Shown piece after piece: positions 1 through 64,000 of a DNA stretch of 64,000 nucleotides (the stretch's first letter is position 1; each line of letters opens with the position of its first letter). This DNA comes from Pirellulales bacterium (GTDB lineage: Bacteria > Planctomycetota > Planctomycetia > Pirellulales > PALSA-1355): assembly GCA_022844125.1 (NCBI GenBank), contig JALHMI010000021.1, positions 1-64,000 on the forward strand. The letters are read 5' to 3'. The notes below the pieces were generated by a model, which saw only the letters and a program-made list of their open reading frames with translations, did no database searches and had not been told where the DNA came from. Both the position numbers and the translations under genes were made by a program.

Positions 1-4
1 CATT

Positions 5-42
5 GTGACCGCGCGAGACCTGGGAAGGGTCTCGCGGGTCAC
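5..42. repeat. Imperfect inverted repeat (hairpin)
   Basis: The left arm GTGACCGCGCGAGACC pairs with the right arm GGTCTCGCGGGTCAC around a loop of about six bases, with one bulged base. No T-run follows, so it is not a classic intrinsic terminator. It lies upstream of the first gene. It may be an intergenic palindrome or the end of a transcript from outside the window. Confidence 0.6.
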
Positions 43-141
43 CAACCTAGTAACCCAAACCTAACACCAATGTCCCTCATTTAATTCCACAGCGCGCCCA
101 CAAAACGTGGGTAGGTTCATGTTCAAGGGCGACAGATCAAT

Positions 142-903
142 ATGCCCATGTTCTGGGATGATTTCGGCCTGTCAGGTTGGATAAGTGGCTTTGTTCAAGG
201 TGGGCGTTACACCCTTGGGAGAACGTCAACCGAGCGAGCTTGGCGAGACGGCGACCCTGACACAACGTTGCCATTCGATTTCCGCTTGCGAATGAATGTT
301 ATTCCTCAAGACGAAGTTGGGCAGTTTGAATGGAACTTCGGAGCGGACCAACCTCTGGCGAACGAATGGGATTTTCGTACTATTCTCATTCATGAACTCG
401 GCCATGCGATCAGCTTTTACAGCTACGGGATCCCTGAGAGCGATATTAAGGGGGACGAAGTGTCTACACTTGATCGCCTACTGGTAGATGAGGACGGCGA
501 CAAAATCGCAGCCGCCTCCGTCGGAACCCCTGGCAATTTCAATCAAGAGGGGCCATTGTTTTGGACTGGCCCAAGTGCGAACGCATTACACGGAACACCG
601 GTTCCAATGGGAACTACGGGTGTACACGTCGGATTGACAGTCTTTGACTCAATCATGTCGGTTCCCCAGGATGAAGGTCACTCGTGGAATGGTCTAACTA
701 TTCGTGAGCTGTCGCCATTGACACTGGCCATGCTAGAAGACCTTTGCTGGGATGTAGTCCCTGTACCAGAACCTTCCACGTTCGGATTGACCATTCTCGG
801 AGCATTATCGCTGATCGGATTCGCTTATCGACGAAAGCGAATCGTGCACGCTAGGCAGCCTGACTTGCCAGAGGGATCAATTTCGACGCTCTATCATCCT
901 TGA
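142..903 (+). CDS. PEP-CTERM protein with HELGH zinc-protease motif, N-terminus probably truncated
   Basis: The C-terminus (about residues 210-231) has the PEP-CTERM sorting signal: VPEPSTFGL, a hydrophobic helix and a YRRKR basic end. This marks export and processing by an exosortase/archaeosortase-type system. Near residue 85 the sequence ILIHELGHAISFY carries the HExxH core of zincin metallopeptidases, here HELGH, so a secreted metalloprotease or a decayed relative is plausible. The reading frame is open only back to about position 115 and no signal peptide is encoded. PEP-CTERM proteins normally have one. The gene is therefore either 5'-truncated, frameshifted upstream, or has an unrecognised start. 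The peptidase role is inference from one motif. Confidence 0.7.
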   Translation: MPMFWDDFGLSGWISGFVQGGRYTLGRTSTERAWRDGDPDTTLPFDFRLRMNVIPQDEVGQFEWNFGADQPLANEWDFRTILIHELGHAISFYSYGIPESDIKGDEVSTLDRLLVDEDGDKIAAASVGTPGNFNQEGPLFWTGPSANALHGTPVPMGTTGVHVGLTVFDSIMSVPQDEGHSWNGLTIRELSPLTLAMLEDLCWDVVPVPEPSTFGLTILGALSLIGFAYRRKRIVHARQPDLPEGSISTLYHP

Positions 904-1010
904 GCAGATAAGGTCATTGATGATCCTGGTGCAAGACCCGCCGCACACTGCTGTGCGGATTTGGACCGTGTTTTATCGATTCGGACCGTTCGGCCTCTTC
1001 TCTGTTCCGG

Positions 1011-1045
1011 CCCCGTCGTAGCTTCGGTTGCGACGGGGTTTTTTT
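1011..1045 (+). terminator. Intrinsic terminator
   Basis: An 8-bp perfect stem CCCCGTCG/CGACGGGG with a 12-base loop is followed by seven T residues. It fits termination of the upstream PEP-CTERM gene on the plus strand. A second hairpin without a T-run (CCGCACA/TGTGCGG, 941-958) precedes it. Confidence 0.85.
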
Positions 1046-1328
1046 GTTGATAGTTCAATTAGCTCGCACCGGATTGATTGGAGCCGACTATGAAGACCTC
1101 TATCTGCCTTGCTCTCGCCTTGATCCTCGGAGCCTTCGTCGCCGCTGCTGGCGACGACGGAACGAGTTGGAAGCGTCCGTCAAGGTGCGCAACATTCAGG
1201 ACGTTATCGGCGCGTTGCTGGTCAAACATTTTTTGACGCATGGGGACTATGACAAGCGGGCCTGGTGCCACGACTGCCTCCCGCTGGAAGCGATTGCCCC
1301 AAAGGCGACGAGGAAACCAAAGCCATGA
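1044..1328 (+). pseudogene. HigB-like toxin remnant (only the C-terminal end recognisable)
   Basis: The last third of this frame reads VKHFLTHGDYDKRAW, which resembles the conserved C-terminal end of HigB-family mRNA interferases (a xxLTHxxYDKxxW pattern). The preceding 60 residues do not look like HigB and are rich in arginine. In another frame at 1090-1236 the same DNA encodes a 48-residue peptide with a convincing signal peptide (MKTSICLALALILGAF...), so an unrelated 5' end appears joined to a HigB 3' end. The frame ends in an ATGA overlap with the downstream antitoxin, the arrangement expected of an intact higBA operon. It is read as a recombination remnant. A divergent toxin with an alternative start is less likely. 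Confidence 0.5.
1090..1236 (+). CDS. Small signal-peptide ORF, possibly a gene fragment
   Basis: This 48-residue frame starts with a textbook Sec signal peptide: MK, then LALALILGAFVAAAG with an AAAG-type cleavage site near residue 20. After that the sequence becomes Arg/Cys-rich and stops inside the HigB remnant. The signal peptide is probably the surviving 5' end of a secreted-protein gene whose body was lost when the HigB remnant was joined to it. It has no recognisable mature domain. Confidence 0.35.
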   Translation: MKTSICLALALILGAFVAAAGDDGTSWKRPSRCATFRTLSARCWSNIF

Positions 1329-1735
1329 GCACTGTCACTGAGTATCGCGACCTGCTCGTCGAGTATCTGCCGCGGCCGATTCGCTCGGAGCGCGACTATC
1401 GGCATGCGCTACGGCAGCTTGAGCAGTTGATCGTTCCGCGGCCGGGCACCGCACGCAGCCAGTTGATCGAGGTCATCTCGACGCTGGTCGAGCAGTACGA
1501 ATCGCGCACGCTACCGACACCCAGCATCTCGCCGGGCGCGATGCTCGCCCACTTGTTGGAAGCCCGCCAGATGACCCGCGCGGAGCTTGCGCGGCAAACT
1601 GGAATTTCGCCGGCCACGATCAGCAGTGCGCTCACGGGCAATCGCGGAATCAGCAAGACTAACGCGATTTTGCTGGGGCGGCAGTTCAATGTTTCGCCAG
1701 CGGTGTTCCTGGCAGAAACGGACCAAAGGGGATGA
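1325..1735 (+). CDS. higA: HigA-type antitoxin, XRE-family helix-turn-helix
   Basis: The 136-residue protein starts MSTVTEYRDLL at the ATGA overlap with the HigB remnant. That start is preferred over an upstream one because it matches the family N-terminus (a short helical segment LLVEYLPRPI before the DNA-binding domain). The C-terminal half is an XRE HTH: LLEARQMTRAELARQTGISPATISSALTGNRGISKTNAILLGRQF, in two adjacent helices with the recognition helix at ISPATISSAL. HigA proteins bind and neutralise HigB and autorepress the operon. Since the toxin here looks broken, this is probably an orphan antitoxin or a free repressor. The stop codon lies in the left flank of a palindromic repeat. Confidence 0.85.
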   Translation: MSTVTEYRDLLVEYLPRPIRSERDYRHALRQLEQLIVPRPGTARSQLIEVISTLVEQYESRTLPTPSISPGAMLAHLLEARQMTRAELARQTGISPATISSALTGNRGISKTNAILLGRQFNVSPAVFLAETDQRG

Positions 1736-1738
1736 ACT

Positions 1739-1768
1739 AAAGGGGACGGGTGTACTCCCGTCCCCTTT
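1739..1768. repeat. Palindromic intergenic repeat, AAAGGGGACGGG family, copy 1
   Basis: A perfect 12-bp stem, AAAGGGGACGGG / CCCGTCCCCTTT, encloses a six-base loop. A second copy with the same stem core is at 5966-5992. Further AAAGGGGA and CCCCTCTAA fragments flank this copy on both sides (1725-1733 and about 1790), suggesting a larger degraded unit. It could also act as a bidirectional terminator between the convergent genes. Confidence 0.8.
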
Positions 1769-1847
1769 AATCCTCCCCAATCCCCTCTAATTCTTCCTCT
1801 AGTTGCTTCAGCACGACCGCGGCCAGCACAGACCAAGCGAGATTCAG

Positions 1848-4016
1848 TTACTCTCCCGGATGGTAGGTGCGCTGGGCATTCGCCAGCACATCGTCCCAAT
1901 CGAACCAAGATTGCCTCATTTTACTGTTCGAGAACAGCTCGGCTTGGTCGCTGAAATGAGCTGACTGACGATCGCCGCCGGTTGTTCCGAACGTGTTGAT
2001 CGCCCAGGCTTCGATTCCATCCTTGCCTAGCTCCAGACAAGACACATACGAATGTCCGGCGATCCCAAATTGCTTGTTGTTGAACGGAACGCTGAAGTAG
2101 CTGGTATTCAAAACGCCTCCCAACTCCTCGGGTATACCCGGACATGGCAAGGTCTCGGGAATCGTCACCAGTCCCAACAGGTCGGCCGGCGCGCTGAGGT
2201 TAGTTTGGCGGACCATGCGAAAAACACTTCCCCAGGGCGTTTTCCAATCGCCATGTGCCTTTTGAAGTCGCTCCGCCGCAGTCGCCAGCGCTTCCAACCG
2301 CGCCTTGGGGCTGACCATGTATTTTGGCAACATTGGACGGCGAGGGGCGAGCATCTTGTTGCCGTACAGTTCCTGGTACCAATAGAAACAAAGCGTTGCC
2401 TCGGTCGACTCGAGGCCAGCCACACAATCCCAATCCAACAGGTGCTGCAAATACGGCTCGACTTTTGAGACTAGTTCCGGATCCGTGTCGCGCAAGTCGC
2501 CAAGTTGCCGCTCGTAAACAGGTAGATTCATCAGTGCCCAGTAGAATCTTTTATCCATTCCATGGTCGACCCATTGATCCAGCGTCACACCCTCCATTTC
2601 TCGGAGCAACATTCGCGATACTTGGGCCCGAGTCGTGTCGACATCGGCTTCCTCGGACATGTAAGCGGGAAAGTTCAGTGGCGAGGGATTGCCGTCGTCC
2701 GTGGTCGTGAAGGGAGACTGATTGCAGTTCTGCACATAGCCCGTTTCCGGATTAATCACCATCGGTAATTCGGCCAACGCATGGTAGCCGTTCCAGGCGG
2801 TATCCGGATCGGCGGCGTCAACCGGCTTGGTCCAATCGTACTTGGGATTCCGCCGTGGAATGCAGGCGTTGTAGACATAGGCGATGTTGCCCACCCGATC
2901 GGCGTAGATGCAATTGAACATCACCAGTTCCATTCGCCTGAGTGCTTCCCGCCACTCGTCGAAGTCTCTGGCCTTGATCATTTCCAGAGTTTGCTCAAAG
3001 CCTAATGATTCGTCGTAGCGAGTGATGCGGACGGCGATGGCGTGTTTGTCGTCTTCCTTTTTCACGACGGGACCAAACGCTGTATCTAGAAAGACCAGCG
3101 TTTTCTCGTCCATGCCGGACCGCGTTTTGATCTTGATCACCTCGGTCCGCTCGCTCGCCGTTTTATACCCCTCGGGAGTCTTGTAATTGAGCGGGTTGGA
3201 TGGATCGTCAAAGGTCAAACGATACGTGTCGGCAACGTCGGGACGGTTGGCCGTGTGCCCCCAACCCAAGTTCTCGTTGCGACCCAAGCTGGGGAGCGGA
3301 AAACAGTAAAACGCTGCGCCGCTGAAGTTCATGCCTTCGTCACTCTTGAGGTGAGCTTCATACCAGGAACCGGGGCCAAACCACGGTTGATGTGGATTGA
3401 TAAACAGCATCGTGCTGCCACTGCGGGTCTTGCCTGGCCCAATCGCCCAGCCGTTGGAGGCCGTGGCAGTCGACAACGCGTACGCTGTCTGATCTGCCTG
3501 CGGAACATGCGCCTTGCTAAACGTCCAGTCAAGAAGTGCTTGCCGCCGGTGAGCCAAGATATGCCAAGGCTCAAAACGCTGAACAATGCGCGGTTTCACC
3601 TCGGGATGAGTTTCCAGAAAGTAGTTAATTCCGTCGGCGAACGCGGTACACACTTGCCGATCGATGGGGCCGAGCTTTTCAAAGTCAGCTTTGGCCATTG
3701 CCGGGATGTTGAAATTGCGCGACAGCAGATCGGAATCCAGCATTTTCGCGCCAACCGATTCTGCGCAGCGACCAAGGGCCCGAAGCAAGTTCTCTTCGAC
3801 CTGCCAAAAATAGTCCTCGGCTTGACAATAGCCGAAACCAAAAATGACGCTGGCGTCTGTCGGACCGGAAATATGCGCTATCCCCCACTGGTCTCGGTGG
3901 ATGGTGACCTGCTTAGCCATCGCAGCGGGCTCAATTCGCGTCTCAGCGACTGAGCTGGTCGCGGACAGACAACCGATCAGGACAGCGTATAAAAATCGAG
4001 TTCGCAGAGGTTTCAT
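1848..4016 (-). CDS. Penicillin acylase family (Ntn-hydrolase) secreted amidase
   Basis: This 722-residue protein has a signal peptide (MKPLRTRFLYAVLIGCLSATSSVAET). It shows the layout of penicillin G acylase/acyl-homoserine-lactone acylases: an alpha-chain region (RDQWGIAHISG, GFGYCQAEDYFWQ), a short linker, then a beta-chain starting at the autoprocessing Ser187 in TASNGWAIGPGKT. The family's usual SNxW signature is conserved as SNGW. Such enzymes are processed autocatalytically, and the new N-terminal Ser is the nucleophile that hydrolyses amide bonds. Later elements NPHQPWFGPG and NENLGWGHTANRPD also match the family. The substrate cannot be told from sequence; AHL or other N-acyl compounds are possible. 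It stands alone on its strand. Confidence 0.88.
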   Translation of the reverse strand: MKPLRTRFLYAVLIGCLSATSSVAETRIEPAAMAKQVTIHRDQWGIAHISGPTDASVIFGFGYCQAEDYFWQVEENLLRALGRCAESVGAKMLDSDLLSRNFNIPAMAKADFEKLGPIDRQVCTAFADGINYFLETHPEVKPRIVQRFEPWHILAHRRQALLDWTFSKAHVPQADQTAYALSTATASNGWAIGPGKTRSGSTMLFINPHQPWFGPGSWYEAHLKSDEGMNFSGAAFYCFPLPSLGRNENLGWGHTANRPDVADTYRLTFDDPSNPLNYKTPEGYKTASERTEVIKIKTRSGMDEKTLVFLDTAFGPVVKKEDDKHAIAVRITRYDESLGFEQTLEMIKARDFDEWREALRRMELVMFNCIYADRVGNIAYVYNACIPRRNPKYDWTKPVDAADPDTAWNGYHALAELPMVINPETGYVQNCNQSPFTTTDDGNPSPLNFPAYMSEEADVDTTRAQVSRMLLREMEGVTLDQWVDHGMDKRFYWALMNLPVYERQLGDLRDTDPELVSKVEPYLQHLLDWDCVAGLESTEATLCFYWYQELYGNKMLAPRRPMLPKYMVSPKARLEALATAAERLQKAHGDWKTPWGSVFRMVRQTNLSAPADLLGLVTIPETLPCPGIPEELGGVLNTSYFSVPFNNKQFGIAGHSYVSCLELGKDGIEAWAINTFGTTGGDRQSAHFSDQAELFSNSKMRQSWFDWDDVLANAQRTYHPGE

Positions 4017-4258
4017 TGACGATGCCTATCTGGGTAAAGCTTGGCGTCTCTTTACGTCGGGAATATCCCATCTGGTTCTTGCGTTGCCGACTCGGCGGCG
4101 CGGCCGAGCGACGAACCCACCCATTTTGACCGACCTTCGAGTCAAACACAAATTTTTGATCTGTGGCCAGAAACGAACGCTGATCACGCTCGCGTGATTG
4201 CCGCGGCGCAACCCCCGGGGCGGGCTTCACGGCGTAAAGCGGGGACCGGAGCCTTCAA

Positions 4259-4600
4259 TTGAATCCTAGTTGTTGCGCTCGCGGCAGCATTCGGGCGCCC
4301 AGTCTGGGCGGCTTCATCACCCGGACGCTCGGGTGGCCGACCGAACACAATCTTCGCTTGATCGTCTGCGGAGTTTCGATGCTGATCGTGTTCGTCGTGA
4401 CCCTGGTCGCCCTCATGAGCATTGGTTTCGCGCCAAAAAGCAACGAGGGATTTCGGCCCGAGATGCTCCCGAGCAATCTGGATCGCGTTTCCAGAGTGCT
4501 GCTCGAGCGGTCCGCCCCGCCGTGGTATCTGAATCCCGCACTGTGGATCGGGTTTTTGGCGACGCTCGTCGCGCTATGCGGTTCGGCCGTGTTGGAGTGA
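4259..4600 (+). CDS. Small membrane protein, unknown
   Basis: No family is recognised. The frame begins at a TTG. It encodes two hydrophobic helices, roughly LRLIVCGVSMLIVFVVTLVA (33-52) and WIGFLATLVALCGSAVL near the C-terminus, joined by a soluble loop of about 40 residues. An ATG at 4379 has a better ribosome site (GGAG five bases upstream) but would start within the first helix. The helix pattern argues that it is a real gene; the start is uncertain. It converges with the next gene over a hairpin. Confidence 0.5.
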   Translation: MNPSCCARGSIRAPSLGGFITRTLGWPTEHNLRLIVCGVSMLIVFVVTLVALMSIGFAPKSNEGFRPEMLPSNLDRVSRVLLERSAPPWYLNPALWIGFLATLVALCGSAVLE

Positions 4601-4642
4601 GCGATAGGAACCCCGCCGGCGAAGCCGGGGGCTGCCGCTCGA

Positions 4643-4662
4643 ACGACAAGAATCCTTGTCGT
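4643..4662. terminator. Hairpin between convergent genes
   Basis: A perfect 8-bp stem ACGACAAG/CTTGTCGT with an AATC loop lies between the stop codons of two convergent membrane-protein genes. There is no T-run, so its efficiency as a terminator is uncertain. Confidence 0.45.
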
Positions 4663-4678
4663 GCTGCCGAGCCAGGGA

Positions 4679-5167
4679 TCAGCGATTGCTGCCCGCGGGT
4701 GGACTTTGGCCAGAACGGAGCGCTCTCACTTGCTGCCAGATCGCCAGGGCGGACGTCGCCAGCACCGCGATGATCAAGAGCTGCAGCACGATATGGTTGG
4801 CGTCCGGCGTCGGTCGGTCGCCAATCGACGGCAGAAACTTGTAGGTGCGCGCGAAGTACCAGTTGGGCCCGACGCTGCGTCCGCCCCAGAGATACGGAAA
4901 CCACCAGCTCTCGATTTGCAGGTAGAGCCACACCGCATAGGCCATCCAGCCCGCGATCATCCACCACAGCCAATGCCGGGCGTAAGTGAGCGCGATGAAG
5001 AGCTGCGACAAGAGCAGCACCACGTCGAGTTGCTCCTGCATGTTCCCCTTCGACAGGTCATTCCAAGGGAACAAGTCGATCCATTCGACGGCCTGCAGAT
5101 AGGCGGCCGCGATGAGCTGGCTGGCGACGGCCAGCCTGGTCCAGTTTCGATCATGTAGGGTTGTCAT
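4679..5167 (-). CDS. Integral membrane protein with about four helices, unknown
   Basis: Start chosen at MTTLHDRNWTRLAV (5167). The longer frame upstream to 5341 is arginine/proline-rich and unlike a protein N-terminus. The 162-residue product has hydrophobic segments LAVASQLIAAAYLQAV, LDVVLLLSQLFIALTYA, WLWWMIAGWMAYAVWLYLQI and HIVLQLLIIAVLATSALAIW, with an aromatic-rich loop (WWFPYLWGGRSVGPNWYF). No catalytic motif is seen and no family is recognised. Confidence 0.65.
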   Translation of the reverse strand: MTTLHDRNWTRLAVASQLIAAAYLQAVEWIDLFPWNDLSKGNMQEQLDVVLLLSQLFIALTYARHWLWWMIAGWMAYAVWLYLQIESWWFPYLWGGRSVGPNWYFARTYKFLPSIGDRPTPDANHIVLQLLIIAVLATSALAIWQQVRALRSGQSPPAGSNR

Positions 5168-5383
5168 GCGTGTGCTGCGTCTCAAGGCCGCTGCGGGGCA
5201 TCCGGTGACCGTGTCGAGCAGGCCCCTTCCGCCCGACACACCCATGGCATTTCGCTTGGGGCAGGTGGATCTTGGCCGTCCGGAACCATGGCTGTGGGCG
5301 ACCATGCGCTCCGCGATGAAGGCAATAGGAGGCCGGGACATTTACCGTCCCGTGGATTGCGATTCGCAAATCAGGGCGAGTGG

Positions 5384-5773
5384 TCAGGTTGAGTACTCAG
5401 CGCTCGAAGTGCCACTTTGGGGCCGTTTTTTCATCACTAGCTGTTCGAGTCTTTCTTGAATCGCCAATCGGACGGCCGCGAGTTCCTCGGCGGTTCGGAC
5501 AACCCTGCCTGCCGCAGAGGGCATATCGCCAAGCCGAATTTCCATTAAGGAGTTGGGGGCCTCGCTTGAATAGATCAAGCGAATCGAGCTGTCCTCGTAA
5601 TCCCCGATAATCTCCACCGGGCGATTGTCTTTGAAGCGAATCAACCTGACATCGTAAATCTTCAGCGCGGCCAGGTGCTGTTCCAAATGCCATTGATCGA
5701 GCATCGCCGGCGTAATGGCCTGTCGGGCGGTCGATTCTCGCACTTCGCGAAGCCCCACTCGCTGCGTCCTCAA
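5384..5773 (-). CDS. Hypothetical soluble protein
   Basis: The 129-residue protein has balanced composition and alternating beta-like segments (KIYDVRLIRFKDNRPVEIIGDY, SSIRLIYSSEAPNSLMEI) followed by an amphipathic helix (AAVRLAIQERLEQLVMKKR). This looks like a real small alpha/beta protein. No family is recognised. An internal ATG (MLDQWHLEQHL) is an alternative start. It has no close operon partner. Confidence 0.55.
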   Translation of the reverse strand: MRTQRVGLREVRESTARQAITPAMLDQWHLEQHLAALKIYDVRLIRFKDNRPVEIIGDYEDSSIRLIYSSEAPNSLMEIRLGDMPSAAGRVVRTAEELAAVRLAIQERLEQLVMKKRPQSGTSSAEYST

Positions 5774-5965
5774 GTAACGGTCGACGGTCAGGTGATCTCA
5801 AGCGCCTGGCATTAAGTCCAAGGCGACACTCGCACTCGAATCGGACGCAGTTTCTCAAATTAAACTATGTCGCCGCCCGTCGATGGGCCATCCTCGGCCG
5901 AATTTCCTGGGGTCGTAGGCTCCTCTAAGCTAACGCGATTGCCATCAGGACCACGTTGGCGATCG

Positions 5966-5992
5966 AAGGGGACGGGAATCTCCCGTCCCCTT
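5966..5992. repeat. Palindromic intergenic repeat, AAAGGGGACGGG family, copy 2
   Basis: An 11-bp perfect stem AAGGGGACGGG/CCCGTCCCCTT with a five-base loop shares its stem with the copy at 1739-1768. The loops differ, as expected when a structure rather than one recent duplication is conserved. Confidence 0.8.
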
Positions 5993-6142
5993 TACCTCCT
6001 CCTCTTTTCTGGCAATACTTGCCCAAAATTAGGGTCGGCGAGCGCGCAAGATCAACCTGGAACTTGCTGAATTTTTCCATGCTAGATTTGAGGGTCCGCT
6101 CGCTTGGGAGACCGTCACCATATCCGCTTCGAGGACAATTCG

Positions 6143-7048
6143 ATGAGCCGACCTCTTGGACACAGTTTGCTCCTGACGCTCTTGCTTTGCTTGTGTGTTG
6201 CTCAAGTCTTTGCGCGCGGCGGGCACGGCGGCGGGCATGGCGGACACCATGGAGGTCACCATAGTGGCCATCGCGGACACGGTGGCCACAATAATCATCA
6301 TCACGCCAGTCATCATGCGCACCATCACTCGCACTGGGCCAACCACAATCGCCCGTTCTCGCGCGGTTGGTATAGCCATCATCGCGGGGCGTGGGGAGGC
6401 GGTTGGGGCTGGGGCAATCCGTGGAATGTCGCCAATTGGGGAACGACCTCCGCATGGCTTGGGATCGCCGCCGCGAATCCCCTGTGGGGCGGCTATGGTC
6501 CAACCAACACCACGATCTACGATACCGACAACGAAGAGCTCAACGCCGCTGACAGCGAGCAACCAACCGGCCAGAACTTGACTCCCCAGGAGCTAGCCGA
6601 AGAATCCGCGGCCGCCAGAAAACTCGCCGCCATCGGCACGACCGATCCGGATCAGAATGAAAAGTTTATGCCGCTGGGCGTGTTCACCTTGGCGCCTGAA
6701 AACCAGACGGAAGCCACCGCGATGTTGCAGTTGGCCGTCAGCAAGCAGGGCGTGTTGCGCGGATCGTATTTCGATCTGCTGAGCGACGTGAATCACCCGA
6801 TTCGCGGATCGGTCGACAAAACAACCCAGCGAGTCGCTTGGACCTTTGGTCCCCGGGGCAAAGTCACCTTCCAAACCGCGCTCGGCGTTTTAACCGAACC
6901 CTCGGGCCCGGTATCCGTCCACTACGAGAACGGCCAGTCACGCCAGTGGGTACTCGCTCGATACGAGAAAGAGCCCAACGAAAACGACCCGCAAGACGAT
7001 GAGTCAGGTGACGAACCCAAAGCGGCCTCCGACACGCCCCCCGAATAG
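6143..7048 (+). CDS. Secreted His/Gly-rich protein
   Basis: Start taken at MSRPLGHSLLLTLLLCLCVAQVFA, which gives a clean signal peptide; an upstream in-frame start adds 13 unconvincing residues. Residues 25-70 are a dense run of His, Gly and Ala (GGHGGGHGGHHGGHHSGH...), likely disordered and able to bind divalent metal. A Trp/Gly segment follows. The C-terminal half is a soluble domain (GVFTLAPENQTEATAMLQLAVSKQGVLRG...) with an acidic tail. Similar His-rich secreted proteins are common in planctomycetes, but their role is unknown. Metal binding is inferred from composition only. Confidence 0.75.
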   Translation: MSRPLGHSLLLTLLLCLCVAQVFARGGHGGGHGGHHGGHHSGHRGHGGHNNHHHASHHAHHHSHWANHNRPFSRGWYSHHRGAWGGGWGWGNPWNVANWGTTSAWLGIAAANPLWGGYGPTNTTIYDTDNEELNAADSEQPTGQNLTPQELAEESAAARKLAAIGTTDPDQNEKFMPLGVFTLAPENQTEATAMLQLAVSKQGVLRGSYFDLLSDVNHPIRGSVDKTTQRVAWTFGPRGKVTFQTALGVLTEPSGPVSVHYENGQSRQWVLARYEKEPNENDPQDDESGDEPKAASDTPPE

Positions 7049-7398
7049 TCATTCCGAAGTCGACGACCATTCGATCGTCCAACCTGGGATGGCGCGCAAT
7101 GGGTCGATCCGCCAGCGCGTGTGATCTGAGCTTGCAGGGGGGCAGCGCTTCGCGTTCTCTCGCCGTGCCGGGGCCGACTGGCGACTTGGTAACACGAGGA
7201 CATGGCCGGCGCCCGCGGCGGACGGTGAACGCGGTGGTCTCATCTTTGCAGGAACCTCGCCGGAAAAGCCAGGGGCTGCCTGCTTCAGGCGGCGACGGGA
7301 GGGAGCATTGAATCGCGCGGCGGCGGCGGGGAGAATAGGCGGGCCGCATCGATCGCTGCCGCGCTTGCCCAAAGCAATCCCGCCTGGAGATTCCCGCC
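7049..7398. other. 350-bp intergenic region, nothing recognised
   Basis: Open frames here are Arg/Pro-rich shadows with no family resemblance. No convincing RNA, promoter or strong hairpin was seen. The region presumably holds the promoter of the following secreted protein. Confidence 0.5.
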
Positions 7399-8943
7399 AT
7401 GTCATTCGGTTCTAAGTTGGGTGCGCTGGTCAGGCTTGCCGCGTTGTTCGTCGCCATCATTTGCCTGGGCAGAGTGACCAGCGCCGCGGCCGAAGGCGTC
7501 ATCGACCTCGGTTCGCGGCGGGAGCTATTTGTCGATTCGCACCTTCTTGAGAAGCTTGACCGCGTACAGCTCCGGATGCATGAGCCGCGCGATGAAGGCG
7601 CGGTGATGATGTTCGACGAGCCGTGGGAAGGAATTCATTGCGGGTACTGCACGGTACTTGAAGACGAGACACTTGAAGACACGGCGGCGCCCGGCGGCAA
7701 GCGGTTTCGCGTGTACTATCGCGGGATGCCGGCGGATGTGAAGGATGGGACGAATGGCGAAGTGACGTGCGTGGCCGAGTCGAGCGACGGCGTGCACTGG
7801 ACGAAACCCAAGCTGGGTTTGTTCGAGGCGCGCGGCGGGAAAGAGAACAACGTGGTGTATGCCGGAGACGCACCGCTTTCGCACAACTTCAGCCCCCTGA
7901 TCGACACGCGGCCGGATTGCCCACCTCAGGAGCGCTACAAGGCGCTGGCCGGTCTGGACACGAGCGGGCTCGTGGCGTTCGTTTCGGCCGACGGCCTGCG
8001 GTGGCGAAGGCTGCGCGAGGTGCCGGTGATTCCGCGCAGCGCGTCGTTCAAGTTTGAGTGGATGTTCGATTCGCAGAACGTAGCGTTCTGGTCCGAGGCC
8101 GAGCAGAAGTACGTCGCCTATTACCGCGTGTACGACGGCGTGCGGCGGATCGCCCGATCCGAGAGCACGGACTTTGTGCACTGGAGCGACCCGGTGCTGA
8201 TGAACCAGGTGACTGGTGGAAAGCCCTCGCCGACGGAAGAACTGTACACGAATCAGACGCATCCGTACTTTAGAGCGCCGCAGATTTATGTGGCCATTGC
8301 GGCGAGGTTCGTGCCCAATCGGCAAGCGATCAGCGATGCGGAGGCGGCGGCGCTGCAGGTGGCGAGCGGCTATCACAAGGACCTTTCGGACGCGGTGCTG
8401 ATGACGACGCGCGGCGGCCATGTTTATGATCGGACGTTTTTGAGCTCGTTCATTCGGCCGGGAATCGGCGCGCGAAACTGGGTTTCGCGGACGAACTACC
8501 CGGCGCTGGGCATCATCCAGACGAGCCCGACCGAGATCAGCATCTATACGAACGCGGACAATGCCCAACCGACGGCGCACCTGCATCGGTACTCACTGCG
8601 GCTGGACGGGTTTGCTTCGGTGCAGGCGGATTACGACGGGGGCGAGATCGTCACTAAGCCACTCCGGTTCACGGGTGATCGGCTGGACCTGAACTTTTCG
8701 ACGTCGGCGGTGGGTTCGATTCGCGTGGAAATACAGGACGAGCACAGGCAGCCGGTGCCGGGCTTTGCGGCAGCGGATTGCGTGGAAGTGATCGGCAACG
8801 AGGTGGACCGGACGGTGCGGTGGAAGGCGGCCGGCGGAAAGGAAAGCAGCGACGTGAGCGGGCTGGCCGGGAAGGTGGTGCGGCTGCGCCTGGTGCTAAA
8901 GGACGCGGATCTTTATGCGCTCAAGTTTGCCGCGGCGGAGTGA
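7399..8943 (+). CDS. Secreted glycosidase-like beta-propeller protein
   Basis: The 514-residue protein begins with a signal peptide (MSFGSKLGALVRLAALFVAIICLG...AAAEG). The body has features of five-bladed propeller glycosidases related to GH43/GH32: RELFVDSHLLEKLDRVQLRMHEP, blade-like repeats with DGVHWTKPKLGLFE, SADGLRWRRL and STDFVHWSDP, and a C-terminal beta-sandwich module (FTGDRLDLNFSTSAVGSIRVEIQDE). Repeated D-G-x-x-W blade edges support the propeller. The family is abundant in planctomycetes and is thought to act on algal or other complex polysaccharides. Catalytic acids are not assigned and the substrate is unknown. It is transcribed alone. Confidence 0.78.
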   Translation: MSFGSKLGALVRLAALFVAIICLGRVTSAAAEGVIDLGSRRELFVDSHLLEKLDRVQLRMHEPRDEGAVMMFDEPWEGIHCGYCTVLEDETLEDTAAPGGKRFRVYYRGMPADVKDGTNGEVTCVAESSDGVHWTKPKLGLFEARGGKENNVVYAGDAPLSHNFSPLIDTRPDCPPQERYKALAGLDTSGLVAFVSADGLRWRRLREVPVIPRSASFKFEWMFDSQNVAFWSEAEQKYVAYYRVYDGVRRIARSESTDFVHWSDPVLMNQVTGGKPSPTEELYTNQTHPYFRAPQIYVAIAARFVPNRQAISDAEAAALQVASGYHKDLSDAVLMTTRGGHVYDRTFLSSFIRPGIGARNWVSRTNYPALGIIQTSPTEISIYTNADNAQPTAHLHRYSLRLDGFASVQADYDGGEIVTKPLRFTGDRLDLNFSTSAVGSIRVEIQDEHRQPVPGFAAADCVEVIGNEVDRTVRWKAAGGKESSDVSGLAGKVVRLRLVLKDADLYALKFAAAE

Positions 8944-9146
8944 CTCGGGCTCTTTCGAGAGAACAAGTATTGGGCGGCGGAACAGAGATTTCGGCCGATT
9001 GTGGGTCGAATCTGCTTGGCACGCCGTCATCTCGTGTTAGATTCAACGGCGCCGCCGGGCGGAGATTCGTCCCGCCAATCTGGGAGAGTCCGCGCGGCGC
9101 CCCGCTACTTCCCTGCTTCCAGGCACCGCTGTAAAGGGACCAACTC

Positions 9147-10172
9147 ATGGCTACGCATGCGCTCCGGGCTGCCTCGAGCCGCAGAGCTCGGCAGCACGTT
9201 CGACGCGGAGATCGAGACGCGGCCGCGAAACGCTCGCTGAAGACGCGACTTCGCTTTGAATCTCTCGAAAACCGGATCGTGTTGTCGACGACATCGCTAT
9301 CGTCGTCGGTCGCACTGCAGATGGTTCGCGACATGCAGGCCGCACTGGATGCGCGGCCGGCCGTGGAAGTGAGTTCGGCCACGCCGGCCAGCGCCACCCT
9401 GGAAAACACCGTGCGGGCGTTCGGATCGCGCTGCAACTACGAGTGGGTCGACGAGTCGCCGCACGGCTGCTATCGAGAGGACTGGTGTGAGCCCAAGTGC
9501 GATCCGGAGCCGCAGTGTGACTCGGTGGCGCAGTGTGATCCGGTGGCGCTTCGGCAGTCCGGGGGTGGGTGCGACCGGCCTTGCGAACCGCTGCCGCCCA
9601 GTGTGGCGAGTGCGGAGAACTGCGACTCGACGGCGCGGTGCGAGACCGACGCCTGGTGCGAGCCCAAGACAAGGTACGAGAAAGATCGCTACCGCGAAAC
9701 CAAGGAGTGGTGCGAGACGAAGCCGTCTTGCGATGAGGGGCCGTCCTGCGACTCGGTTCCGACCGTGGCATCGAGCAAGCGTCGTGAGTCGCGGTCGGCG
9801 TGTGAAGTCCAGCAGCAGTGCGACCCGTATCAGAATGGAGCGAAATCAGTGCGCGGCAAGGAGTACTGCGATCCGTGCGAAAACACCGACGTCCGCAAGC
9901 GAGGCGGGCGCGGCGAGGGCTGTGAAGTGCGGGGCTGCGAGAACCGGGACCGTTGCGAGCCGAAGCAGCGCCGTGACACGAAGCCCCGTTGCGACGACGA
10001 TGTGCCCGCCGGAGTCGCCAGTGAAAGCGTTGCGAAGCAAAGCCGCAGCGATCAGTCCGCGGCGAGCATCAGCGGGCAGCAAAGCGCTGATACCGCGCAG
10101 CGAGTCGCCCAGGCCGCGGAAAAGTGCTTTGGCGACACAAGGTTCATGAATCAGATCGCGCACTTGCTGTAG
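9147..10172 (+). CDS. Cys-acidic repeat secreted protein with planctomycete N-terminal motif
   Basis: The N-terminus is basic and contains LRFESLENRIVLSTT (about 35-50). This resembles the LExLExRxLL motif found at the start of many large planctomycete extracellular proteins. From about residue 95 to 280 the protein contains 23 cysteines, about 20 of them immediately followed by Asp or Glu (CEPKCDPEPQCDSVAQCDP), spaced irregularly every 4-15 residues. The C-terminal 60 residues lack this pattern and end in an amphipathic helix. A GGGA ribosome site precedes the ATG. No family is recognised. A disulfide-linked or metal-binding surface protein is inferred. Confidence 0.7.
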   Translation: MATHALRAASSRRARQHVRRGDRDAAAKRSLKTRLRFESLENRIVLSTTSLSSSVALQMVRDMQAALDARPAVEVSSATPASATLENTVRAFGSRCNYEWVDESPHGCYREDWCEPKCDPEPQCDSVAQCDPVALRQSGGGCDRPCEPLPPSVASAENCDSTARCETDAWCEPKTRYEKDRYRETKEWCETKPSCDEGPSCDSVPTVASSKRRESRSACEVQQQCDPYQNGAKSVRGKEYCDPCENTDVRKRGGRGEGCEVRGCENRDRCEPKQRRDTKPRCDDDVPAGVASESVAKQSRSDQSAASISGQQSADTAQRVAQAAEKCFGDTRFMNQIAHLL

Positions 10173-10337
10173 CGCGCGAGGGCAGGAAGTCGCTGGAATG
10201 TGTTGATAGTCTAAGCAGCAGGCACGGCTAACAGACGAAGTTGGTTCCGTGGAGCACGACAGCACCATGCCAGGCCGCTTTGTGCGAAGCCCCGCTTGCG
10301 GCGCCCACCGACGACGGCAGCAGCCGTTTTGTCGCGG

Positions 10338-11366
10338 TTAGCGGCTGCTCGGCTGAAGTTCGGCCAAGAGCGACTCGGCGCCGGGCGTAGACTCAAACGC
10401 GTGAAGTCCAAATCGAGTGGAGAGCTCTTCGCAGACCTTCAGTCCGCGCACGCTGTTCCCTTTGGGATCGAGCGCCGGAGAGAAGATGCCGATTCCGGCG
10501 ACCCCTGGCAGCACGGCCACGATGCCGCCTCCGACACCGCTTTTGGCGGGAATGCCCACGCGATATGCCCATTCGCCAGCATAGTCGTACATGCCACAGG
10601 TGAGCATAACGCTCAGCAAGTCTTTGACGTACCGGGCTTCGATTGCTCGTTCGCCGGTGATCGGGTTGACGCCGCCGTTGGCAAGCGTCGCTCCCATGAC
10701 GGCCAGATCATGGCAATTGACCTGAATCGAGCACTGCTGGAAGTACAATTCGAGCGAATCCTCGATGCGCTCACCGACCATGCCGAAGTTGAGCATTAAA
10801 TGGCCGATCGCGCGATTGCGATGTCCGGTCAACCGCTCCGACATGAAGACGGTGTTGTCGAGATGTACCTGTCGACCACAGTAGCGGCCGAACATCGCGA
10901 TCATTCGCGACACGCGTTCGGGAAAGTCGCGTCCCTTGATCAGATCGGCGGTGGCGATGGCGCCGGAGTTCACCATGGGGTTGAAGGGGCGGTTCGAGCT
11001 TTCGTCCAGGACAATCGCGTTGAACGCCTCGCCGGTGGGCTCGACGCCCACTCTGCGCATCACGTCATCGCGACCGTGGTCTTCGAGTGCCAGGCCGAAG
11101 ACGAACGGCTTGGAGATGGACTGGATCGTGAACATCTGCCGAAAGTCGCCGACCTCCACGAACTGACCATGCCGGGTAACGATGGATATGCCGAACCAAC
11201 GCGGGTCGGCCTTAGCCAGCTCGGGGATGTAGTCAGCCACCTTGCCGTCCAGCGTCGGCAGAAACTTTTCGTGTAGCTCTCGCAGTATGCCTCGCACCGG
11301 CGAGACCGCCGACTTCATCTTGTTCAGCAGCGCGTCGAGCTCATTCCCGCTCGTCTGGTGTGACAT
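10338..11366 (-). CDS. glsA: Glutaminase (serine-dependent beta-lactamase fold)
   Basis: This enzyme hydrolyses L-glutamine to glutamate and ammonia. The 342-residue sequence carries the glutaminase catalytic S-x-x-K pair in FTIQSISKPFVF (Ser83, Lys86). Other conserved blocks are NRPFNPMVNSGAIA, the Tyr/Asn-containing substrate-site segments, and AGEWAYRVGIPAKSGVGGGIVAVLPG. The length is slightly above the usual 305-330 because of short N- and C-terminal extensions. It is the last gene of a tight minus-strand group (FHA protein, ParA-like ATPase, glutaminase; gaps of 36 and 22 bp), so co-transcription is likely. The assignment is secure; the reason for the linkage is not evident. Confidence 0.95.
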   Translation of the reverse strand: MSHQTSGNELDALLNKMKSAVSPVRGILRELHEKFLPTLDGKVADYIPELAKADPRWFGISIVTRHGQFVEVGDFRQMFTIQSISKPFVFGLALEDHGRDDVMRRVGVEPTGEAFNAIVLDESSNRPFNPMVNSGAIATADLIKGRDFPERVSRMIAMFGRYCGRQVHLDNTVFMSERLTGHRNRAIGHLMLNFGMVGERIEDSLELYFQQCSIQVNCHDLAVMGATLANGGVNPITGERAIEARYVKDLLSVMLTCGMYDYAGEWAYRVGIPAKSGVGGGIVAVLPGVAGIGIFSPALDPKGNSVRGLKVCEELSTRFGLHAFESTPGAESLLAELQPSSR

Positions 11367-11388
11367 CTTGCTTACAACGCTCCCTTCA

Positions 11389-12183
11389 TCACGCTTTCAG
11401 GCGATCGGCAATCGCGAGCAACCCGCGCGTAAACGGGTGCTCGCTGTAGCGATTGCTAAAGATGGCGCTGCTGGCCACGTTCACGATCTCTTCGTTGAAC
11501 GGCAGCACGCCGGCGACCTCGGCTTCGTACAACTGCGTCACTTTCTCGCGCAGGGCCTGACGATCCATTCCACCTGGCACTTTGTTGACGATCATCAACA
11601 TTTCCTTCACGTTCAGGCGACGTGCCAGTTCCGCCGTGACGGCGGTGCCTTGAAAGTCCTGATTGTCCGGCCGCATTACCAGCAAGAGCACGTCGGACAC
11701 CGCAATCGAGAGCAGGGTCTCTTCATTGACTCCGGGATGGGTATCAATGAAGAGATAGTCCAAACGCAAGTCTCGAATCAGCTCTTGAAAGCCGTCGTTC
11801 AGAAGGCCGACATCATATCCTTCGTTGAGGATGCGCCCGATAGCGCCACTATCGACGCTCGACGGCACGACGAATAATCGTGCCGAGCTGCCATCAGGAT
11901 CAGCGATCACGGTTTCCGTCACGTCGTACGCGGCTTGCTCAATTCTGGCCAAGCCCCACAGATAGTCATTGAGAGTGTACCTGGCGCGTTTCGGATCGAG
12001 CTGAAACAGCACGTGTACGCCGGGCGATTGAATGTCCGTGTCGACGATGGCTACTCGATGACCGAGCTTGGCAATGATGACCGCCAGGTTCGCGGTCACA
12101 TTCGACTTTCCAGTGCCGCCGCGAAATGAATGGACGGAGATGATCTTGGCCACGAGCGTTTTCTCTGGTGATTCGTTGTTCAA
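11389..12183 (-). CDS. ParA/MinD-family ATPase
   Basis: The 264-residue protein has the deviant Walker A motif FRGGTGKSNVT (residues 20-30) with the signature lysine, switch I VDTDIQSPG, and switch II/Walker B LDYLFIDTHPGVNEET. These define the SIMIBI MinD/ParA ATPases that position cargo or regulate assembly. The C-terminal part (LMIVNKVPGGMDRQALREKV) resembles MinD-like/septum-site proteins. No ParB or MinC partner is adjacent. The neighbours are an FHA-domain protein upstream and glutaminase downstream, so a role in plasmid-style partition is unlikely. Cargo positioning or a signalling switch linked to the FHA protein is possible but inferred. Confidence 0.88.
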   Translation of the reverse strand: MNNESPEKTLVAKIISVHSFRGGTGKSNVTANLAVIIAKLGHRVAIVDTDIQSPGVHVLFQLDPKRARYTLNDYLWGLARIEQAAYDVTETVIADPDGSSARLFVVPSSVDSGAIGRILNEGYDVGLLNDGFQELIRDLRLDYLFIDTHPGVNEETLLSIAVSDVLLLVMRPDNQDFQGTAVTAELARRLNVKEMLMIVNKVPGGMDRQALREKVTQLYEAEVAGVLPFNEEIVNVASSAIFSNRYSEHPFTRGLLAIADRLKA

Positions 12184-12219
12184 TCAGGGTTTGCCCGGCC
12201 AGGTCGAGCCTTGCAAAAT

Positions 12220-12945
12220 TTACCGCTCGCCGAGCGGAGGCTGACGCTTCTTCCGGAGGCTCGCGGCTCTTTCCAGGAGTTGACGAAAGTTGTCGTCCCC
12301 GGCAATCTGCTGCACCTGCTCAGCAGCCTCTCGCTTGTCGAACCCCAGGGCGGACAGGTCGACGCAGTCGAATTCGATGGTGCTGCAGGCCGTCTCCGCT
12401 TCCAACCCCCCGCTATCGTCAACTTCGAGGAACTCCAACTGGGGACCGCCCGGACCAAGTTGAAACACAGCTCCGTGCGACAGGGTCGTTGTCGGCCGAA
12501 TCAGTAGTTTGTCGTGCTGAAACACCCCGTGCCGACCATGTGAGGCGAGTTGCCAGGCGCCATTCTCAAATCGCAGCTCCGCATGCAGGCGAGACACGCG
12601 GGGGTCGGTGATCACCACGTCCCCGCTGTCGAGCCGGCCGATACGAACCAGCGACTGCTGCTCGAAGTACCACGTTTGAAGAGCATGCCCTTGAGTGGCG
12701 TGCAAAAGTCGGAGCGAGATGGCCGGCGGAAAGGCTGATCGACTGTCATCGTGTGTCACAGGAAATACCCATTTGCCGAATGGAGCGGCCGCCGACGCCT
12801 GGAAGTCGCTGGGCGCGGCGAAAGTAACGAGACGTGACCGCCCGCCGAGAGTGCGACATTGCTGACATCGATGCACGGCACTTTCGGCTCCGATCGAACC
12901 GCGCACGAAATCAGGCATGCCGCAGAGCAAATTTCGTACCGGCAT
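12220..12945 (-). CDS. FHA-domain protein with N-terminal Cys motif
   Basis: Start chosen at MPVRNLLCGM (12945); the 105 residues upstream in frame look non-coding. An FHA domain spans about residues 90-170: SLVRIGRLDSGDVVITDPRVSRLHAELRF contains the GRxxxxDVxxxDxxVSRxHA core that binds phosphothreonine peptides. The N-terminus has Cys8 and a C-x-x-C pair (Cys27/30), reminiscent of a degenerate zinc ribbon. A C-terminal helical segment (KREAAEQVQQIAGDDNFRQLLERAASLRK) may mediate oligomerisation. It is probably the first gene of the FHA-ParA-glutaminase operon. The expected partner is a Ser/Thr kinase substrate; which one is unknown. Confidence 0.8.
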   Translation of the reverse strand: MPVRNLLCGMPDFVRGSIGAESAVHRCQQCRTLGGRSRLVTFAAPSDFQASAAAPFGKWVFPVTHDDSRSAFPPAISLRLLHATQGHALQTWYFEQQSLVRIGRLDSGDVVITDPRVSRLHAELRFENGAWQLASHGRHGVFQHDKLLIRPTTTLSHGAVFQLGPGGPQLEFLEVDDSGGLEAETACSTIEFDCVDLSALGFDKREAAEQVQQIAGDDNFRQLLERAASLRKKRQPPLGER

Positions 12946-13334
12946 CCGCGAGTACCACCGAAATGTCCCCAAGTCTTTATCCGGCAACGATCCGGCGATC
13001 CCTACCTCGCTCCGCCTGGGGCTAAACGGAAGCAGAGCCTGCCCTATTCCTGGGCAGCAACATGCCCCGCCACATCGCGGCCCGGAGCGCTCGGCTTGGG
13101 AACCGCGACGAGCAACTGGCCCAGACTGACCTGCGTCTGCGGGGGAAGAAAAAAGTAGCCCGAAGCACGGGCGAAGGACGTCGTGTCGTTTTCGCGCGAT
13201 GCTTTGACAGACGCACGCTTCCACAGGGAGCCTGCCGGCAACTCGCGTGGAGCGTGACACAGGGTGTTTAGGGCAGCAGGGAGCTGCGGCATCCCGGCGG
13301 GAGGGTAGGCGGAGGGGTTCAGGCGTTGCGTTAG
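12946..13334. other. 390-bp intergenic region with a TAGCCCGAAGC-family repeat
   Basis: No gene is seen. At 13156-13194 the plus strand reads TAGCCCGAAGCAC(G)GGCGAA followed by a GTCGTGTCG segment, about 40 bp closely matching the repeat at 19292-19330. The right-hand arm (GCTTCGGGCTA) present there is missing here, so this copy is half a palindrome. Confidence 0.55.
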
Positions 13335-13874
13335 CTAATGCTGCTTGCTGACTGCGAATGCGCGAAGGACTGCTTGGATGTCCTGACGTGTTACGCGGTC
13401 TGCCTGAGCAGCAGTGATGACCACCGGTTGCGATTTCTTTTGCACCTTGATGGTAACGGCCGGCAAGTCCTCAAGTTGCGGCTCCTGAACGCTCCACGCT
13501 TCGACGCACGACCAGGGAATGAACATTCGCTGCCACCCCAGATGGACGCGGATTCCATGGCGATCGATGCGCATGGCAGCCATGAAATCGCCCAAGGCGC
13601 GATAAAGCATCGCCACGCCGCCCAGGGTGAGCAAGCTGCCGGTCAGCGCGATTTGGACGACCAGGTTGGGCGTGGACGACATCTGCGTCAGCAGGAATAC
13701 ACCGGCAGCGATCAGGGCAGCTCCTTGCAGAACGAGCCCCAGTCCGGCCGTCCAAAGTTTGCGTCCGAACCAGAACGGGTGTGCAACCGTGATGTCGACA
13801 TACTTCGCGGCGGGTAGCATCTCCTGGCCGCGATTGCCAAACGGCAGTGCCAGGTCGGTTGAGTCAATCATCAC
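13335..13874 (-). CDS. Membrane protein with PH-like cytoplasmic domain
   Basis: The 179-residue protein has two adjacent transmembrane helices (LWTAGLGLVLQGAALIAAGVFLL and VVQIALTGSLLTLGGVAMLY). They are followed by a beta-rich stretch (MRIDRHGIRVHLGWQRMFIPWSCVEAWSVQEPQ...PAVTIKV) and a C-terminal helix (TRQDIQAVLRAFAV). This arrangement is that of bacterial PH-domain membrane proteins of the YdbS/bPH type, in which I/RxDxxGI...W..I.W..V is typical. The role is unknown. It is a single gene, with about 100 bp separating it from the SulP transporter upstream on the same strand. Confidence 0.65.
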   Translation of the reverse strand: MMIDSTDLALPFGNRGQEMLPAAKYVDITVAHPFWFGRKLWTAGLGLVLQGAALIAAGVFLLTQMSSTPNLVVQIALTGSLLTLGGVAMLYRALGDFMAAMRIDRHGIRVHLGWQRMFIPWSCVEAWSVQEPQLEDLPAVTIKVQKKSQPVVITAAQADRVTRQDIQAVLRAFAVSKQH

Positions 13875-13975
13875 GGTCTCCTAAGTTTGACACTTCTGCC
13901 CGAGGGCGGGCAGAGAAGTTTTGTGGCTCGGTGTGGGAAACGACGGGCAGGGCCATGCGAACGCGGCGGGCGACG

Positions 13976-15673
13976 TTAGCAGACGGCCGCCAGCTCCTCC
14001 GTCGCCAGGTGAGTGCAGGAGGGATGCGCGGACATCCGCTTCATGCGATCAAGACCGACGATCTCGAGGGGCACGTTGTTGTGCGAGAATTCTTCGACGA
14101 CTTGCAGCAAATTCTCGCACGAGGTGTGATCGATCACGCCGACCCGGGCATTCAGGTGCACAAAGACCGCCGTTGCCTCGGCTGGGACCTGGTCGAGTTC
14201 TTTGCTGATTCTCATCGTGTTGAAACACACGAGTGGTTTGTCCAGATAAAGGTGATACTCCGATCCCAGCAGAGCGCGCTCGTAGACCGGGTTGCGGAAG
14301 AAGTCGAGCATGGAGCGGGCCAGCGGCGGACGCATGGCGGGGGCGGACTTAGTCATGGCCCGACGGTAGAGAAACATGTTGAGCGCGAACTTGGCGACGA
14401 CGCCGATGATGATGCCCCAAAGCAGATCCGTGAGAAGCGTGGCGACGACCGTCAGTGTGAAGATGCTCAACTGCTCCTTGCCGATATGCGCGACGTGCTT
14501 CCACACGAGCGGCTCGCACATTTTCCAGCCGGTGTAGATCAGGACTGCGGCCAGCAAGCCCTTGGGGATCATGTTGATCCATTCGCGCCCGACCATCAGG
14601 TAAAGAATCAGGCAAATGGCATTGGTGAAGTTGGCCCACAGGGTGCGACCGCCGGAAGCGACGTTGACCTTACTTTTGACGCCGCCAGGAATAATGGTCA
14701 GGCCGCCGGCGAGGCTCGAGGCGATGTTCGCCACGCCCATCGCCAACAGCACGCGATTGGGGCTGGACTTGCGGTGATACGGATCAATCCGGTCCACGGC
14801 CATCGCCGTGGCCAGGGACTCAACACCGTCGATCATGGTCAGGGTGATCACGCCCAGGATGGCGGCGTACCACAGATCCTGCCGGGAAAATAGCTCGCTG
14901 AAGTGCGGAGTGTGCAGGCCATGGAACGGATCCTTGGGCAAGTTGATCAGGAAGTTGCTTCCGACGCTGCTGAGGTGGAAGAGCTGGCCCAGAATCACGC
15001 CAAACACGACGGCGAACAACTGCGGCGGAATGATCTTCAGCAGGCGAACGTTCTTGAAGTTGCCCAGTACAAACAGCACGACCAGCGAAGACATCGAGAC
15101 CGCGAACACGGGCACGGTCATGCCCGTGGCGTACGTTGGCAGCTCGCCCAGGAAATCGACAAACTCGTGCGCGTGCACCTTGCCGGTGTAGCCGAAGAAC
15201 ATCGGCAATTGTTTGACGATGATGAGCAGCCCGATCGAAGCCAGCATGCCTTCGACGACGCTGACGGGAATAATTGATGCGAAGCGGGCAAGTTTTAACA
15301 AGCTGAGAATGATCTGCAGGACGCCCACCATGCAGATCACGACCAGCAGAAACGGATAGCCCGCCCCCACATGATCGGCATCACCAGCTCCGCCGAGGGC
15401 GACCATCAGCGCGAGGAGAGCCGGGGCCAGTCCGGCGGCCGGCCCGGCAATCGTGACGTAGGCGCCTCCGAGCAGCGGGAACACCAGCCCGGCGATGATC
15501 GCCGAGATGAGACCGTAAATCGGCGGCACGCCTGAGGCAATTGCAATTCCCGACGACAAGGGAAGTGAAACCAGCGACACCACGATGCCGGACACGATGT
15601 CGTGGCGAATGTGCTTTAGTCCGGCCAGCCCGTTGGCGGGCGCTTCCGGACGAACTCGCACGGCGATGCTCAT
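13976..15673 (-). CDS. SulP-family anion transporter with STAS-like tail
   Basis: Start at MSIAVRVRPEAP (15673); the frame upstream is low-quality. The 565-residue protein shows the SulP core: HIRHDIVSGIVVSLVSLPLSSGIAIASGVPPIYGLISAIIAGL (TM1-2), GPAAGLAPALLALMV, a DGVESLATAMAVDRIDPYHRKSSPN block and GGLTIIPGGVKSKVNVASGGRT. Around 11-14 membrane helices are apparent. The last 100 residues (FVHLNARVGVIDHTSCENLLQVV) look like a STAS domain. SulP proteins move sulfate, bicarbonate or other anions across the inner membrane. The substrate is not determinable here. A nearby carbonic anhydrase, which would suggest bicarbonate, is absent. Confidence 0.9.
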   Translation of the reverse strand: MSIAVRVRPEAPANGLAGLKHIRHDIVSGIVVSLVSLPLSSGIAIASGVPPIYGLISAIIAGLVFPLLGGAYVTIAGPAAGLAPALLALMVALGGAGDADHVGAGYPFLLVVICMVGVLQIILSLLKLARFASIIPVSVVEGMLASIGLLIIVKQLPMFFGYTGKVHAHEFVDFLGELPTYATGMTVPVFAVSMSSLVVLFVLGNFKNVRLLKIIPPQLFAVVFGVILGQLFHLSSVGSNFLINLPKDPFHGLHTPHFSELFSRQDLWYAAILGVITLTMIDGVESLATAMAVDRIDPYHRKSSPNRVLLAMGVANIASSLAGGLTIIPGGVKSKVNVASGGRTLWANFTNAICLILYLMVGREWINMIPKGLLAAVLIYTGWKMCEPLVWKHVAHIGKEQLSIFTLTVVATLLTDLLWGIIIGVVAKFALNMFLYRRAMTKSAPAMRPPLARSMLDFFRNPVYERALLGSEYHLYLDKPLVCFNTMRISKELDQVPAEATAVFVHLNARVGVIDHTSCENLLQVVEEFSHNNVPLEIVGLDRMKRMSAHPSCTHLATEELAAVC

Positions 15674-16087
15674 TCCAAGGGGTTCCCGATGTCGAAAGAT
15701 TGAGGGCGAGACTGCGTTTGCTGAGCGAAGACCTAGGCAAAGGCCATACCGCTTTCGTGCGCAGGCGCTCATGAGGCGCGCCCAAAGCGGAGCGGGCAGC
15801 GGGTCCAACTACGCGATGGCCCTGCAATTAGCGACGTTGCGGCATCGCCGAACTAGCGTAAAGAAAGTGCGCACGCAGGTGCTCAAGCAGGCTCAACTAG
15901 TGACACGCGGGCCAGAAGTTTATCAATTTCATGAACAGAAGCTGTTCACTCGCGCCCGGCGGCCTAACGCGTTCGTAAGTTACTCTGCGTGAAGCTGACG
16001 AGATCGTAATCCGCCGGCGCTGAGACGAGATATCGCTTTTCGAACCGAACGACTAGGCTGAAGCACGGAGTTCAACTACAGCGTTGG
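15674..16087. other. 414-bp divergent intergenic region
   Basis: The region lies between the start of the SulP gene (minus) and the start of the histidine kinase gene (plus), so it must hold both promoters. No gene, strong hairpin or clear sigma-54 or sigma-70 consensus was recognised by eye. Confidence 0.5.
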
Positions 16088-17743
16088 ATGGACGCGATGG
16101 CCCATCGAGTTGTGTGGAAGATCGCCGCCCCTATGGTCGGCCTGGGAATCGTCCTGCTGGTGCTTGGCGCCTTCGCGGCCTACAACGTCCAGGAACAACA
16201 GCGCACGAGTTCCGAGATCGTTGCGCATCAGGCCAACGCCATGCTCTCGCTGCACGAATTGAACATCGTGATGCGAGAGATTCGCTACCAAATTCTTGAG
16301 TTCAGGCGTACCGGGAACACGCACTACCTCAATAGTGTTTCCGCGCTGCACCACTCGGCCGATGAAGTTCTGGACCGCTTCAAGCGACTTGCGACCGCCG
16401 GTCGGGAGCAGCAGCGGAGCCAGGTTGTCGAGGCCGGGTACCGCAGCTTTTTTCGGGAGTATCAAACCCTGCTGAGCGAAATCAGCGCCCGCTCGGCGCG
16501 CTCGGATGAGGGCGTGTTAACAGGAAGTATCGAGATTACCCCTTCGGAATCCGCCGCGCTGAACCGCGTTTCAGACGAAATCCTGACCTTGCAGGTCCTG
16601 AAGCCACTGGAAGACGGACTGATCGACAATCGCCGCTTCGTGGAGGAGACGAATCAGGCCAGCCGAATCACGGCCCAGCATCTGAAGGTCGGCTTCTTGC
16701 TGCTGGGTGTCTGCGGAGGGCTCGCGGGCCTACTGTTGGGGACGGTCATCGCCCGGACGATTGGCCGCTCGATTGTGGAGCTGAATGTCACGGTGCGCAG
16801 CGTCGCCGGACGGCTTTCGGACGTGGCTGGGCCGGTAACGTTCTCGCACACGGGAGACCTGACCAGCATCAACTCCGGCCTGCTTGGTCTGGAGCATGAC
16901 ATTGGCGCTCTGGTCGAACGCTTGCAGCGCCGAGAGACTGAATTGCTACGCAGCGAGCAACTGGCCAAGGTGGGTCAGTTAGCCGCGGGACTAGCGCACG
17001 AACTGCGGAATCCGCTGATGCCAATCAAGATTCTCGTGCAGGCCGCGCTCGAACGCCGCGATGACGTGGGACTGAAAGGGAGAGCGCTGGAAGTCGTCGA
17101 TGAAGAGATCACCCGGCTTGAGCAATCCATTCGCTCGTTTCTCGACTACGCACGACCTCCCGTCCCTCAGAAATCCGACTGTGACATTCGCGAAGTCCTC
17201 CGGAGCACGCTGGAACTGGTGAAAGGACGAGCGGAGCTGCAGCATGTGACCATGACGACGACTTTGCCGGACGAACCGCTGCCGGTGCTGGCCGACCGGG
17301 GCCAGGTTCGCCAATTGCTCCTCAATCTGTTGCTTAATGCGCTGGATGCCCTTCCGGACGGTGGCCAGATCGATTGCTTCGCGGGACACACGTGGGACGA
17401 GTCGAGTCAGGAATCGGCCCCCGATTCGAAGCCGGAGCTGGCCGTGGCGTCTGTCTCGTTTAACGAGCACGATGCCCTGCGCCTGCTGGGCAATCATCCC
17501 ATCCGAACGAAGAACCTGCAGCGCAAGCGCTGGCTTTGCCTACGCATTACCGATGATGGCCCGGGAATTCCGCCCGACGCGCTGGCCGTTGTCTTCGAGC
17601 CGTTCATGACCACCAAGGAGACCGGCAGCGGGTTGGGGCTGTGCGTGTCTCGCCGGATTGCCGTGGCCCACGGCGGCCGGCTGACGGTTCGCAATCGCGC
17701 GTCAGGCGGAGCCGAGTTCGAGTTGTTGCTTCCCGCGCCCTAG
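16088..17743 (+). CDS. Membrane sensor histidine kinase (NtrB-like), partner of the downstream regulator
   Basis: The 551-residue protein has TM1 near residues 11-31, a helical extracytoplasmic sensor of about 165 residues (four-helix-bundle-like), and TM2 near 200-222. A linker follows, then HisKA with the phospho-acceptor His304 in GLAHELRNPLMPIKI. The ATPase domain follows: N box RQLLLNLLLNALDALPDGG, G1 DDGPGIPPD, G2 TKETGSGLGL. An in-frame ATG three codons later is an alternative start. It presumably autophosphorylates in response to a periplasmic cue and passes phosphate to the sigma-54 regulator whose gene begins 66 bp downstream. The signal is unknown. Confidence 0.92.
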   Translation: MDAMAHRVVWKIAAPMVGLGIVLLVLGAFAAYNVQEQQRTSSEIVAHQANAMLSLHELNIVMREIRYQILEFRRTGNTHYLNSVSALHHSADEVLDRFKRLATAGREQQRSQVVEAGYRSFFREYQTLLSEISARSARSDEGVLTGSIEITPSESAALNRVSDEILTLQVLKPLEDGLIDNRRFVEETNQASRITAQHLKVGFLLLGVCGGLAGLLLGTVIARTIGRSIVELNVTVRSVAGRLSDVAGPVTFSHTGDLTSINSGLLGLEHDIGALVERLQRRETELLRSEQLAKVGQLAAGLAHELRNPLMPIKILVQAALERRDDVGLKGRALEVVDEEITRLEQSIRSFLDYARPPVPQKSDCDIREVLRSTLELVKGRAELQHVTMTTTLPDEPLPVLADRGQVRQLLLNLLLNALDALPDGGQIDCFAGHTWDESSQESAPDSKPELAVASVSFNEHDALRLLGNHPIRTKNLQRKRWLCLRITDDGPGIPPDALAVVFEPFMTTKETGSGLGLCVSRRIAVAHGGRLTVRNRASGGAEFELLLPAP

Positions 17744-17809
17744 CTGTTTCACCCACCCGAGCAGGTCGTTTGACACTTTTCGCAGATCACCAATTGCACC
17801 AGGCTTCGT

Positions 17810-19294
17810 ATGGCAATCCTTCTGGTTATCGATGACGAACCGAACATCGCCTTCACGATTGGCGAAACCTTGGCATCGGCAGAGTTGCAGGTCGTGACGG
17901 CTGCCACGGCCCGGCAGGGGATGGATGCCGTCGTGCGGCGCCAACCGGACGTGGTGCTGCTGGATGTGCGGCTGCCCGACATGTCTGGCCTGGATGCTTT
18001 CCGCCAGATTCACGAGATCAATCCACGCGTGCCGGTGATCATCATGACGGCGTTCGCCACGACCGACAACGCGATCGAGGCGATGCGCCGGGGGGCGTTC
18101 GACTATTTCATCAAACCCGTCGACCTGGCTTCGCTGCGAGCCGTCGTCCAACGCGCGATCGACGTGCATCGCCTGAACACAATCCCGGCCGTGCTGGATG
18201 ACGAGGACGAGGAGTTTCCGGATGCCGATCGCATCGTCGGGCGCTCGCCTGCGATGCAGGAAGTTTATAAGACGATCGGGCGCGTAGCCCCCCAGGACAT
18301 CACCGTGTTACTGCTGGGCGAGAGTGGCACCGGCAAGGAGCTGGCAGCCCGCGCGATCCACCATTACAGTCGGCGTGCCACGCGGCCGTTGCTGACAGTA
18401 AACTGCGCAGCACTGCCCGAAGCACTCCTCGAAAGCGAACTGTTTGGCCACGAGAGGGGGGCATTCACAGGCGCGGAGCAGCGTCATATCGGCAAGTTTG
18501 AACAGGTGAACGGCGGAACGATCTTTCTCGATGAGATCGGAGACATGTCTCCCTCGACGCAGGCCAAGGCCTTGCGGCTCTTGCAGCAGCAGGAGTTCGA
18601 GCGCGTCGGCGGTACCGAGACCATCAAGACCGACGTGCGAGTCATCACGGCAACAAACAAGGACCTGGCAGCGATGGTCTCGCGGGGCGAGTTTCGCCAG
18701 GACCTCTTCTACCGGCTGAATGGCTTCACGCTGAACTTGCCGCCGCTGCGCCAACGCACCGAGGACATTCCGCTGCTGATCGACTATTTCATCCGCTCGA
18801 TCGGACGCGAATTGTCAAAACCGATTCGCGGGATGACCGACGAAGCCCGGGCAACCCTGCAATCTCACGATTGGCCGGGGAATATCCGCGAACTGCACAG
18901 CGCGATCCGCTATGCCGTCGTGCACTCGACGGGTGACTTCATCACGGAAGACCAATTACCGCAATCCTGTCGGACGGCGGCGCTGCCCGGCAATTCCGTC
19001 GAGGAACAGACGGTATCGACCGTGACGCTGCCCAGTATTCGGAAGCTCGTAGCTGAACTGCTGGAGCGGAACTGCACGGACATTTATCGCCAGGTATCGC
19101 AAGCGGTCGATCGCGCTCTGCTCGAAGAGGTGCTGCGGGCGACCTCCGGCAACCAGGTGCAAGCCGCCGAGCGACTGGGAATCTCGCGAATGACGTTGCG
19201 GGCAAAACTGCGCGGTGCTCCCAATCCTCAACAGACCAAGAGCCCGTCCGGCGAAAAAACTGGCGGACGGCCTGGCGCCTCACAAAAGAACTAG
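17810..19294 (+). CDS. NtrC-family sigma-54 response regulator
   Basis: The 494-residue protein has a receiver domain with phospho-acceptor Asp52 (LLDVRLPDMSG), acidic pair Asp9/10 and Lys102. An AAA+ domain follows: Walker A GESGTGKE at 170-177, the sigma-54-contacting loop GAFTGA at 217-222, Walker B GGTIFLDEIGDM and the R-finger region FRQDLFYRLN. The C-terminal Fis-type HTH (LEEVLRATSGNQVQAAERLGISRMTLRAKL) is at about 435-465. It activates RNA polymerase bound to sigma-54 at -24/-12 promoters. One strong candidate promoter, TTGGCACG-N4-TTGCT, is at 41536-41552. Its stop codon TAG is the first base triplet of an intergenic palindrome. Confidence 0.95.
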   Translation: MAILLVIDDEPNIAFTIGETLASAELQVVTAATARQGMDAVVRRQPDVVLLDVRLPDMSGLDAFRQIHEINPRVPVIIMTAFATTDNAIEAMRRGAFDYFIKPVDLASLRAVVQRAIDVHRLNTIPAVLDDEDEEFPDADRIVGRSPAMQEVYKTIGRVAPQDITVLLLGESGTGKELAARAIHHYSRRATRPLLTVNCAALPEALLESELFGHERGAFTGAEQRHIGKFEQVNGGTIFLDEIGDMSPSTQAKALRLLQQQEFERVGGTETIKTDVRVITATNKDLAAMVSRGEFRQDLFYRLNGFTLNLPPLRQRTEDIPLLIDYFIRSIGRELSKPIRGMTDEARATLQSHDWPGNIRELHSAIRYAVVHSTGDFITEDQLPQSCRTAALPGNSVEEQTVSTVTLPSIRKLVAELLERNCTDIYRQVSQAVDRALLEEVLRATSGNQVQAAERLGISRMTLRAKLRGAPNPQQTKSPSGEKTGGRPGASQKN

Positions 19295-19346
19295 CCCGAA
19301 GCACAGGCGAACGACTTCGTGTCGCTTCACGCGGGGCTTCGGGCTA
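19292..19346. repeat. TAGCCCGAAGC-family palindrome, full copy
   Basis: TAGCCCGAAGC (19292-19302) pairs perfectly with GCTTCGGGCTA (19336-19346). The 33-bp interior, including GACTTCGTGTCG, matches the half copy at 13156-13194, and a third relative is at 34452-34484. The left arm supplies the stop codon of the response regulator gene. Confidence 0.8.
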
Positions 19347-19418
19347 ATCCAGAAAGACGCTCGAATTGTGGCGGCGCCGCTGCATTTGGCCGGCGGCCGC
19401 GTGGTCGGTGGAGTGAAA

Positions 19419-19679
19419 CTACTGGCAGCAGGGAGCCGCCATGGGCGCGGCCATCGGAGCGCCCATCATGGGCGAGCCGACCGTGGTCATGCCGGCACAC
19501 GGGTCGCAGCATTGAACTTGAACGGGTTGCGGGCAGCAAGGCAGCGGTTGAGCGGCGGGCTGTCGATTGCCGAACAGGCCGCCAGCGCGCCAGCCAGAGC
19601 CGCACGTATTGTTGTGGAAGCAGCCGCTGGTGCCGGCTGTCAACAACGCCAGTGCAGTAAGGAGCGCAAGCTTGTACAT
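19419..19679 (-). CDS. Small Cys-rich lipoprotein
   Basis: The 86-residue protein has a lipoprotein signal: MYKLALLTALALLTAGTSGC with the lipidated Cys20 after TSG. The mature part contains CCPQPVQ, QCCDPC and a terminal CCQ, giving three vicinal cysteine pairs, plus a Met/Ala/Pro repeat (GAPMAAPMAAP). Such short Cys-pair lipoproteins recur in planctomycetes with unknown function; metal binding is possible. It is monocistronic and transcribed toward the regulator gene. Confidence 0.7.
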   Translation of the reverse strand: MYKLALLTALALLTAGTSGCFHNNTCGSGWRAGGLFGNRQPAAQPLPCCPQPVQVQCCDPCAGMTTVGSPMMGAPMAAPMAAPCCQ

Positions 19680-19924
19680 GGTTCTCTCCGGGCGGGAAAG
19701 GTAAGGTGGGAACTTGCTTCGCGCACGCTAATGCGCGCGAAAGGCAGGCTTCGCAACCATAGCTCACGCCCGGTGAAGTGCAAACGCGAAGGGGGCGTTT
19801 TGCCGCGAGAGAGGGCGCCGCGAGTGCGCCGCTAGGGACTGGAGCGGTTGTAGCGGCTGGCGAACGGATGCCGGCAGGAGGCGTGCTTGACCCCGGACGC
19901 GGCGAGCAAGGGTGACCAGAGCTC

Positions 19925-19991
19925 GTCAGGCACCGGATTACCGCGGTCAGCTACAGGGGTCAGGCACCGGGCTCACAGCGCCTGGCTACAG
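19925..19991. repeat. Two degenerate tandem copies of a ~33-bp unit
   Basis: GTCAGGCACCGG begins both units (19925 and 19959), and both end in GCTACAG (19950-19956 and about 19985-19991) with a diverged middle. The rest of 19680-20023 holds no recognisable gene, only a GC-rich spacer with the short palindrome-like stretch GCGCACGCTAATGCGCGCG. Confidence 0.5.
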
Positions 19992-20023
19992 TAAGGCGAA
20001 CGCGAATTCACGGTAAGCGTCGG

Positions 20024-20638
20024 CTAGAAGATTCCCGCGCCGAAGCCTTCCTGCGTAATGTCGCGATGGGCGGTCGGCGGCGAGTGCGGGCCGGACGTCT
20101 TGGTCTGCTGCAGGTTCGGCATCTTGTGGGGACTGCGCGGCTGCGGCTCGGCCGGCTGCACGTGCGTGGTCCGCCTGGCGGCCGGCTCGCGGGTGCGCTC
20201 GGTCGGCACGGGCATTTCCAGATCGTGATCGTAGTCGTCGTAGCTGGGCTTGTAGCCCGGAAGCTTGGCGCGTTCGAGCTCGACGCGGAACTCGCGGATC
20301 ACGCGTTCCTGAATCATCTCCCGGCAGGCGGAGTTGATCGGATGGGCGATGTCGGCGTAGAGCTTGGCGCGGCCGTCTTCATCTTTGGCGAAGCGATCCT
20401 CGTTCAGGCGGCTGCCGCACTGGTTGCAGTGGGCGGCGCGCAGGTGGTTCTTGCAGCCGCAACTGGGGCAATGGGCCGTGAGCTTGCGGCTGGGCATCGC
20501 CACGAACGGCCCGTTCGAGCCGTCGATAATTTTCAGATCGCGAATGACAAAGCTGTTGTCGAAGGTGATCGAGCAGAATGCCTGCAGGCGCTCGCTGGCC
20601 TCTTCCATGAGCTTGATGCGGACCTCGGTGATTTCCAC
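20024..20638 (-). CDS. spoVG: SpoVG-family RNA/DNA-binding protein with inserted zinc ribbon
   Basis: The N-terminus [11 protein letters not shown]...[37 protein letters not shown] is the canonical SpoVG fold. In ordinary SpoVG the next element is the helix beginning DIAHPI. Here [22 protein letters not shown], a four-cysteine zinc ribbon, is inserted before [22 protein letters not shown] disordered Pro/Arg tail of about 70 residues follows. The length, 204, compares with about 95 in Firmicutes. It lies 24 bp downstream of ispE on the same strand, the same order as in Bacillus (ispE...spoVG). SpoVG proteins are site-specific nucleic acid binders and regulators; the ribbon may add a second nucleic acid contact. 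Confidence 0.9.
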
Positions 20639-20662
20639 GGCCGTTCTCCTTACGAACTGGCG

Positions 20663-21565
20663 TTAATTGCACGATCGGCAGGCATAGACGCGACCTATAC
20701 CCCGCGACTGCAATCGTCCTGCGACTCGGCGTGCATGCCGAGCGTGACGGCAAATGCCAAAGTAACTCGTCCCACTGCCGCTCATTTGCGAGGCCAGGCA
20801 GCCCTGAGCGGCGAACTCGCGCCGTACCTTTTCAATCCAGGGGCTGAGCCGGTCGGCCGCCCCTTCCAACTGATTGTGAATAAGCGACCCGAGCGTACGC
20901 TCATCGCCGCGGGCGAGCACCGCGATGAGCGGTTCGACATGGCGCGGCGCGGCGGGCACCTCTGAATGCTGATAGACCGCCGCGGTTGAAAGCCCGACGG
21001 GCGGGCGGACAACGACAAAGTGCAACGCCAGGGGCGTGCTCAGCGGGGTAATCTGTTCGCCGCGGCCCCGGCAGATCGCCGGGCCGCCATATACGAAGAA
21101 CGGGATGTCGCTGCCAAGCTCGGCTGCCACTTCGGCGAGCCGGTCGCGCGAGTAGTTGAGCTGCCAGACTTCGTTGGCCGCCAGCAGCGCGGCGGCGGCA
21201 TCGCTCGAACCGCCACCGAGGCCGGCCAGCGAAGGGATGCGTTTGGTGATCGCCAGCGAGATCCCGCGCTCGATGCCGGCGCGGTGCCTGAGCAACGCGA
21301 CCGCGCGATAAGCGAGGTTCTTTTCGGGCGGAGGCAGTTCGCCAAGTTCGGCGCCATCCGAACCGGCAGCGGCCCAGTGGCAGTCGAGTTCGATGCGGCC
21401 GGAGTCGTTCGGCGCAGCGGCAAGCGAGTCGAACAGATCGATCGGCACCATGAGCGTTTCGATCTCATGGAAGCCGTCGGCGCGACGCGCGAGCAGTTCG
21501 AAGAACAGATTTAATTTTGCTGGCGCACGAACAACCACGCTCGTCGCTAGCCGGTGTACGTACAT
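20663..21565 (-). CDS. ispE: 4-diphosphocytidyl-2-C-methyl-D-erythritol kinase
   Basis: IspE phosphorylates CDP-methylerythritol in the MEP isoprenoid pathway. The 300-residue sequence has the GHMP-kinase motifs: VVRAPAKLNLFFELLARRADGFHEIETLM at the N-terminus, the ATP-binding PSLAGLGGGSSDAAAAL at 111-127, and a C-terminal MSGSGTSYFGI. The length is typical. It is upstream of spoVG in a likely two-gene operon. Its promoter should lie in 21566-21837, where no clear consensus was picked out. Confidence 0.95.
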   Translation of the reverse strand: MYVHRLATSVVVRAPAKLNLFFELLARRADGFHEIETLMVPIDLFDSLAAAPNDSGRIELDCHWAAAGSDGAELGELPPPEKNLAYRAVALLRHRAGIERGISLAITKRIPSLAGLGGGSSDAAAALLAANEVWQLNYSRDRLAEVAAELGSDIPFFVYGGPAICRGRGEQITPLSTPLALHFVVVRPPVGLSTAAVYQHSEVPAAPRHVEPLIAVLARGDERTLGSLIHNQLEGAADRLSPWIEKVRREFAAQGCLASQMSGSGTSYFGICRHARHARRVAGRLQSRGIGRVYACRSCN

Positions 21566-21837
21566 GACAAGCGTTCCCTGCTTGCGTGACGTTGACCGCG
21601 ATCAATTCGCTGTTGAGTCGATCCGCGATCCGTTACCTACCGCCTACCTGTTGGGGTTGACAATCGCGCCAGTGTCAAACCGCGCCTGATAAACCGAGTC
21701 GAATTGTAACGAAGCCGGACAACCCGTCAATTGAGATTTTCGCCTTTTTGTGCGTGCTATCACATTAGGCAAAGTACGCGACGGAGGGTGCGCACTGCTG
21801 GGTGACGCAAGTTGTCGCACCAGCTAGCAGCTGCGAT

Positions 21838-23136
21838 CTAGTTCTCGCCGGCCGCGAGCGATGCGCACACGATCTCCTCGTCGTTGCGCGCGAAGACGTG
21901 CTGGTTGGCGAAGGCGGGATGCGACCAGCAGACGCCGCCCCGCTGGCCGAGTTGCACTTCGGTCGGCTTAATCAGCTTCGCGCGGCTGATCTCCTCATAG
22001 CCCGTGGGCGAAAGCGTGGCGATGATCAGCTCGCCGCGTTCGTTAAACATCCACATCCGGCCGTCGTTTTCGACCATGTGGATCGTGCTCCAGCGCGACT
22101 TGGGCGTGGGCTTGAGGCTTTCCCAGATACGCTCGCCGGTCTTCGCATCAAGGCAGCGGAACTCGCCGTAGCTGTCGACGCCATAAATGTGGTCGCCCTT
22201 CAGGTACGGCGTGCTGATGATCGAGTGCAAGCTGTCGGTGTGCTGCTCGTCGCGGCCCTGGCGGCTCCACAGCTCGCGCACGGCGAGCTCCTTGTCATTC
22301 ACCTCGAGCATCACCGAGCCGTCGTAGAAGCTGGTGAAGAAGAGCCGGCCGTTCTCCAGGACTGGCGTGGCAATGTTGATGACCATCTTGGCGGGCTTGA
22401 ACGGATGCCGCCAATAGACTTCGCCCGTCTGGGCATTCATGCCGACGATGCTGTCGCCGGTCCAGCAAACCATCACCGGCTTGCCAGCCTGCTGGATGAT
22501 GACCGGCGCGGAATACGAGGCGTTATCGTCGAGCGCGCGCCAGCGCTCTTCGCCGGTGACTTTGTCGAAAGCAACGAGGCAAGCTTTCTCACCGCCGATC
22601 TGCACGATCACCAGCTTGCCGTCCACCAGTGGCGAGGCCGAGATACCCCAGATCGGCATGCGGATCTTGTATTCAGTGTTGAGATCTTTCGCCCAGAGGA
22701 GCTTGCCGCTGGCAGCGTCGAAGGCGTGCAGATTGCCCATCGTGCCGAGCGCGTACGCCCGGCCCTCGTCAATCGAGACGCTCGCGCGCGGGCCGGCCGT
22801 GTAGCCGACGTTCACATACTCGCAGGGATAGCTGTAGGTCCACAGCGTTTCGCCGGTCTTCTCGTCGAAGGCGTGCACGCGTTCGACCTGTGTGGGCTCG
22901 ACGCGTCGGTCGGTGACGAAGACGCGGCCATCGGCGACCGTGGGCCCGCTGTAGCCGCTGCCGATGGGCTTGCGCCAGGCGATCTTGAGTTCCGGCGCGG
23001 CGAACTTCTCGACGAGGCCCGACTCCTGCCAAGTGCCGTCGCGATTCGGTCCGCGCCACTGTGGCCAGTCGTCGGCGGTGGCGAGCGACGATACGAGCAG
23101 GATCGTGAAGCAGGCGAATTGCGCTGCGAGTTTCAT
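21838..23136 (-). CDS. Secreted PQQ-like beta-propeller protein
   Basis: Start at MKLAAQFACFTILLVSSLATADDWPQWRGPNRDG (23136), giving a signal peptide followed by the WPQWRGPxxDG opening typical of planctomycete pyrrolo-quinoline-quinone-like WD/PQQ propellers. Repeats such as VHAFDEKTGETLWTYSY, LHAFDAASGKLLWAKDL, LVAFDKVTGEERWRALD and IVGMNAQTGEVYWRHPF are propeller blades. No PQQ-binding catalytic residues are obvious. It may be a BamB-like scaffold or a binding protein rather than a dehydrogenase. It is paralogous to the protein at 32477-33841. Confidence 0.85.
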   Translation of the reverse strand: MKLAAQFACFTILLVSSLATADDWPQWRGPNRDGTWQESGLVEKFAAPELKIAWRKPIGSGYSGPTVADGRVFVTDRRVEPTQVERVHAFDEKTGETLWTYSYPCEYVNVGYTAGPRASVSIDEGRAYALGTMGNLHAFDAASGKLLWAKDLNTEYKIRMPIWGISASPLVDGKLVIVQIGGEKACLVAFDKVTGEERWRALDDNASYSAPVIIQQAGKPVMVCWTGDSIVGMNAQTGEVYWRHPFKPAKMVINIATPVLENGRLFFTSFYDGSVMLEVNDKELAVRELWSRQGRDEQHTDSLHSIISTPYLKGDHIYGVDSYGEFRCLDAKTGERIWESLKPTPKSRWSTIHMVENDGRMWMFNERGELIIATLSPTGYEEISRAKLIKPTEVQLGQRGGVCWSHPAFANQHVFARNDEEIVCASLAAGEN

Positions 23137-23265
23137 CGTGGATCTCCCAAGAGTTTGGCTCGGAGGCATCGCCGACGGCGTGTGCGAACTAGCGAGCGGC
23201 GCACGTATTGTTACGTACCAGCGGAAAATGGCAAATGTGGACCAGCAGATGCCAAACCAGTCAGT

Positions 23266-24246
23266 TTACTTCCGCGCGAAGGCGTGGAACTTCTCTTTGA
23301 GTTCGCGGGTGATTGGGCCGGGCGAGCCGTTGCCGATCTTGCGACTGTCGATCTTCACCACGGCGATCACTTCGACCGCCGTGCCGGTGAGGAACACTTC
23401 ATCGGCGATGTACACGTCGTGGCGTGTGAGCGCCACTTCGCGAACTTCGTAGCCCGAGCTGCGAGCCAGTTCGATGACGGCTTCGCGGGTGATGCCTTCA
23501 AGGATGCCGGCATCGGTGGGCGGAGTGAGCAGGACGCCTTCCTTGATGAGGAAGATGTTGTCGGCCGTGCACTCGGCGACTTCGCCCTTGTGGTTGAGCA
23601 TCAGGGCTTCGAGACAGCCGGCCTGCGTGGCCTCGATCTTGGCCAGGATGTTGTTCAGGTAGTTGAGCGACTTGATGCGCGGGCTGAGCGCCGCGGGATG
23701 GTTGCGCAGCGAGCTCGAAGTGATGATCTCCAGTCCGGCCGAGTAGAGCTCCTCGGGATATACCGCGATGTAGTCGGTGATGATGATCACCTGCGGATTG
23801 CTGGTGCGGTTGGGGTCGAGCCCCAAGGTGCCGGCGCCGCGCGTGACGATCAAGCGGATGTAACCGTCGTCGAGCCCATTCGCCTTCAGGGTCTCGTCGA
23901 TCGCCTTGGCCATCTCGGCGCGGGTGATCGGAATCTCGAGCAGGATCGCCTTGGCCGAGTTCCAGAGCCGTTCGAGATGGCGATCGAGGCGGAACACCTT
24001 GCCACCGTAACTGCGCAGCCCCTCGAACACGCCGTCACCATAGAGCAGCCCATGATCGTAGACACTGACCTTCGCATCCTGCTTGTCGAAGAGCGTGCCG
24101 TTGATCCAGATCTTGAAGCCGGCCGTGCTGTCCGGCTTGGCGGGGGCTGTGGTGGGACGGGTAGTCGGGCTTTGGATCGACAAGGGGACCTCCGGCGAAC
24201 CATCGCCGCGTGTGAGAGATGCGAGCTGTGGAAGCGACTGAATCAT
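23266..24246 (-). CDS. ilvE: Branched-chain amino acid aminotransferase
   Basis: This is a class IV PLP transaminase making or degrading Leu/Ile/Val. Recognisable blocks are IWINGTLFDKQDAKVSVYDHGLLYGDGVFEGLRSYGG, YIRLIVTRGAGTLGLDPN, the PLP-lysine region PRIKSLNYLNNILAKIEA, EVAECTADNIFLI, and TPPTDAGILEGITREAVI. The frame stays open upstream to 24531, but that part is a 78-bp repeat array. The ATG at 24246 abuts the last repeat. A TTG at 24183 has a perfect GGAGG five bases upstream and would give a 305-residue protein close to family length, so it may be the true start. Confidence 0.93.
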   Translation of the reverse strand: MIQSLPQLASLTRGDGSPEVPLSIQSPTTRPTTAPAKPDSTAGFKIWINGTLFDKQDAKVSVYDHGLLYGDGVFEGLRSYGGKVFRLDRHLERLWNSAKAILLEIPITRAEMAKAIDETLKANGLDDGYIRLIVTRGAGTLGLDPNRTSNPQVIIITDYIAVYPEELYSAGLEIITSSSLRNHPAALSPRIKSLNYLNNILAKIEATQAGCLEALMLNHKGEVAECTADNIFLIKEGVLLTPPTDAGILEGITREAVIELARSSGYEVREVALTRHDVYIADEVFLTGTAVEVIAVVKIDSRKIGNGSPGPITRELKEKFHAFARK

Positions 24247-24562
24247 TTTGCCGCCGAACCACTGCGTATTCGGCGGCTGTTCCGCATCGACCAGCAAAGC
24301 TGGCCTGACGCTACACGGCGTTAATTTGCCGCCGAACCACTGCGTATTCGGCGGCTGTTTCGCATCGACCAGCAAAGCTGGACTGATGCTACACGGCGTT
24401 AATTTGCCGCCGAACCACTGCGTATTCGGCGGCTGTTTCGCATCGACCAGCAAAGCTGGCCTGACGCTACACGGCGTTAATTTGCCGCCGAACCACTGCG
24501 TATTCGGCGGCTGTTCCGCATCGACCAGCAAAGCTGGCCTGACGCTACACGGAGCTGGTTTT
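24247..24562. repeat. Array of four 78-bp tandem repeats with internal hairpins
   Basis: GCCGCCGAACCACTGCGTA recurs at 24250, 24328, 24406 and 24484, an exact 78-bp period. Each unit contains a 9-bp stem GCCGCCGAA/TTCGGCGGC and a 5-bp stem CCAGC-AAA-GCTGG. Units differ at a few positions (CTGTTCC versus CTGTTTC, GGCCTGACG versus GGACTGATG). The last unit degenerates after CTACACGG. Because 78 is a multiple of three, both strands stay open across it and yield false reading frames. It lies between ilvE and the LolD-like gene, both transcribed leftward. Confidence 0.95.
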
Positions 24563-24563
24563 G

Positions 24564-25358
24564 CTAGGCAACTTCCATGCTGCCGCGGGCCAAGCGCACC
24601 GTGCGGTCCGCCTCCGCCGCGATGGCCCGATCATGGGTTACCATGATGATAGTGACATTCTGCTGGTCGTTCAAGGTTCGCAGAATCCGCAGGATTTCCC
24701 GTCCTGTTTCACTATCCAGGTTGCCGGTCGGTTCGTCGGCCAGCAAGACCTGCGGCTGGGCGGCTAAAGCCCTGGCAATGGCGGCCCGCTGCATTTCGCC
24801 GCCGGACAGTTCGCTCGGGCGATGCTTAAGCCGGTGCCCCAGGCCGACCTGCTCCAAAAGCTCGGTCGCCCGCTGGACATGTCGGCGGCGGTTGCGGAAG
24901 TAGCTGAAGATCCCTTCTGAAATCAGCAGCGGCGAGAGCACGTTTTCGAGCGCCGTCAGTTCGGGCAGCAGATGATAGAACTGGAAGATCATGCCCAGTT
25001 CCTGGTTGCGAATCCAATCGCGCTTGTGCATCGGCAGATTGTCGATCCGCTGTCCGCCAAGCTGGACTTCGCCGGAGTCGGGCGCGTCGAGCAGGCCGAG
25101 CAAGTGCAGGAGCGTGCTTTTGCCGGAACCGCTCTGACCGATGATCGAGAGGAACTCGCCGCGGCGGACTTCGAGATCGACCCCGCGCAGGACGGGGATC
25201 TCCATGCCAGCTTTGCGATAACTCTTGGTGAGGCGAACGGCCGCGATGTGCGCGGAGTCATCCGGCTTGCCAACGGGCGCGGACACCAGGTGCGGCGCTC
25301 CAGCTGCGCCGGTTCCGCCGCGGCGACGGGGTTCGACTAAGGGGCGCATGTCACTCAT
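24564..25358 (-). CDS. LolD-like ABC transporter ATPase
   Basis: The 264-residue protein has Walker A IIGQSGSGKSTLLHLLG, Q-loop FQFYHLLPELTALENV, signature LSGGEMQRAAIARAL, Walker B VLLADEPTGNLD and switch His THD. The QFYHLLPELTALENV and GLLDAPDSGEV segments place it with LolD/MacB-type ATPases. Residues 1-35 are a Pro/Arg-rich extension; an ATG four codons later is possible. It overlaps the upstream permease gene by 8 bp, so it is translationally coupled. With the two permeases it likely forms a complex releasing lipoproteins from the inner membrane. Confidence 0.92.
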   Translation of the reverse strand: MSDMRPLVEPRRRGGTGAAGAPHLVSAPVGKPDDSAHIAAVRLTKSYRKAGMEIPVLRGVDLEVRRGEFLSIIGQSGSGKSTLLHLLGLLDAPDSGEVQLGGQRIDNLPMHKRDWIRNQELGMIFQFYHLLPELTALENVLSPLLISEGIFSYFRNRRRHVQRATELLEQVGLGHRLKHRPSELSGGEMQRAAIARALAAQPQVLLADEPTGNLDSETGREILRILRTLNDQQNVTIIMVTHDRAIAAEADRTVRLARGSMEVA

Positions 25359-26916
25359 TGCGTAACGCCTCCACCGGTTTGAGGAACGACGCCATCAGGG
25401 CCGGAATGACACTGGCCTGCACGGCGATCGCAATCGCGACCGTGACGATCACCAGGACCGTGAGCGGCTCGACGACGGTCGGTATCTCTTGAAAGTAGTA
25501 GATCGTGGGATCGAAGACCTCCTGGCCCGTGAGTCGGGCGATCAGGTCGGCGATCCATTGAATGTTGGCGATAAAGACCAGGCCGATCAGCATGCCGGCC
25601 CCCGCCCCGACGATGCCGAGCGACAGGCCGTAGCTGAGAAAGATGCTCATCACGCCCGCGCTTGAAGCGCCGAGCGACTTGAGGATGCCGATGTCGCGGC
25701 GCTTTTCGGCGACGATCATGCAGAACGAAGCGAAGATGCCAAAGCCGGCCACCAGAATGATCATGCCCAGCAGGATGTTGAGGATGACGGTTTGCATGCC
25801 GACCGCGGCCAGCAGCGGGCCCTGCTTGTCGCGCCAGGTATGGACGCTGTAGTAGCCGCCAGGGAAGGCCTCGCGGAGCAGGTTGCGCACATGCTCGCCG
25901 TCCGCGTCGTTGTGCAGCTTGATCTGGATGGCGGTCACGTTGGCGATGCCGCTCTGGCGGTCGATCATGCCGCGCATCTCCTGCAGCTTGGCGAGCGGCA
26001 TGAAAATGAAATTGGCGTCGTACTCGGACATGCCACTTTCGTAGAGGTCGACCACGGTGAACGTATCGCTGGAAGGCTTCGGCGGAACCGTGGCCGTGGG
26101 GACAGTCACTTTCACGTCGTCGCCCGGCAGGACCAGAAACTTCTTGCCGTCGGCGGACGCCACCCGGGCCAGACCAAGTCCGAGCACGACTCCGGTGCCG
26201 GTATCCTTCGAGGGATCGAACTGCGGAGCGTTGTTCAAGGGCTCGAAGGGATTCCGCAGCGCGGCGACAACTTCGCCCGGCTGCGGTGCTTGGCGCACGC
26301 GACGATAGCGATAGCCGTCGCGGATGACGACTTCATCAGGAGGCGGCTGCTCGGCCTTCGCGACCGCAGTTGGCAGGGCAACCGCAGACTTGGCTGCACC
26401 GGTCACGGCTTTCTGGCGGCGATGCGGCCAGCCAGAATTCTTCAGCGTGTCGGGCTCACCTTCGACCAGGTCGTAGCCACCTTCGTGCAGGGTGAAGTCC
26501 AGGTGCTTGCGACTCTGCGGATGGCGCAGGTAGCGATTGAAGTCGCTCACTTCGCCGTAGGTGGTTGTATCCACGCCGATGAAGCTGACGTGACGGGTTT
26601 GCCACTGGCCATCGACTTCAAAGGCAAGCTGTCCGGGAAGCGCGACGGTGGGCGTCATGCCAGCGATGTACGGCCCGGCGAGCTCCTCGATGCGGCGCAT
26701 GTGGCCGGCCGCGTCGGGAAAGCCTTCGAGATTGTTGGCCTCGAATACGACGTCGGAAAGGATGCCGTGGATGCGTCCTTGCATTTCGCGTGTGAAGCCT
26801 TCCATGACACCGTTGACGACGATCATGGTCGCCACGCCAAGCATCACGCTGACCACCGAGGCGAGCGCGATCCAGCGCGTTCGCAGGTACCGCCAGCAAA
26901 GGAAGAGGGTGTACAT
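25351..26916 (-). CDS. LolC/LolE-type ABC permease 1
   Basis: The 521-residue protein starts with TM1 in LCWRYLRTRWIALASVVSVMLGVATMIVVNGVMEGFTREMQ and ends with three helices typical of FtsX/LolCE (ILNILLGMIILVAGFGIFASFCMIVAEKRRDIGILKSLGAS; LIGLVFIANIQWIADL; VTVAIAIAVQASVIPALMAS). The AEKRRDIGILKSLGAS coupling element contacts the ATPase. The periplasmic domain, about 350 residues, is larger than the about 230 of E. coli LolC. It is a paralogue of the gene 18 bp upstream. The pair probably form a heterodimer. Confidence 0.9.
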   Translation of the reverse strand: MYTLFLCWRYLRTRWIALASVVSVMLGVATMIVVNGVMEGFTREMQGRIHGILSDVVFEANNLEGFPDAAGHMRRIEELAGPYIAGMTPTVALPGQLAFEVDGQWQTRHVSFIGVDTTTYGEVSDFNRYLRHPQSRKHLDFTLHEGGYDLVEGEPDTLKNSGWPHRRQKAVTGAAKSAVALPTAVAKAEQPPPDEVVIRDGYRYRRVRQAPQPGEVVAALRNPFEPLNNAPQFDPSKDTGTGVVLGLGLARVASADGKKFLVLPGDDVKVTVPTATVPPKPSSDTFTVVDLYESGMSEYDANFIFMPLAKLQEMRGMIDRQSGIANVTAIQIKLHNDADGEHVRNLLREAFPGGYYSVHTWRDKQGPLLAAVGMQTVILNILLGMIILVAGFGIFASFCMIVAEKRRDIGILKSLGASSAGVMSIFLSYGLSLGIVGAGAGMLIGLVFIANIQWIADLIARLTGQEVFDPTIYYFQEIPTVVEPLTVLVIVTVAIAIAVQASVIPALMASFLKPVEALRNE

Positions 26917-26934
26917 GGTTATCGTCGCGGTGGA

Positions 26935-28530
26935 TTAGAGTTTGTTTCGTAGGGCTTCGACCGGGTGCAATCGCGCGGCGCGGCGTGCCGGCAGGATGCT
27001 GGCCAGGACCGCGATCAGCATCGCACCCAGCACGATCCAGGCGACCGTGAACGGCTTGACGATGGCCGGAATCTCTTGGAAGTAGTAGACCGTGGGGTCA
27101 AAGACCGGCTGACCGGTGAGGCGGCCGACGCCGTCGGCAATCCCGTCGAGGTTGGCCACGATCGAAAGACCCAGGATCATGCCGACGCCGGAACCGACGA
27201 TTCCCAGGCCGAGTCCATAGGCCAGGAACACGCCGAGAATGCCGCGGTTGGGCGCGCCGAGTGATTTGAGGATGCCGATGTCCTTGGTCTTCTCGACGAC
27301 GATCATGTAGAAGATCGCCAGGATGCCGAAGCCCGCCACGGCGATGATCATGAACAACAGCAGGTTCAGAATCGTGGTCTCGAGCGTGACGGCCGAAAGA
27401 AGCGGGCCCTGCTTGTCGCGCCAGGTTTGGACGGCGAACGTGCTGGCCGGGAACTCCGCTCGCAGCAGGTCGCGGACCTGCTGGCCATCGGCTTCGTCAC
27501 GAAGTTTGATCTGGATGGAAGTCACGGCGCCGCTGGCCGTGTCCTTGTCGTACAGCTCGCGCATTTGCTGCACGGTTTCGAGCGGCGCGAACACCAGGTT
27601 CGAGTCGTACTCGCTCAGCTTGCTCTCGTAAAAGTCGACAATCGTGAAGAGCTGCCGGGCGACCTTGGGAGGAGTGCCGCCGGTGGGGACCGTGATTTCG
27701 ACGTCGTCGCCCGGCAGGAGGAAGAAGTGATCGCTGCCGTCGGGAAGCCGATAGCAGGCGAGCGCCATGCCCAGCACCAGTCCGGCGTGGGTTTGCGTGG
27801 CGGGATCGAAGAGCCCCTCGGCTTGATCCTCGGCGGTGGCCGCCTCTTCACGCTGGTAGACCCAGCCGGAGTCTTCGATCTCAGCGGGGGGAAGCTCGGC
27901 AGGCTGCTGGAGCCCGACTTGATGCTCGGGATCGACGATGCCTGCCTCGGCGGCGACGGCGGCATCATTGGGCTGCATGTCGCTGAAGAACCGGGCCTCG
28001 GCGCGGCGGTGCGGCCAACCGGCAATTTCCATGCGATGGCGAAACTTGACATGCGGGCCGCCCTCGTGATCGATGACGTCGTAGCCGCCGTCACGCAAAG
28101 CGAACTCGAGTTGCTGGCGGTTGTCCGGGTGTTGCAAATACTTGCTGAACTCGCCGGCCGTGCCATAGGTGGCCGGATCGATGCCGATAAACGTGATCTG
28201 GCGCTGGTGCCAGTTGCCACGATGCTGGAACGAGAGCATGGCCGGAATCGAATGGCTGGCGGTCATGCCGGCGATGTACTGGCCCGCGACTTTCTGGATT
28301 CGCTCCATCTGTCCGCGGGCGTCGCCGAAGCCCCCAGCGCCGTGGCTTTCGACCGTGACGTCAGAGAGGATGCCGTGGATGCGGCCCTGCATTTCGCGGG
28401 AGAAGCCCTCCATCACGCTGTTGACGACGATCATCGTGGCCACGCCTAGCATCACGCTAATGATGCTGGCCAGCGCGATGTAGCGCGTGCGGAGATATCG
28501 GCAGCAGAGCAGCAGAATGTACATCGCCAA
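26935..28530 (-). CDS. LolC/LolE-type ABC permease 2
   Basis: The 531-residue protein is closely similar to permease 1 over its whole length. The N-terminus is LCCRYLRTRYIALASIISVMLGVATMIVVNSVMEGFSREMQGRIHGILSDV and the coupling element is VEKTKDIGILKSLGAPNRG. The tail (LARRAARLHPVEALRNKL) has the usual RxxPxEALR ending. It differs from permease 1 mainly in the acidic mid-periplasmic insert (residues 185-240, Glu/Asp/Gln-rich). The third codon is another ATG. It is the first gene of the permease-permease-ATPase operon. Tandem duplication followed by divergence is inferred. Confidence 0.9.
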   Translation of the reverse strand: MAMYILLLCCRYLRTRYIALASIISVMLGVATMIVVNSVMEGFSREMQGRIHGILSDVTVESHGAGGFGDARGQMERIQKVAGQYIAGMTASHSIPAMLSFQHRGNWHQRQITFIGIDPATYGTAGEFSKYLQHPDNRQQLEFALRDGGYDVIDHEGGPHVKFRHRMEIAGWPHRRAEARFFSDMQPNDAAVAAEAGIVDPEHQVGLQQPAELPPAEIEDSGWVYQREEAATAEDQAEGLFDPATQTHAGLVLGMALACYRLPDGSDHFFLLPGDDVEITVPTGGTPPKVARQLFTIVDFYESKLSEYDSNLVFAPLETVQQMRELYDKDTASGAVTSIQIKLRDEADGQQVRDLLRAEFPASTFAVQTWRDKQGPLLSAVTLETTILNLLLFMIIAVAGFGILAIFYMIVVEKTKDIGILKSLGAPNRGILGVFLAYGLGLGIVGSGVGMILGLSIVANLDGIADGVGRLTGQPVFDPTVYYFQEIPAIVKPFTVAWIVLGAMLIAVLASILPARRAARLHPVEALRNKL

Positions 28531-28570
28531 TCCTTTGGCCGAATAATCCAGGTCATCCTTAACTTCAAAC

Positions 28571-28723
28571 CGGGTAGCCCTGACAACTTGTTGTCAGGGT
28601 GCCTCCGGCACAAGATGGATCAGATAACGCGTGGCGTGACGTGGGGCACAACAATTCGATCACGTTGTCACTTAAACCCTCCGGTTGCAAGCAACACCGA
28701 CAACAAGTTGTCGGTGCTACCCG
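28571..28723. repeat. Head-to-head pair of GACAAC-TT-GTTGTC hairpin repeats
   Basis: CCCTGACAAC/GTTGTCAGGG (28578-28599) and CACCGACAAC/GTTGTCGGTG (28695-28716) are 10-bp stems with two-base loops. The left copy is preceded by CGGGTAG (28571-28577) and the right copy is followed by CTACCCG (28717-28723), so the two are inverted copies of one element about 95 bp apart. The spacer is not coding. This lies in the promoter region between lysS and the Lol-type operon. Confidence 0.8.
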
Positions 28724-28745
28724 AGCCGTTCTGTAACTTTCACAG

Positions 28746-30317
28746 CTACCCGCGGCGGGGCTCCTCGTGCCGCAGGAGCGGGAACAAAATCACTTCGCGA
28801 ATGTTCTGGCTGCCGGTGAGCAGCATGACCAACCGATCGATGCCGATGCCAAGTCCGCCGGCGGGCGGCATGCCGTGCCGCAGCGCGCGGATGAAATCGT
28901 GATCCATCTTGGCCATCGAGTCCTCTTCCTTCTGCCCCTGGAGCTGCGTGCGGAACAGCTCCTCCTGTAGATCCGGATCGTTGAGCTCAGTGTAGGCGTT
29001 CGCCAGTTCCATGCCCTGGATGAAGAGCTCAAACCGCTCGGCAATGTGCTCGCTGCCCTGCTTCCGCTTGGTCAGCGGGCAGATGCTGGCCGGATAGTCG
29101 ATGACAAAGATCGGGCCGACGAGCGCGTCTTCAACCCTCTCTTCGAAGACTTCGCTCTTGATGACATCCGGGTGCTTGCCGGCCGTTTCGAGGCCGATGC
29201 CATCGGCCAGCTTCTTCACTGCGGCAGCATCGTCCGGCGATACGCCCGTGTGCTCGGCAAAGAGCTCGTCGTAGGTCTTGCGAGCGAAAGGCGAGGTGAA
29301 GTCAATCGTGCGTTCGCCCCAGGTGATCTGGCGGCCGGCGCCAATGGCGTCGAGCGCATCGAGGATGATCCGCTCGGTGAGATCCATCATCGTGCCATAG
29401 TCGCCATAGGCCTGGTAGGCCTCGAGCATCGTGAATTCGGGATTGTGGCGCGGGCTGATGCCTTCGTTGCGATAGACACGCCCCAGCTCATAGACGCGTT
29501 CCATGCCGCCGACCAGCAGCCGCTTGAGGTGCAGCTCGAGCGCGATCCGCATGAACAGCGGCATGTCGAGCGCGTTGTGGTGCGTCTTGAACGGACGGGC
29601 GGCAGCGCCACCGGCAATGGCATGCAGCGTGGGGCCTTCGACTTCGACATAGCCACTGGCTGCCAGCGTGCGGCGGACCGAGGCGACAATCTTGGTACGA
29701 TCGAGGAACTTCGGCAGCACGCCCTCGGTATACGCGAGGTCGATGTAGCGCATCCGCTGGCGAAGCTCGGGATCGGTCAGGCCGTGATGCTTTTCGGGGG
29801 GCGTCTCGATGCTCTTGGTGAGGAAGTGCAGCTTCTCGACGAAGATCGTGAGTTCGCCCGTCTTGGTTCGTTTGAGCTCGCCATCGACGCCGACCAGGTC
29901 ACCCAGGTCGAGGCATTCGGCCAGCGCCCAGTTTTCTTCGCCGACCTGGCCGCGGCCGACAAAGAGCTGGATCTGGCCGGTCCAGTCGCGAATGTCGAGG
30001 AAGATCAGCTTACCCTTCTTGCGCTGCAGGACGATGCGGCCCGCGGCGCGAACCTTGGGGCCGTTCTGGTGCGGTTCGCGCTGGCCTTCGGCGAGGGGCT
30101 CGACGGTGATCTCACCCTCGCGCGCGCGGATATCGGCGATGCGTGCGTGGTCGTCGAAGCGCGATCCCCAGGGGTCGATGCCCAACTCCTGGATTTTGCG
30201 CAGCTTCGCGCGGCGCGAAGCCTCGTGCATGCCTGGGGTATCCGGAGCTTCGGACATCGGCTTGGCGCGAGACTCGGCTTGTGTGGCCTGGGACTCTGGT
30301 GGATCGATCGCGGTCAT
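28746..30317 (-). CDS. lysS: Lysyl-tRNA synthetase, class II
   Basis: LysS charges tRNA-Lys. The 523-residue protein has an OB-fold anticodon domain (GRIVLQRKKGKLIFLDIRDWTGQIQLFVG). The class II catalytic core has motif 1 RTKIVASVRRTLAASGYVEVEGPTLH, motif 2 YRNEGISPRHNPEFTMLEAYQAY and motif 3 GGLGIGIDRLVMLLTGSQNIREVILFP. The length is near the usual 500; the N-terminus carries a polar extension of about 30 residues, and an ATG at residue 21 (MSEAPDTPG) is an alternative start. Confidence 0.96.
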   Translation of the reverse strand: MTAIDPPESQATQAESRAKPMSEAPDTPGMHEASRRAKLRKIQELGIDPWGSRFDDHARIADIRAREGEITVEPLAEGQREPHQNGPKVRAAGRIVLQRKKGKLIFLDIRDWTGQIQLFVGRGQVGEENWALAECLDLGDLVGVDGELKRTKTGELTIFVEKLHFLTKSIETPPEKHHGLTDPELRQRMRYIDLAYTEGVLPKFLDRTKIVASVRRTLAASGYVEVEGPTLHAIAGGAAARPFKTHHNALDMPLFMRIALELHLKRLLVGGMERVYELGRVYRNEGISPRHNPEFTMLEAYQAYGDYGTMMDLTERIILDALDAIGAGRQITWGERTIDFTSPFARKTYDELFAEHTGVSPDDAAAVKKLADGIGLETAGKHPDVIKSEVFEERVEDALVGPIFVIDYPASICPLTKRKQGSEHIAERFELFIQGMELANAYTELNDPDLQEELFRTQLQGQKEEDSMAKMDHDFIRALRHGMPPAGGLGIGIDRLVMLLTGSQNIREVILFPLLRHEEPRRG

Positions 30318-30471
30318 GGTCGACTTGCAAAACTTGGAAAGAATCGCAACATTTTAGAGCAACTGGAGTTGTGGTCAATGTCAGCTCGCCGCGGCAGCGG
30401 CCCGCGACGACCGTCGCGACGGCCGCAGCCAAGTTCCCCAAGCACAAGCCTTTGCGTCAGAGCCAACCCTG

Positions 30472-30852
30472 ATGAGTCGAGACCTGAGACGCGATACCCG
30501 GCCAGGCCTGTACTGTGTCGAGCTGCGGACCCAGAACTGGCAGCCACTGCTGGATTGGTACCGAAACATCCTCGGGCTGAGGGTCCTGGTCCGGGTGGTC
30601 GAAGACGGCTACGCCCTGCTGGAGGCCGGCGACACGCGAATTGCGCTGCTTTCGCGCCCGGCCACCGCGCCGCCAAGCGACCGCTTCAGCATGGCCTTTG
30701 AAGTGGACGACGTGCCGAAACTCTGCGCCCGGCTGGAGGAGGCCGGCTCTCCGCTGACCCATCCGGCGCGCGACCCCGAGGGGCTGCGCGAGGTGAACAC
30801 GTTGGATCCGGACGGGAACCGGGTGCGGCTATTTAGCTGGCCGAATAAGTAG
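30472..30852 (+). CDS. VOC/glyoxalase-family protein
   Basis: The 126-residue single-domain protein has the beta-alpha-beta-beta-beta arrangement of the vicinal-oxygen-chelate fold: GLYCVELRTQNWQPLLDWYRNILGLRV, EDGYALLEAGDTRIALLSRP, FSMAFEVDDVPKLCARLEEAGSPL, and LREVNTLDPDGNRVRLFSW. The final D-P-D-G-N-x-x-x-L/F element is a strong family marker. The usual first metal ligand (His) is replaced by Glu/Tyr-type residues, so a metalloenzyme role is uncertain. Its 3' half is antisense to the end of the next open frame. Confidence 0.85.
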   Translation: MSRDLRRDTRPGLYCVELRTQNWQPLLDWYRNILGLRVLVRVVEDGYALLEAGDTRIALLSRPATAPPSDRFSMAFEVDDVPKLCARLEEAGSPLTHPARDPEGLREVNTLDPDGNRVRLFSWPNK

Positions 30853-31811
30853 GCGGTACGCGGTCCGTCGTTCACGCGTGACGTAACGTGGCTGATGAGT
30901 GGTGCCATCTCGCGATCGAACGTTTGCTTGGCCCAGAGCAGGACAGCGAGCAGGCTCGCGGCCACCAGCGCCAGGCTTAACAGGTCTCTGGTCCTGGGTG
31001 CGCATCTGCGGAGCCAGGGCAACTGCGAAGTCCAGCACAGCAAGGGTGTGAACAGCACGAGCAAGGCCGTACTGGTCGTCAGCTCGCCGAAGAATCGGCC
31101 GATGAACAGAAAGCCGAACAGCAGGACGACCGAGAGGCTGACGATTCCTCGCAGGTCGGCGTCCTGGCTGCCAAGCCGCGAGCCGATCGTGGCTCCGGCA
31201 ATCGCGGCCGACCAGGGGAGTGCGGCGGAGCCCCCCTTGATGTAGCCGGCCATGGCGATCAGCAGCCCGGCGGCGAAAAGCGCGGCCGCCAGCGCTAAGG
31301 ATATAGACGCCTGTCCTCCGCCGTCATTGTCACCTATGTGTCGCCGGCGAATCCACAGCTTCTGAACCAGGCTCAGAACGCCGACGAGTATGCCGGCACT
31401 GCCGAGTAACAGGATTCCGACTTCGCGCGCGCCCTCTTGCAAGTAAACCGAGGCGTGCAGCAGGATCCGCACAAGCACCACCGCCAAGGCGAACACGAGC
31501 CCCCACCGCAGGGCGCGCGCCTTAAGCGGCAAATGGCCAACCGCGAGCAGCGCAACCGTCGCCGGCAACACGATGACCAGGAATCGATCGAGCGCATTGG
31601 CGGGGGGCAAGCGGGGCCAAAGCCCTAGCACGGCATAGCCGCTGATCGCCCCGATGACGACTGCGACCACGCTCGCCCGAGCGCCCTGCGCCCTCGGCCG
31701 GCCCTGCCCTGCCAGCCGGCGCGGCCGAAAACGGCCGGCGACCAGCATGCAAACCGCACTGGCGATCAAGGCGACCGCGATCGACGCTAAAGCTTTGAGC
31801 CCCTCGGTCAT
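30609..31811 (-). CDS. Polytopic membrane protein, C-terminus antisense to the VOC gene
   Basis: About ten hydrophobic helices fill residues 1-310 (for example ALASIAVALIASAVCMLVAG, FLVIVLPATVALLAVGHL, ISLALAAALFAAGLLIAMAGYI, LLSLALVAASLLAVLLWAKQ). No family is recognised. From about residue 320 to 400 the frame runs antisense through the VOC gene and becomes Ser/Arg-rich, so this tail is probably not native. The original stop codon may have been lost, or translation truly overlaps. The gene lies 5 bp downstream of the YceI gene on the same strand, suggesting a two-gene operon. Confidence 0.6.
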   Translation of the reverse strand: MTEGLKALASIAVALIASAVCMLVAGRFRPRRLAGQGRPRAQGARASVVAVVIGAISGYAVLGLWPRLPPANALDRFLVIVLPATVALLAVGHLPLKARALRWGLVFALAVVLVRILLHASVYLQEGAREVGILLLGSAGILVGVLSLVQKLWIRRRHIGDNDGGGQASISLALAAALFAAGLLIAMAGYIKGGSAALPWSAAIAGATIGSRLGSQDADLRGIVSLSVVLLFGFLFIGRFFGELTTSTALLVLFTPLLCWTSQLPWLRRCAPRTRDLLSLALVAASLLAVLLWAKQTFDREMAPLISHVTSRVNDGPRTAYLFGQLNSRTRFPSGSNVFTSRSPSGSRAGWVSGEPASSSRAQSFGTSSTSKAMLKRSLGGAVAGRESSAIRVSPASSRA

Positions 31812-31815
31812 GCGG

Positions 31816-32400
31816 TCACTTCCGCACCCCTTCGCAGTCGATCATGACGATGGCCTCGTCGCCGATGCCACCGATCTGGCTCTTGTCGAAACCGAAGTCG
31901 CTTCGCTTGAGCTTGAGCTCGGTCGAGAAGCCGACGTGCTTGCCGCCGAAGAACTCGACTTCCTTGCCGCCCAGCAGGTCGAAGGTGATTTCCTTCGTGG
32001 TGCCGTGCATCGTGAAGTCGCCCGTGACCTGGTAGCCCCCGTCGATCGCCTTCACGCTCGTGCTCTTGAATTCGATGGTCGGAAACTGCTTGGTGTCGAA
32101 GTAGTCGGGCTGACGCAGATGCAGGTCGCGGGCCTCGTTGGCGGTGTCGACGCTGTCGGCCTGGATCGTCAGTTGAAAGCTCGACTTCGTGGGATCTTCG
32201 CGGTCGATCACAAACTTGCCTTCGACCTTGTTGAAGCGTCCGTGGATCCAACTGATGTTTTGGTGCCGGGCTTTGAAGCTGACCGATGAGTGGACGCCGT
32301 CGTAGGCGTATTCGTCGGCGGCGGTGGCGCACTGCACGGCGCCGACCAATAATGCGATGGCGGCCGCCAATCGAACGCTAATCTCAACCATCTTTCGCAT
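31816..32400 (-). CDS. YceI-family periplasmic lipocalin-like protein
   Basis: The 194-residue protein has a signal peptide (AAAIALLVGAVQCATAADEYAYD). The YceI beta-barrel follows: YDGVHSSVSFKARHQNISWIHGRFNKVEGKFVIDRED, LTIQADSVDTANEARDLHLRQPDYFDTKQFPTIEFKSTSV, and GDFTMHGTTKEITFDL. YceI proteins bind polyisoprenoid or other amphiphilic ligands in the periplasm. The conserved DLHLRxPDYFDTxxFPxIxF block is intact. It precedes the membrane-protein gene by 5 bp. Confidence 0.93.
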   Translation of the reverse strand: MRKMVEISVRLAAAIALLVGAVQCATAADEYAYDGVHSSVSFKARHQNISWIHGRFNKVEGKFVIDREDPTKSSFQLTIQADSVDTANEARDLHLRQPDYFDTKQFPTIEFKSTSVKAIDGGYQVTGDFTMHGTTKEITFDLLGGKEVEFFGGKHVGFSTELKLKRSDFGFDKSQIGGIGDEAIVMIDCEGVRK

Positions 32401-32476
32401 AGCTCGTTAACCTTTCAGATAATTCTCGATGCAACAAATCACGGTGACTCTGCAAGCCGCCGGGGACTCTCGACAC

Positions 32477-33841
32477 TCATTCGCTCGCAGCCGGCTCGCT
32501 CTTTCCAATGCAATAAACCTGCGACGCCGTTCGGATCAGTAACTTGCCCTGGGCAATCGACGGCGTCGCGATGCACAGTTCGTCGAGCGAATTAGTGCGC
32601 TCGACCTCAAACTCACGCCCCGCCGGCAAGACATACGTGTCGCCATCTTCGTCGAGGCAAAACAGCTTGCCGTTGTACGCCCAGGGCGAGGCCGTAAACG
32701 TGGCCCCCTGCGGAAAGCGAGTCCGATCGTACACCAGTTCGCCGGTCTTCGCATCGTGGCAGGTCATCATCCCGCGGTCGAGCAGCGTGTAGTACAGCCC
32801 CTGGTAGACAATGGGCGACGTGTTATAGGGCCCCATCTTGTCCAGTGACCACTGAATATACTCGTTCGAGGTGGCCCCCTCGCCGAGCGTCAGATCGCCC
32901 GTCGCGCCAGGCTTGATTGCGAACACGGGACGCTTGTTGTCCTGAAAATATCCGGACGTGATATAGAGCAGCCCGTCGACGGCGAACGGCGAGGGGATCG
33001 TCAAGTTCGACATCTTGCCATCGAAGTGCCAGAGCAATTCGCCGTCGGGCGAGTACGACCGATTTTCGGTCCGGCCCGTGGCGACAATCTCGGTGCGGCC
33101 GTCATGCTTCCAGAGGACGGGCGTACCCCAGGTGCTCTTCTCGTCTCGAATCGATTTCCAGTTCGTCTCGCCCGTGGCGGCATTGATCGCCTCGATGTAA
33201 GACTCTTCCATGTTGTCGTAGACCATGATCACCTGATCGCCTTGGACGATCGGCGAGGCCGCGGCGCCGTATCCGAGCATGGTCTTCTTCGGTTCGATCG
33301 GATGTTCCCAGAGCAACTTGCCGTCGAAGTCGTAGCAGTACAGTCCGACATCTCCGAACAGGACGTACACGCGCTTGCCGTCGGTGGTGGGGGTTTCGGC
33401 GGCATAGGTGTTCTTTGGGTGGCGCGGAATCAGGGGCTTCCCCACGTGGGCCTCCTGCTTCCAAAGCACTTCGCCGCTGGCCAGGCTCAAGCAGTACACC
33501 ATCCAGTGATGCACGCTGTCGGGCGGTTCGCCGCGGCCGCCGCCGTTGTAGAGGCCGCCCTTAGGCAGTTCATATCCGTCGTCGGAATGGACGGCCGAAA
33601 CGAAAACCCGATCGCCCCAGATGATCGGACTGCCCCATCCCCAGCCCGGGATGGCCGTCTTCCACTCGACGTTGGTCGTCTGGTCCCACGTGTCGGGCAG
33701 GCGCGGATCGTCCTGGGCCACGCCCGAGGCCTCTGGCCCCCGGAAGCGCGGCCAGTTCTCTTGGGCCGTGGCAGAAGCGGTCAGCATTGCCAGGCAGGCG
33801 AGCAGCGTCAGGCAGCAGCGGCGTTTATCCATCATGTCCAC
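32477..33841 (-). CDS. Secreted PQQ-like beta-propeller protein
   Basis: The 454-residue protein has a signal peptide (CCLTLLACLAMLTASATAQ) followed directly by ENWPRFRGPEASGVAQDD, the planctomycete propeller opening. Blades include YCLSLASGEVLWKQEAHVG, LYCYDFDGKLLWEHPIEP, IEAINAATGETNWKSIRD and MTCHDAKTGELVYDRTRFP. It resembles the protein at 21838-23136 in layout. Function is unknown; quinone cofactor binding is not evident from visible residues. Confidence 0.85.
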   Translation of the reverse strand: MDMMDKRRCCLTLLACLAMLTASATAQENWPRFRGPEASGVAQDDPRLPDTWDQTTNVEWKTAIPGWGWGSPIIWGDRVFVSAVHSDDGYELPKGGLYNGGGRGEPPDSVHHWMVYCLSLASGEVLWKQEAHVGKPLIPRHPKNTYAAETPTTDGKRVYVLFGDVGLYCYDFDGKLLWEHPIEPKKTMLGYGAAASPIVQGDQVIMVYDNMEESYIEAINAATGETNWKSIRDEKSTWGTPVLWKHDGRTEIVATGRTENRSYSPDGELLWHFDGKMSNLTIPSPFAVDGLLYITSGYFQDNKRPVFAIKPGATGDLTLGEGATSNEYIQWSLDKMGPYNTSPIVYQGLYYTLLDRGMMTCHDAKTGELVYDRTRFPQGATFTASPWAYNGKLFCLDEDGDTYVLPAGREFEVERTNSLDELCIATPSIAQGKLLIRTASQVYCIGKSEPAASE

Positions 33842-33947
33842 CTCGACTCACAGTTGACTCGGGTTCGAAGCCAACGGATTGTCGCACAGTAACCGCCTGC
33901 GGGCCAGACTTTTCAAACCAAACGAAATCTCCCGCTAATCGTCGCCG

Positions 33948-34362
33948 CTAATCGTCGAACGACCCGAAGATTTGCGAGAACTCGAAGGGGGATTGCAAGA
34001 TACTGCTGGAGAAGAGGTCGACGTAGCCCAGCGTGCCACTGGGGTTTTGGCGATCGCGGTTGAGCGACCAGAAGCTGAGCCGGCCAATGCCCTGCTGTTC
34101 GGCGAAGGCCAGCACCTCGCGGGCTTCCTGCTGGTCGAAGATCTCGGTCGTGACGTCGTTCAGGCCGATCATGGGCGTGATGCCGACCATGGCCCACAGG
34201 GTCATCGTCGCTCTTCGAGTTGCCGTAGAGCGACTTGAGCTGATTGAACAGGCTCGTAGCGGCCTGGATGGCGTAGTCGCCCATGCGGCCCTGCGGGTTC
34301 GGCGCGATGTCTGCCCCGACGGCCGAACTTCCACCCGCGGGGTGAAGCTCAACCGCGCACAC
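33948..34362 (-). pseudogene. GH18 chitinase fragment, frameshifted
   Basis: One frame gives GRMGDYAIQAATSLFNQLKSLYG, and after a one-base shift near 34198-34208 another frame continues LWAMVGITPMIGLNDVTTEIF...ARE VLAFAEQQGIGRLSFWSLNRD. Together they match the C-terminal half of a bacterial GH18 chitinase (TPMIGxNDV and SxWSxNRD are family landmarks). The catalytic DxxDxDxE block and everything N-terminal to it are absent. The gene is therefore both truncated and frameshifted, and is called a pseudogene. The last residues run into LQSPFEFSQIFGSFDD. Confidence 0.75.
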
Positions 34363-34451
34363 TGTAATCGAAGAAGTGGGCGGCGTCCAATTTCTTCCAC
34401 AGAGTGTTGCCGGACGAAGCGCCGTGACTTAGCGAAAGTCTTTTGGCAGGG

Positions 34452-34484
34452 TGCCCTCGCTGGCGCTCTGGCGCTTCGGGCTAA
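34452..34484. repeat. TAGCCCGAAGC-family half element
   Basis: The minus strand reads TTAGCCCGAAGCGCCAGAG followed by CGCCAGCGAGGGCA. It shares the TAGCCCGAAGC core with copies at 13156 and 19292 but has a different interior. It lies between a pseudogene and the amidohydrolase gene. Confidence 0.55.
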
Positions 34485-34506
34485 TTTCGAGGCCTCTCGC
34501 CCGCCG

Positions 34507-35691
34507 CTACTTCAGTTTAGCACTGGCCCGCTCGTACCGCTCGCGGACGCCGGGGATCAGCCGCTCGGCGTTGCCGTAGTAGACCTTGCGAAGGACGTCT
34601 TCCGGCAACTCGACGCCGTAGATGCGCCAGAAGCCTTGCGGCGGAAATTCGTTCTCGGCGTAAGGAAAGTATTCGTCGTGCGTTTCCAGGAACCGCCAGT
34701 GGTAGTGCAGTCGCTCGGCGACGCGGGGACCATCCGTGGCAAACAGGATCCGGTCCTGGTACTGCTCGAAGAACTTCCGCGCGGTGAATGGCTGCCGGCC
34801 GAGCTCGGCGATGCGGGCGGCAATGTCGACGTTCAGGTTCGGATAGGCGTCGAGCCAGCGGCCGACCAGGCCCAGGTCTTCGGCGCTTGAAGCGACGTGC
34901 GCGCCGATGAAGGTTGTCTTCGGATGTCGCTTCACGATTGCGATGAATTGGTCGAGCAAGTCTTCGTAGCTGGGAAAGCCTGGCCCGTGAAAGCTCCAGT
35001 CGGGATGCCGCTTGAGTTCCTCCCAACGCTCGTTCGTCGGATCGGTCGGCAGGAAGAAGGCCTTGGGATCGGCGGTGTGGATGAGCACCGGAAAACCGAG
35101 CTCACCGCAGGCCGTCCAGATCGGATCCCAGCGCGGATCGTCGACTCGGATCAGTGAGCCGTCGGGATTGCGGTAGTCGAGCCCCAGGTTCTTGAAGACT
35201 TTCAGGCCGCTGGCCCCCTGCTCCTTCGCGTCCTTCAGAGCGGCTGCCATCCGGCGGGCGAAGTCCGGTCGCTGGCAATCCCAACTCGCGGGATCATCTG
35301 CCTTGCCAGCGCCCTGCCAGTCGATGTTCGTGAAGATCACGAACCGGTCGGGATACTTCGTCCAGAGATACTTCTTGTGTTCAGCCAGTTGCTCGCCCAG
35401 GCCACCGTCGAGGCTGACGCACACGGCGATGTTTTGCGCATCCATGAGTTTCACGAAGCCGTCGAGCTGTTCGGGCGAGTTGCGCAGGCGAATCCGCGGA
35501 TGCACGTGGACGTCGACCACAGGATACTTGGCCCGGGTGAGCAGGTGCTCCTCGACGGCCAGCATCGACTTGGGGCGGAAGGCGTCAAGCGGCAGGTTGG
35601 CGGGACCGCTGGCCGGTTCTTCGGCCCGAGATGCGGCGATTGCTACTGCCGCCAGTACGGCCGTCAGAGCTAGACTTAAAGGACGCGTCAC
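34507..35691 (-). CDS. Secreted amidohydrolase-2 family protein
   Basis: The 394-residue protein has a signal peptide (ALTAVLAAVAIAASRAEEP). A TIM-barrel amidohydrolase domain follows: metal-binding VVDVHVHPRIRL with His62 and His64, central lysine region GASGLKVFKNLGLDY, GFPVLIHTADPKAFF (His), KTTFIGAHVASSAEDL (His), and RILFATDGPR (Asp). These are the metal ligands and proton-transfer residues of the amidohydrolase-2 (decarboxylase/lactonase) group. The substrate is unknown. The gene is transcribed divergently from the sensor kinase that follows. Confidence 0.87.
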   Translation of the reverse strand: MTRPLSLALTAVLAAVAIAASRAEEPASGPANLPLDAFRPKSMLAVEEHLLTRAKYPVVDVHVHPRIRLRNSPEQLDGFVKLMDAQNIAVCVSLDGGLGEQLAEHKKYLWTKYPDRFVIFTNIDWQGAGKADDPASWDCQRPDFARRMAAALKDAKEQGASGLKVFKNLGLDYRNPDGSLIRVDDPRWDPIWTACGELGFPVLIHTADPKAFFLPTDPTNERWEELKRHPDWSFHGPGFPSYEDLLDQFIAIVKRHPKTTFIGAHVASSAEDLGLVGRWLDAYPNLNVDIAARIAELGRQPFTARKFFEQYQDRILFATDGPRVAERLHYHWRFLETHDEYFPYAENEFPPQGFWRIYGVELPEDVLRKVYYGNAERLIPGVRERYERASAKLK

Positions 35692-35825
35692 GAAGGCCCC
35701 CTTTGGCAGGCGCAGGGTTGGTTCCGAAGAGAAAGCCAGATTCTCAATTCACGGCCGGCCAAATACTATAGCTCTAGGGCAACTCCCCTTCAGCCGCTGA
35801 ACGCCCTCCACGCTGCGGAACGCCG

Positions 35826-37982
35826 ATGGATTTCAAGCAAACCGAGCAGCAATCGCACGAAGAACAGCGCAGGTCCCAGGCGTTAAGCCTGGAGCCGGCC
35901 CGGCCGCCGCTCGAACTGCCGGGCTATGAGCCGCTGCGGTTCCTGGGCTCGGGTGCGTATGGCGAAGTGTGGGTCGCCCGCGATCGGAACACGGGCCGCA
36001 AGGTGGCGATCAAGTTCTATGCCCATCAGGGCGGGCTCGATTGGTCGATCCTGTCGCGCGAGGTGGAGAAGCTGGCGTTCCTTTCGGCCGATCGCTACGT
36101 CGTGCAATTGCTTGAAGTGGGTTGGGACGCCCAACCGCCGTACTACGTGATGGAGTATGTCGAGAGCGGTTCGCTGGAGGAGCTGCTCGCGCGCGAGGAC
36201 AAGCTCGCGCCGCGTGTGGCGGTGAACCTGTTTCGCGAAGTGGCCGTGGGGCTGATGCATGCGCACGGTAAAGGCGTATTGCACTGCGATCTGAAGCCGG
36301 CGAACATCCTGCTCGATCAGGACGGACACCCGCGGCTGGCGGACTTCGGTCAGTCGCGGCTCTCGCACGAGCAAACGCCTGCGCTGGGGACGTTGTTTTA
36401 CATGGCGCCCGAGCAGGCCGACCTGACGGCGGTGCCGGACGTGCGGTGGGACGTCTATGCGCTGGGCGCCCTGCTCTACGCGCTGCTCACCGGCGAGCCG
36501 CCGTATCGCGACCAGACTTCAGCCACGCAACTGGCGACGGCGCCCGACCTGGAGGAGCGGCTGGCGCGGTACCGCAAGCTGATCCTGAACTCGCCGCGAC
36601 CCACGGGTCACCGCCAGGTCAAAGGGGTCGATCGCGAACTGGCCGAGATTGTGGATGGTTGCCTCGCGCCGAATCGAGATGCACGGTTCGCGAACGTGCA
36701 GGCCGTGCTCGATGCGCTCGACGAGCGAGCCAAACGCCGGGCGCGGCGGCCGCTGGTGCTGCTGGGGTTTATCGGTCCCGCGGTGCTGCTCGGCGTGATG
36801 TCGATTTTTGCCTGGAGCTGGTTCTCGACCGTGATGAACGAGTCGGACGAGGCCCTGCGACTGCGGGCGCTGCAGAGTAACAGTTTTGCGGCGCGGTATG
36901 TCGCCACCAGCGTGAGCAACAAGTTCGAGCAGTACGCCAAACTGGTTGAAGAGGTCGCTGCCAACTATCGGTTTCAGACCTTGCTGGCCGAAACGTTGGC
37001 CGATCCGGAACTGGCGGAGCTCACGCGAAGGATGGAAGATCCGCAGCTCACCGGCGCGGAGCGCGAGAAAGTGCGTTCCGAGTTTCGGGCGTGTGCCGGA
37101 CGCCAGGCATTGCAGGGTTGGCTTGACGAGTTGATGGCCGATCCCGAGCTGGTGCGGGTGGAGAGCTGGTTCGCCAGCGGACCGACGGGCGTACAGCTTG
37201 CGCGCTCGCCGGAAGAACGGACCGTGGGCGACAACTATAGCTGGCGTTCGTACTACCAGGGTGGCAACCAGGACTTTGAGACGGATTGGCGAGCCGGCCC
37301 CGACCAGCACATCACGCGGACGAATCTCTCGGCGGTGTACTACAGCCAGGTGACGGATCGCTGGACGGTGACGATCTCAACTCCCGTTTACATCGACGAC
37401 GATCAGCCGGGCCCTGCTGGCAGGCCGGCGAAGCGCTACCTGGGGATTCTGGCGGTCTCGGCCAACGTGAATCGGTTTCTTGACATTCCGGATGAGCGGC
37501 CCGACCAATTCGCGGTGCTGGTCGATTGGCGGGATGGTCCGAACAAGGGGCTCGTCTTGCAGCATCCTCTGTTCGAGACGATGCGCGCGGAGAACCGCGA
37601 AGTTCCCAAGCGGTTTCAGTCGTATCACCTGCGCGAGGATGAACTGCCGGACCTGGACGCGGCGAACGTCCGCGAGGATTATCGGGATCCGCTCGCGCGC
37701 GACCCGGAGGGGAGCGACTATGCCGTGCACTGGCTGGCGGATGCCGCGCCGGTGGACATGCATTCTGGACCGACGGGCTTCGTGGTGATCGTGCAGGAGT
37801 CTTACGACGGGGCGATCGGCAGCACGCTGCGGCGTTTGGAGAATCGGCTGGTGTCAACGAGTGTCATTGCCGCGGTTTCGATCGCGCTGGCGATTGCCGC
37901 GTTGTGGGCGGTGGTGGTCAAGTTGATCGGTCGGCGGCGACCGGCAGCGGAGTTACCGCGGGCGAGTGCACCGGCCGGATAA
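35826..37982 (+). CDS. Transmembrane Ser/Thr kinase with extracytoplasmic sensor
   Basis: The 718-residue protein has a cytoplasmic kinase domain (33-295) with the P-loop FLGSGAYGEVWVA, Lys63 in VAIKFY, catalytic loop VLHCDLKPANILLD (Asp155) and DFG at 173-175. The catalytic loop has HCD in place of HRD, so this is a non-RD kinase. TM1 (LVLLGFIGPAVLLGVMSIFAW, ~312-333) leads to a ~340-residue extracytoplasmic region with cache-like features (YSQVTDRWTVTISTPVYIDDD, YLGILAVSANVNRFL). TM2 (~683-703) is followed by a short tail. Domain order is reversed relative to two-component sensors. It is followed by an FHA-cyclase gene. Confidence 0.92.
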   Translation: MDFKQTEQQSHEEQRRSQALSLEPARPPLELPGYEPLRFLGSGAYGEVWVARDRNTGRKVAIKFYAHQGGLDWSILSREVEKLAFLSADRYVVQLLEVGWDAQPPYYVMEYVESGSLEELLAREDKLAPRVAVNLFREVAVGLMHAHGKGVLHCDLKPANILLDQDGHPRLADFGQSRLSHEQTPALGTLFYMAPEQADLTAVPDVRWDVYALGALLYALLTGEPPYRDQTSATQLATAPDLEERLARYRKLILNSPRPTGHRQVKGVDRELAEIVDGCLAPNRDARFANVQAVLDALDERAKRRARRPLVLLGFIGPAVLLGVMSIFAWSWFSTVMNESDEALRLRALQSNSFAARYVATSVSNKFEQYAKLVEEVAANYRFQTLLAETLADPELAELTRRMEDPQLTGAEREKVRSEFRACAGRQALQGWLDELMADPELVRVESWFASGPTGVQLARSPEERTVGDNYSWRSYYQGGNQDFETDWRAGPDQHITRTNLSAVYYSQVTDRWTVTISTPVYIDDDQPGPAGRPAKRYLGILAVSANVNRFLDIPDERPDQFAVLVDWRDGPNKGLVLQHPLFETMRAENREVPKRFQSYHLREDELPDLDAANVREDYRDPLARDPEGSDYAVHWLADAAPVDMHSGPTGFVVIVQESYDGAIGSTLRRLENRLVSTSVIAAVSIALAIAALWAVVVKLIGRRRPAAELPRASAPAG

Positions 37983-37992
37983 GGGAACTTGT

Positions 37993-38143
37993 GTGCCAGG
38001 GGTGGCCGTGAGCGCGGCTCACCTGTGCGTGATATTCACAAGCAATTCTGAACGGACACGAGCAATATCATTTGAGACCCACTTGGCCAAGGCAGCGTCA
38101 ACTGAACACGGGTGAGCCGCCACGCCGCCACCCGTGGCACACA
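37993..38143. repeat. Inverted pair of GTGCCACAGGTGGC-family repeats (BIME-like)
   Basis: TGTGCCAGGGGTGGCCGTGAGC...GGCTCACCTGTG (37993-38028) is followed 80 bp later by a related element in opposite orientation (38107-38143, CACGGGTGAGCCGCCACGCC...). The same family recurs at 43672-43782. The false start codon of a longer frame into the next gene (38112) lies inside the right copy. That supports the downstream GTG as the true start. Confidence 0.75.
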
Positions 38144-38180
38144 ATCACGAGCACTACCCCAGAAATTGCATGGAGTTCAT

Positions 38181-39968
38181 GTGGCTGATCTGATCGCCCA
38201 AGGCGCGGACTCGCGCAACCGCTGGCGGCGAGCGCTCATTGCCGAGCGGCCGGTGGTGCTGGGCCGCACCGCGACCTGGCCCGCGGCGTGGGACGATCGG
38301 ATCTCGCGGCGGCACGCCGAGCTGCGCTGGGACGGCCAGCGGTTGCACGTGCGCAGGCTTTCCGACGCGCGGAATCCGATTTTCTACAAAGGGCAGCAAC
38401 TCGATGAGTTCATGCTGCTGTCGGGCGAGCACTTTGTGATTGGCGACACGACGTTCACGGTGGCCAGCGATCGCGTGCACGTCTCGCTCGACGTGCCAGC
38501 GCCGGTGGAAGAGCAGGCCTTCAGCACCGAATACTTGCATAATCTGCCGTTTCGTCACATTGGCCCGCACATCGACGTCTTGAGCCGGCTGCCCGAGGTG
38601 ATTACCGGCGCGGGAAGCGACTCGGAGCTTTCCGTGCGGCTGGTAAATCTGCTACTGGCCGGGCTGCCCCGGGCTGGAGCCGCGGCGCTGGTGGCCGCGC
38701 GGGACATGAAGAGCGAGCGGCCGACGATCGACGTTTTGCACTGGGATCGCCGGAGTGCAACCAGCGGCGAGTTTCAACCCAGCCAGCGATTGATCGTCGA
38801 CGCGCTGTCGCGTAGCGAGAGCGTGCTGCATGTCTGGAACTTTTCGAATGCGGCCGGCGGAAGCAGCGAGTTCACGATCAACCAGGGGATCGACTGGGCG
38901 TTCTCGACGCCGGTAATGGGAAGGGCCTGTCGCGGCTGGGCGCTGTACGTGGCCGGCAGATTTGCCTCGAGCGGCAGCGCCACGAACCCGGTTTCCGATC
39001 CGCGCGACCTGCGCGATGATCTAAAGTTCACCGAACTGGCGGCCACGACGCTGGGTGCGCTATGCGACGTGCGCCGCCTGGAGCGCGAACGGGCAGGATT
39101 GAGCCAGTTCTTTGCGCCGCCGGTGATGGAAGCCTTGCAGGACGTTGACCCGGACGTGGCCCTCGCGCCCCGGGAAACGGAAGTCACCGTGCTGTTCTGC
39201 GATCTGCGCGGCTTCTCACGCGTCAGCGAACGCTCAAGTGATGACCTGATGGGGTTGCTGGAGCGGGTGAGCGAGTCGCTGGGAGTCGCCACGCATGCGA
39301 TTCTCGAAGAAGGCGGCGTCGTGGGAGACTTTCATGGCGACGCGGCGATGGGATTCTGGGGCTGGCCGCTCGCACAGGAGGATGCGGCCCTGCGCGCGGC
39401 CCGGGCGGCGCTGGCGATCCGGGCAAGTTTCACCGCTGCCACCGAGAACAGCCCGCTGGCAGACTTTCAGGTGGGGATCGGGATTGCCACGGGGCGTGCG
39501 GTCGCGGGCAAGATCGGCACCGCCGACCAGGTGAAGGTAACCGTGTTCGGACCGGTGGTGAACCTGGCGTCGCGGCTGGAAGGGATGACGAAGACTTTGC
39601 ACGCGCCGATTCTGATCGACGAGCGAACGGCGGCCTGCTTGCGAGCGCAGCGAGACTCGACGGGCATCAAGGGCATGTTGCTGCGGCGCGTGGCGGTCGT
39701 AAGGCCGGCAGGAATGACAGCGCAGGTGGAGGCGACGGAAGTGCTGCCGCGAGAGGATTCGGCAACCGCACTGAGTGACTCGCACATTGCAACGTATGAA
39801 GGCGCGCTGGATGCGTTCATCGCCGGCAACTGGCAAGCGGCGATGGACCAGTTGCACGAGGTTCCGGCCACCGATCGGGTGAAGGACTTCCTGTTGATGG
39901 TCATTGTGCAGCACCAGCGGAAACCGCCCGAGGCGTGGCAAGGCGTGATTTCACTGACGGCAAAGTAG
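38181..39968 (+). CDS. FHA-domain class III nucleotidyl cyclase
   Basis: The GTG at 38181 (VADLIAQGADSRNRW) is chosen: it has GGAG five bases upstream, and the longer frame starts inside a repeat. An FHA domain (PVVLGRTATWPAAWDDRISRRHAELRW) is at ~25-100. A GAF-like middle (ITGAGSDSELSVRLVNLLLAGLP...) follows. A class III cyclase domain occupies ~340-530: metal Asp in EVTVLFCDLRGFSRVSE, second Asp in GDFHGDAAMGFWG, and VFGPVVNLASRLEGM with the transition-state Asn/Arg. The C-terminal ~80 residues are helical, TPR-like. It likely makes cAMP or cGMP when bound to phosphoprotein, and the upstream kinase is the obvious candidate source. Confidence 0.92.
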   Translation: MADLIAQGADSRNRWRRALIAERPVVLGRTATWPAAWDDRISRRHAELRWDGQRLHVRRLSDARNPIFYKGQQLDEFMLLSGEHFVIGDTTFTVASDRVHVSLDVPAPVEEQAFSTEYLHNLPFRHIGPHIDVLSRLPEVITGAGSDSELSVRLVNLLLAGLPRAGAAALVAARDMKSERPTIDVLHWDRRSATSGEFQPSQRLIVDALSRSESVLHVWNFSNAAGGSSEFTINQGIDWAFSTPVMGRACRGWALYVAGRFASSGSATNPVSDPRDLRDDLKFTELAATTLGALCDVRRLERERAGLSQFFAPPVMEALQDVDPDVALAPRETEVTVLFCDLRGFSRVSERSSDDLMGLLERVSESLGVATHAILEEGGVVGDFHGDAAMGFWGWPLAQEDAALRAARAALAIRASFTAATENSPLADFQVGIGIATGRAVAGKIGTADQVKVTVFGPVVNLASRLEGMTKTLHAPILIDERTAACLRAQRDSTGIKGMLLRRVAVVRPAGMTAQVEATEVLPREDSATALSDSHIATYEGALDAFIAGNWQAAMDQLHEVPATDRVKDFLLMVIVQHQRKPPEAWQGVISLTAK

Positions 39969-39990
39969 CGGGATGAAAGTCCCGACTTTT
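39969..39990 (+). terminator. Weak intrinsic terminator
   Basis: CGGGA/TCCCG (39969-39973 and 39980-39984) closes a six-base loop and is followed by ACTTTTATTTT. The stem is only 5 bp, so termination may be partial. It directly precedes a sigma-70-type promoter. Confidence 0.5.
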
Positions 39991-39993
39991 ATT

Positions 39994-40021
39994 TTGACAC
40001 ACTTCCTCCCTCGTCTACAAT
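39994..40021 (+). promoter_or_regulatory. Sigma-70-type promoter for the PEP-CTERM gene
   Basis: TTGACA (39994-39999) and TACAAT (40016-40021) are separated by 16 bp, a near-consensus housekeeping promoter. The start codon is 50 bp beyond the -10 box and a ribosome site AAGAAGGA lies at about 40055. Confidence 0.75.
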
Positions 40022-40070
40022 CGAAAGGAGTGAGGCGCCCCACCGCGAACAGACAAGAAGGACTTGATCG

Positions 40071-40937
40071 ATGCTGCGCCAAGCGTTGCTGGTCGTCATC
40101 GTGTTACTTCAAGTATCCGTTGCCGCCGCCGTGCAGGTGGGCGGGTTCGATCTGGGACGCGGCGGTCCCTATAGCATGAGCAGCGGCGCCTATACCGCTC
40201 CGCTGCGAACACTGCTCTCCGGTACCTTCGCCGGCACCACATTCAGCGGCAGTGGATCTCTGACTCCGGCCTATCTGTCGACCGTCGATCTGCTGGTGAT
40301 CACGACGGCCTATTCCGATTCGCAGCCCGTGGCGCCGCTCTCGCCGGCCGAGCAGTCGGCCTTGGTCAGCTTTGTGCAAGGCGGCGGCCGGGCGTTAATT
40401 CTTGGCGAGCGGAATGATCTGGGAGCGGCCACCAATCAATCGCTGATGAATCCGTTTGGCCTGAATATCATCGGAGCCACGTTCTCCGACCCGACGGCGA
40501 CCGTTCTCAATCCGCTGTCGGTGCCGTTCACGGCGGGGCCATACGGCGTGGTTTCGACACTCTCGACAACCAATCCTGGTTGGTTCGATGCGGTTGGAGT
40601 GGCCACCACGGTCGCGCTGCTGGATTCGAACAGCCAACCGCTGTTGGCGTACTTTTCTGAGAACACGCTCGCCGCCGGCAGCGGGCGAGTGATCTTCTCC
40701 GCCGACAGCGACATCTATACCTCGAACGTGCCACTCATTCTTAACAGCTTCGTGTATCTCTCCGTGCCCGAGCCCTCTGCCGTGGTGCTGGCCGTGATCG
40801 GCGTTTGCGCGAGCGGCCTGATAGTGCTTCGCCAGCGACGGGTACTCGTCCCCAGTCGCGCGTTCCCAGTCAAGAGAGACTTGAACTGGAGCGAGGTTGA
40901 CGTCAATCGCAGCCGCGCCACAGGAAGGCCAGGATAA
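40071..40937 (+). CDS. PEP-CTERM protein with GATase-like/DUF4350-like domain
   Basis: The 288-residue protein has an N-terminal signal peptide (LLVVIVLLQVSVAAAVQVG). The middle, STVDLLVITTAYSDSQPVAPLSPAEQSALVSFVQGGGRALILGE, resembles the Rossmann-like glutamine-amidotransferase-related fold of DUF4350/ThuA-like proteins, with no catalytic Cys. The sorting signal is VPEPSAVVLAVIGVCASGLIVLRQRR. A polar extension of about 30 residues follows the basic cluster, which is unusual because PEP-CTERM normally ends there. The extra tail may come from loss of the original stop; it runs antisense into the end of the following gene. Confidence 0.8.
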   Translation: MLRQALLVVIVLLQVSVAAAVQVGGFDLGRGGPYSMSSGAYTAPLRTLLSGTFAGTTFSGSGSLTPAYLSTVDLLVITTAYSDSQPVAPLSPAEQSALVSFVQGGGRALILGERNDLGAATNQSLMNPFGLNIIGATFSDPTATVLNPLSVPFTAGPYGVVSTLSTTNPGWFDAVGVATTVALLDSNSQPLLAYFSENTLAAGSGRVIFSADSDIYTSNVPLILNSFVYLSVPEPSAVVLAVIGVCASGLIVLRQRRVLVPSRAFPVKRDLNWSEVDVNRSRATGRPG

Positions 40938-41106
40938 CGATCGGCAGCGGCAGGCCGAGCATCCAGGCAATGCAGCCGTGGCTGAGCTTGCCCGCGCGAT
41001 CGCGCTGGCGACCGACCCAGGTGCGGGTGTTGTAGTAGCGGTCGGTAGCGGCGTTCCGATGGGCCTGATCGTTGAGTCGGGCTCGATCGTCGTTAGATTG
41101 AGACAC
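40903..41106 (-). CDS. Small single-span membrane protein
   Basis: The 67-residue protein has a polar N-terminus (MSQSNDDRARLNDQAHRNAATDRYYN) and one C-terminal helix, CIAWMLGLPLPIVILAFLWRGC. No family is recognised, but composition and helix are protein-like. It overlaps the end of the PEP-CTERM gene by 35 bp on the opposite strand. Confidence 0.5.
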   Translation of the reverse strand: MSQSNDDRARLNDQAHRNAATDRYYNTRTWVGRQRDRAGKLSHGCIAWMLGLPLPIVILAFLWRGCD

Positions 41107-41535
41107 GGTAGTGTGCTCCTGTATGGTGGATGAGCCGTCACCCCGCGGACACCGTGCGCAGTGCGATACAATGGCGCGCGAAGCCGGGCGTGATCGAGAG
41201 AAGTACGTCGATTGCGACGAGCGAAAACGTTCGCCGCTGGCACGCTGCGACCTATAAGCATGTTGCGTGCCAATTGCCGGCCAAGCGGCTTGCCCGTCGC
41301 CACAGAGCAGGTCTCTCGCGACGGTGATGCCGCAGCGTTCGCGCGCTTCGTTGCGCGGAACCTTTCCCAGCGAAGAGTGGCCCCGAAGTCTCTCCCGCGA
41401 TCGCTGGGGACGAATACCTCCGCGCGAAGGCCAGCTGATCGCTTGACCACCAGAGAGCCCGGGGCGGAGTCATGCAGTCGGTTCACTCCGCGCAATTCAG
41501 GCAGATTGTACGCGGGAACCCACTACTTGGTGCGA
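41107..41535. other. ~430-bp region without a convincing gene
   Basis: Open frames here are Arg-rich and lack signal peptides or motifs. The region ends at a strong sigma-54 promoter and may contain activator-binding sites for it. No clear inverted-repeat enhancer was found by eye. Confidence 0.45.
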
Positions 41536-41552
41536 TTGGCACGCCCATTGCT
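41536..41552 (+). promoter_or_regulatory. Sigma-54 (-24/-12) promoter
   Basis: TTGGCACG-CCCA-TTGCT matches the RpoN consensus YTGGCACGrNNNTTGCW at every fixed position except one purine. The GG and GC dinucleotides have the required spacing. The lipoprotein gene begins 147 bp downstream. The sigma-54 regulator at 17810-19294 is the only NtrC-type activator in the window. Confidence 0.8.
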
Positions 41553-41698
41553 TCATGAGCCCGGCAGACGCTGGCCGCCTCTTTACGAATTGGGTGAAGA
41601 GCTACGCAGCGATTGCCATAGGTTTGCTATTCACCGGGGAGGATGTGCCGCCCCATCGCATTTGGACCAATCGTCCCACACAGACTGGAGACCATGTC

Positions 41699-42337
41699 AT
41701 GTCCTTGAAATCATTGAAGTTCGCATCCGCCGGCGCGCTGCTGGCGGGTTCCCTTGCCGCGGTTGGCTGCGCTGAACGCACCGACCTGGGCGACGTGCAG
41801 GCCGCTCGCGACGATGTTCGCGAAGAGCAGCACGAGACGGCTGAAGTTCGTCAAGAAGCTGCGGAAGATATCGCCGAGGCGCAGCGCGACGAAGCCGCTG
41901 CACGCCATGAAGTGATGCGGCCGAATACGGACGAACTCCGCGACGCTGCGCAGGAAACGGCTGAAACGCGACAGGAAGCCGCGGCAGCCATTCAGGAAGA
42001 GAAGCAGGAAACCGCCGAGGCTCAGGCCGAGCTGCAAAATACTGAAGCTCGCTTTCAGGCTACGCAGGCTCGCGACAAGTACGTGGCCGATCATCAGCAG
42101 AAGCTCGACGCCGCGGCCAAGCGGATCGAAGCTTTGAACGATCGGGCCGCGAACGAGGAAGGCGCCACCAAGGAAGCGACCGAGCGGCAGGCCGCTGAGC
42201 TACAGACCGCGCACGATCGGGCGGAAGAAGCGCTCGACAACGTGGAGTCGGCTGAGTTGATGAAATGGAACGATCACAAGAATAACGTGAAGCAGGCGTT
42301 TGACGCGTTACAGATCGAAATGGACCAGTCGGCGTAA
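41699..42337 (+). CDS. Lipoprotein with long Ala/Glu/Gln coiled coil
   Basis: Start at MSLKSLKFASAGALLAGSLAAVGCAER (41699), the first frame position giving a lipoprotein signal peptide with lipobox AAVGC (Cys at ~24). The rest is almost entirely charged heptads rich in Ala, Glu, Gln and Arg (DVREEQHETAEVRQEAAEDIAEAQRDEAAARHEV and repeats), a long antiparallel coiled coil of ~180 residues. This looks like a periplasmic structural or stress lipoprotein. It is preceded by a sigma-54 promoter and followed by a strong terminator, so it is a single-gene unit. Function is unknown. Confidence 0.78.
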   Translation: MSLKSLKFASAGALLAGSLAAVGCAERTDLGDVQAARDDVREEQHETAEVRQEAAEDIAEAQRDEAAARHEVMRPNTDELRDAAQETAETRQEAAAAIQEEKQETAEAQAELQNTEARFQATQARDKYVADHQQKLDAAAKRIEALNDRAANEEGATKEATERQAAELQTAHDRAEEALDNVESAELMKWNDHKNNVKQAFDALQIEMDQSA

Positions 42338-42373
42338 CGTCGTTCGCCCCTCGTTACACGATCTGGACCAGTC

Positions 42374-42433
42374 AGGGAACGGGGATCAGAAGTGGCGCCT
42401 CGTGTGCTGCGTACGATCCCCGTTCCTTTTTTT
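42374..42433 (+). terminator. Strong intrinsic terminator
   Basis: A perfect 12-bp stem GGAACGGGGATC/GATCCCCGTTCC with a ~27-base loop is followed by seven T residues. It ends the coiled-coil lipoprotein transcript. Confidence 0.9.
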
Positions 42434-42463
42434 CGCTGACTAGCTCTGACGACTCCCGAGGTT

Positions 42464-42604
42464 CAGTTCTTCTGCCGACGCCGCTTGACGAAGCACAGCC
42501 CTGCGCCTGCGATTGCTGCCAAGGCAAGTGAACTCGGTTCTGGGACGACGGAGAGCGACTGCTCGGAATCGGGATAGAAGTACGAGAAGGTTTCTCCTCG
42601 TCGT
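42464..42604 (-). pseudogene. Orphan PEP-CTERM tail
   Basis: A minus-strand frame reads FSYFYPDSEQSLSVV, then PEPSSLALAAIAGAGLCFVK and a terminal RRRQKN before a stop. It is a complete PEP-CTERM sorting tail with no start codon, signal peptide or body. It begins at the stop codon of the MBL nuclease gene, where the frame runs out of identifiable sequence. It is read as the 3' end of a deleted gene. Confidence 0.65.
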
Positions 42605-43585
42605 TCAAAACAATCGCCCCTGGACTGGCGCCACCAGCTCTTCTTCGGAGCGATCGAGCGGATAGGCGTTGAAGCCGGCTTTTCGCAGGCATTCGACGAA
42701 GCTCACCGGGCCGTGCGTGCAGTAGATCACGCGGGGGTTCACGCGCTCGACCGCTTCGAACAGCTCGTCGTAGTCGGCGTGATCCGAAAGCGGCACCGCA
42801 TGATCGACGCCCCAGCGGACGCGGGTCCGCTCGTGCATGGCCCAACCGGTGGTGGCGAAGGTGACGGTCTTCTTCAGCCCCGGCAGGCGGTTGTGGCGGT
42901 GGAACTGCGGCGGCACGACGACCACATGGCCCGGCAGCGGTTTACCGGGATACAGATGACAATCGCCCAGATCGACGCCGCAGGCCCGATAGACCTGGCT
43001 GACGGCGTAGATCTTTGGATGTTGCAGGACGGGAAAGCCTTCGCGCGTGAGCAGAAGAGTGACTTCCTGGCTCTTGCCAAGCATGTAGGCTTCGACGACG
43101 GGCGTGGCGCCCGAGTCGATCGCGGCACGTACCAGGCGGAACAACTCTTCGAGCACCTGCGCGCGCGGCGGATGGCGATAAAACGGATTGCCGTAGGTGC
43201 TTTCGATCACCAGCGTGTCAGCCTGGGGGAGTTCGGCCCGTTCGGCCGTGGCGGATTCGCCGAGTTTGAAGTCGCCGGTATAGAGGAGCGACCGCTCGCC
43301 GTCTTCGGCCAGCAGCATCGCCGAGCCGAGGCAATGTCCGGCGGGGTAAGTGGTGAGCCGCAGACCGCCCCACTCGAGCGGCTGGCGGTAGGGCAACTCA
43401 CGCGTCACTTGCTGACCAAGGCGGAGCTTGTAGAGCGCGGCGGTGGCGGGAGTGCAGATCGAGTACTCGTGGCGCGCCATGTGATCGGCATGCGCATGCG
43501 AGATGAAGGCCCGCGGCTGGCGACGGCGAAAGTCGACGGCCAGGTCGGCTTTCGTCAGTTTGAGTCCGCGATCGTAGTGAAACAT
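42605..43585 (-). CDS. MBL-fold exonuclease/beta-CASP-like metallohydrolase
   Basis: The 326-residue protein has the metallo-beta-lactamase signature SHAHADHMARH (His30, His32, Asp34, His35), GHCLGSAMLL (His), LLYTGDFKLG (Asp) and VPLSDHADYDEL (His). It also has VIESTYGNP, RAQVLEELF and KSQEVTLLLT, characteristic of the CPSF/beta-CASP-related ligase-associated DNA exonuclease group. The partner ATP-dependent ligase often found next to this family is not adjacent here. Nucleolytic processing of DNA or RNA is the likely role. Confidence 0.85.
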   Translation of the reverse strand: MFHYDRGLKLTKADLAVDFRRRQPRAFISHAHADHMARHEYSICTPATAALYKLRLGQQVTRELPYRQPLEWGGLRLTTYPAGHCLGSAMLLAEDGERSLLYTGDFKLGESATAERAELPQADTLVIESTYGNPFYRHPPRAQVLEELFRLVRAAIDSGATPVVEAYMLGKSQEVTLLLTREGFPVLQHPKIYAVSQVYRACGVDLGDCHLYPGKPLPGHVVVVPPQFHRHNRLPGLKKTVTFATTGWAMHERTRVRWGVDHAVPLSDHADYDELFEAVERVNPRVIYCTHGPVSFVECLRKAGFNAYPLDRSEEELVAPVQGRLF

Positions 43586-43671
43586 GGGGGCATTGTAGCG
43601 GCGCGGACCGCTACTTCACCAGTCGGCGCTTGCTTGGATCAACCACGCCGATAGCCATCGAGCGAACTTGA

Positions 43672-43782
43672 GTGCCAAAGGTGCTGCGCAGCAGTCACCT
43701 GTGCACCTTGCGACCTGGAAGTTTCCGTGCTGCCACTGCCAGAAGAGCACAGGTGAGCCGCGCTCACGGCCACCTGTGGCAC
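43672..43782. repeat. Inverted pair of GTGCCACAGGTGGC-family repeats, second locus
   Basis: GTGCCAAAGGTGCTGCGCAGC...CACCTGTGCAC (43672-43706) and CACAGGTGAGCCGCGCTCACGGCCACCTGTGGCAC (43748-43782) are head-to-head relatives. The right copy matches the element at 37993-38028 almost base for base when reversed. Confidence 0.75.
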
Positions 43783-43795
43783 CCGGATCCAAAGC

Positions 43796-44686
43796 CTAGC
43801 GTCCGCCGACGGCGACTCGCTTGCCGCCCGAGCTGATGCCGGCGGCTTTCCAGACGGCTTCGCAGGCGGCGGCCGCGTTGCGAATGATCTGCTGGCGGCT
43901 TTGGCCTTCGAGCTGGGTGGCGCCGGCGGCCGGCGTGACCGGTCCGTCGTATTTGAGTTCTGCCAGCAGCTTGAGGAGACCGGCATTGTCGATCGTCCCT
44001 GCTTCGCTGGGAAGCATGCGGTCTGCGAGCGTGGCGGTTTCGGCAGTCAGGCCTTCGTCGCAATCGGCCAGGGTGACCGTAACGATTTTGTCCGCGCCGA
44101 GAGCCTTCACCTGCTCGATCGTTCCGCCGCCGAGATGCCAGTGCCAGGTGTCGAGTGCAACTCCGACGTTCGGGGCCGTGACGGAGCTCAGGAGCAGCAT
44201 GAACTGGTCGACCCGTTGCACGAACTGCAACATGCTCGCATCACGACAGGCCGCCGGGGCCAGGAAGCCGACGCCGAGTTTCACATTTTTGGCGGCCAGC
44301 AGATCGCCAACTTCGTGAAGCTTGCGCCGATAGAGCTCGAAGTTTTCATGGAAGGGATGGGTTTCGCTGCCCGGCGCGAGGACGGTGACCGCGCGCTGGC
44401 AGCCGAGCTGGGCGGCCGTGTCGAGCTGTTCGGGAAGCATGGCCAGATCGGTTTTGTATTCGGTATCGGTTCCCTGCCAGCGGATCGGCAGTTGGAAGCT
44501 GCCGAATTTCAGCCGGGCGCTGGTGATCAGCCGCGTGGCCTTGGCGAATCCTTGCGATTTGACCTGCTCGACGAGCGTGGGGAGGTCAATGTCTAGTCCC
44601 TTAAAGCCGCTGGAGAGTACCAACTCGATAATCTCGCTGTCGCGTCCCGAGATGCCTAACTCTTCTGGACACAAATTCCTGAACAT
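43796..44686 (-). CDS. Sugar phosphate isomerase/epimerase family (xylose isomerase-like TIM barrel)
   Basis: The 296-residue TIM-barrel protein of the AP-endonuclease-2 superfamily has DSEIIELVLSSGFKGLDIDLPTL, LDTAAQLGCQRAVTVLAPGSETHP, GVGFLAPAACRD, VGVALDTWHWHLGG and VTVTLADCD. Family members bind two metals through Glu/Asp/His ligands and isomerise sugars or related polyols; DTWHW is one such metal region. The substrate is unknown. It is transcribed alone, and a repeat pair separates it from the MBL nuclease. Confidence 0.8.
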   Translation of the reverse strand: MFRNLCPEELGISGRDSEIIELVLSSGFKGLDIDLPTLVEQVKSQGFAKATRLITSARLKFGSFQLPIRWQGTDTEYKTDLAMLPEQLDTAAQLGCQRAVTVLAPGSETHPFHENFELYRRKLHEVGDLLAAKNVKLGVGFLAPAACRDASMLQFVQRVDQFMLLLSSVTAPNVGVALDTWHWHLGGGTIEQVKALGADKIVTVTLADCDEGLTAETATLADRMLPSEAGTIDNAGLLKLLAELKYDGPVTPAAGATQLEGQSRQQIIRNAAAACEAVWKAAGISSGGKRVAVGGR

Positions 44687-44965
44687 CGAAATCCTTTGGT
44701 TCTAAGCCTGTTGCTGGATCTGGAACGGCCGCCCGCCGGAAAGTGCGTGGCTGGGCCGGTAAACTCCTTATTAGAACATCGATTATGCCACAATCGGCCA
44801 GCGGCATGAAGGGCTCCTGTAGCTCACTGGCTGTGCCGCCGACGCTGCCACTGGCCGGACGACAGGACAGCCCATCCCGCGGCAGTGGCACGAAAGCTAT
44901 ATTACCGCAGCCAGACGATGCAGCGCTAGCACAACTCGTTGTAGCAAACCTCGGAGCCGTTCCTC

Positions 44966-45820
44966 TTGAATTTGTTCGAAGCGATCGTGCTCGGCATCGT
45001 GCAGGGCCTCACCGAGTTCTTACCGATCAGCAGCTCTGCGCACCTGCGCATCGTGCCGGCTCTGCTTGGTTGGCAGGATCCCGGCGCGGCCTTCACGGCG
45101 GTGATTCAGATCGGCACGCTGGTGGCCGTGCTGGCTTACTTTCGTCGCGACATCGCACGAATCGGAGTTGCCTGGGTGCGCGGCATCACGTCCGGCAAGC
45201 CGCTCGCGGAACTCGACGCGCAATTGGGCTGGATGATGATTGTGGCGACCGTGCCGATCGTGGTCTGTGGGCTGGCTTTCAAGGAAGCGATTGAAACGAC
45301 GCTCCGTTCGCTGTACGTCGTCTCGGCCGCGCTGATTGCCTTGGCGCTGGTGCTCGCGGCGGCCGAGGTGTTCATGCAGCGGCAGCGAAAGTTGCATCGC
45401 GAGCCCCGGCATCTGACCGAGATCACCTGGCGCGATGCGATCGTGATGGGACTGGCCCAGGCGCTGGCACTGGTGCCCGGCTCGTCGCGTTCGGGAGTGA
45501 CGATCACGGCGGGACTATTCAGCGGACTGTCGCGCGAGACAGCGGCGCGGTTTTCGTTCCTGCTATCGCTGCCCAGCGTGCTGGCGGCGGGGGTGTATCA
45601 GCTTTACTCGGAGCGAGAGGCCCTGCTGGGGAGCCAGGACGACGTGATTGCAATTGCGGTGGCGACGCTCGCGGCGCTCGTTTCAGGCTACGCTTCGATC
45701 GCGTTCTTGCTGTACTACCTCAAGACGCGGACGACATACATCTTTGTGGTCTACAGGATCGCGCTGGGGGCGTTGATCCTTTACTGGCTGTGGACCGGCG
45801 CTTTGTCGGCTGCCTCCTGA
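44966..45820 (+). CDS. uppP: Undecaprenyl-diphosphatase
   Basis: UppP dephosphorylates undecaprenyl pyrophosphate to recycle the lipid carrier for peptidoglycan and other wall polymers. The start is a TTG (44966) with GGAG nine bases upstream. The 284-residue polytopic protein has the catalytic motif GIVQGLTEFLPISSSAHL (~11-28) and the second motif ALVPGSSRSGVTI (~168-180), both intact. Length and helix pattern are typical. It converges with the anti-sigma gene and overlaps its 3' end by 40 bp on the opposite strand. Confidence 0.95.
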   Translation: MNLFEAIVLGIVQGLTEFLPISSSAHLRIVPALLGWQDPGAAFTAVIQIGTLVAVLAYFRRDIARIGVAWVRGITSGKPLAELDAQLGWMMIVATVPIVVCGLAFKEAIETTLRSLYVVSAALIALALVLAAAEVFMQRQRKLHREPRHLTEITWRDAIVMGLAQALALVPGSSRSGVTITAGLFSGLSRETAARFSFLLSLPSVLAAGVYQLYSEREALLGSQDDVIAIAVATLAALVSGYASIAFLLYYLKTRTTYIFVVYRIALGALILYWLWTGALSAAS

Positions 45821-46779
45821 GACTTCGCGGCGGCGGGACGGCGCCGGCCGACCAGTTCCCAGAATCGATCGTCGCGCTCGGCTGCCTGGTCGGGTCCCAA
45901 AAGCACGCCACCCGGCGGCAGATGCGCCTGCGCTTGATAATCGCTGACCGGCAGCGAGGCTTGCTCGACGAACGTGAAGATCAAGCCGAAAGGAGGCGTC
46001 CGCTGGCCGACGTTGCGTTCGACCTCGAGCCGGCGGACAAGCTTCGTGCGCGGATCGATCTCGATCCAGGCGGTATCGAACACGATGTCCTTTGACTCCG
46101 GCTTGCGCGTAGCCCAGACACGTACCACAGGCTGCCCTTGGTGCTCGCGATCCTTAATGATCGTCAGGTCAAAGTCCTTGAGGAAACGATTGAGGAGCTG
46201 GCGCGGGTTAAGTGCGAGGTACATCCGCGTGCGCAATAGAATGGGGGGCGTTTCGCCGGGGCGGAAACTGAAACCGGTGTCGCCGGCGATGAACCAGAAG
46301 TTCCTGCTCTCGTCCTGACCCCAGTGAACATCGACCGGACCATTGTCTGAAGAAACCAGGAAGCGATCGCCTCGCGTCCAGACCGTGGCCGCTTCGCCAA
46401 CGCGAAGCCAAGGATTCGCTTTGAGCCAGCCCTCGGGAAGGCGTCCTTCGACGCGGTAGCAGCGATCCGGACCTTTCTCAAGCGACTGCTGGGCGGCACT
46501 CACCAGGGCATACGCGCCGGCCGGTTCCGGCTGGAGGGTGAAGTAAAGGGCCGCCGAGACGGCTACCAGCACCACGGCAGCGGTGGCCCAGGCGCCGGTG
46601 CGGGCGAGCAACTTAGGGAGTCGCGACGCGTGAGCCGGCCGCATCGCCGACGCTTCTCCCAAACGCGCGGTGATCTCTCGCTCAAGGCGCTCGACATCGA
46701 CCGTCGCGGCGCTGGCCTCGAGATACTCGCGCACCAGGGCATCAACATCTTGCTCGTCAACCGGAAGTGTGAGGTTCAC
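45781..46779 (-). CDS. Probable anti-sigma factor, single-pass membrane protein
   Basis: The 332-residue protein has a short cytoplasmic segment with an acidic start (LPVDEQDVDALVREYLEASAATVDVERLEREI), one helix (ATAAVVLVAVSAALYFTL, ~70-87), and a ~240-residue extracytoplasmic beta-rich domain (AYALVSAAQQSLEKGPDRCYRVEGRLPE...WIEIDPRTKLVRRLEVERNV). The gene overlaps the ECF sigma gene by ATGA, the standard sigma/anti-sigma arrangement. No canonical His-x3-Cys-x2-Cys ZAS motif is present, so the sequestering mechanism is not clear. The anti-sigma call is from context. Confidence 0.72.
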   Translation of the reverse strand: MNLTLPVDEQDVDALVREYLEASAATVDVERLEREITARLGEASAMRPAHASRLPKLLARTGAWATAAVVLVAVSAALYFTLQPEPAGAYALVSAAQQSLEKGPDRCYRVEGRLPEGWLKANPWLRVGEAATVWTRGDRFLVSSDNGPVDVHWGQDESRNFWFIAGDTGFSFRPGETPPILLRTRMYLALNPRQLLNRFLKDFDLTIIKDREHQGQPVVRVWATRKPESKDIVFDTAWIEIDPRTKLVRRLEVERNVGQRTPPFGLIFTFVEQASLPVSDYQAQAHLPPGGVLLGPDQAAERDDRFWELVGRRRPAAAKSQEAADKAPVHSQ

Positions 46780-47387
46780 GACGAAGCTTCTCCAGTAAAC
46801 CGCGCGTTCAAAAAAGCCGCCATCGATTTTCGGGCCCGAAACACCAGCACGCGGACATTCTCGGCAGTGACTCCCAACATTTCAGCAATCTCACCGGTTT
46901 CGTATCCCAGGCTGGTCAGCTCCAATGCGGCCCGATATCGAACGCCAAGCGTGGTGAGCCCCTCGGCAATTGCCAGGCGCAACTCCTCGGCCATGGCGGC
47001 CGCCGGAGGTGGCACGGCCGCTCGATCCGCCACTTCCCAGCCCGCTCCGTCGGCCCGACCATTATCGTCCAGACTCACGGTCTTTCGCTCGCGCGTGTGC
47101 AGGTTGATGCAAGCATTGGTAATGGAACGGAACAGCAGTTTTCGGCCGTCGCGCTCGAGGTCGTAGCGCGCAGCATGAACCAGCAGGCGACACACACACT
47201 CCTGGACGATGTCCTCTGCGTGTGTGCGGTCGCCCACCAGGGAGTTCGCATAGGCTACGGCGCCCGGCAAGGCGAGCGCGATCCAGCCGTCCAAACCGTG
47301 TTGCTCCGAATTCGCGAGGGGAGGCGCCGCTCTCGCGCTGGGTGGTCGAGCCCTGCGGTCACCACGCCGGGACTTGCACCCTTCCAT
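46776..47387 (-). CDS. ECF-family RNA polymerase sigma factor
   Basis: Start at MEGCKSRRGDRRAR (47387); an in-frame start at 47447 exists but is less convincing. Sigma region 2 is seen in AVAYANSLVGDRTHAEDIVQECVCRLL, and region 4 HTH in AALELTSLGYETGEIAEMLGVTAENVRVLVFRARKSM. These two regions linked by a short polar stretch define an extracytoplasmic-function sigma factor. An N-terminal extension of about 35 residues is unusual. It is followed by the membrane anti-sigma with ATGA overlap, so the pair responds to an envelope or extracellular cue. Confidence 0.85.
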   Translation of the reverse strand: MEGCKSRRGDRRARPPSARAAPPLANSEQHGLDGWIALALPGAVAYANSLVGDRTHAEDIVQECVCRLLVHAARYDLERDGRKLLFRSITNACINLHTRERKTVSLDDNGRADGAGWEVADRAAVPPPAAAMAEELRLAIAEGLTTLGVRYRAALELTSLGYETGEIAEMLGVTAENVRVLVFRARKSMAAFLNARFTGEASS

Positions 47388-47604
47388 TACAACACCACGT
47401 GCGGGCGGACGTTTCAAGAAAGTTTCCTGAACCGCGCGCGATCGCATTTTCTCCGGAAAACTACTGATTTTTGTAACGCGACCGGCGACCTGGGGTTGAA
47501 CGGTAAGGCGAAGCCACGGTTGCCCGTTCTCAGTGGTGGCCGCCGTCGCTCGTGGTTCGCTTCCCGGCGTCCTATCCAGGTCACACAGTTCTGAGGTGCG
47601 TCTA

Positions 47605-48579
47605 ATGAAACCGCTGTTTTCGCTCGCCGTCGCTTGCGCAATCCTGGTTGGTAGTCCCTCTTATTGCCGAGCCGAGATTACCGGTTACGCCTCGATGGGC
47701 GCGAGCGAGAGCGCGGGAACCACGTATACCGGCAGTTGGATTCCATATCTCGCCGATCAGCGTGGGTTTAATTTCGGCGGCGTGGGCAATCCTTATAACG
47801 TCGCGGTGGGCGGGGCGCGCACGAACACATTGCTCACGCAGGGTCAGCACACGCAGGTGCAGACACTCGTGCAGAACGGCGACGTCGACGTGGCCTACCT
47901 GTTCATCGGCGGCAACGATTTCTTCGCTGTGGGAGCGAACATCGCCAGCGGCGCACTCACGGGGCCGGCGCTGGAAACCTGGGCGCAAGGAGTCGTCAAC
48001 AACATCGGCACCGCAATGGATACGGTGCTCTCGGCCGGGCCACTGGGAATGATCGTCACCGGAATGCCCGACATCCTGCTCACGCCGGGAGGCCGGGCGG
48101 TGTTCGATACGCCGGCGGAGATGGCGCGCGGCGAGGCGGCCGTCGACCTGGTGAACTCGCTGCTCAAGCCGGCCGTGCTCGGGCGCGGGCAAGTATATGT
48201 TGACCTGGCACTCGCGAATCGCGAGGCGAACCTGGTGCCGCTGGTGGTCGGGGGTGTCACGATCGACACGGTCAATGCCAGCAGCGATCCGACGCACTTC
48301 TTTCAAGACAATCGGCATCCCGCGGCCGTGGGTAATGGGATCATCGCGAACCTGTTTCTGACCGCGACCAACATGGCATTTGGAACCACGCATGTGCCGC
48401 TCTCCGATCTGGAGATCCTGACCACGGCGGGACTCGTCGGCGAGTACACGGGCGAGACGTCTGCCCTGCCCTACGCACGGTACGTGGTGTTGCCGGTGCC
48501 CGAGCCGGCAACGATTTGGCTGGCGGTGAGCGCGTTAGCGGCACTCGCGATTGTTGGCAGGCGGCGGGGGCGTGGCTAA
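47605..48579 (+). CDS. SGNH/GDSL-type hydrolase with PEP-CTERM
   Basis: The 324-residue protein starts MKPLFSLAVACAILVGSPSYCRA. SGNH blocks are present: MGASESAGTTYTGSWIPYL (block I, GAS in place of GDS), NVAVGGARTNTLL (block II, Gly), YLFIGGNDFF (block III, GxND), and DNRHPAAVGNGI (block V, DxxHP). The first-block Ser is present but Gly-Asp is replaced by Gly-Ala. The C-terminus VPEPATIWLAVSALAALAIVGRRR is the sorting signal. It is a likely secreted esterase of unknown substrate, transcribed divergently from the ECF pair. Confidence 0.85.
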   Translation: MKPLFSLAVACAILVGSPSYCRAEITGYASMGASESAGTTYTGSWIPYLADQRGFNFGGVGNPYNVAVGGARTNTLLTQGQHTQVQTLVQNGDVDVAYLFIGGNDFFAVGANIASGALTGPALETWAQGVVNNIGTAMDTVLSAGPLGMIVTGMPDILLTPGGRAVFDTPAEMARGEAAVDLVNSLLKPAVLGRGQVYVDLALANREANLVPLVVGGVTIDTVNASSDPTHFFQDNRHPAAVGNGIIANLFLTATNMAFGTTHVPLSDLEILTTAGLVGEYTGETSALPYARYVVLPVPEPATIWLAVSALAALAIVGRRRGRG

Positions 48580-48614
48580 GGCCGGTTAAGTACTCGCACG
48601 TAACCGAGGGATTC

Positions 48615-49613
48615 TCATTCCGACAAGGTCATGCTCTTCCGCCCACGATCTGGGGGCGCGGGGCATTTGCGGAGGTAGTCGAGCACTTCGGAGACTTTGG
48701 CGGTGGCCAGAGCCATGCAGTTGTCGGCCCCTCCGTAGTACATACGAATCGTGCCGTCGCGGTCCAGGATCCAACCACACGGAAAAACCACACCGTTCAC
48801 GTCGCCCTGCCGTTCATAGGTCATTTCCGGTGCGAAGATCCATTCGTCGCTCCGCCTGAGGACGCGGCTCGGATCTTCCAGATCCAGCAGCGCGAAGCCC
48901 AAGCGATAGAGGCAGCCGCCAGCAGTCACGCGCACACCGTGATACAAGATGAGCCAGCCTTCCGCAGTCTCAAGAGGCGGTGGGCTGAGGCCGATCTTAT
49001 TTGCGTCCCACCAGGCGCCACGTCTTGCGTGCAGCAGGATGTGATGATCGCCCCAGTGTCGCAAGTCGGGCGAAAAGGAAAGCCACATGTGTGCGCCAAG
49101 GCCCGCTGACACCGGCCGATGGATCATTGCGTAACGGTTGCCGAAGCGGCGCGGAAAGACTGCCGCGTCCTTGTCGTCGGGAGGCATCACCGGACCGAGC
49201 CTGTTGAAGTGGACGAAATCCTTGGTGGCGGCCAAAGAGACCAGCGGACCACTTGTCGAATAGGCGGTATAGGCAATGATCCACTCACCGCGTTCCTCGA
49301 CCCAGGTCAAGCGAGGATCTTCCACTCCCCAGGCTTCCTCGGGAAAGTTTTCAGGATCAGCCGCAAAGCTGGGCCTGGAATCGATTTGCCAATTGGAGAT
49401 CCCATCGTTGCTACGCGCGACGGAGAGGTGCGAGTGGCCGCGCCGATCCTCGGCGCGCACCAGCAAGACGGTCTCATCTCCGACCTGGCAGGCACCGGCA
49501 TTGAATACCGAATGTACGGGATACGGCCAATCCTGAGCCGTGAGGATCGGGTTCTCGGCCTCGCGACGAAACAGTTCCACGTGCAAACTCGGGGCCTTCG
49601 CTTCTCGCTTCAT
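48615..49613 (-). CDS. GH130-family phosphorylase-like glycosidase
   Basis: The 332-residue five-bladed propeller protein starts LHVELFRREAENPILTAQDWPYPVHSVFNAGACQVGD, then WGVEDPRLTWVEERGEWIIAYTAYS. The Asp of EDPRLT is the family's catalytic proton donor. A phosphate-binding region GAHMWLSFSPDLRHWGDHHIL and YHGVRVTAGGCLYRLGFALLDLEDPSRV follow, all GH130 landmarks. GH130 enzymes phosphorolyse beta-1,2- or beta-1,4-mannosides. Substrate is unknown here. It is the last gene of an operon with a glycosyltransferase and a helical-domain protein. Confidence 0.9.
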   Translation of the reverse strand: MKREAKAPSLHVELFRREAENPILTAQDWPYPVHSVFNAGACQVGDETVLLVRAEDRRGHSHLSVARSNDGISNWQIDSRPSFAADPENFPEEAWGVEDPRLTWVEERGEWIIAYTAYSTSGPLVSLAATKDFVHFNRLGPVMPPDDKDAAVFPRRFGNRYAMIHRPVSAGLGAHMWLSFSPDLRHWGDHHILLHARRGAWWDANKIGLSPPPLETAEGWLILYHGVRVTAGGCLYRLGFALLDLEDPSRVLRRSDEWIFAPEMTYERQGDVNGVVFPCGWILDRDGTIRMYYGGADNCMALATAKVSEVLDYLRKCPAPPDRGRKSMTLSE

Positions 49614-49647
49614 ACATCATTCCTTTTGAGTAACTTTTGTGTGGTGC

Positions 49648-50730
49648 TTAACCGCTCGTGGTGTCCGCGAGTGCTCCGGCGTCCTGCTCACGCTGAGTAT
49701 CCGAGGCGTGGAATTCCGACCATAAATAAGCCAAAGTCGATTCGGCGCCTTGGTTCCGATTGAGGCCCGAGGCGTGCAAACCGTCGCAACAGGCACCACG
49801 CGTATCGTCGGCCAGCGGTTCTCGTAAACTGTTCTCGCCATGAAACCAGGCATTCGCTCGACGCAAAGTAGTCAAGAACTCATCGGCCCGACATACGTCG
49901 TAGGCTTCGCGCGCTGCTTCGGCCATGGTCGCCGCTTCGACCGGCTGCTGATCGTGCATGGCCTTGCTTTGCCGGGGCGCGTGCCACCCCTCGTTGCCAA
50001 TGGGCCAGAAGACACCCTCCGACGTAGTCTCGCGATCCAGAAATCGAAACGTGGTTTCCGCGACCGAGCGGTAGCGCTCGGCTGGCCAATGGCGGGCGGC
50101 GACAAACAATGCATGTGGTAGCACGGCGTTCGCATAGGTCATGCGGGGTTCGAACCACTGCCAGTCCGGCGACCGGCAGCGATCAAAACACTCCACGAGT
50201 TGTCGCGCTGCGCACCAGGCGACGTTCTCGAGTGTGGCCGAGTCCGATAAGTTTGCGCGTTTGAGGTGATCCCACGCCAACACAACGTAGGCCTGGGCGC
50301 GCGGGCTGCGCATGTCAATCAGGGTTGGTACGAGTGCGACCAGAAGCTCTCTGGCAAGGAGACGAAAGTCGTTCGGTAGATCACTGGCCAGGACTTCGGC
50401 CAAGGCACGCACCGTCTGCCCCTGGCAGTCGTCGCAACCTTTGACGTCGAGCCAGCCGCGTTGATAGTTGAGGAAATTGTGGAAGGCACCGCCAGCACAC
50501 TGCGCAAATTGCAGGAAGCCCAGGTAGCGAGCAACACGCTCGAGCATTTGTGGACCGGGGTGATTCGCATGCAACCGAGCGCAAAGACGCAGGGCTCGCG
50601 CATTGTCATCCGTCGTGTACCCGCTATCTCGTCGCGGAAGACTGTAGATCGCGTGCTGGATCAGTCCGCAGGAATCGGTCAGGCGGTCGAGATGATCCAT
50701 CACGATCGGGTTTCTGATTGGAATAGGCAC
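49648..50730 (-). CDS. Glycosyltransferase-associated alpha/alpha-barrel protein
   Basis: The GTG at 50730 ([19 protein letters not shown]) overlaps the GT stop by one base as TAGTG, signalling coupled translation; the frame upstream to 50877 is antisense-like. The 361-residue protein opens MDHLDRLTDSCGLIQHAIYSLPRRDSGYTTDDNARAL, followed by helical repeats (RAQAYVVLAWDHLKRAN, TLENVAWCAARQLVECF, QWFEPRMTYANAVLPHALFVA). This is the family usually fused to or adjacent to GT4 enzymes and GH130. The TTDDNARAL segment is the most diagnostic. Catalytic role is unknown; an (alpha/alpha)6 glycosidase-like fold is plausible. Confidence 0.78.
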   Translation of the reverse strand: MPIPIRNPIVMDHLDRLTDSCGLIQHAIYSLPRRDSGYTTDDNARALRLCARLHANHPGPQMLERVARYLGFLQFAQCAGGAFHNFLNYQRGWLDVKGCDDCQGQTVRALAEVLASDLPNDFRLLARELLVALVPTLIDMRSPRAQAYVVLAWDHLKRANLSDSATLENVAWCAARQLVECFDRCRSPDWQWFEPRMTYANAVLPHALFVAARHWPAERYRSVAETTFRFLDRETTSEGVFWPIGNEGWHAPRQSKAMHDQQPVEAATMAEAAREAYDVCRADEFLTTLRRANAWFHGENSLREPLADDTRGACCDGLHASGLNRNQGAESTLAYLWSEFHASDTQREQDAGALADTTSG

Positions 50731-51965
50731 TACAAACTTCCCTTCAGGTAATGCGCACGCGCCCCGGCGGAAGCGGGCGTGGGCACGATCGCTCGGTGCA
50801 AGTGGGCGATGCCCACCTCCCCGGGCAAGACAAGGCGATTGAACAACTTCAAGTACTTGAGGCCAACGTTCTTCCAATGCATTGGCCGTGAGTACTCATA
50901 GGCCCTGCGGCGCGTTTCGAGTTGAAATGCGGCATCGTTCAGAAATCGCAGGGCCGCGTCGGCAAAGCCATCGCTTTGACCAAACGGCGTGAGCAGCCCA
51001 CGTCCTTCGGCGAGTACCTCTTGAGCATACAAGTAGGGCGTACTCACAACCGCGAGACCGGCCGACAGGGCATACGCCAAGGTGCCGCTGGCAATCTGGT
51101 CCTTTCCCGGATAGGGCGTGACATAGACGTCACAGGCCTGCAGATGAGCCAACAAATCCGGGAGTGCAAGGAACTGGTTGACGAACCGCACATGCGCACC
51201 GACCCCCAGTTCTTGGGCCATTGTTTCCAGACTCTCGCGATAGACTTCTCCCTCCTGGCGTTTGACGATCGGGTGCGTTGCGCCGACGATCAGATAGACG
51301 GCATTGGGGCATTCCGCCACGATCCGCGGCATGGCTTGGATCATGTACTCCAGACCTTTGCCTCGATTGATTAGCCCGAAAGTGCAGATCACACGTTTAC
51401 CACCCAGTCCCAGTCGGGTCTTCGCGGTGTCATCGCGATGAAAGGGAACCTCGGGGACGCCGTGGGGAATGACCGATACGCGCCGGTCGGGCACGCCATA
51501 GACGCTGGTCAACAGCTTCGCAGCGATGCGAGTCATTACTACGAGCCCCTGGCTGTTGGCAGCGATCTGCTGAATGAGACGTCGGGGCAGCGGAGCCGGC
51601 TCCGTCATCAAGGTGTGGAACGTGGTCACGATCGGCTTTTGACAAGTCTCTACGAAATCCAGGATGTCCGCGCCCCACTCCCCCGGGTAGAGCCCAAACT
51701 CGTGTTGCAGGCTGACCACGTCGCACGGTCCGTCGTTGGCCACTTCGGCGGCCACGCGATACGCGCCAGAGTCGGCATTGTCGATGACGTGCACGACACG
51801 CGGATCGGAATAGTCGTGTGCGCATGTTTTCTGGATCGCCGCAATGGAGGACAGATCCGAATCGGCCGCCGAATCAACAGCGTCCGCCGAATCGCGAGTG
51901 AACGTCGCGAGCCCACACTCTTCGGGAGGATAGGTCGACACGAACAGCGGACGAATGATGTTCAT
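50730..51965 (-). CDS. GT4-family glycosyltransferase
   Basis: The 411-residue GT-B protein has an N-terminal Rossmann domain ([43 protein letters not shown]) and a C-terminal sugar-nucleotide domain ([48 protein letters not shown]). The E-x7-E donor motif is relaxed ([16 protein letters not shown]). It is the first gene of the minus-strand operon with the helical protein and GH130, so together they probably make and recycle a mannose-containing oligosaccharide. It is preceded by a hairpin with a T-run 31 bases upstream of its ATG, a possible attenuator. Confidence 0.88.
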
Positions 51966-51996
51966 TCAGTTGGTATCCTGGGCACGCAGACGAAAC

Positions 51997-52060
51997 AAAA
52001 AAAGCCGACGTGGCGGAACACCCTGAGGTGCACTGCCACGTCGGCTTACTCATTAACAAG
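51997..52060 (-). promoter_or_regulatory. Terminator-like leader element A
   Basis: On the minus strand, AAGCCGACGTGGC / GCCACGTCGGCTT is a perfect 13-bp stem enclosing an inner hairpin (CACC-CTGA-GGTG on the plus strand), then seven T residues. The element lies 31 bases before the GT4 start codon and is homologous to element B at 52703-52762. Homology includes upstream TGTTAAT/TGTTAT and the TTTTTTTGTT tail. A third small stem, GCCTGGC/GCCAGGC, follows at 52063-52080. Confidence 0.7.
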
Positions 52061-52223
52061 CCGCCTGGCCAAAGCCAGGCTGCTCTTCAGTTAGTCTACC
52101 GAGTGAGTCGCTGTTGCGCGAGGTGCGCTCTGACGCTCACGATCTCATTGAGCGATTGTATTGTACCGCATGCAATCGGTGATCAGCCCACAATCTCGCA
52201 ATTCGGGCAAACTAGCTGGAGGA

Positions 52224-52418
52224 CTACTGATATTTCTCTCGAATTGACTGTTCCATCGCCCTGCTGCAGGTATTGCAGAGTGGACCGATTGTCTCTGCCA
52301 TGACGCACAAGGTTTCCTTCGCTGTGCCGTGTCGCCGCAACAGCCGTTTCATACGAGGCAGCCACTGTGACGCTTCGCCGCCAATCATCAGCGAACGGCA
52401 ACTCTTGCAGATTTGCAT
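52224..52418 (-). CDS. Small zinc-finger-like protein
   Basis: The 64-residue protein has two C-x-x-C knuckles: MQICKSCRSLM at the N-terminus and LCNTCSRAM near the C-terminus, joined by a basic helix (WLPRMKRLLRRHGTAKE). Four cysteines spaced to bind one zinc suggest a small nucleic-acid or protein adaptor. It starts 19 bp after the stop of another zinc-ribbon protein on the same strand, so they are a likely operon. No family is recognised. Confidence 0.6.
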   Translation of the reverse strand: MQICKSCRSLMIGGEASQWLPRMKRLLRRHGTAKETLCVMAETIGPLCNTCSRAMEQSIREKYQ

Positions 52419-52436
52419 GGTGTTTGCTCGGAGTGG

Positions 52437-52667
52437 CTATCTGACGCGAACGCGAATCCGGCCGTGGGAATTGAACTGGGTACCGCACCTAGGGCACGCC
52501 CAACCACCGGATGGCAATCCACTCGAATTCGTCAGCAGGGGAACTACCGGAAGATGTCCGCCACATTCGGCACAAGTAATCTCGTCGAGTCGAATGGCGA
52601 TCGTTGCGATCACCAATAGCCCGACACAAATAGCCAGCGTGAGAGTCCCAACCAAAAGCATGCTCAT
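52437..52667 (-). CDS. Small membrane-anchored zinc-ribbon protein
   Basis: Start at MSMLLVGTLTLAICVGLLVIATIAIRL (52667); the frame upstream would read through leader element B and is discarded. The protein is one membrane helix followed by a zinc ribbon: EITCAECGGHL...GWACPRCGTQF. It is 76 residues long. It precedes the other zinc-finger protein in a likely two-gene operon. Leader element B lies 35 bases upstream of its ATG. Function is unknown. Confidence 0.6.
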   Translation of the reverse strand: MSMLLVGTLTLAICVGLLVIATIAIRLDEITCAECGGHLPVVPLLTNSSGLPSGGWACPRCGTQFNSHGRIRVRVR

Positions 52668-52702
52668 CGGAAGCCCCCCGGATTGCCTTAGCTCAAATGA
52701 AC

Positions 52703-52762
52703 AAAAAAACCGACCTGGCGGAGCCCTCCGAGGGCCGTCCACCACGTCGGCATACTTGATAA
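52703..52762 (-). promoter_or_regulatory. Terminator-like leader element B
   Basis: On the minus strand, GCCGACGTGG...CCAGGTCGG pairs with one mismatch, encloses an inner GCCCT/AGGGC hairpin, then seven T residues. It aligns along ~70 bp with element A at 51997-52060, including conserved CCGCCA, TTTTTTTGTT and TGTTA segments, but its stem bases differ. It lies 35 bases before the ATG at 52667. No minus-strand gene ends just upstream, so it is not simply the terminator of a preceding gene. Confidence 0.65.
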
Positions 52763-53032
52763 CAGGCGATTCGATCTTGCGATTCGCCCTTTAACTAGTC
52801 ATCCGAAGCCATCCCCGCCTTGTCCACAAGCCGGGGTCTCCACTCCACATCAACTGTATGCTGCGCGCACGGAAAAGCAATCACCACGATGCGGCCGAAG
52901 CAACATCGACGCTCCGATGGTTTCGCTCGCCGGACGCGTCTCGTGGCGACTATGGCTCAAACGCATTCGCGGTTAGAATCGAGTAACGACGTGGCTGCCG
53001 GGCGAATATGCCGTTTAAGAGGGGACGACTCC

Positions 53033-53413
53033 ATGAAAACTCAAGGCGAAATTGAAGCAGCCATTTGCGACGGCCTCAATCGCTTTGAGCAAGAGTACAT
53101 GGGTCGCGGCCCAAAGCAGATTCACGCTCATTTGTTTGGAGATTGCCTGTTGATACGACTCCACGGGGTGCTGACGGCCGCCGAAAAGCACTTGGTCAAG
53201 ACACTTCCCGCCGAAAAGGGAAGAGACCTGTTGAAACAAGTGCGCACCCATCTGATCGAGACGGCCCGACCGGTGATGGAGGCGATGGTCACTGAGATTA
53301 CCGGCGTTAAGGTTGTCAGCCTGCACCACGACATCAGTACAAGCACGGCCGAGGAGGTTGTGATCTTCACGCTCGCCGAGGCACCGATCTTCCGTGAATC
53401 TCGGAAGAAGTAG
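53033..53413 (+). CDS. DUF2294-family protein (Na-translocating decarboxylase-like domain)
   Basis: Start at MKTQGEIEAAICDGLNRFEQEYMGRGPKQIHAHLFGDCLLIRLHG, with GAGGGG upstream; the frame continues upstream to 52820 but is non-protein-like. The 126-residue protein matches the DUF2294 family: an N-terminal helix, GRGPKxIxxHLxxDxLxIRLxGVLTxAEKxL, and KVVSLHHDISTSTAEEVVIFTL. Family members are small, often duplicated, with unknown function. It is the gene immediately before ssrA. Confidence 0.85.
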   Translation: MKTQGEIEAAICDGLNRFEQEYMGRGPKQIHAHLFGDCLLIRLHGVLTAAEKHLVKTLPAEKGRDLLKQVRTHLIETARPVMEAMVTEITGVKVVSLHHDISTSTAEEVVIFTLAEAPIFRESRKK

Positions 53414-53514
53414 TGACGCGGCTGCAAGTCTGGCGTTGGCCGGCGGCGGTTGCGGCGCCGTTAAGGCCGTGGTCATCGTGTGGTGACGGCGTGGCGCAGC
53501 GGATTCAAGCCGGC

Positions 53515-53541
53515 TTGCCCCCACGGTCGATCTGCTATAAT
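53515..53541 (+). promoter_or_regulatory. Promoter of ssrA
   Basis: A perfect -10 box TATAAT (53536-53541) lies 38 bp upstream of the mature tmRNA 5' end. A TTGCCC -35 at 53515-53520 is at 15-bp spacing, slightly short. Transcription presumably yields a short leader removed by RNase P. Confidence 0.7.
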
Positions 53542-53578
53542 TGAGGGTCTGCCAAGAAGGCTTTTGGCTGTACTTTTC

Positions 53579-53939
53579 GGGGGCGAACTGGGTTCGACCG
53601 GATAGCTAGAAGCGTGGGTGGCGTGCCGTGGTTGATCAGTGGGCCACGTAAAAAAGCTGATCACATCTTCAATTGCTGAAGATTCTTTTGCTTTGGCTGC
53701 CTAGAGATAGGTAACCCGAGTTGCGGGCTTTAGTCGGAGAGGCCCAAAAACTCGTCACCAAATCCGAATCGCTGCGGGTCACTGCTGGGCACGCCCGCGG
53801 CTAGAAAAGTTCCCGGCTGGACGGCCAGGCACCTCGTCGGTTAGGGGTCGGCGGTCGAGACGCGTAAATGATCCGACTACGCACGTAGAAGCCCCCGCGG
53901 AAATGTCGCGGGACGCGGGTTCGATTCCCGCCGCCTCCA
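53579..53939 (+). ncRNA. ssrA: tmRNA (transfer-messenger RNA)
   Basis: The 5' end GGGGGCGAACTGGGTTCGAC and 3' end CGGGTTCGATTCCCGCCGCC form the tRNA-like domain. The 7-bp acceptor stem GGGGGCG/CGCCTCC has one G-U pair, the T-arm loop is TTCGATT, and the discriminator base is A. CCA is not encoded. A tag frame GCT GAA GAT TCT TTT GCT TTG GCT GCC TAG gives AEDSFALAA, ending in the degradation signal ALAA. It is one-piece, ~361 nt. It frees stalled ribosomes by trans-translation. A genomic island begins at its 3' end. Confidence 0.95.
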
Positions 53940-55233
53940 CATTGACACGTCCTGACAATTGACGACGATCATTGCCAAAACCCTTGCCCTTGCAAGGGTT
54001 TTGGCGTTTCGAGTCCGCCGGATCGACGACAGGCTGTGACACCGAATGCCCCTCAGCGCTGCAAAAACTGCAGCGCATATGCAGCGCGGGTTTCTCTTCG
54101 CGCACTGGCCCGGTTGCGGCTTCAGCCCGCCTCGGTGACGGGAGATTTGCCAGCGCCTTGGCCTGATCACCCAGACCGATGTGTGTGTACTTCATCGTCA
54201 TCTTCACGTCTGAGTGGCGGGCTAGCTCCTTTGCCTGCGGCAGCGTCGCACCATTACGCAGTAACTCAGTGATATGGGTATGCCGCCCCGCGGCATGGAA
54301 ATCTGCGATTCCATCTTCGTTTTCGTAGGCGATACCGACCCGCTCCAGGTCCTTGCGCACCATGCACCAGGTCTTCTTTCGATCAAGGTTTGGGAAGAGC
54401 TTCTCGGCCGGCGTCAGCCCCACAAGCCATTCCGGCAACATTCCGACGAGATCGGCATGCAGGGGAAGCACGTCCTTGCGGCGATGCTTTGAGCAGGCCG
54501 CTTCGACAGTCACAGTCGGCTGCTCAGTATCGAGGGCGAAGCTTCGCCGTGAGAGGCTTGCCAGTTCCTTGCGGCGAAGCCCTGTCATGTAGGACATGAG
54601 GTAAACGCGAGCCCGTTCTTCTCCGCTATAGCCTTGAATTCGCTTCTGACTTGAACGGGCCGATTCCACGAGCCTGGCGACTTCGTCCGTGGTCAATGCA
54701 CGTCGGACATGCCGCACATCGACTTCCGTGTTGAGCCGTTCCAAGCCCAGAATAGGATTGGCAATCAATCGCTTGGTCGTAACGCACCAATTGCAGAATG
54801 CGTCCATCGCCTGCAAGTAGTGATTGTAGGTGCGGTGCCCCAAGTCCTCTTCCTTCCGTAATCGACGCAAGAAACCCTGCACCGGCTCACTCTCGATATC
54901 GCCCAACGTCTTGAAGTCGCATCCGTCGACAATGCACCGAGTCCTCGACATTGTGAGCCGTACATGTTTCCCAGTGTTATCCCCGAGGCTTTCTTCGAAG
55001 GCCTCTAGATGCTCCTTGATCGGCAATAGCCGCTGTTGGGCAAACCGATCCTGCTGCGGGTCGATTAGACCGCTTGAGCGAAGTCTCGCCTCGGTTTCCA
55101 GCTTCGCCGCCAGTTCCTCCGTTAAACCCTTGTCGGTAAATCCGATCTTGGTCCGGCGCTTGCCAGTGTGGTCGAAGTACTGAATGACGTAGGGCGAGTT
55201 GCGCCCCTTGCCACGTTTGAAGATTGATGCCAT
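53779..55233 (-). CDS. Tyrosine-recombinase integrase
   Basis: The N-terminus SIFKRGKGRNSPYVIQYFDHTGKRRTKIGF resembles Arm-DNA-binding domains. A core-binding helical domain spans ~70-160. The catalytic domain has Arg220 (YMTGLRRKEL), Arg317/His318 (DFHAAGRHTHITELL), His340 (LARHSDV) and Tyr349 (KMTMKYTHIG), all in order. The usual HxLR spacing is altered: the His lies four residues, not three, before Arg317. The recombinase fold ends near residue 365. The last ~120 residues (EAAGIEPASRDISAGASTC) are translation of DNA up to and antisense through the tmRNA 3' end, so they are probably not part of the ancestral protein. It drives integration at ssrA. Confidence 0.9.
   Translation of the reverse strand: MASIFKRGKGRNSPYVIQYFDHTGKRRTKIGFTDKGLTEELAAKLETEARLRSSGLIDPQQDRFAQQRLLPIKEHLEAFEESLGDNTGKHVRLTMSRTRCIVDGCDFKTLGDIESEPVQGFLRRLRKEEDLGHRTYNHYLQAMDAFCNWCVTTKRLIANPILGLERLNTEVDVRHVRRALTTDEVARLVESARSSQKRIQGYSGEERARVYLMSYMTGLRRKELASLSRRSFALDTEQPTVTVEAACSKHRRKDVLPLHADLVGMLPEWLVGLTPAEKLFPNLDRKKTWCMVRKDLERVGIAYENEDGIADFHAAGRHTHITELLRNGATLPQAKELARHSDVKMTMKYTHIGLGDQAKALANLPSPRRAEAATGPVREEKPALHMRCSFCSAEGHSVSQPVVDPADSKRQNPCKGKGFGNDRRQLSGRVNVEAAGIEPASRDISAGASTCVVGSFTRLDRRPLTDEVPGRPAGNFSSRGRAQQ
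53915..53940. other. Probable integration (att) site at the tmRNA 3' end
   Basis: The tmRNA 3' segment CGGGTTCGATTCCCGCCGCC is where elements of this kind integrate, preserving the RNA gene. The integrase gene lies directly beside it and is transcribed toward it. The matching direct repeat at the far end of the island was not seen in this window, so the core is not delimited. Confidence 0.65.
53975..54004. terminator. Palindrome with T/A-rich flank after ssrA
   Basis: A 12-bp perfect stem CCAAAACCCTTG/CAAGGGTTTTGG with a CCCTTG loop lies 35 bp beyond the tmRNA. It could end ssrA transcripts and, in reverse, integrase transcripts. It sits inside the extended integrase frame, which supports the idea that the frame's end is not native. 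Confidence 0.6.
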
Positions 55234-55236
55234 TGG

Positions 55237-55482
55237 TTATTTCCTCCGGGAATCATTTTCGCGCGATTGTGGCGGCCGACAACCCCCTGCGATCCATTCG
55301 ATCACCGAATCGCGACGCCAGCGCACGGCCCCACCGATTCGTAGCGGCTCAGGGATCTGCCCACCGGAACGAAGCCGCCATAGGGTTCTCACACTGAGCT
55401 GCATCAGTTCGGCGAACTCCTCCGCCGTAATAAGCAGGGGCTCGCCGGGAACCGCCGGATTGGCGGGCATGAGCGAAGACAT
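55237..55482 (-). CDS. Excisionase-like MerR/HTH_17 protein
   Basis: Start at MSSLMPANPAVPGEP (55482), with AAGGAG six bases upstream. The 81-residue protein is a winged-helix DNA binder: LLITAEEFAELMQLSVRTLWRLRSGGQIPEPLRIGGAVRWRRDSVIEWI. This matches HTH_17/excisionase domains next to integrases. It ends 3 bp before the integrase start on the same strand, so the pair are co-transcribed. It probably directs excision of the element or regulates the integrase. Confidence 0.85.
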   Translation of the reverse strand: MSSLMPANPAVPGEPLLITAEEFAELMQLSVRTLWRLRSGGQIPEPLRIGGAVRWRRDSVIEWIAGGCRPPQSRENDSRRK

Positions 55483-55529
55483 GAATAGCTCCTTTACAGC
55501 GAGGCAAGCCTCAGGAAAAACGGGCAGTA

Positions 55530-55676
55530 TCAACGGCGGATCTCGAGCCAAGTGCACAACAACCTCCAAGTGGCGATGGATTGCGTCGCGATCACGCCTG
55601 GATTCCGCCCGTGGAACTCACCAACTCGGAAACAGGCCCAGCAGGCGACAAAAAACATCACACTGGACAGTGACAT
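55530..55676 (-). CDS. Tiny membrane protein candidate
   Basis: MSLSSVMFFVACWACFRVGE followed by a 28-residue polar tail forms a 48-residue protein with one N-terminal helix. The ribosome site is weak (AGAGAG). It fills the gap between the excisionase-like gene and the next gene in the same operon direction. It could also be a chance frame. Confidence 0.35.
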   Translation of the reverse strand: MSLSSVMFFVACWACFRVGEFHGRNPGVIATQSIATWRLLCTWLEIRR

Positions 55677-55716
55677 GACGATCTCTCTTCGAAGTAAGGT
55701 CACGTTCCGACGTTGT

Positions 55717-56022
55717 CTACTCTCGCTCCATCTCCCGCTCTTTGGCGGGCTGCATCTCTTCGGAGCGCTCCTTCGCGGCCTGCACGCGATCCGCGACGGA
55801 GGGAAACTGGTTGTCCTTCTCCTCATCCATGTCCTTGGGGACTCCTTCGTCGCTCCGGCGATCCGCGGCAACTTCCCCTGGCGTCCGCGTCCCGTACAAG
55901 CCGTATTCGGAGTGTTGCGCCACATTGGACTCGGGATAGAACGCCCCGCGAATCTCACGCAGGCCCAGCCGTCCCATCGCTTCCAGGTGCCCCTCGCCGA
56001 TCTTCGGTTTCTCACCAGCCAT
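55717..56022 (-). CDS. Hypothetical polar protein of the mobile element
   Basis: The 101-residue protein begins MAGEKPKIGEGHLEAMGRLGLREIRGAFYPESNVAQHSEYGLYGTRTPGEV and ends in a charged helix (ADRVQAAKERSEEMQPAKEREMERE). It is free of hydrophobic segments. No family is recognised. GAAAGGG lies upstream of the ATG. Its position just ahead of the membrane protein and the coupling ATPase suggests a conjugation-related accessory. Confidence 0.6.
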   Translation of the reverse strand: MAGEKPKIGEGHLEAMGRLGLREIRGAFYPESNVAQHSEYGLYGTRTPGEVAADRRSDEGVPKDMDEEKDNQFPSVADRVQAAKERSEEMQPAKEREMERE

Positions 56023-56055
56023 TGCAATGCCCTTTCAACAACGAGTTTGTTGTCA

Positions 56056-56637
56056 CTACCACCGACCTTGCATCTCGCGCATCCGGTCCATGCGTTGACG
56101 CTGCTCGTTCAACGCATCCCGCGTGTCCCAGTCCATCGCGTCATTGATACTCGCCTCCAGCCGCGTCTTGATCAGCAGGCACAACGCCGCGAATAGCAGA
56201 TAGCAGCCGAGCGCATCGTTCAGGTTCAGAAAGAACAGGCCAAACAGAAATACAACCAGCGGTTCATGGAACGACTTGATCTTCAGTTCGCGATCCGGTG
56301 ACTTGATCCGAAAGAGCCTCGGCTCGCCGGTGTAGCGCGAGTGGGTATCCATAGTGCGCTTGCCGCGCAACAAAATTCCCAGCCGGGCGACGATCAACAT
56401 GAAGAGGTAAATCCACCAGTACAGGATCAGCGGCCTGATGTTCTGGCCCTCAAAGAACAGGCCGAAGACCGGGATCAGGACTAATCCGGCGGCCGACTGG
56501 TAGTTCAGGTAGCGAACCCCGAATCTTCGGTGCAGAAGCACCTCGACCGTCACGGCGCCCGTCTGTGCGATAAAGGCAATCCAGGAAAGCCCGGTCCGCG
56601 CCTTATCCGCGATGCTCATTGGCTCGTTGTTGAACAT
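56056..56637 (-). CDS. Multi-spanning membrane protein of the mobile element
   Basis: The 193-residue protein has about four to five helices (GLSWIAFIAQTGAVTVEVLLHRR, SAAGLVLIPVFGLFF, LILYWWIYLFMLIVARLGILL, PLVVFLFGLFFLNLNDALGCYLLFAALCLLI), a central polar loop (TMDTHSRYTGEPRLFRIKSPDRELKIK), and a charged C-terminal helix. It lies 39 bp downstream of the coupling ATPase in the same operon. It may be its membrane anchor partner, since the ATPase itself lacks obvious N-terminal transmembrane helices. That is inference. Confidence 0.7.
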   Translation of the reverse strand: MFNNEPMSIADKARTGLSWIAFIAQTGAVTVEVLLHRRFGVRYLNYQSAAGLVLIPVFGLFFEGQNIRPLILYWWIYLFMLIVARLGILLRGKRTMDTHSRYTGEPRLFRIKSPDRELKIKSFHEPLVVFLFGLFFLNLNDALGCYLLFAALCLLIKTRLEASINDAMDWDTRDALNEQRQRMDRMREMQGRW

Positions 56638-56676
56638 GCTGCACCTCCGTTGAGAAGTTCGGGACGCTGACGGGAA

Positions 56677-58188
56677 CTAAAACCGATTCTGCTGGAACGT
56701 AGCCAGGCGCCAGTTGCGGCCGGTATCCTTAAACACCCGGCCGCTACGGAAGGCGATCGCCTCGATCACCCGGCCGTTGCGATTGCCGCCGGTACGCAGC
56801 GTCGAGAAGACCGTGGGTGGGACCTCGTGGTAGTAGGTCTCCGAGAAACCACCGCTTGCTTGCGAGCTGCCCATTCCGAGCACCAGCGAGGTCCAGTCGT
56901 CCGGCGCGTGACCACTGCTGGTGTTCATCAGCAACTGTTTCGTCTGGCCGATCAGCTGGGAGGCGTAGTTATTCGTCGTCGGGTCCGAATTCGCGTGGAA
57001 TACCTTGAGGTTAAGATTCCCGAACAGCGAGTCACACTCCGCCTGTCCCTTCTGATTACCCCCCAGCGCCGCCACAATGTTGGGCACGTTTTGCGAGAGA
57101 TAGACGCAAGCCACGCGCGCCGATCGGCAAGTATTTTGGAAAATACGGTCTGCGGACTGGACAAACTCCTGAAACTCGTCGGCGAAGAAGAATACCGGGC
57201 GCGGGCTCTGCCGAATGTTGCGGCGCTGGATACCGAGCTGAAAGCTATGTCGCAGGATGCCCTGGATCAGACGCCCCAGCGGGCCATACTCGACGACCGG
57301 CAGCCCGGCGAAGACGACATACCCATGTTCCATCGCCTCGGGAGTCACGTTCGTCTCAGTGCAGAGCAGCTCACGGCCGATCCCGCGGTTAAGCATGTCG
57401 ACCATCGAAGTGACCGTCGAGACGACAATGCTGCGGGTCTTGTCGCTCAGCCGCGCGAAATCCTCGAAAAAATACGTCACCGCCAAATGGAAGTCGCGCT
57501 TCTGCAATTGAGTCTTGACCTGCTGCTCCGCCTCCAGGATGCAACGGTAACAAAAGGATCGCTTCTGCCAGGAGGGATTGGCGATCTCGTCGACGGATGT
57601 CGGCGCGGTGACAATGAACTCATACAAGTCAGGAATGCTGACGCGACCGCGGGCGAGAATGAGCACATCGACCGTGTTTCGGCAGATTTGCCGTTTGGTC
57701 AACTCCCAGTACTGCCCCTCTTCGCGCCCTGCACCGCCGTTGCCGCTGATTTGCTCGGCGATCTCCAACGCCGTCGAAAGCAGGCTAACAATGTTTTCAG
57801 TAATCCCGGCCCCCCGGCCGCCTCTTTCCAGCTCGTAGTTCAGGAAGTTGAATCTCCACGGCTGATCGGGGCCGAACTCGATCAGATCATGCCGCCGGCG
57901 TGTCTTGCGGGCATAGGTCTGCCATCGCTCCAGTTCGTCTCCCTTGAAGACACTGACATAACCGCCGTACCCGGCGCGGAGCATGGCCATTGCCGCCGTC
58001 TCGGCGAGCCCCGTTGTCTTGCCCGAGCCGGTGGCGCCCAGTCCCAGGCAGCCTTCGAACGATTCACCGATGGTAAATGCATCTGATCGCGACCAGCGAA
58101 AGAGCGGCTGATCCTGCGACCAGACATCTCGTGTCCATCGCTTCCGCCAACCCGGCGCCTTGTTGCCGAACAGTGACCATCGCATCAA
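56677..58188 (-). CDS. VirD4/TraD-like conjugative coupling ATPase
   Basis: The 503-residue P-loop protein has Walker A LGATGSGKTTGLAE (49-62), an NTPase core with KRQICRNTVDVLILARG, Walker B RPVFFFADEFQEFV, and motif CVYLSQNVPNIVAALGG. The latter resembles the TraM-recognition (TraD_C) segment SLQxxxxLxxxxG of type IV coupling proteins. N-terminal transmembrane helices are missing; a separate membrane protein gene lies downstream. Such ATPases pump DNA or protein into a secretion channel. No relaxase or T4SS channel gene lies in the visible part of the element. Confidence 0.85.
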   Translation of the reverse strand: MMRWSLFGNKAPGWRKRWTRDVWSQDQPLFRWSRSDAFTIGESFEGCLGLGATGSGKTTGLAETAAMAMLRAGYGGYVSVFKGDELERWQTYARKTRRRHDLIEFGPDQPWRFNFLNYELERGGRGAGITENIVSLLSTALEIAEQISGNGGAGREEGQYWELTKRQICRNTVDVLILARGRVSIPDLYEFIVTAPTSVDEIANPSWQKRSFCYRCILEAEQQVKTQLQKRDFHLAVTYFFEDFARLSDKTRSIVVSTVTSMVDMLNRGIGRELLCTETNVTPEAMEHGYVVFAGLPVVEYGPLGRLIQGILRHSFQLGIQRRNIRQSPRPVFFFADEFQEFVQSADRIFQNTCRSARVACVYLSQNVPNIVAALGGNQKGQAECDSLFGNLNLKVFHANSDPTTNNYASQLIGQTKQLLMNTSSGHAPDDWTSLVLGMGSSQASGGFSETYYHEVPPTVFSTLRTGGNRNGRVIEAIAFRSGRVFKDTGRNWRLATFQQNRF

Positions 58189-58207
58189 ACAGGTTCCTTT
58201 CCAGTGT

Positions 58208-58999
58208 CTAAGTCTTGGACTGATCCCGCAGCGCCCGAACGAGGGTGCCTAGTTCCCAGCCGTGGCTGCGTGCCTTGCGGCACTTGCCCAGCAGTTCTTC
58301 AAGGAGGGCGATCAACGTTTCGAGTGATAGATCGGGGCTCGCTACTGTGATGCTTCGTCCCTCCCCCAGCGAGACGGCGGCTCGCGTAACGGACCCCGCG
58401 GACCTCGCTCGCCGAGGCTTGCCTCGTTTCCGCTGGGCCGTGGCCGCATCGCGAGTCAGCCTTCCCTGCATCGCAGCTTCAACGAGTGCCGACTGCCTGG
58501 CCGGATCGGTAACGCGCGCCAGCTCGCAGGCCGTGCTGGGGGCGAGCTTGCCGCATTCGACTTGCCGTTGGATTTGTTCAGGTAGCGAAAGCAGGCTTAA
58601 GAGCCGGGTCACCATGGCGTTGGACATGCCCAGGCGAGCGGCCGCTTCCGAGGCATTACAGCCGGTGACTTCCATCAGCCGGGCCACCGCTCGCGCTTTG
58701 TCGAGCACAGGAATGTCACTGCGCTGGCAGTTTACGACCAGTTGACGCTGAAGGATGTCCTCTTCCTTCATCTCACCCTCTTCGAGGTCGACTTCCAGCG
58801 ACTCCCAGCCGAGCTTGCGAGCCGCGAGGAATCGTCGCATGCCATCGGTCAGCACGCATTTGCCGTCCACCATTCGCCCCTTGGTGGGGACTTGCTGCCC
58901 GAGGAGGCTCATCGTCCGCGCGAGGCCGTCAATCTGGGTCTCGTCGAACTGCTTGCGGATGTTGCCGTCGTAGAGGATTTGTGTGAGAGGTATCCTCAT
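58208..58999 (-). CDS. ParB/Spo0J-family partition-like protein
   Basis: The 263-residue protein has an N-terminal ParB/Srx nuclease-like domain: IPLTQILYDGNIRKQFDETQIDGLARTMSLLGQQVPTKGRMVDGKCVLTDGMRRFLAARKLGW. Here the canonical box II GERRxRAA is replaced by DGMRRFLAA. A KorB-like HTH follows: LMEVTGCNASEAAARLGMSNAMVTRLLSLLSLPEQI. The C-terminus is basic and helical. No ParA is adjacent. In integrative elements such proteins serve partition or regulation. It overlaps the YkvA-like gene by ATGA. Confidence 0.87.
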   Translation of the reverse strand: MRIPLTQILYDGNIRKQFDETQIDGLARTMSLLGQQVPTKGRMVDGKCVLTDGMRRFLAARKLGWESLEVDLEEGEMKEEDILQRQLVVNCQRSDIPVLDKARAVARLMEVTGCNASEAAARLGMSNAMVTRLLSLLSLPEQIQRQVECGKLAPSTACELARVTDPARQSALVEAAMQGRLTRDAATAQRKRGKPRRARSAGSVTRAAVSLGEGRSITVASPDLSLETLIALLEELLGKCRKARSHGWELGTLVRALRDQSKT

Positions 59000-59304
59000 C
59001 GTCCGCCCGCCTCCGTATTGGAGCGAGGGCGAACCTCTGACATTAGCAGCGGCGGAAACAGTTCCACCTCTTGGACGGGAGACTGAGACGTTTGAGCTTT
59101 TTCACACGCCTCGGCTTCCTTCTGGGCCCGCACTCCCTGTCGCCACTTGGATATCCCGATGTAGGCGACGACCACGTCGTCGATCCAGCCGATCACCGGT
59201 ATAAAATCCATGTCAAGTGGACATACGACATACACCATAGCGGCGATAAACCAGATCACTGGGGGAATGCCGCCTACTACTTTGTCATTTGATGGCGCTA
59301 CCAT
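58996..59304 (-). CDS. YkvA/DUF1232-family small membrane protein
   Basis: Start at MVAPSNDKVVGGIPP (59304), which has GGAGG eight bases upstream; an upstream in-frame ATG lacks such a site. The 102-residue protein contains VIWFIAAMVYVVCPLDMDFIPVIGWIDDVVVAYIGISKW, the YkvA/DUF1232 signature (PxDxxPxxGxxDD) within a hydrophobic hairpin. A polar C-terminal tail overlaps the ParB gene by four bases. Function is unknown. Confidence 0.8.
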   Translation of the reverse strand: MVAPSNDKVVGGIPPVIWFIAAMVYVVCPLDMDFIPVIGWIDDVVVAYIGISKWRQGVRAQKEAEACEKAQTSQSPVQEVELFPPLLMSEVRPRSNTEAGGR

Positions 59305-59374
59305 GTATTCAACCTCCATTGCGAGAGACAAGTTTCAATGTGTGATAAACGGAGGGCCGCAACAAGAAAGCAAT

Positions 59375-59458
59375 TCAGGGGCAGCGGTCCGTTCCACCAT
59401 CACGCCCGATCCGAGGATCGTCCAGATGATCCAACGAATGGAGTAGTGCTTCAAGCAT
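59375..59458 (-). CDS. Tiny ORF with strong ribosome site
   Basis: MLEALLHSLDHLDDPRIG with GGAGGG six bases before the ATG encodes only 27 residues. The excellent ribosome site is the sole support. It fills part of the gap before the SprT-like gene's end. Confidence 0.25.
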   Translation of the reverse strand: MLEALLHSLDHLDDPRIGRDGGTDRCP

Positions 59459-59537
59459 CTCAAACCCTCCTAGATAGAATCGCGGACATTCGAACGACGG
59501 AGCCTCCGCGCAGTCCGCACGTGCAGGGCGCCGAGAA

Positions 59538-60233
59538 TTACTTGAATCGAGAAGAGCGTGACCTCGTTCGTTGCGGTCGCCCGACCGTCTCATCACGGTA
59601 GAACTCATTGCCACAGCTCAAACAGCGGGCGCGGAACTCCTTGACGGCCACACGCACATTCGTACAACCGCACGACCATTTCTTTAACTTCGAATCGCCG
59701 CGCTCTTTCCGCCCAGTAGGTTGAACCTCCTCGGCGGGAACTACGATTCCCGAGTCCATCAGCAACTCTTTGAACCGACTCTCGCCAGCAAGACCAGTGA
59801 TGCCATCCTCATTCACGAGTAGGCCAAGAGTTGCTGCCTTCGCGCGAAACTCGCGATTATGATGAGTGCGATCACCAGGGGTGCCGTGCATTTCCTGCCA
59901 AGCATGCAGCAACTCATGAAGAAGCGTTGCAAGTACATCGCAGGCGGGGCGTTTCCCCGTGAGATAGCGAGTATTGATCGTGATCTCACGGCGCAAGCCC
60001 AGGCCGTTGTGTCCATAGCGAAACAGGCCGTAGCAAGTCGCCGGCAATTTGTCTACGCGGAGCGTGATCTGCGGGATATCGAGTTTAAACTCGATGATGA
60101 ACTTGTCTGCCCAAGTCTGAAGAAAGTCCATGGTCTCCTTGCCGGCCCAGTCTTCGGAAAGCTGATGCTTGGCAAGGACACTATAAATTGACAGTGCCCC
60201 GTCCCGACCACAGCACGCGGACACCTCAATCAT
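59538..60233 (-). CDS. SprT-like zinc metalloprotein
   Basis: Start at MIEVSACCGRDG (60233), with GGAGGG seven bases upstream. The 231-residue protein has the SprT HExxH motif LATLLHELLHAWQEMHG (His106, Glu107, His110) followed by HHNREFRAKAATLGL. A C-terminal zinc ribbon (SCGCTNVRVAVKEFRARCLSCGNEF) is typical of SprT/Spartan relatives. The tail is Arg/Ser-rich. SprT-like proteins on mobile elements may cleave DNA-protein crosslinks; here the substrate is unknown. Confidence 0.87.
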   Translation of the reverse strand: MIEVSACCGRDGALSIYSVLAKHQLSEDWAGKETMDFLQTWADKFIIEFKLDIPQITLRVDKLPATCYGLFRYGHNGLGLRREITINTRYLTGKRPACDVLATLLHELLHAWQEMHGTPGDRTHHNREFRAKAATLGLLVNEDGITGLAGESRFKELLMDSGIVVPAEEVQPTGRKERGDSKLKKWSCGCTNVRVAVKEFRARCLSCGNEFYRDETVGRPQRTRSRSSRFK

Positions 60234-60343
60234 GGCACAACCCTCCACCGCACAGGACAATGACTTCAATCACTCTGCCTGTACTCTAAAGGGTATTTCC
60301 AAGAGGTCGATTGCGCGCATCGGCGCGCAATGCGTCGCAAGCG

Positions 60344-60811
60344 CTACCGGGATCGCCCCTTTCGTTCGCGCGCCTGCGAGACCCCTTGCTCTTCGACTTG
60401 TTGAATAAGAAGCTGCGATAACGCAGCATCGGGAGCTAGCTTAAAAAACAGATAGTTCTCGGTGAGCCGTTCCCGGGCCCTGCCAACCTGCTCAAGGTCT
60501 TCTTCGTTCAACAGCTCCGGATGATTCCGCAGGAACTCGCGGCAGAACGCCGCCGCAGCCAAAGTGCGCTCGTCACAAATGAGCTCGTTCAGTCGAACTA
60601 GATGATGTGGCTGCTCTGCTCGTTGCGGGAAGAAAAAATCGTTATTCGTATAGCCGTCGGCGATTCGTCCAGAGCCGTCAAAGTGCGCCCTGAACAACTT
60701 GCGAAGACGTTCTACAGAAATCGCATCACTAGGAAAGCGTGCCGACCGAAAATCCATCTCGAGTCGACCTTGCTTCTTGGGGAATATGGAGTCAGAAGCG
60801 TCTGCAGTCAT
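60344..60811 (-). CDS. Hypothetical island protein
   Basis: The 155-residue protein has mixed charged and helical segments: DAISVERLRKLFRAHFDGSGRIADGYTNNDFFFPQRAEQPHHLVRLNELICDERTLAAAAFCREFLRNHPELLNEEDLEQVGRARERLTENYLFFKL. No family is recognised and no catalytic motif is evident. It looks like a real cytoplasmic protein. It is transcribed just downstream of the HEAT protein. Confidence 0.6.
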   Translation of the reverse strand: MTADASDSIFPKKQGRLEMDFRSARFPSDAISVERLRKLFRAHFDGSGRIADGYTNNDFFFPQRAEQPHHLVRLNELICDERTLAAAAFCREFLRNHPELLNEEDLEQVGRARERLTENYLFFKLAPDAALSQLLIQQVEEQGVSQARERKGRSR

Positions 60812-60871
60812 CCGTGTTCACAAAACCGAGCCATTCCAGCCGATAGTGCTCAGTTTCGCACCCACTGTCAA

Positions 60872-62143
60872 TCAATACTTCGGCCTGCGCCGTTTGCCCG
60901 CCTTCATAGCATCGTCAACCCACTGAGCAGACTCAGTAAAATGGATAAACCGGGGTTTCAAGCGACTCATTTCCAGGAATCGATCAATGTACTGCCACGC
61001 ACGTCGCGCGCGCGGAGTCCATTGTGACTCAACCCGCTTGCCCCGCATTCGCTCCACCCTAAAGTCGGGACACGACTCCGTCGGATCCCATGCCTCATTG
61101 GAAAATGGTGCCACATTGAACATCGTGGCTAACTGCTCGTACATTGCCTTTAGATAACTTTCACCGACCGGCAAGTCCGACATCGCCCCTTTGCTTTTGA
61201 TATGTTGGAGGACTATGTTCTCCTTTCCATATCCCATCGCGTCTCCGCATTGCAACAGGGCATCGCCTTCCAGAACTCCAACACACCAAAACACTTGCAA
61301 GAGCTGGAGATGATCTGCTATCGCAACCGTCTTAAACCACCCAATCAGCCGCCGATCTTCTTCGCTCAAGCCAAGGTCAGACTCGTAGATCCCAATCTCG
61401 ACTAGCGCCTGCGCAGCCGCATCTCGCGTATTAAGGCTTGGGTCGTTTAAAGCTCGTAAAAGCGCAGGCGCAGCCTCCCGTGCTGCCACTCCGAGGCTTT
61501 TGAGTATTTCGATCGAACGATAGCGACGCATGAGATCATCATCTGCAACACAGGCCGCGAAAGCTGAAATCGCGCGAGTTCTCAAGTGTCCCATCCCAGC
61601 TATTGCACCAACGGCCGAAGCTCGAAGTCTCGCTGAACCGTGCAAAGCGGCAAAACACAACGCGTCAATGCCAATCTCACTCAAGTGGCCGGCTTCGGCG
61701 AATTCCCCAAGAAGGTCAGCGGCATCGACCCTTACACGTTCAATCCGAACGGAATCGCCAAGAAGTTGTGCATCATCCCGAAGTGCACTGGCCAATACCG
61801 GAATTCCACAAGGGTGATCGAGAATTACTCGAATCGCAGCATTGGATATTTGTCTCAATCGCAAATCGCTCTCAGGAAAACCTAAGCAATTCAGCAACAT
61901 GTCCACTACTTCCATCCGGTTGCCACCGGTGTGACCCAGCACGCAGATCAACGTCTGAACGATATCGGCACTTTCAACTTCGTAAAACGCCTCACCTATA
62001 CACTCGACGACCAAGTCCGGTGCTTCGAGACTTGCCTGAATCAACGACTGCTCAATCCTTATTCGGGCGTGATCATCGTTGCCATGATCCAATAGCTCTC
62101 TAACCAAATCTCTAATGTCGCGCTCGTTCGAGGGTGGCTCCAT
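60872..62143 (-). CDS. HEAT-repeat protein
   Basis: The 423-residue protein is built of paired helices of ~30-40 residues: RIRIEQSLIQASLEAPDLVVECIGEAF, IVQTLICVLGHTGGNRMEVVDMLLNCLGF, RVDAADLLGEFAEAGHLSEIGIDALCFAALHGSARLRASAVGAIAGMGHL, and EAAPALLRALNDPSLNTRDAAAQALVEIGIY. These are classic HEAT/ARM repeats for protein binding. The C-terminal ~100 residues (WDPTESCPDFRVERMRGKRVESQWTPRARR) differ and are basic. No enzymatic motif is seen. It lies in the mobile element and may be a cargo or defence-related scaffold; nothing in the sequence tells which. Confidence 0.75.
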   Translation of the reverse strand: MEPPSNERDIRDLVRELLDHGNDDHARIRIEQSLIQASLEAPDLVVECIGEAFYEVESADIVQTLICVLGHTGGNRMEVVDMLLNCLGFPESDLRLRQISNAAIRVILDHPCGIPVLASALRDDAQLLGDSVRIERVRVDAADLLGEFAEAGHLSEIGIDALCFAALHGSARLRASAVGAIAGMGHLRTRAISAFAACVADDDLMRRYRSIEILKSLGVAAREAAPALLRALNDPSLNTRDAAAQALVEIGIYESDLGLSEEDRRLIGWFKTVAIADHLQLLQVFWCVGVLEGDALLQCGDAMGYGKENIVLQHIKSKGAMSDLPVGESYLKAMYEQLATMFNVAPFSNEAWDPTESCPDFRVERMRGKRVESQWTPRARRAWQYIDRFLEMSRLKPRFIHFTESAQWVDDAMKAGKRRRPKY

Positions 62144-62931
62144 TCATTGATCACTTGCGATTGAGTATGAGGGTCCGAGTCCGTCGCCATCGCCAGCCTA
62201 ACGCCCCCTAATGCACTCTACAATCCTACCGAAATGGTGCTTGACAATTTTCCGCATCAGCCTGTTTCGGCACCGGTCGCATCCCGCGTCTACCGCAGGT
62301 CGGCTTGGCTCAGCTGATTCCGCACGGACTTTAGCGATATGTCCTACAGAAGCAGCGTCATTACAACCGCGATCAGAAACGCATTCGGAGATTCTTGGCT
62401 GCAACCCGCCCGTTTCGCGTCTTCGCTTGACCATGCGACCAATTTCATTGCCGGACATTCGCACGTCAGTCGTATAACCGATTCTTCCAGGGGGTACCTC
62501 GATGTGCACGATTTCTGGCGGGGCCACGGGAAAAACACCACGAGCGCATGGCACCTCGCCTGCGGCGACCGCGTGCTCTCAGGCTGCGCTTCGCTGCGGT
62601 CCTTTCGGACGCTTCGCCCTTTCCGCCCGTCTGGTGCGTCGGCCCGCGGCCTTCCATCGACACCTCCGGTGACTGAGGAAGTGCTCCTCGCGTGAACCGG
62701 GTTTAGGGGGCACATCCCCCGAACGTTCAAGGATCAGGCCGAGCGGCAGCGCGGCCTCCTCCCCCATCTTCATCCGCTGCGCTTCTTGCAGACCGGGTGC
62801 CCCTCCGCGCCGCCGTCCTTGAGCGTTCTCCCCCTGGCGCTTTCGGACTTCGTCCCCCCTGCGCTGGAATACGCCCGGGCGTGCGTTTCGCACAGGGGGA
62901 CATTTAGCATTCAAGACGGAGGGATTTTCTG
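62144..62931. other. ~790-bp region upstream of ardC without a clear gene
   Basis: It contains a palindrome GGGGG-CACAT-CCCCC (62706-62720) next to GAACGTTC (62721-62728) and long Arg-rich chance frames on both strands. A GGAGGGA ribosome site for ardC is at the right edge. It could hold a transfer origin or regulatory region, since oriT often lies next to ardC-type genes, but no specific nic consensus was identified. Confidence 0.45.
62466..62657 (-). CDS. Small basic ORF with strong ribosome site
   Basis: The ATG at 62657 follows GGAGG by five bases and starts a 63-residue, very Arg-rich protein (MEGRGPTHQTGGKGEASERT). Composition is typical of chance GC-rich frames, so the ribosome site is the main support. 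Confidence 0.25.
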   Translation of the reverse strand: MEGRGPTHQTGGKGEASERTAAKRSLRARGRRRRGAMRSWCFSRGPARNRAHRGTPWKNRLYD

Positions 62932-63837
62932 ATGGCTACTACCAGCAACGGCAAGCGTGTTGACGTTTACACCCTAGTGACTTCCAGCATTATCGAGCAG
63001 CTTGAGCGGGGCGTGAGGCCCTGGATGCGACCCTGGAGCGTGGAACACGCTGCGGGACGCATCTGCCGACCACTTCGGCATAACGGAGAGCCTTACAAGG
63101 GCATCAATGTGTTGATGCTCTGGGCTTCGGCGGAGGTGCAAGGATTCGCCAGCCCTTATTGGCTGACTTTTCAGCAGTGCAAACAGTTGGGCGGATTTGT
63201 GAAGAAAGGTGAGCACGGCAGCCCGGTCGTTTATGCCAGCACGTTTAAGAAGACCGACACGACCGACGACGGACAGGAGACCGAGCGCGAGATTGCATTC
63301 CTCAAAGAATACACGGTATTCGCGGCTGATCAGTGCGAAGGACTTCCGGAGCATTTCTATCAACTGGCCGAGCAGCCCAAGGAATCTATCGAGCGAATCG
63401 ACGCGGTTGAGCAATTCTGTGCCAACACCAAGGCAGACATTCGCTATGGAGGCGCGCGAGCCTACTACGCCATTCAGGATGACTACATACGCCTGCCCCC
63501 CTTCGAGACGTTTCGCGATCCAGAAAGCCACGCGGCCACGCTCATTCACGAGCTGACGCACTGGACCAGGCACGAAACCCGACTCAATCGCGACCTTGGC
63601 CGCAAGCGTTTTGGAGATGAAGGCTACGCGGCGGAAGAGTTGGTTGCTGAGCTTGGCTCCGCGTTTCTTTGTGCTGACCTGCACATCACGCCGGATGTTC
63701 GCGAGGACCACGCGAGTTACATCGCGAGTTGGCTGGAGATTCTCAAGAACGACAAACGAGCGGTGTTCACTGCCGCTTCGCTGGCGAGCCAGGCCGTTGA
63801 CTACCTGCACGGACTGCAACTGCATTCACAGGGGTGA
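62932..63837 (+). CDS. ardC: ArdC-type antirestriction protein
   Basis: The 301-residue protein has the ArdC N-terminal ssDNA-binding domain (DVYTLVTSSIIEQLERGVRPWMRPW, KGINVLMLWASAEVQGFASPYWLTFQQCKQLGGFVKKGEHGSPVVY). A zincin C-terminal domain follows, with HELTHW (206-211) and a downstream Glu region (YAAEELVAELGSAFL). ArdC proteins protect incoming plasmid or ICE DNA from restriction. GGAGGG precedes the ATG. It is the first plus-strand gene of the island, facing the opposite way from the others. Confidence 0.92.
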   Translation: MATTSNGKRVDVYTLVTSSIIEQLERGVRPWMRPWSVEHAAGRICRPLRHNGEPYKGINVLMLWASAEVQGFASPYWLTFQQCKQLGGFVKKGEHGSPVVYASTFKKTDTTDDGQETEREIAFLKEYTVFAADQCEGLPEHFYQLAEQPKESIERIDAVEQFCANTKADIRYGGARAYYAIQDDYIRLPPFETFRDPESHAATLIHELTHWTRHETRLNRDLGRKRFGDEGYAAEELVAELGSAFLCADLHITPDVREDHASYIASWLEILKNDKRAVFTAASLASQAVDYLHGLQLHSQG

Positions 63838-63849
63838 ACGCCAATTACG

Positions 63850-63881
63850 CTGCCCGCCGGACCCGACCGGTGGGCAGTTTT
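63850..63881 (+). terminator. Terminator-like hairpin after ardC
   Basis: CTGCCCGCCGG pairs with CCGGTGGGCAG (one mismatch) around ACCCGA and is followed by TTTT. It lies 13 bp beyond the ardC stop. The next gene nevertheless begins only 28 bp later. Confidence 0.55.
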
Positions 63882-63908
63882 CACTTTCGCTTGATGGAGT
63901 ATCTCGAC

Positions 63909-64000
63909 ATGGACCCAAACCAGACCTATCGCGACATGCTAGACGCGTTGGATGATCGCGATGACGAAACGGCCCGAGGGTTGGCGCTCGTCTTGAAACG
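63909..64000 (+). CDS. Partial gene at the window edge
   Basis: An ATG with GGAG upstream starts MDPNQTYRDMLDALDDRDDE, a helical acidic N-terminus cut off by the window end. It is too short to classify. It follows ardC in the same direction, so it is probably in the same transcript. Confidence 0.55.
   Translation, partial: MDPNQTYRDMLDALDDRDDETARGLALVLK

Follow-up and report, generated by a model that had tools for sequence, protein, structure and literature searches.

The window analysed here, a stretch of 64,000 nucleotides, contains along its minus strand a promoter, an RNA element (B), a 76-aa ORF, a 64-aa ORF, a second RNA element (A) and a glycosyltransferase operon that includes a GH130 gene (Table 1). 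Genes were called with a simple codon-score caller. Neither of the two small CxxC ORFs lying between B and A (52224–52667) gives a Pfam match above the cut-off, and no homologue of either was found in the compared element loci. Divergent from B lies a gene of the mpsC family, and synteny across loci identifies a divergent mpsC as a recurring neighbour upstream of the element. This is the nearest gene upstream of B, in agreement with the original observation that no gene ends just before B, and none on the minus strand does. Further along, a tmRNA gene (53579–53942, plus strand) is directly followed by a minus-strand ORF for a tyrosine integrase (53779–55233), and then comes a TraG/TraD-type coupling protein (56677–58188). 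The region 53579–58188 thus has the look of an integrative conjugative element that entered at the 3' end of the tmRNA gene. In a search of the window with Rfam 15 only the tmRNA scored above threshold; the best sub-threshold match of a relaxed search reached 16.3 bits against a threshold of 45.

Table 1. Positions of the RNA elements, promoters and neighbouring genes in the window
Feature	Position	Strand	Basis
Element A, full leader RNA (113 model positions)	51994–52107	−	Search of own genome with covariance model R1, 107.3 bits, E 1.7e-23
A, 5' domain (predicted antiterminator hairpin)	52041–52102	−	Minimum-energy fold of partial transcript, −30.7 kcal/mol; compensatory changes in relatives
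A, outer pairing of predicted antiterminator, enclosing ACU/AGU, URA/UUA and P1	TCGG 52102–52099 with CCGA 52044–52041	−	
A, terminator hairpin	52004–52047	−	Inverted repeat, fold, covariation
A, T7 tract of intrinsic terminator	51997–52003	−	Sequence; near invariant among relatives
A, −10-like TACAAT, −35 weak	52160–52165	−	Promoter scan
Element B, full leader RNA	52699–52811	−	R1, 84.8 bits, E 9.3e-18 in own genome
B, terminator hairpin	52710–52751	−	Fold
B, T7 tract	52703–52709	−	Sequence
B, promoter TTGCTT (52880–52875), 16 nt, TACAGT (52858–52853)	52853–52880	−	Promoter scan; motif enriched family-wide
Glycosyltransferase (group 1/family 4), downstream of A	50730–51965	−	Pfam PF13692/PF00534; same gene after element in loci L174 and L177
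64-aa CxxC ORF, second in B transcript	52224–52418	−	ORF call
76-aa ORF, membrane helix and CxxC zinc-ribbon-like, starting 35 nt after B	52437–52667	−	ORF call; zinc-ribbon Pfam matches sub-threshold only
mpsC-family gene, divergent from B	53033–53413	+	Pfam PF10057, E 2.6e-36; synteny

A and B are diverged copies of one RNA of about 113 nt that combines a 5' hairpin domain with an intrinsic terminator and its T7 tract. They had been described from the sequence as duplicated, terminator-like elements placed 31 and 35 nt before start codons. Both spacings are correct, A preceding the ATG of the ORF at 51965–50730 and B the ATG at 52667, as is the description of the ends, each of which consists of a stable hairpin and then seven T residues. 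The duplication is also real, but the alignment of about 70 bp claimed for it was too short; the likeness runs over the whole ~113 nt and includes a second, covarying hairpin. In both copies the terminator has the expected form of a GC-rich, covarying hairpin with a T tract directly after it. Compared with shuffled sequences the folds are stable, with z-scores of −6.1 for A and −3.6 for B. A TCGG box, at 52102 in A and 52806 in B, opens the conserved unit some 60 nt 5' of the hairpin.

In BLASTN searches with A or B, other genomes of the order proved to contain clear relatives, several to a genome and often clustered. Inside their own genome BLASTN recovers A only, and a covariance model (R1), built from an alignment (A2) of 40 BLASTN relatives of A and B, was needed to connect A with B. 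In this 6.4-Mb genome R1 finds only A, at 107 bits, and B, at 85 bits; below them come the reverse complement of A and then matches at noise level. Across the order 82 of 296 genomes were positive, with 1–11 copies each, and a phylum-wide draw gave the sparser figure of 14 positive genomes in 392, some of them from other classes. The covariance search across Planctomycetota that had been proposed as a check does return homologues, and the original idea is thus not refuted by a lack of them. A pattern scan of the genomes of 84,980 species yielded 96 stretches, all but two of which carry planctomycete titles, including Pirellulales, Planctomycetaceae, Phycisphaerales and an isolate that has several copies, Bythopirellula polymerisocia Pla144. 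One of the two exceptions, titled Acidimicrobiales (DAIDHF010000059.1, locus L279), was rejected as a non-planctomycete carrier, being 94–97% identical over ~7.5 kb to a Planctomycetales contig (L235), which is likely to reflect a binning error. The other, a Kiloniellaceae contig, is probably also mis-binned, to judge from the planctomycete-like stretch that adjoins its element. Viral spread was discounted, with 0 viral contigs carrying the element.

Strong evidence for a conserved structure comes from covariation. In A2 (n=40) double, compensatory changes are present in 8 of 8 P1 pairs and in 12 of 20 terminator pairs, and none of 500 shuffles reaches these scores. The covariation of P1 and the terminator was repeated on 106 sequences, mostly new, in alignments that were fitted to R1 and are hence biased towards the model. 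With compensatory changes present in 228 relatives (the unique copies pooled from two alignments of 126 and 106 members) the earlier suggestion that structure is under selection is well founded. The 5' domain folds as CGUCGG-AYG-ACU-...-URA-A-GAGC-...-GCUC-G-UUA-...-AGU-AAG-CCGACG. Its lower-stem helices, ACU/AGU and URA/UUA, covary though they are not in R1; in the former U-A is replaced by G-C in 19 copies and C-G by U-A in 3, and in the latter U-A is replaced by C-G and A-U by G-C in 16 and 23 copies respectively, representing few independent events because most of the compensatory changes fall in one clade or family. Conserved, symmetric internal loops (AYG opposite AAG and their neighbours) lie between these short helices. 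The conserved domain reaches ~60 nt before the terminator and has a sharp onset, and in the alignment of relatives the P1 loop is variable and the T tract near invariant. A leader peptide was considered and rejected, as the sole recurrent AUG (GGAUGAC) is GGACGAC or GGAAGAC in many copies and there is no conserved short ORF.

The outermost helix of the 5' domain (P0) is built with the terminator's own 5' arm, and in the predicted folds P0 and the terminator are mutually exclusive. In partial transcripts that end before the 3' arm of the terminator, the CC of the 5' arm pairs with the 5' CGG box at a mean probability of 0.98–0.99, compared with 0.53 when the 5' ends are random and 0.67 when the first 12 nt of the element itself are permuted. 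At full length the predicted fold is the terminator in 110 of 117 cases. A and B share this predicted folding pattern. P0 measures 3–8 bp in nearly all tabulated copies (~3 bp in one clade) and is paired in 81% of cells, with little covariation of its own. The invariance of its core fits use in two folds, yet for that same reason yields little covariation evidence.

A sigma-70-type promoter lies at most 75 nt upstream of 168 of 218 copies, against 21 in shuffles, with the −10 mostly at 40–70 nt, in a scan whose weights were picked after the enriched words had been seen. An unbiased count of words over the 95 nt upstream, which is independent of these weights, places TATAAT at the top (34 against 3.9 expected) followed by TACAAT, TATACT and TTGCTTT. 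Promoters are not enriched after the T tract, with 19 against 20.6, nor within the element, with 3 against 14.4. Of 124 next genes, 118 share the strand of the element and 6 run the opposite way; the median distance is 75 nt, and the gene often lies within 60 nt. Since these same-strand genes lie close by and no promoters are enriched after the terminator, the genes appear to be dependent on readthrough. Three pairs of elements occur in tandem, 7–16 nt apart, a spacing at which the second copy could hardly be reached except via the first terminator. This is the layout of an attenuator leader, with a promoter upstream, a terminator before the gene and no promoter enriched between the two.

Among the first downstream genes (n=109) MpsC is the most frequent (41), followed by response regulators (9), BON (7), PAS/histidine kinases (5), CsrA (4), CsbD (4), fatty-acid desaturase (3), glycosyltransferase (3) and DUF1328 (2). 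The three glycosyltransferases are the gene in the window and two orthologues of it. Near neighbours of the element add YflT, Transgly_assoc, dodecin, ferritin-like and Cpn60 families. In other bacteria, genes of many such families are general-stress genes. Of the 82 element genomes, 69 also have an MpsC match, against 24.7 expected (p 1.5e-35, uncorrected for species relatedness). MpsC was rejected as an obligatory trans-acting factor on the strength of 13 element genomes that have no MpsC match, among them two that are 95–99% complete (G260 and G272), and these make MpsC more likely to be a target than a regulator. CsrA-family matches form an unusually large set of paralogues, with 14 in the genome of A and B, where they are spread over contigs C3, C4, C6, C7, C9, C10, C12 and C15–C18, and 5–12 in eleven other element genomes of the order.

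The most probable explanation, to which we assign a probability of about 0.8, is that A and B belong to a new family of 5' leader RNAs which act in cis to attenuate transcription in Planctomycetota and serve as a conditional terminator for a stress regulon. The family itself, its structure, promoter and position and the two exclusive predicted folds are shown by sequence and computation. From these we infer regulated termination and a stress-responsive switch; termination may alternatively be constitutive and partial. The RNA would begin at the sigma-70-type promoter shortly upstream, and its first ~65 nt would form one long imperfect antiterminator hairpin (CGUCGG/CCGACG, ACU/AGU, URA/UUA and a variable GC stem) whose helices are separated by the conserved internal loops and whose final strand doubles as the terminator's 5' arm. 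With synthesis of the 3' arm and the U-tract the stronger terminator hairpin would form, releasing the 5' CGG box, and transcription would end shortly before the gene. If the antiterminator were stabilised by a signal, be it a ligand, an ion or an RNA-binding protein, transcription would continue into the stress genes that follow. In the genome studied here this would place the glycosyltransferase operon and the two small CxxC ORFs under the same control.

Attenuators, riboregulators and small RNAs had all been offered as possibilities for A and B, and the present evidence favours the first, with the small RNA retained as a rival. According to this rival the elements are multicopy genes for trans-acting small RNAs, each complete with a promoter and a terminator, and are found ahead of stress genes by chance. 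An upstream promoter and a strong terminator are indeed the anatomy of a small-RNA gene, there are several copies per genome and conserved stretches are found on both sides of P1, but the explanation is made quite improbable by the strand and proximity of the following genes, by the lack of promoter enrichment after the terminator and by tandem copies that leave no room for a second promoter. Furthermore, in the fold of the partial transcript most conserved positions belong to base pairs or internal loops. Promoter position, gene strand and the tandem pairs together indicate a leader and not a free-standing small RNA. It is scarcely credible that the elements are plain constitutive terminators, or a dispersed repeat of the REP or MITE kind, with no regulatory role. 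While a hairpin and T7 tract make a textbook terminator, such an element would not explain a conserved 5' domain of ~60 nt with a sharp onset and covarying helices, nor the recurrence of the same gene families downstream, and B has no minus-strand gene to terminate. A dispersed repeat is also difficult to reconcile with only 2 copies in the genome of A and B and 1–11 matches in others.

The conditional-terminator reading has two variants, which differ only in what moves the switch. In one, a riboswitch or ion sensor, the internal loops (AYG opposite AAG and neighbours) would form a pocket for a stress metabolite or ion. Symmetric conserved loops separating short helices would fit a ligand pocket, tandem copies are also in keeping with it, and the recurrent association with mpsC may be relevant in that Pfam annotates MpsC as part of a sodium-translocating system. 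Against this, no Rfam riboswitch matches and the regulon is functionally broad, unlike those of most metabolite riboswitches, so that we regard this variant as possible but tentative. In the other, CsrA bound to the GGA of the 5' box (UCGGAYGACU) would block the antiterminator and favour termination, and its release under stress would turn the genes on. CsrA is found in 12 of 12 element genomes with 5–14 paralogues each, csrA is itself within the regulon and sometimes directly after mpsC, and the GG of the box is near invariant with GGA in most copies. CsrA is thus a candidate, though a rather unlikely one, given that there is a single conserved GGA, the GG of which is paired in the predicted antiterminator and not in a hairpin loop, and that CGGA is replaced by CGGT in element A and by CGGT or CGGG in a few other copies. 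A broader proposal, which we judge to have less than an even chance, is that a riboswitch-like or RNA-sensor class confined to Planctomycetota directly senses a general stress signal (an ion, osmolyte, alarmone or temperature) and uses antitermination, at ordinary sigma-70-type promoters, to coordinate a stress regulon of several operons, so that these genes would need no stress sigma factor of their own.

Attenuation as a general mechanism is already known, and several systems resemble the element in part. In the RAT leaders of BglG/LicT/SacY the hairpin is long and imperfect, has conserved internal loops and overlaps, by its 3' strand, the 5' arm of an intrinsic terminator. The element shares this arrangement but differs in sequence and in preceding stress genes where RAT leaders serve sugar uptake, and a BglG/LicT-type antiterminator was rejected as none of 12 element genomes has the CAT_RBD domain (PF03123). 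Leaders controlled by ANTAR proteins have two successive hairpins of which the second is a terminator. This too is seen in the element, but its P1 loop is variable and an ANTAR factor was rejected since PF03861 is absent from 10 of 12 element genomes, including that of A and B. A T-box leader was likewise discounted, with no Rfam match and a conserved consensus that lacks the T-box sequence. Among transcription-terminating riboswitches and orphan candidates, the thiS motif (HMP-PP riboswitch) is reported to have its aptamer embedded in the terminator (PMC6478431), and the DUF1646 motif is reported as a Na+ riboswitch (PMC9337991). Like these, the element is a 5' leader with a conserved structured domain that came to light through genome comparison ahead of any known function; it differs in having no Rfam match and an unusually broad stress regulon. 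The Rhodopirellula-1 motif, listed by Weinberg et al. (2010; PMC2864571), is also a candidate structured RNA of Planctomycetes, but one reported from Proteobacteria too. The open-access literature searched contained no description of the motif or of DUF2294/MpsC in such a setting. The family, its architecture and its regulon appear to be new with respect to that literature, barring identity with Rhodopirellula-1.

Little is known of stress-gene control in planctomycetes, and a phylum-specific leader RNA of defined structure offers a handle on the regulon. It also adds to the orphan RNA classes one that is located before MpsC, CsbD, BON, CsrA, kinase and response-regulator genes. A divergent subfamily (L180, L183 and L187–L208, mostly loci of family f8) has ACG/CGU and CGA/UCG helices and is mostly followed by an MpsC-like gene of ~150 aa; these copies might have a changed specificity.
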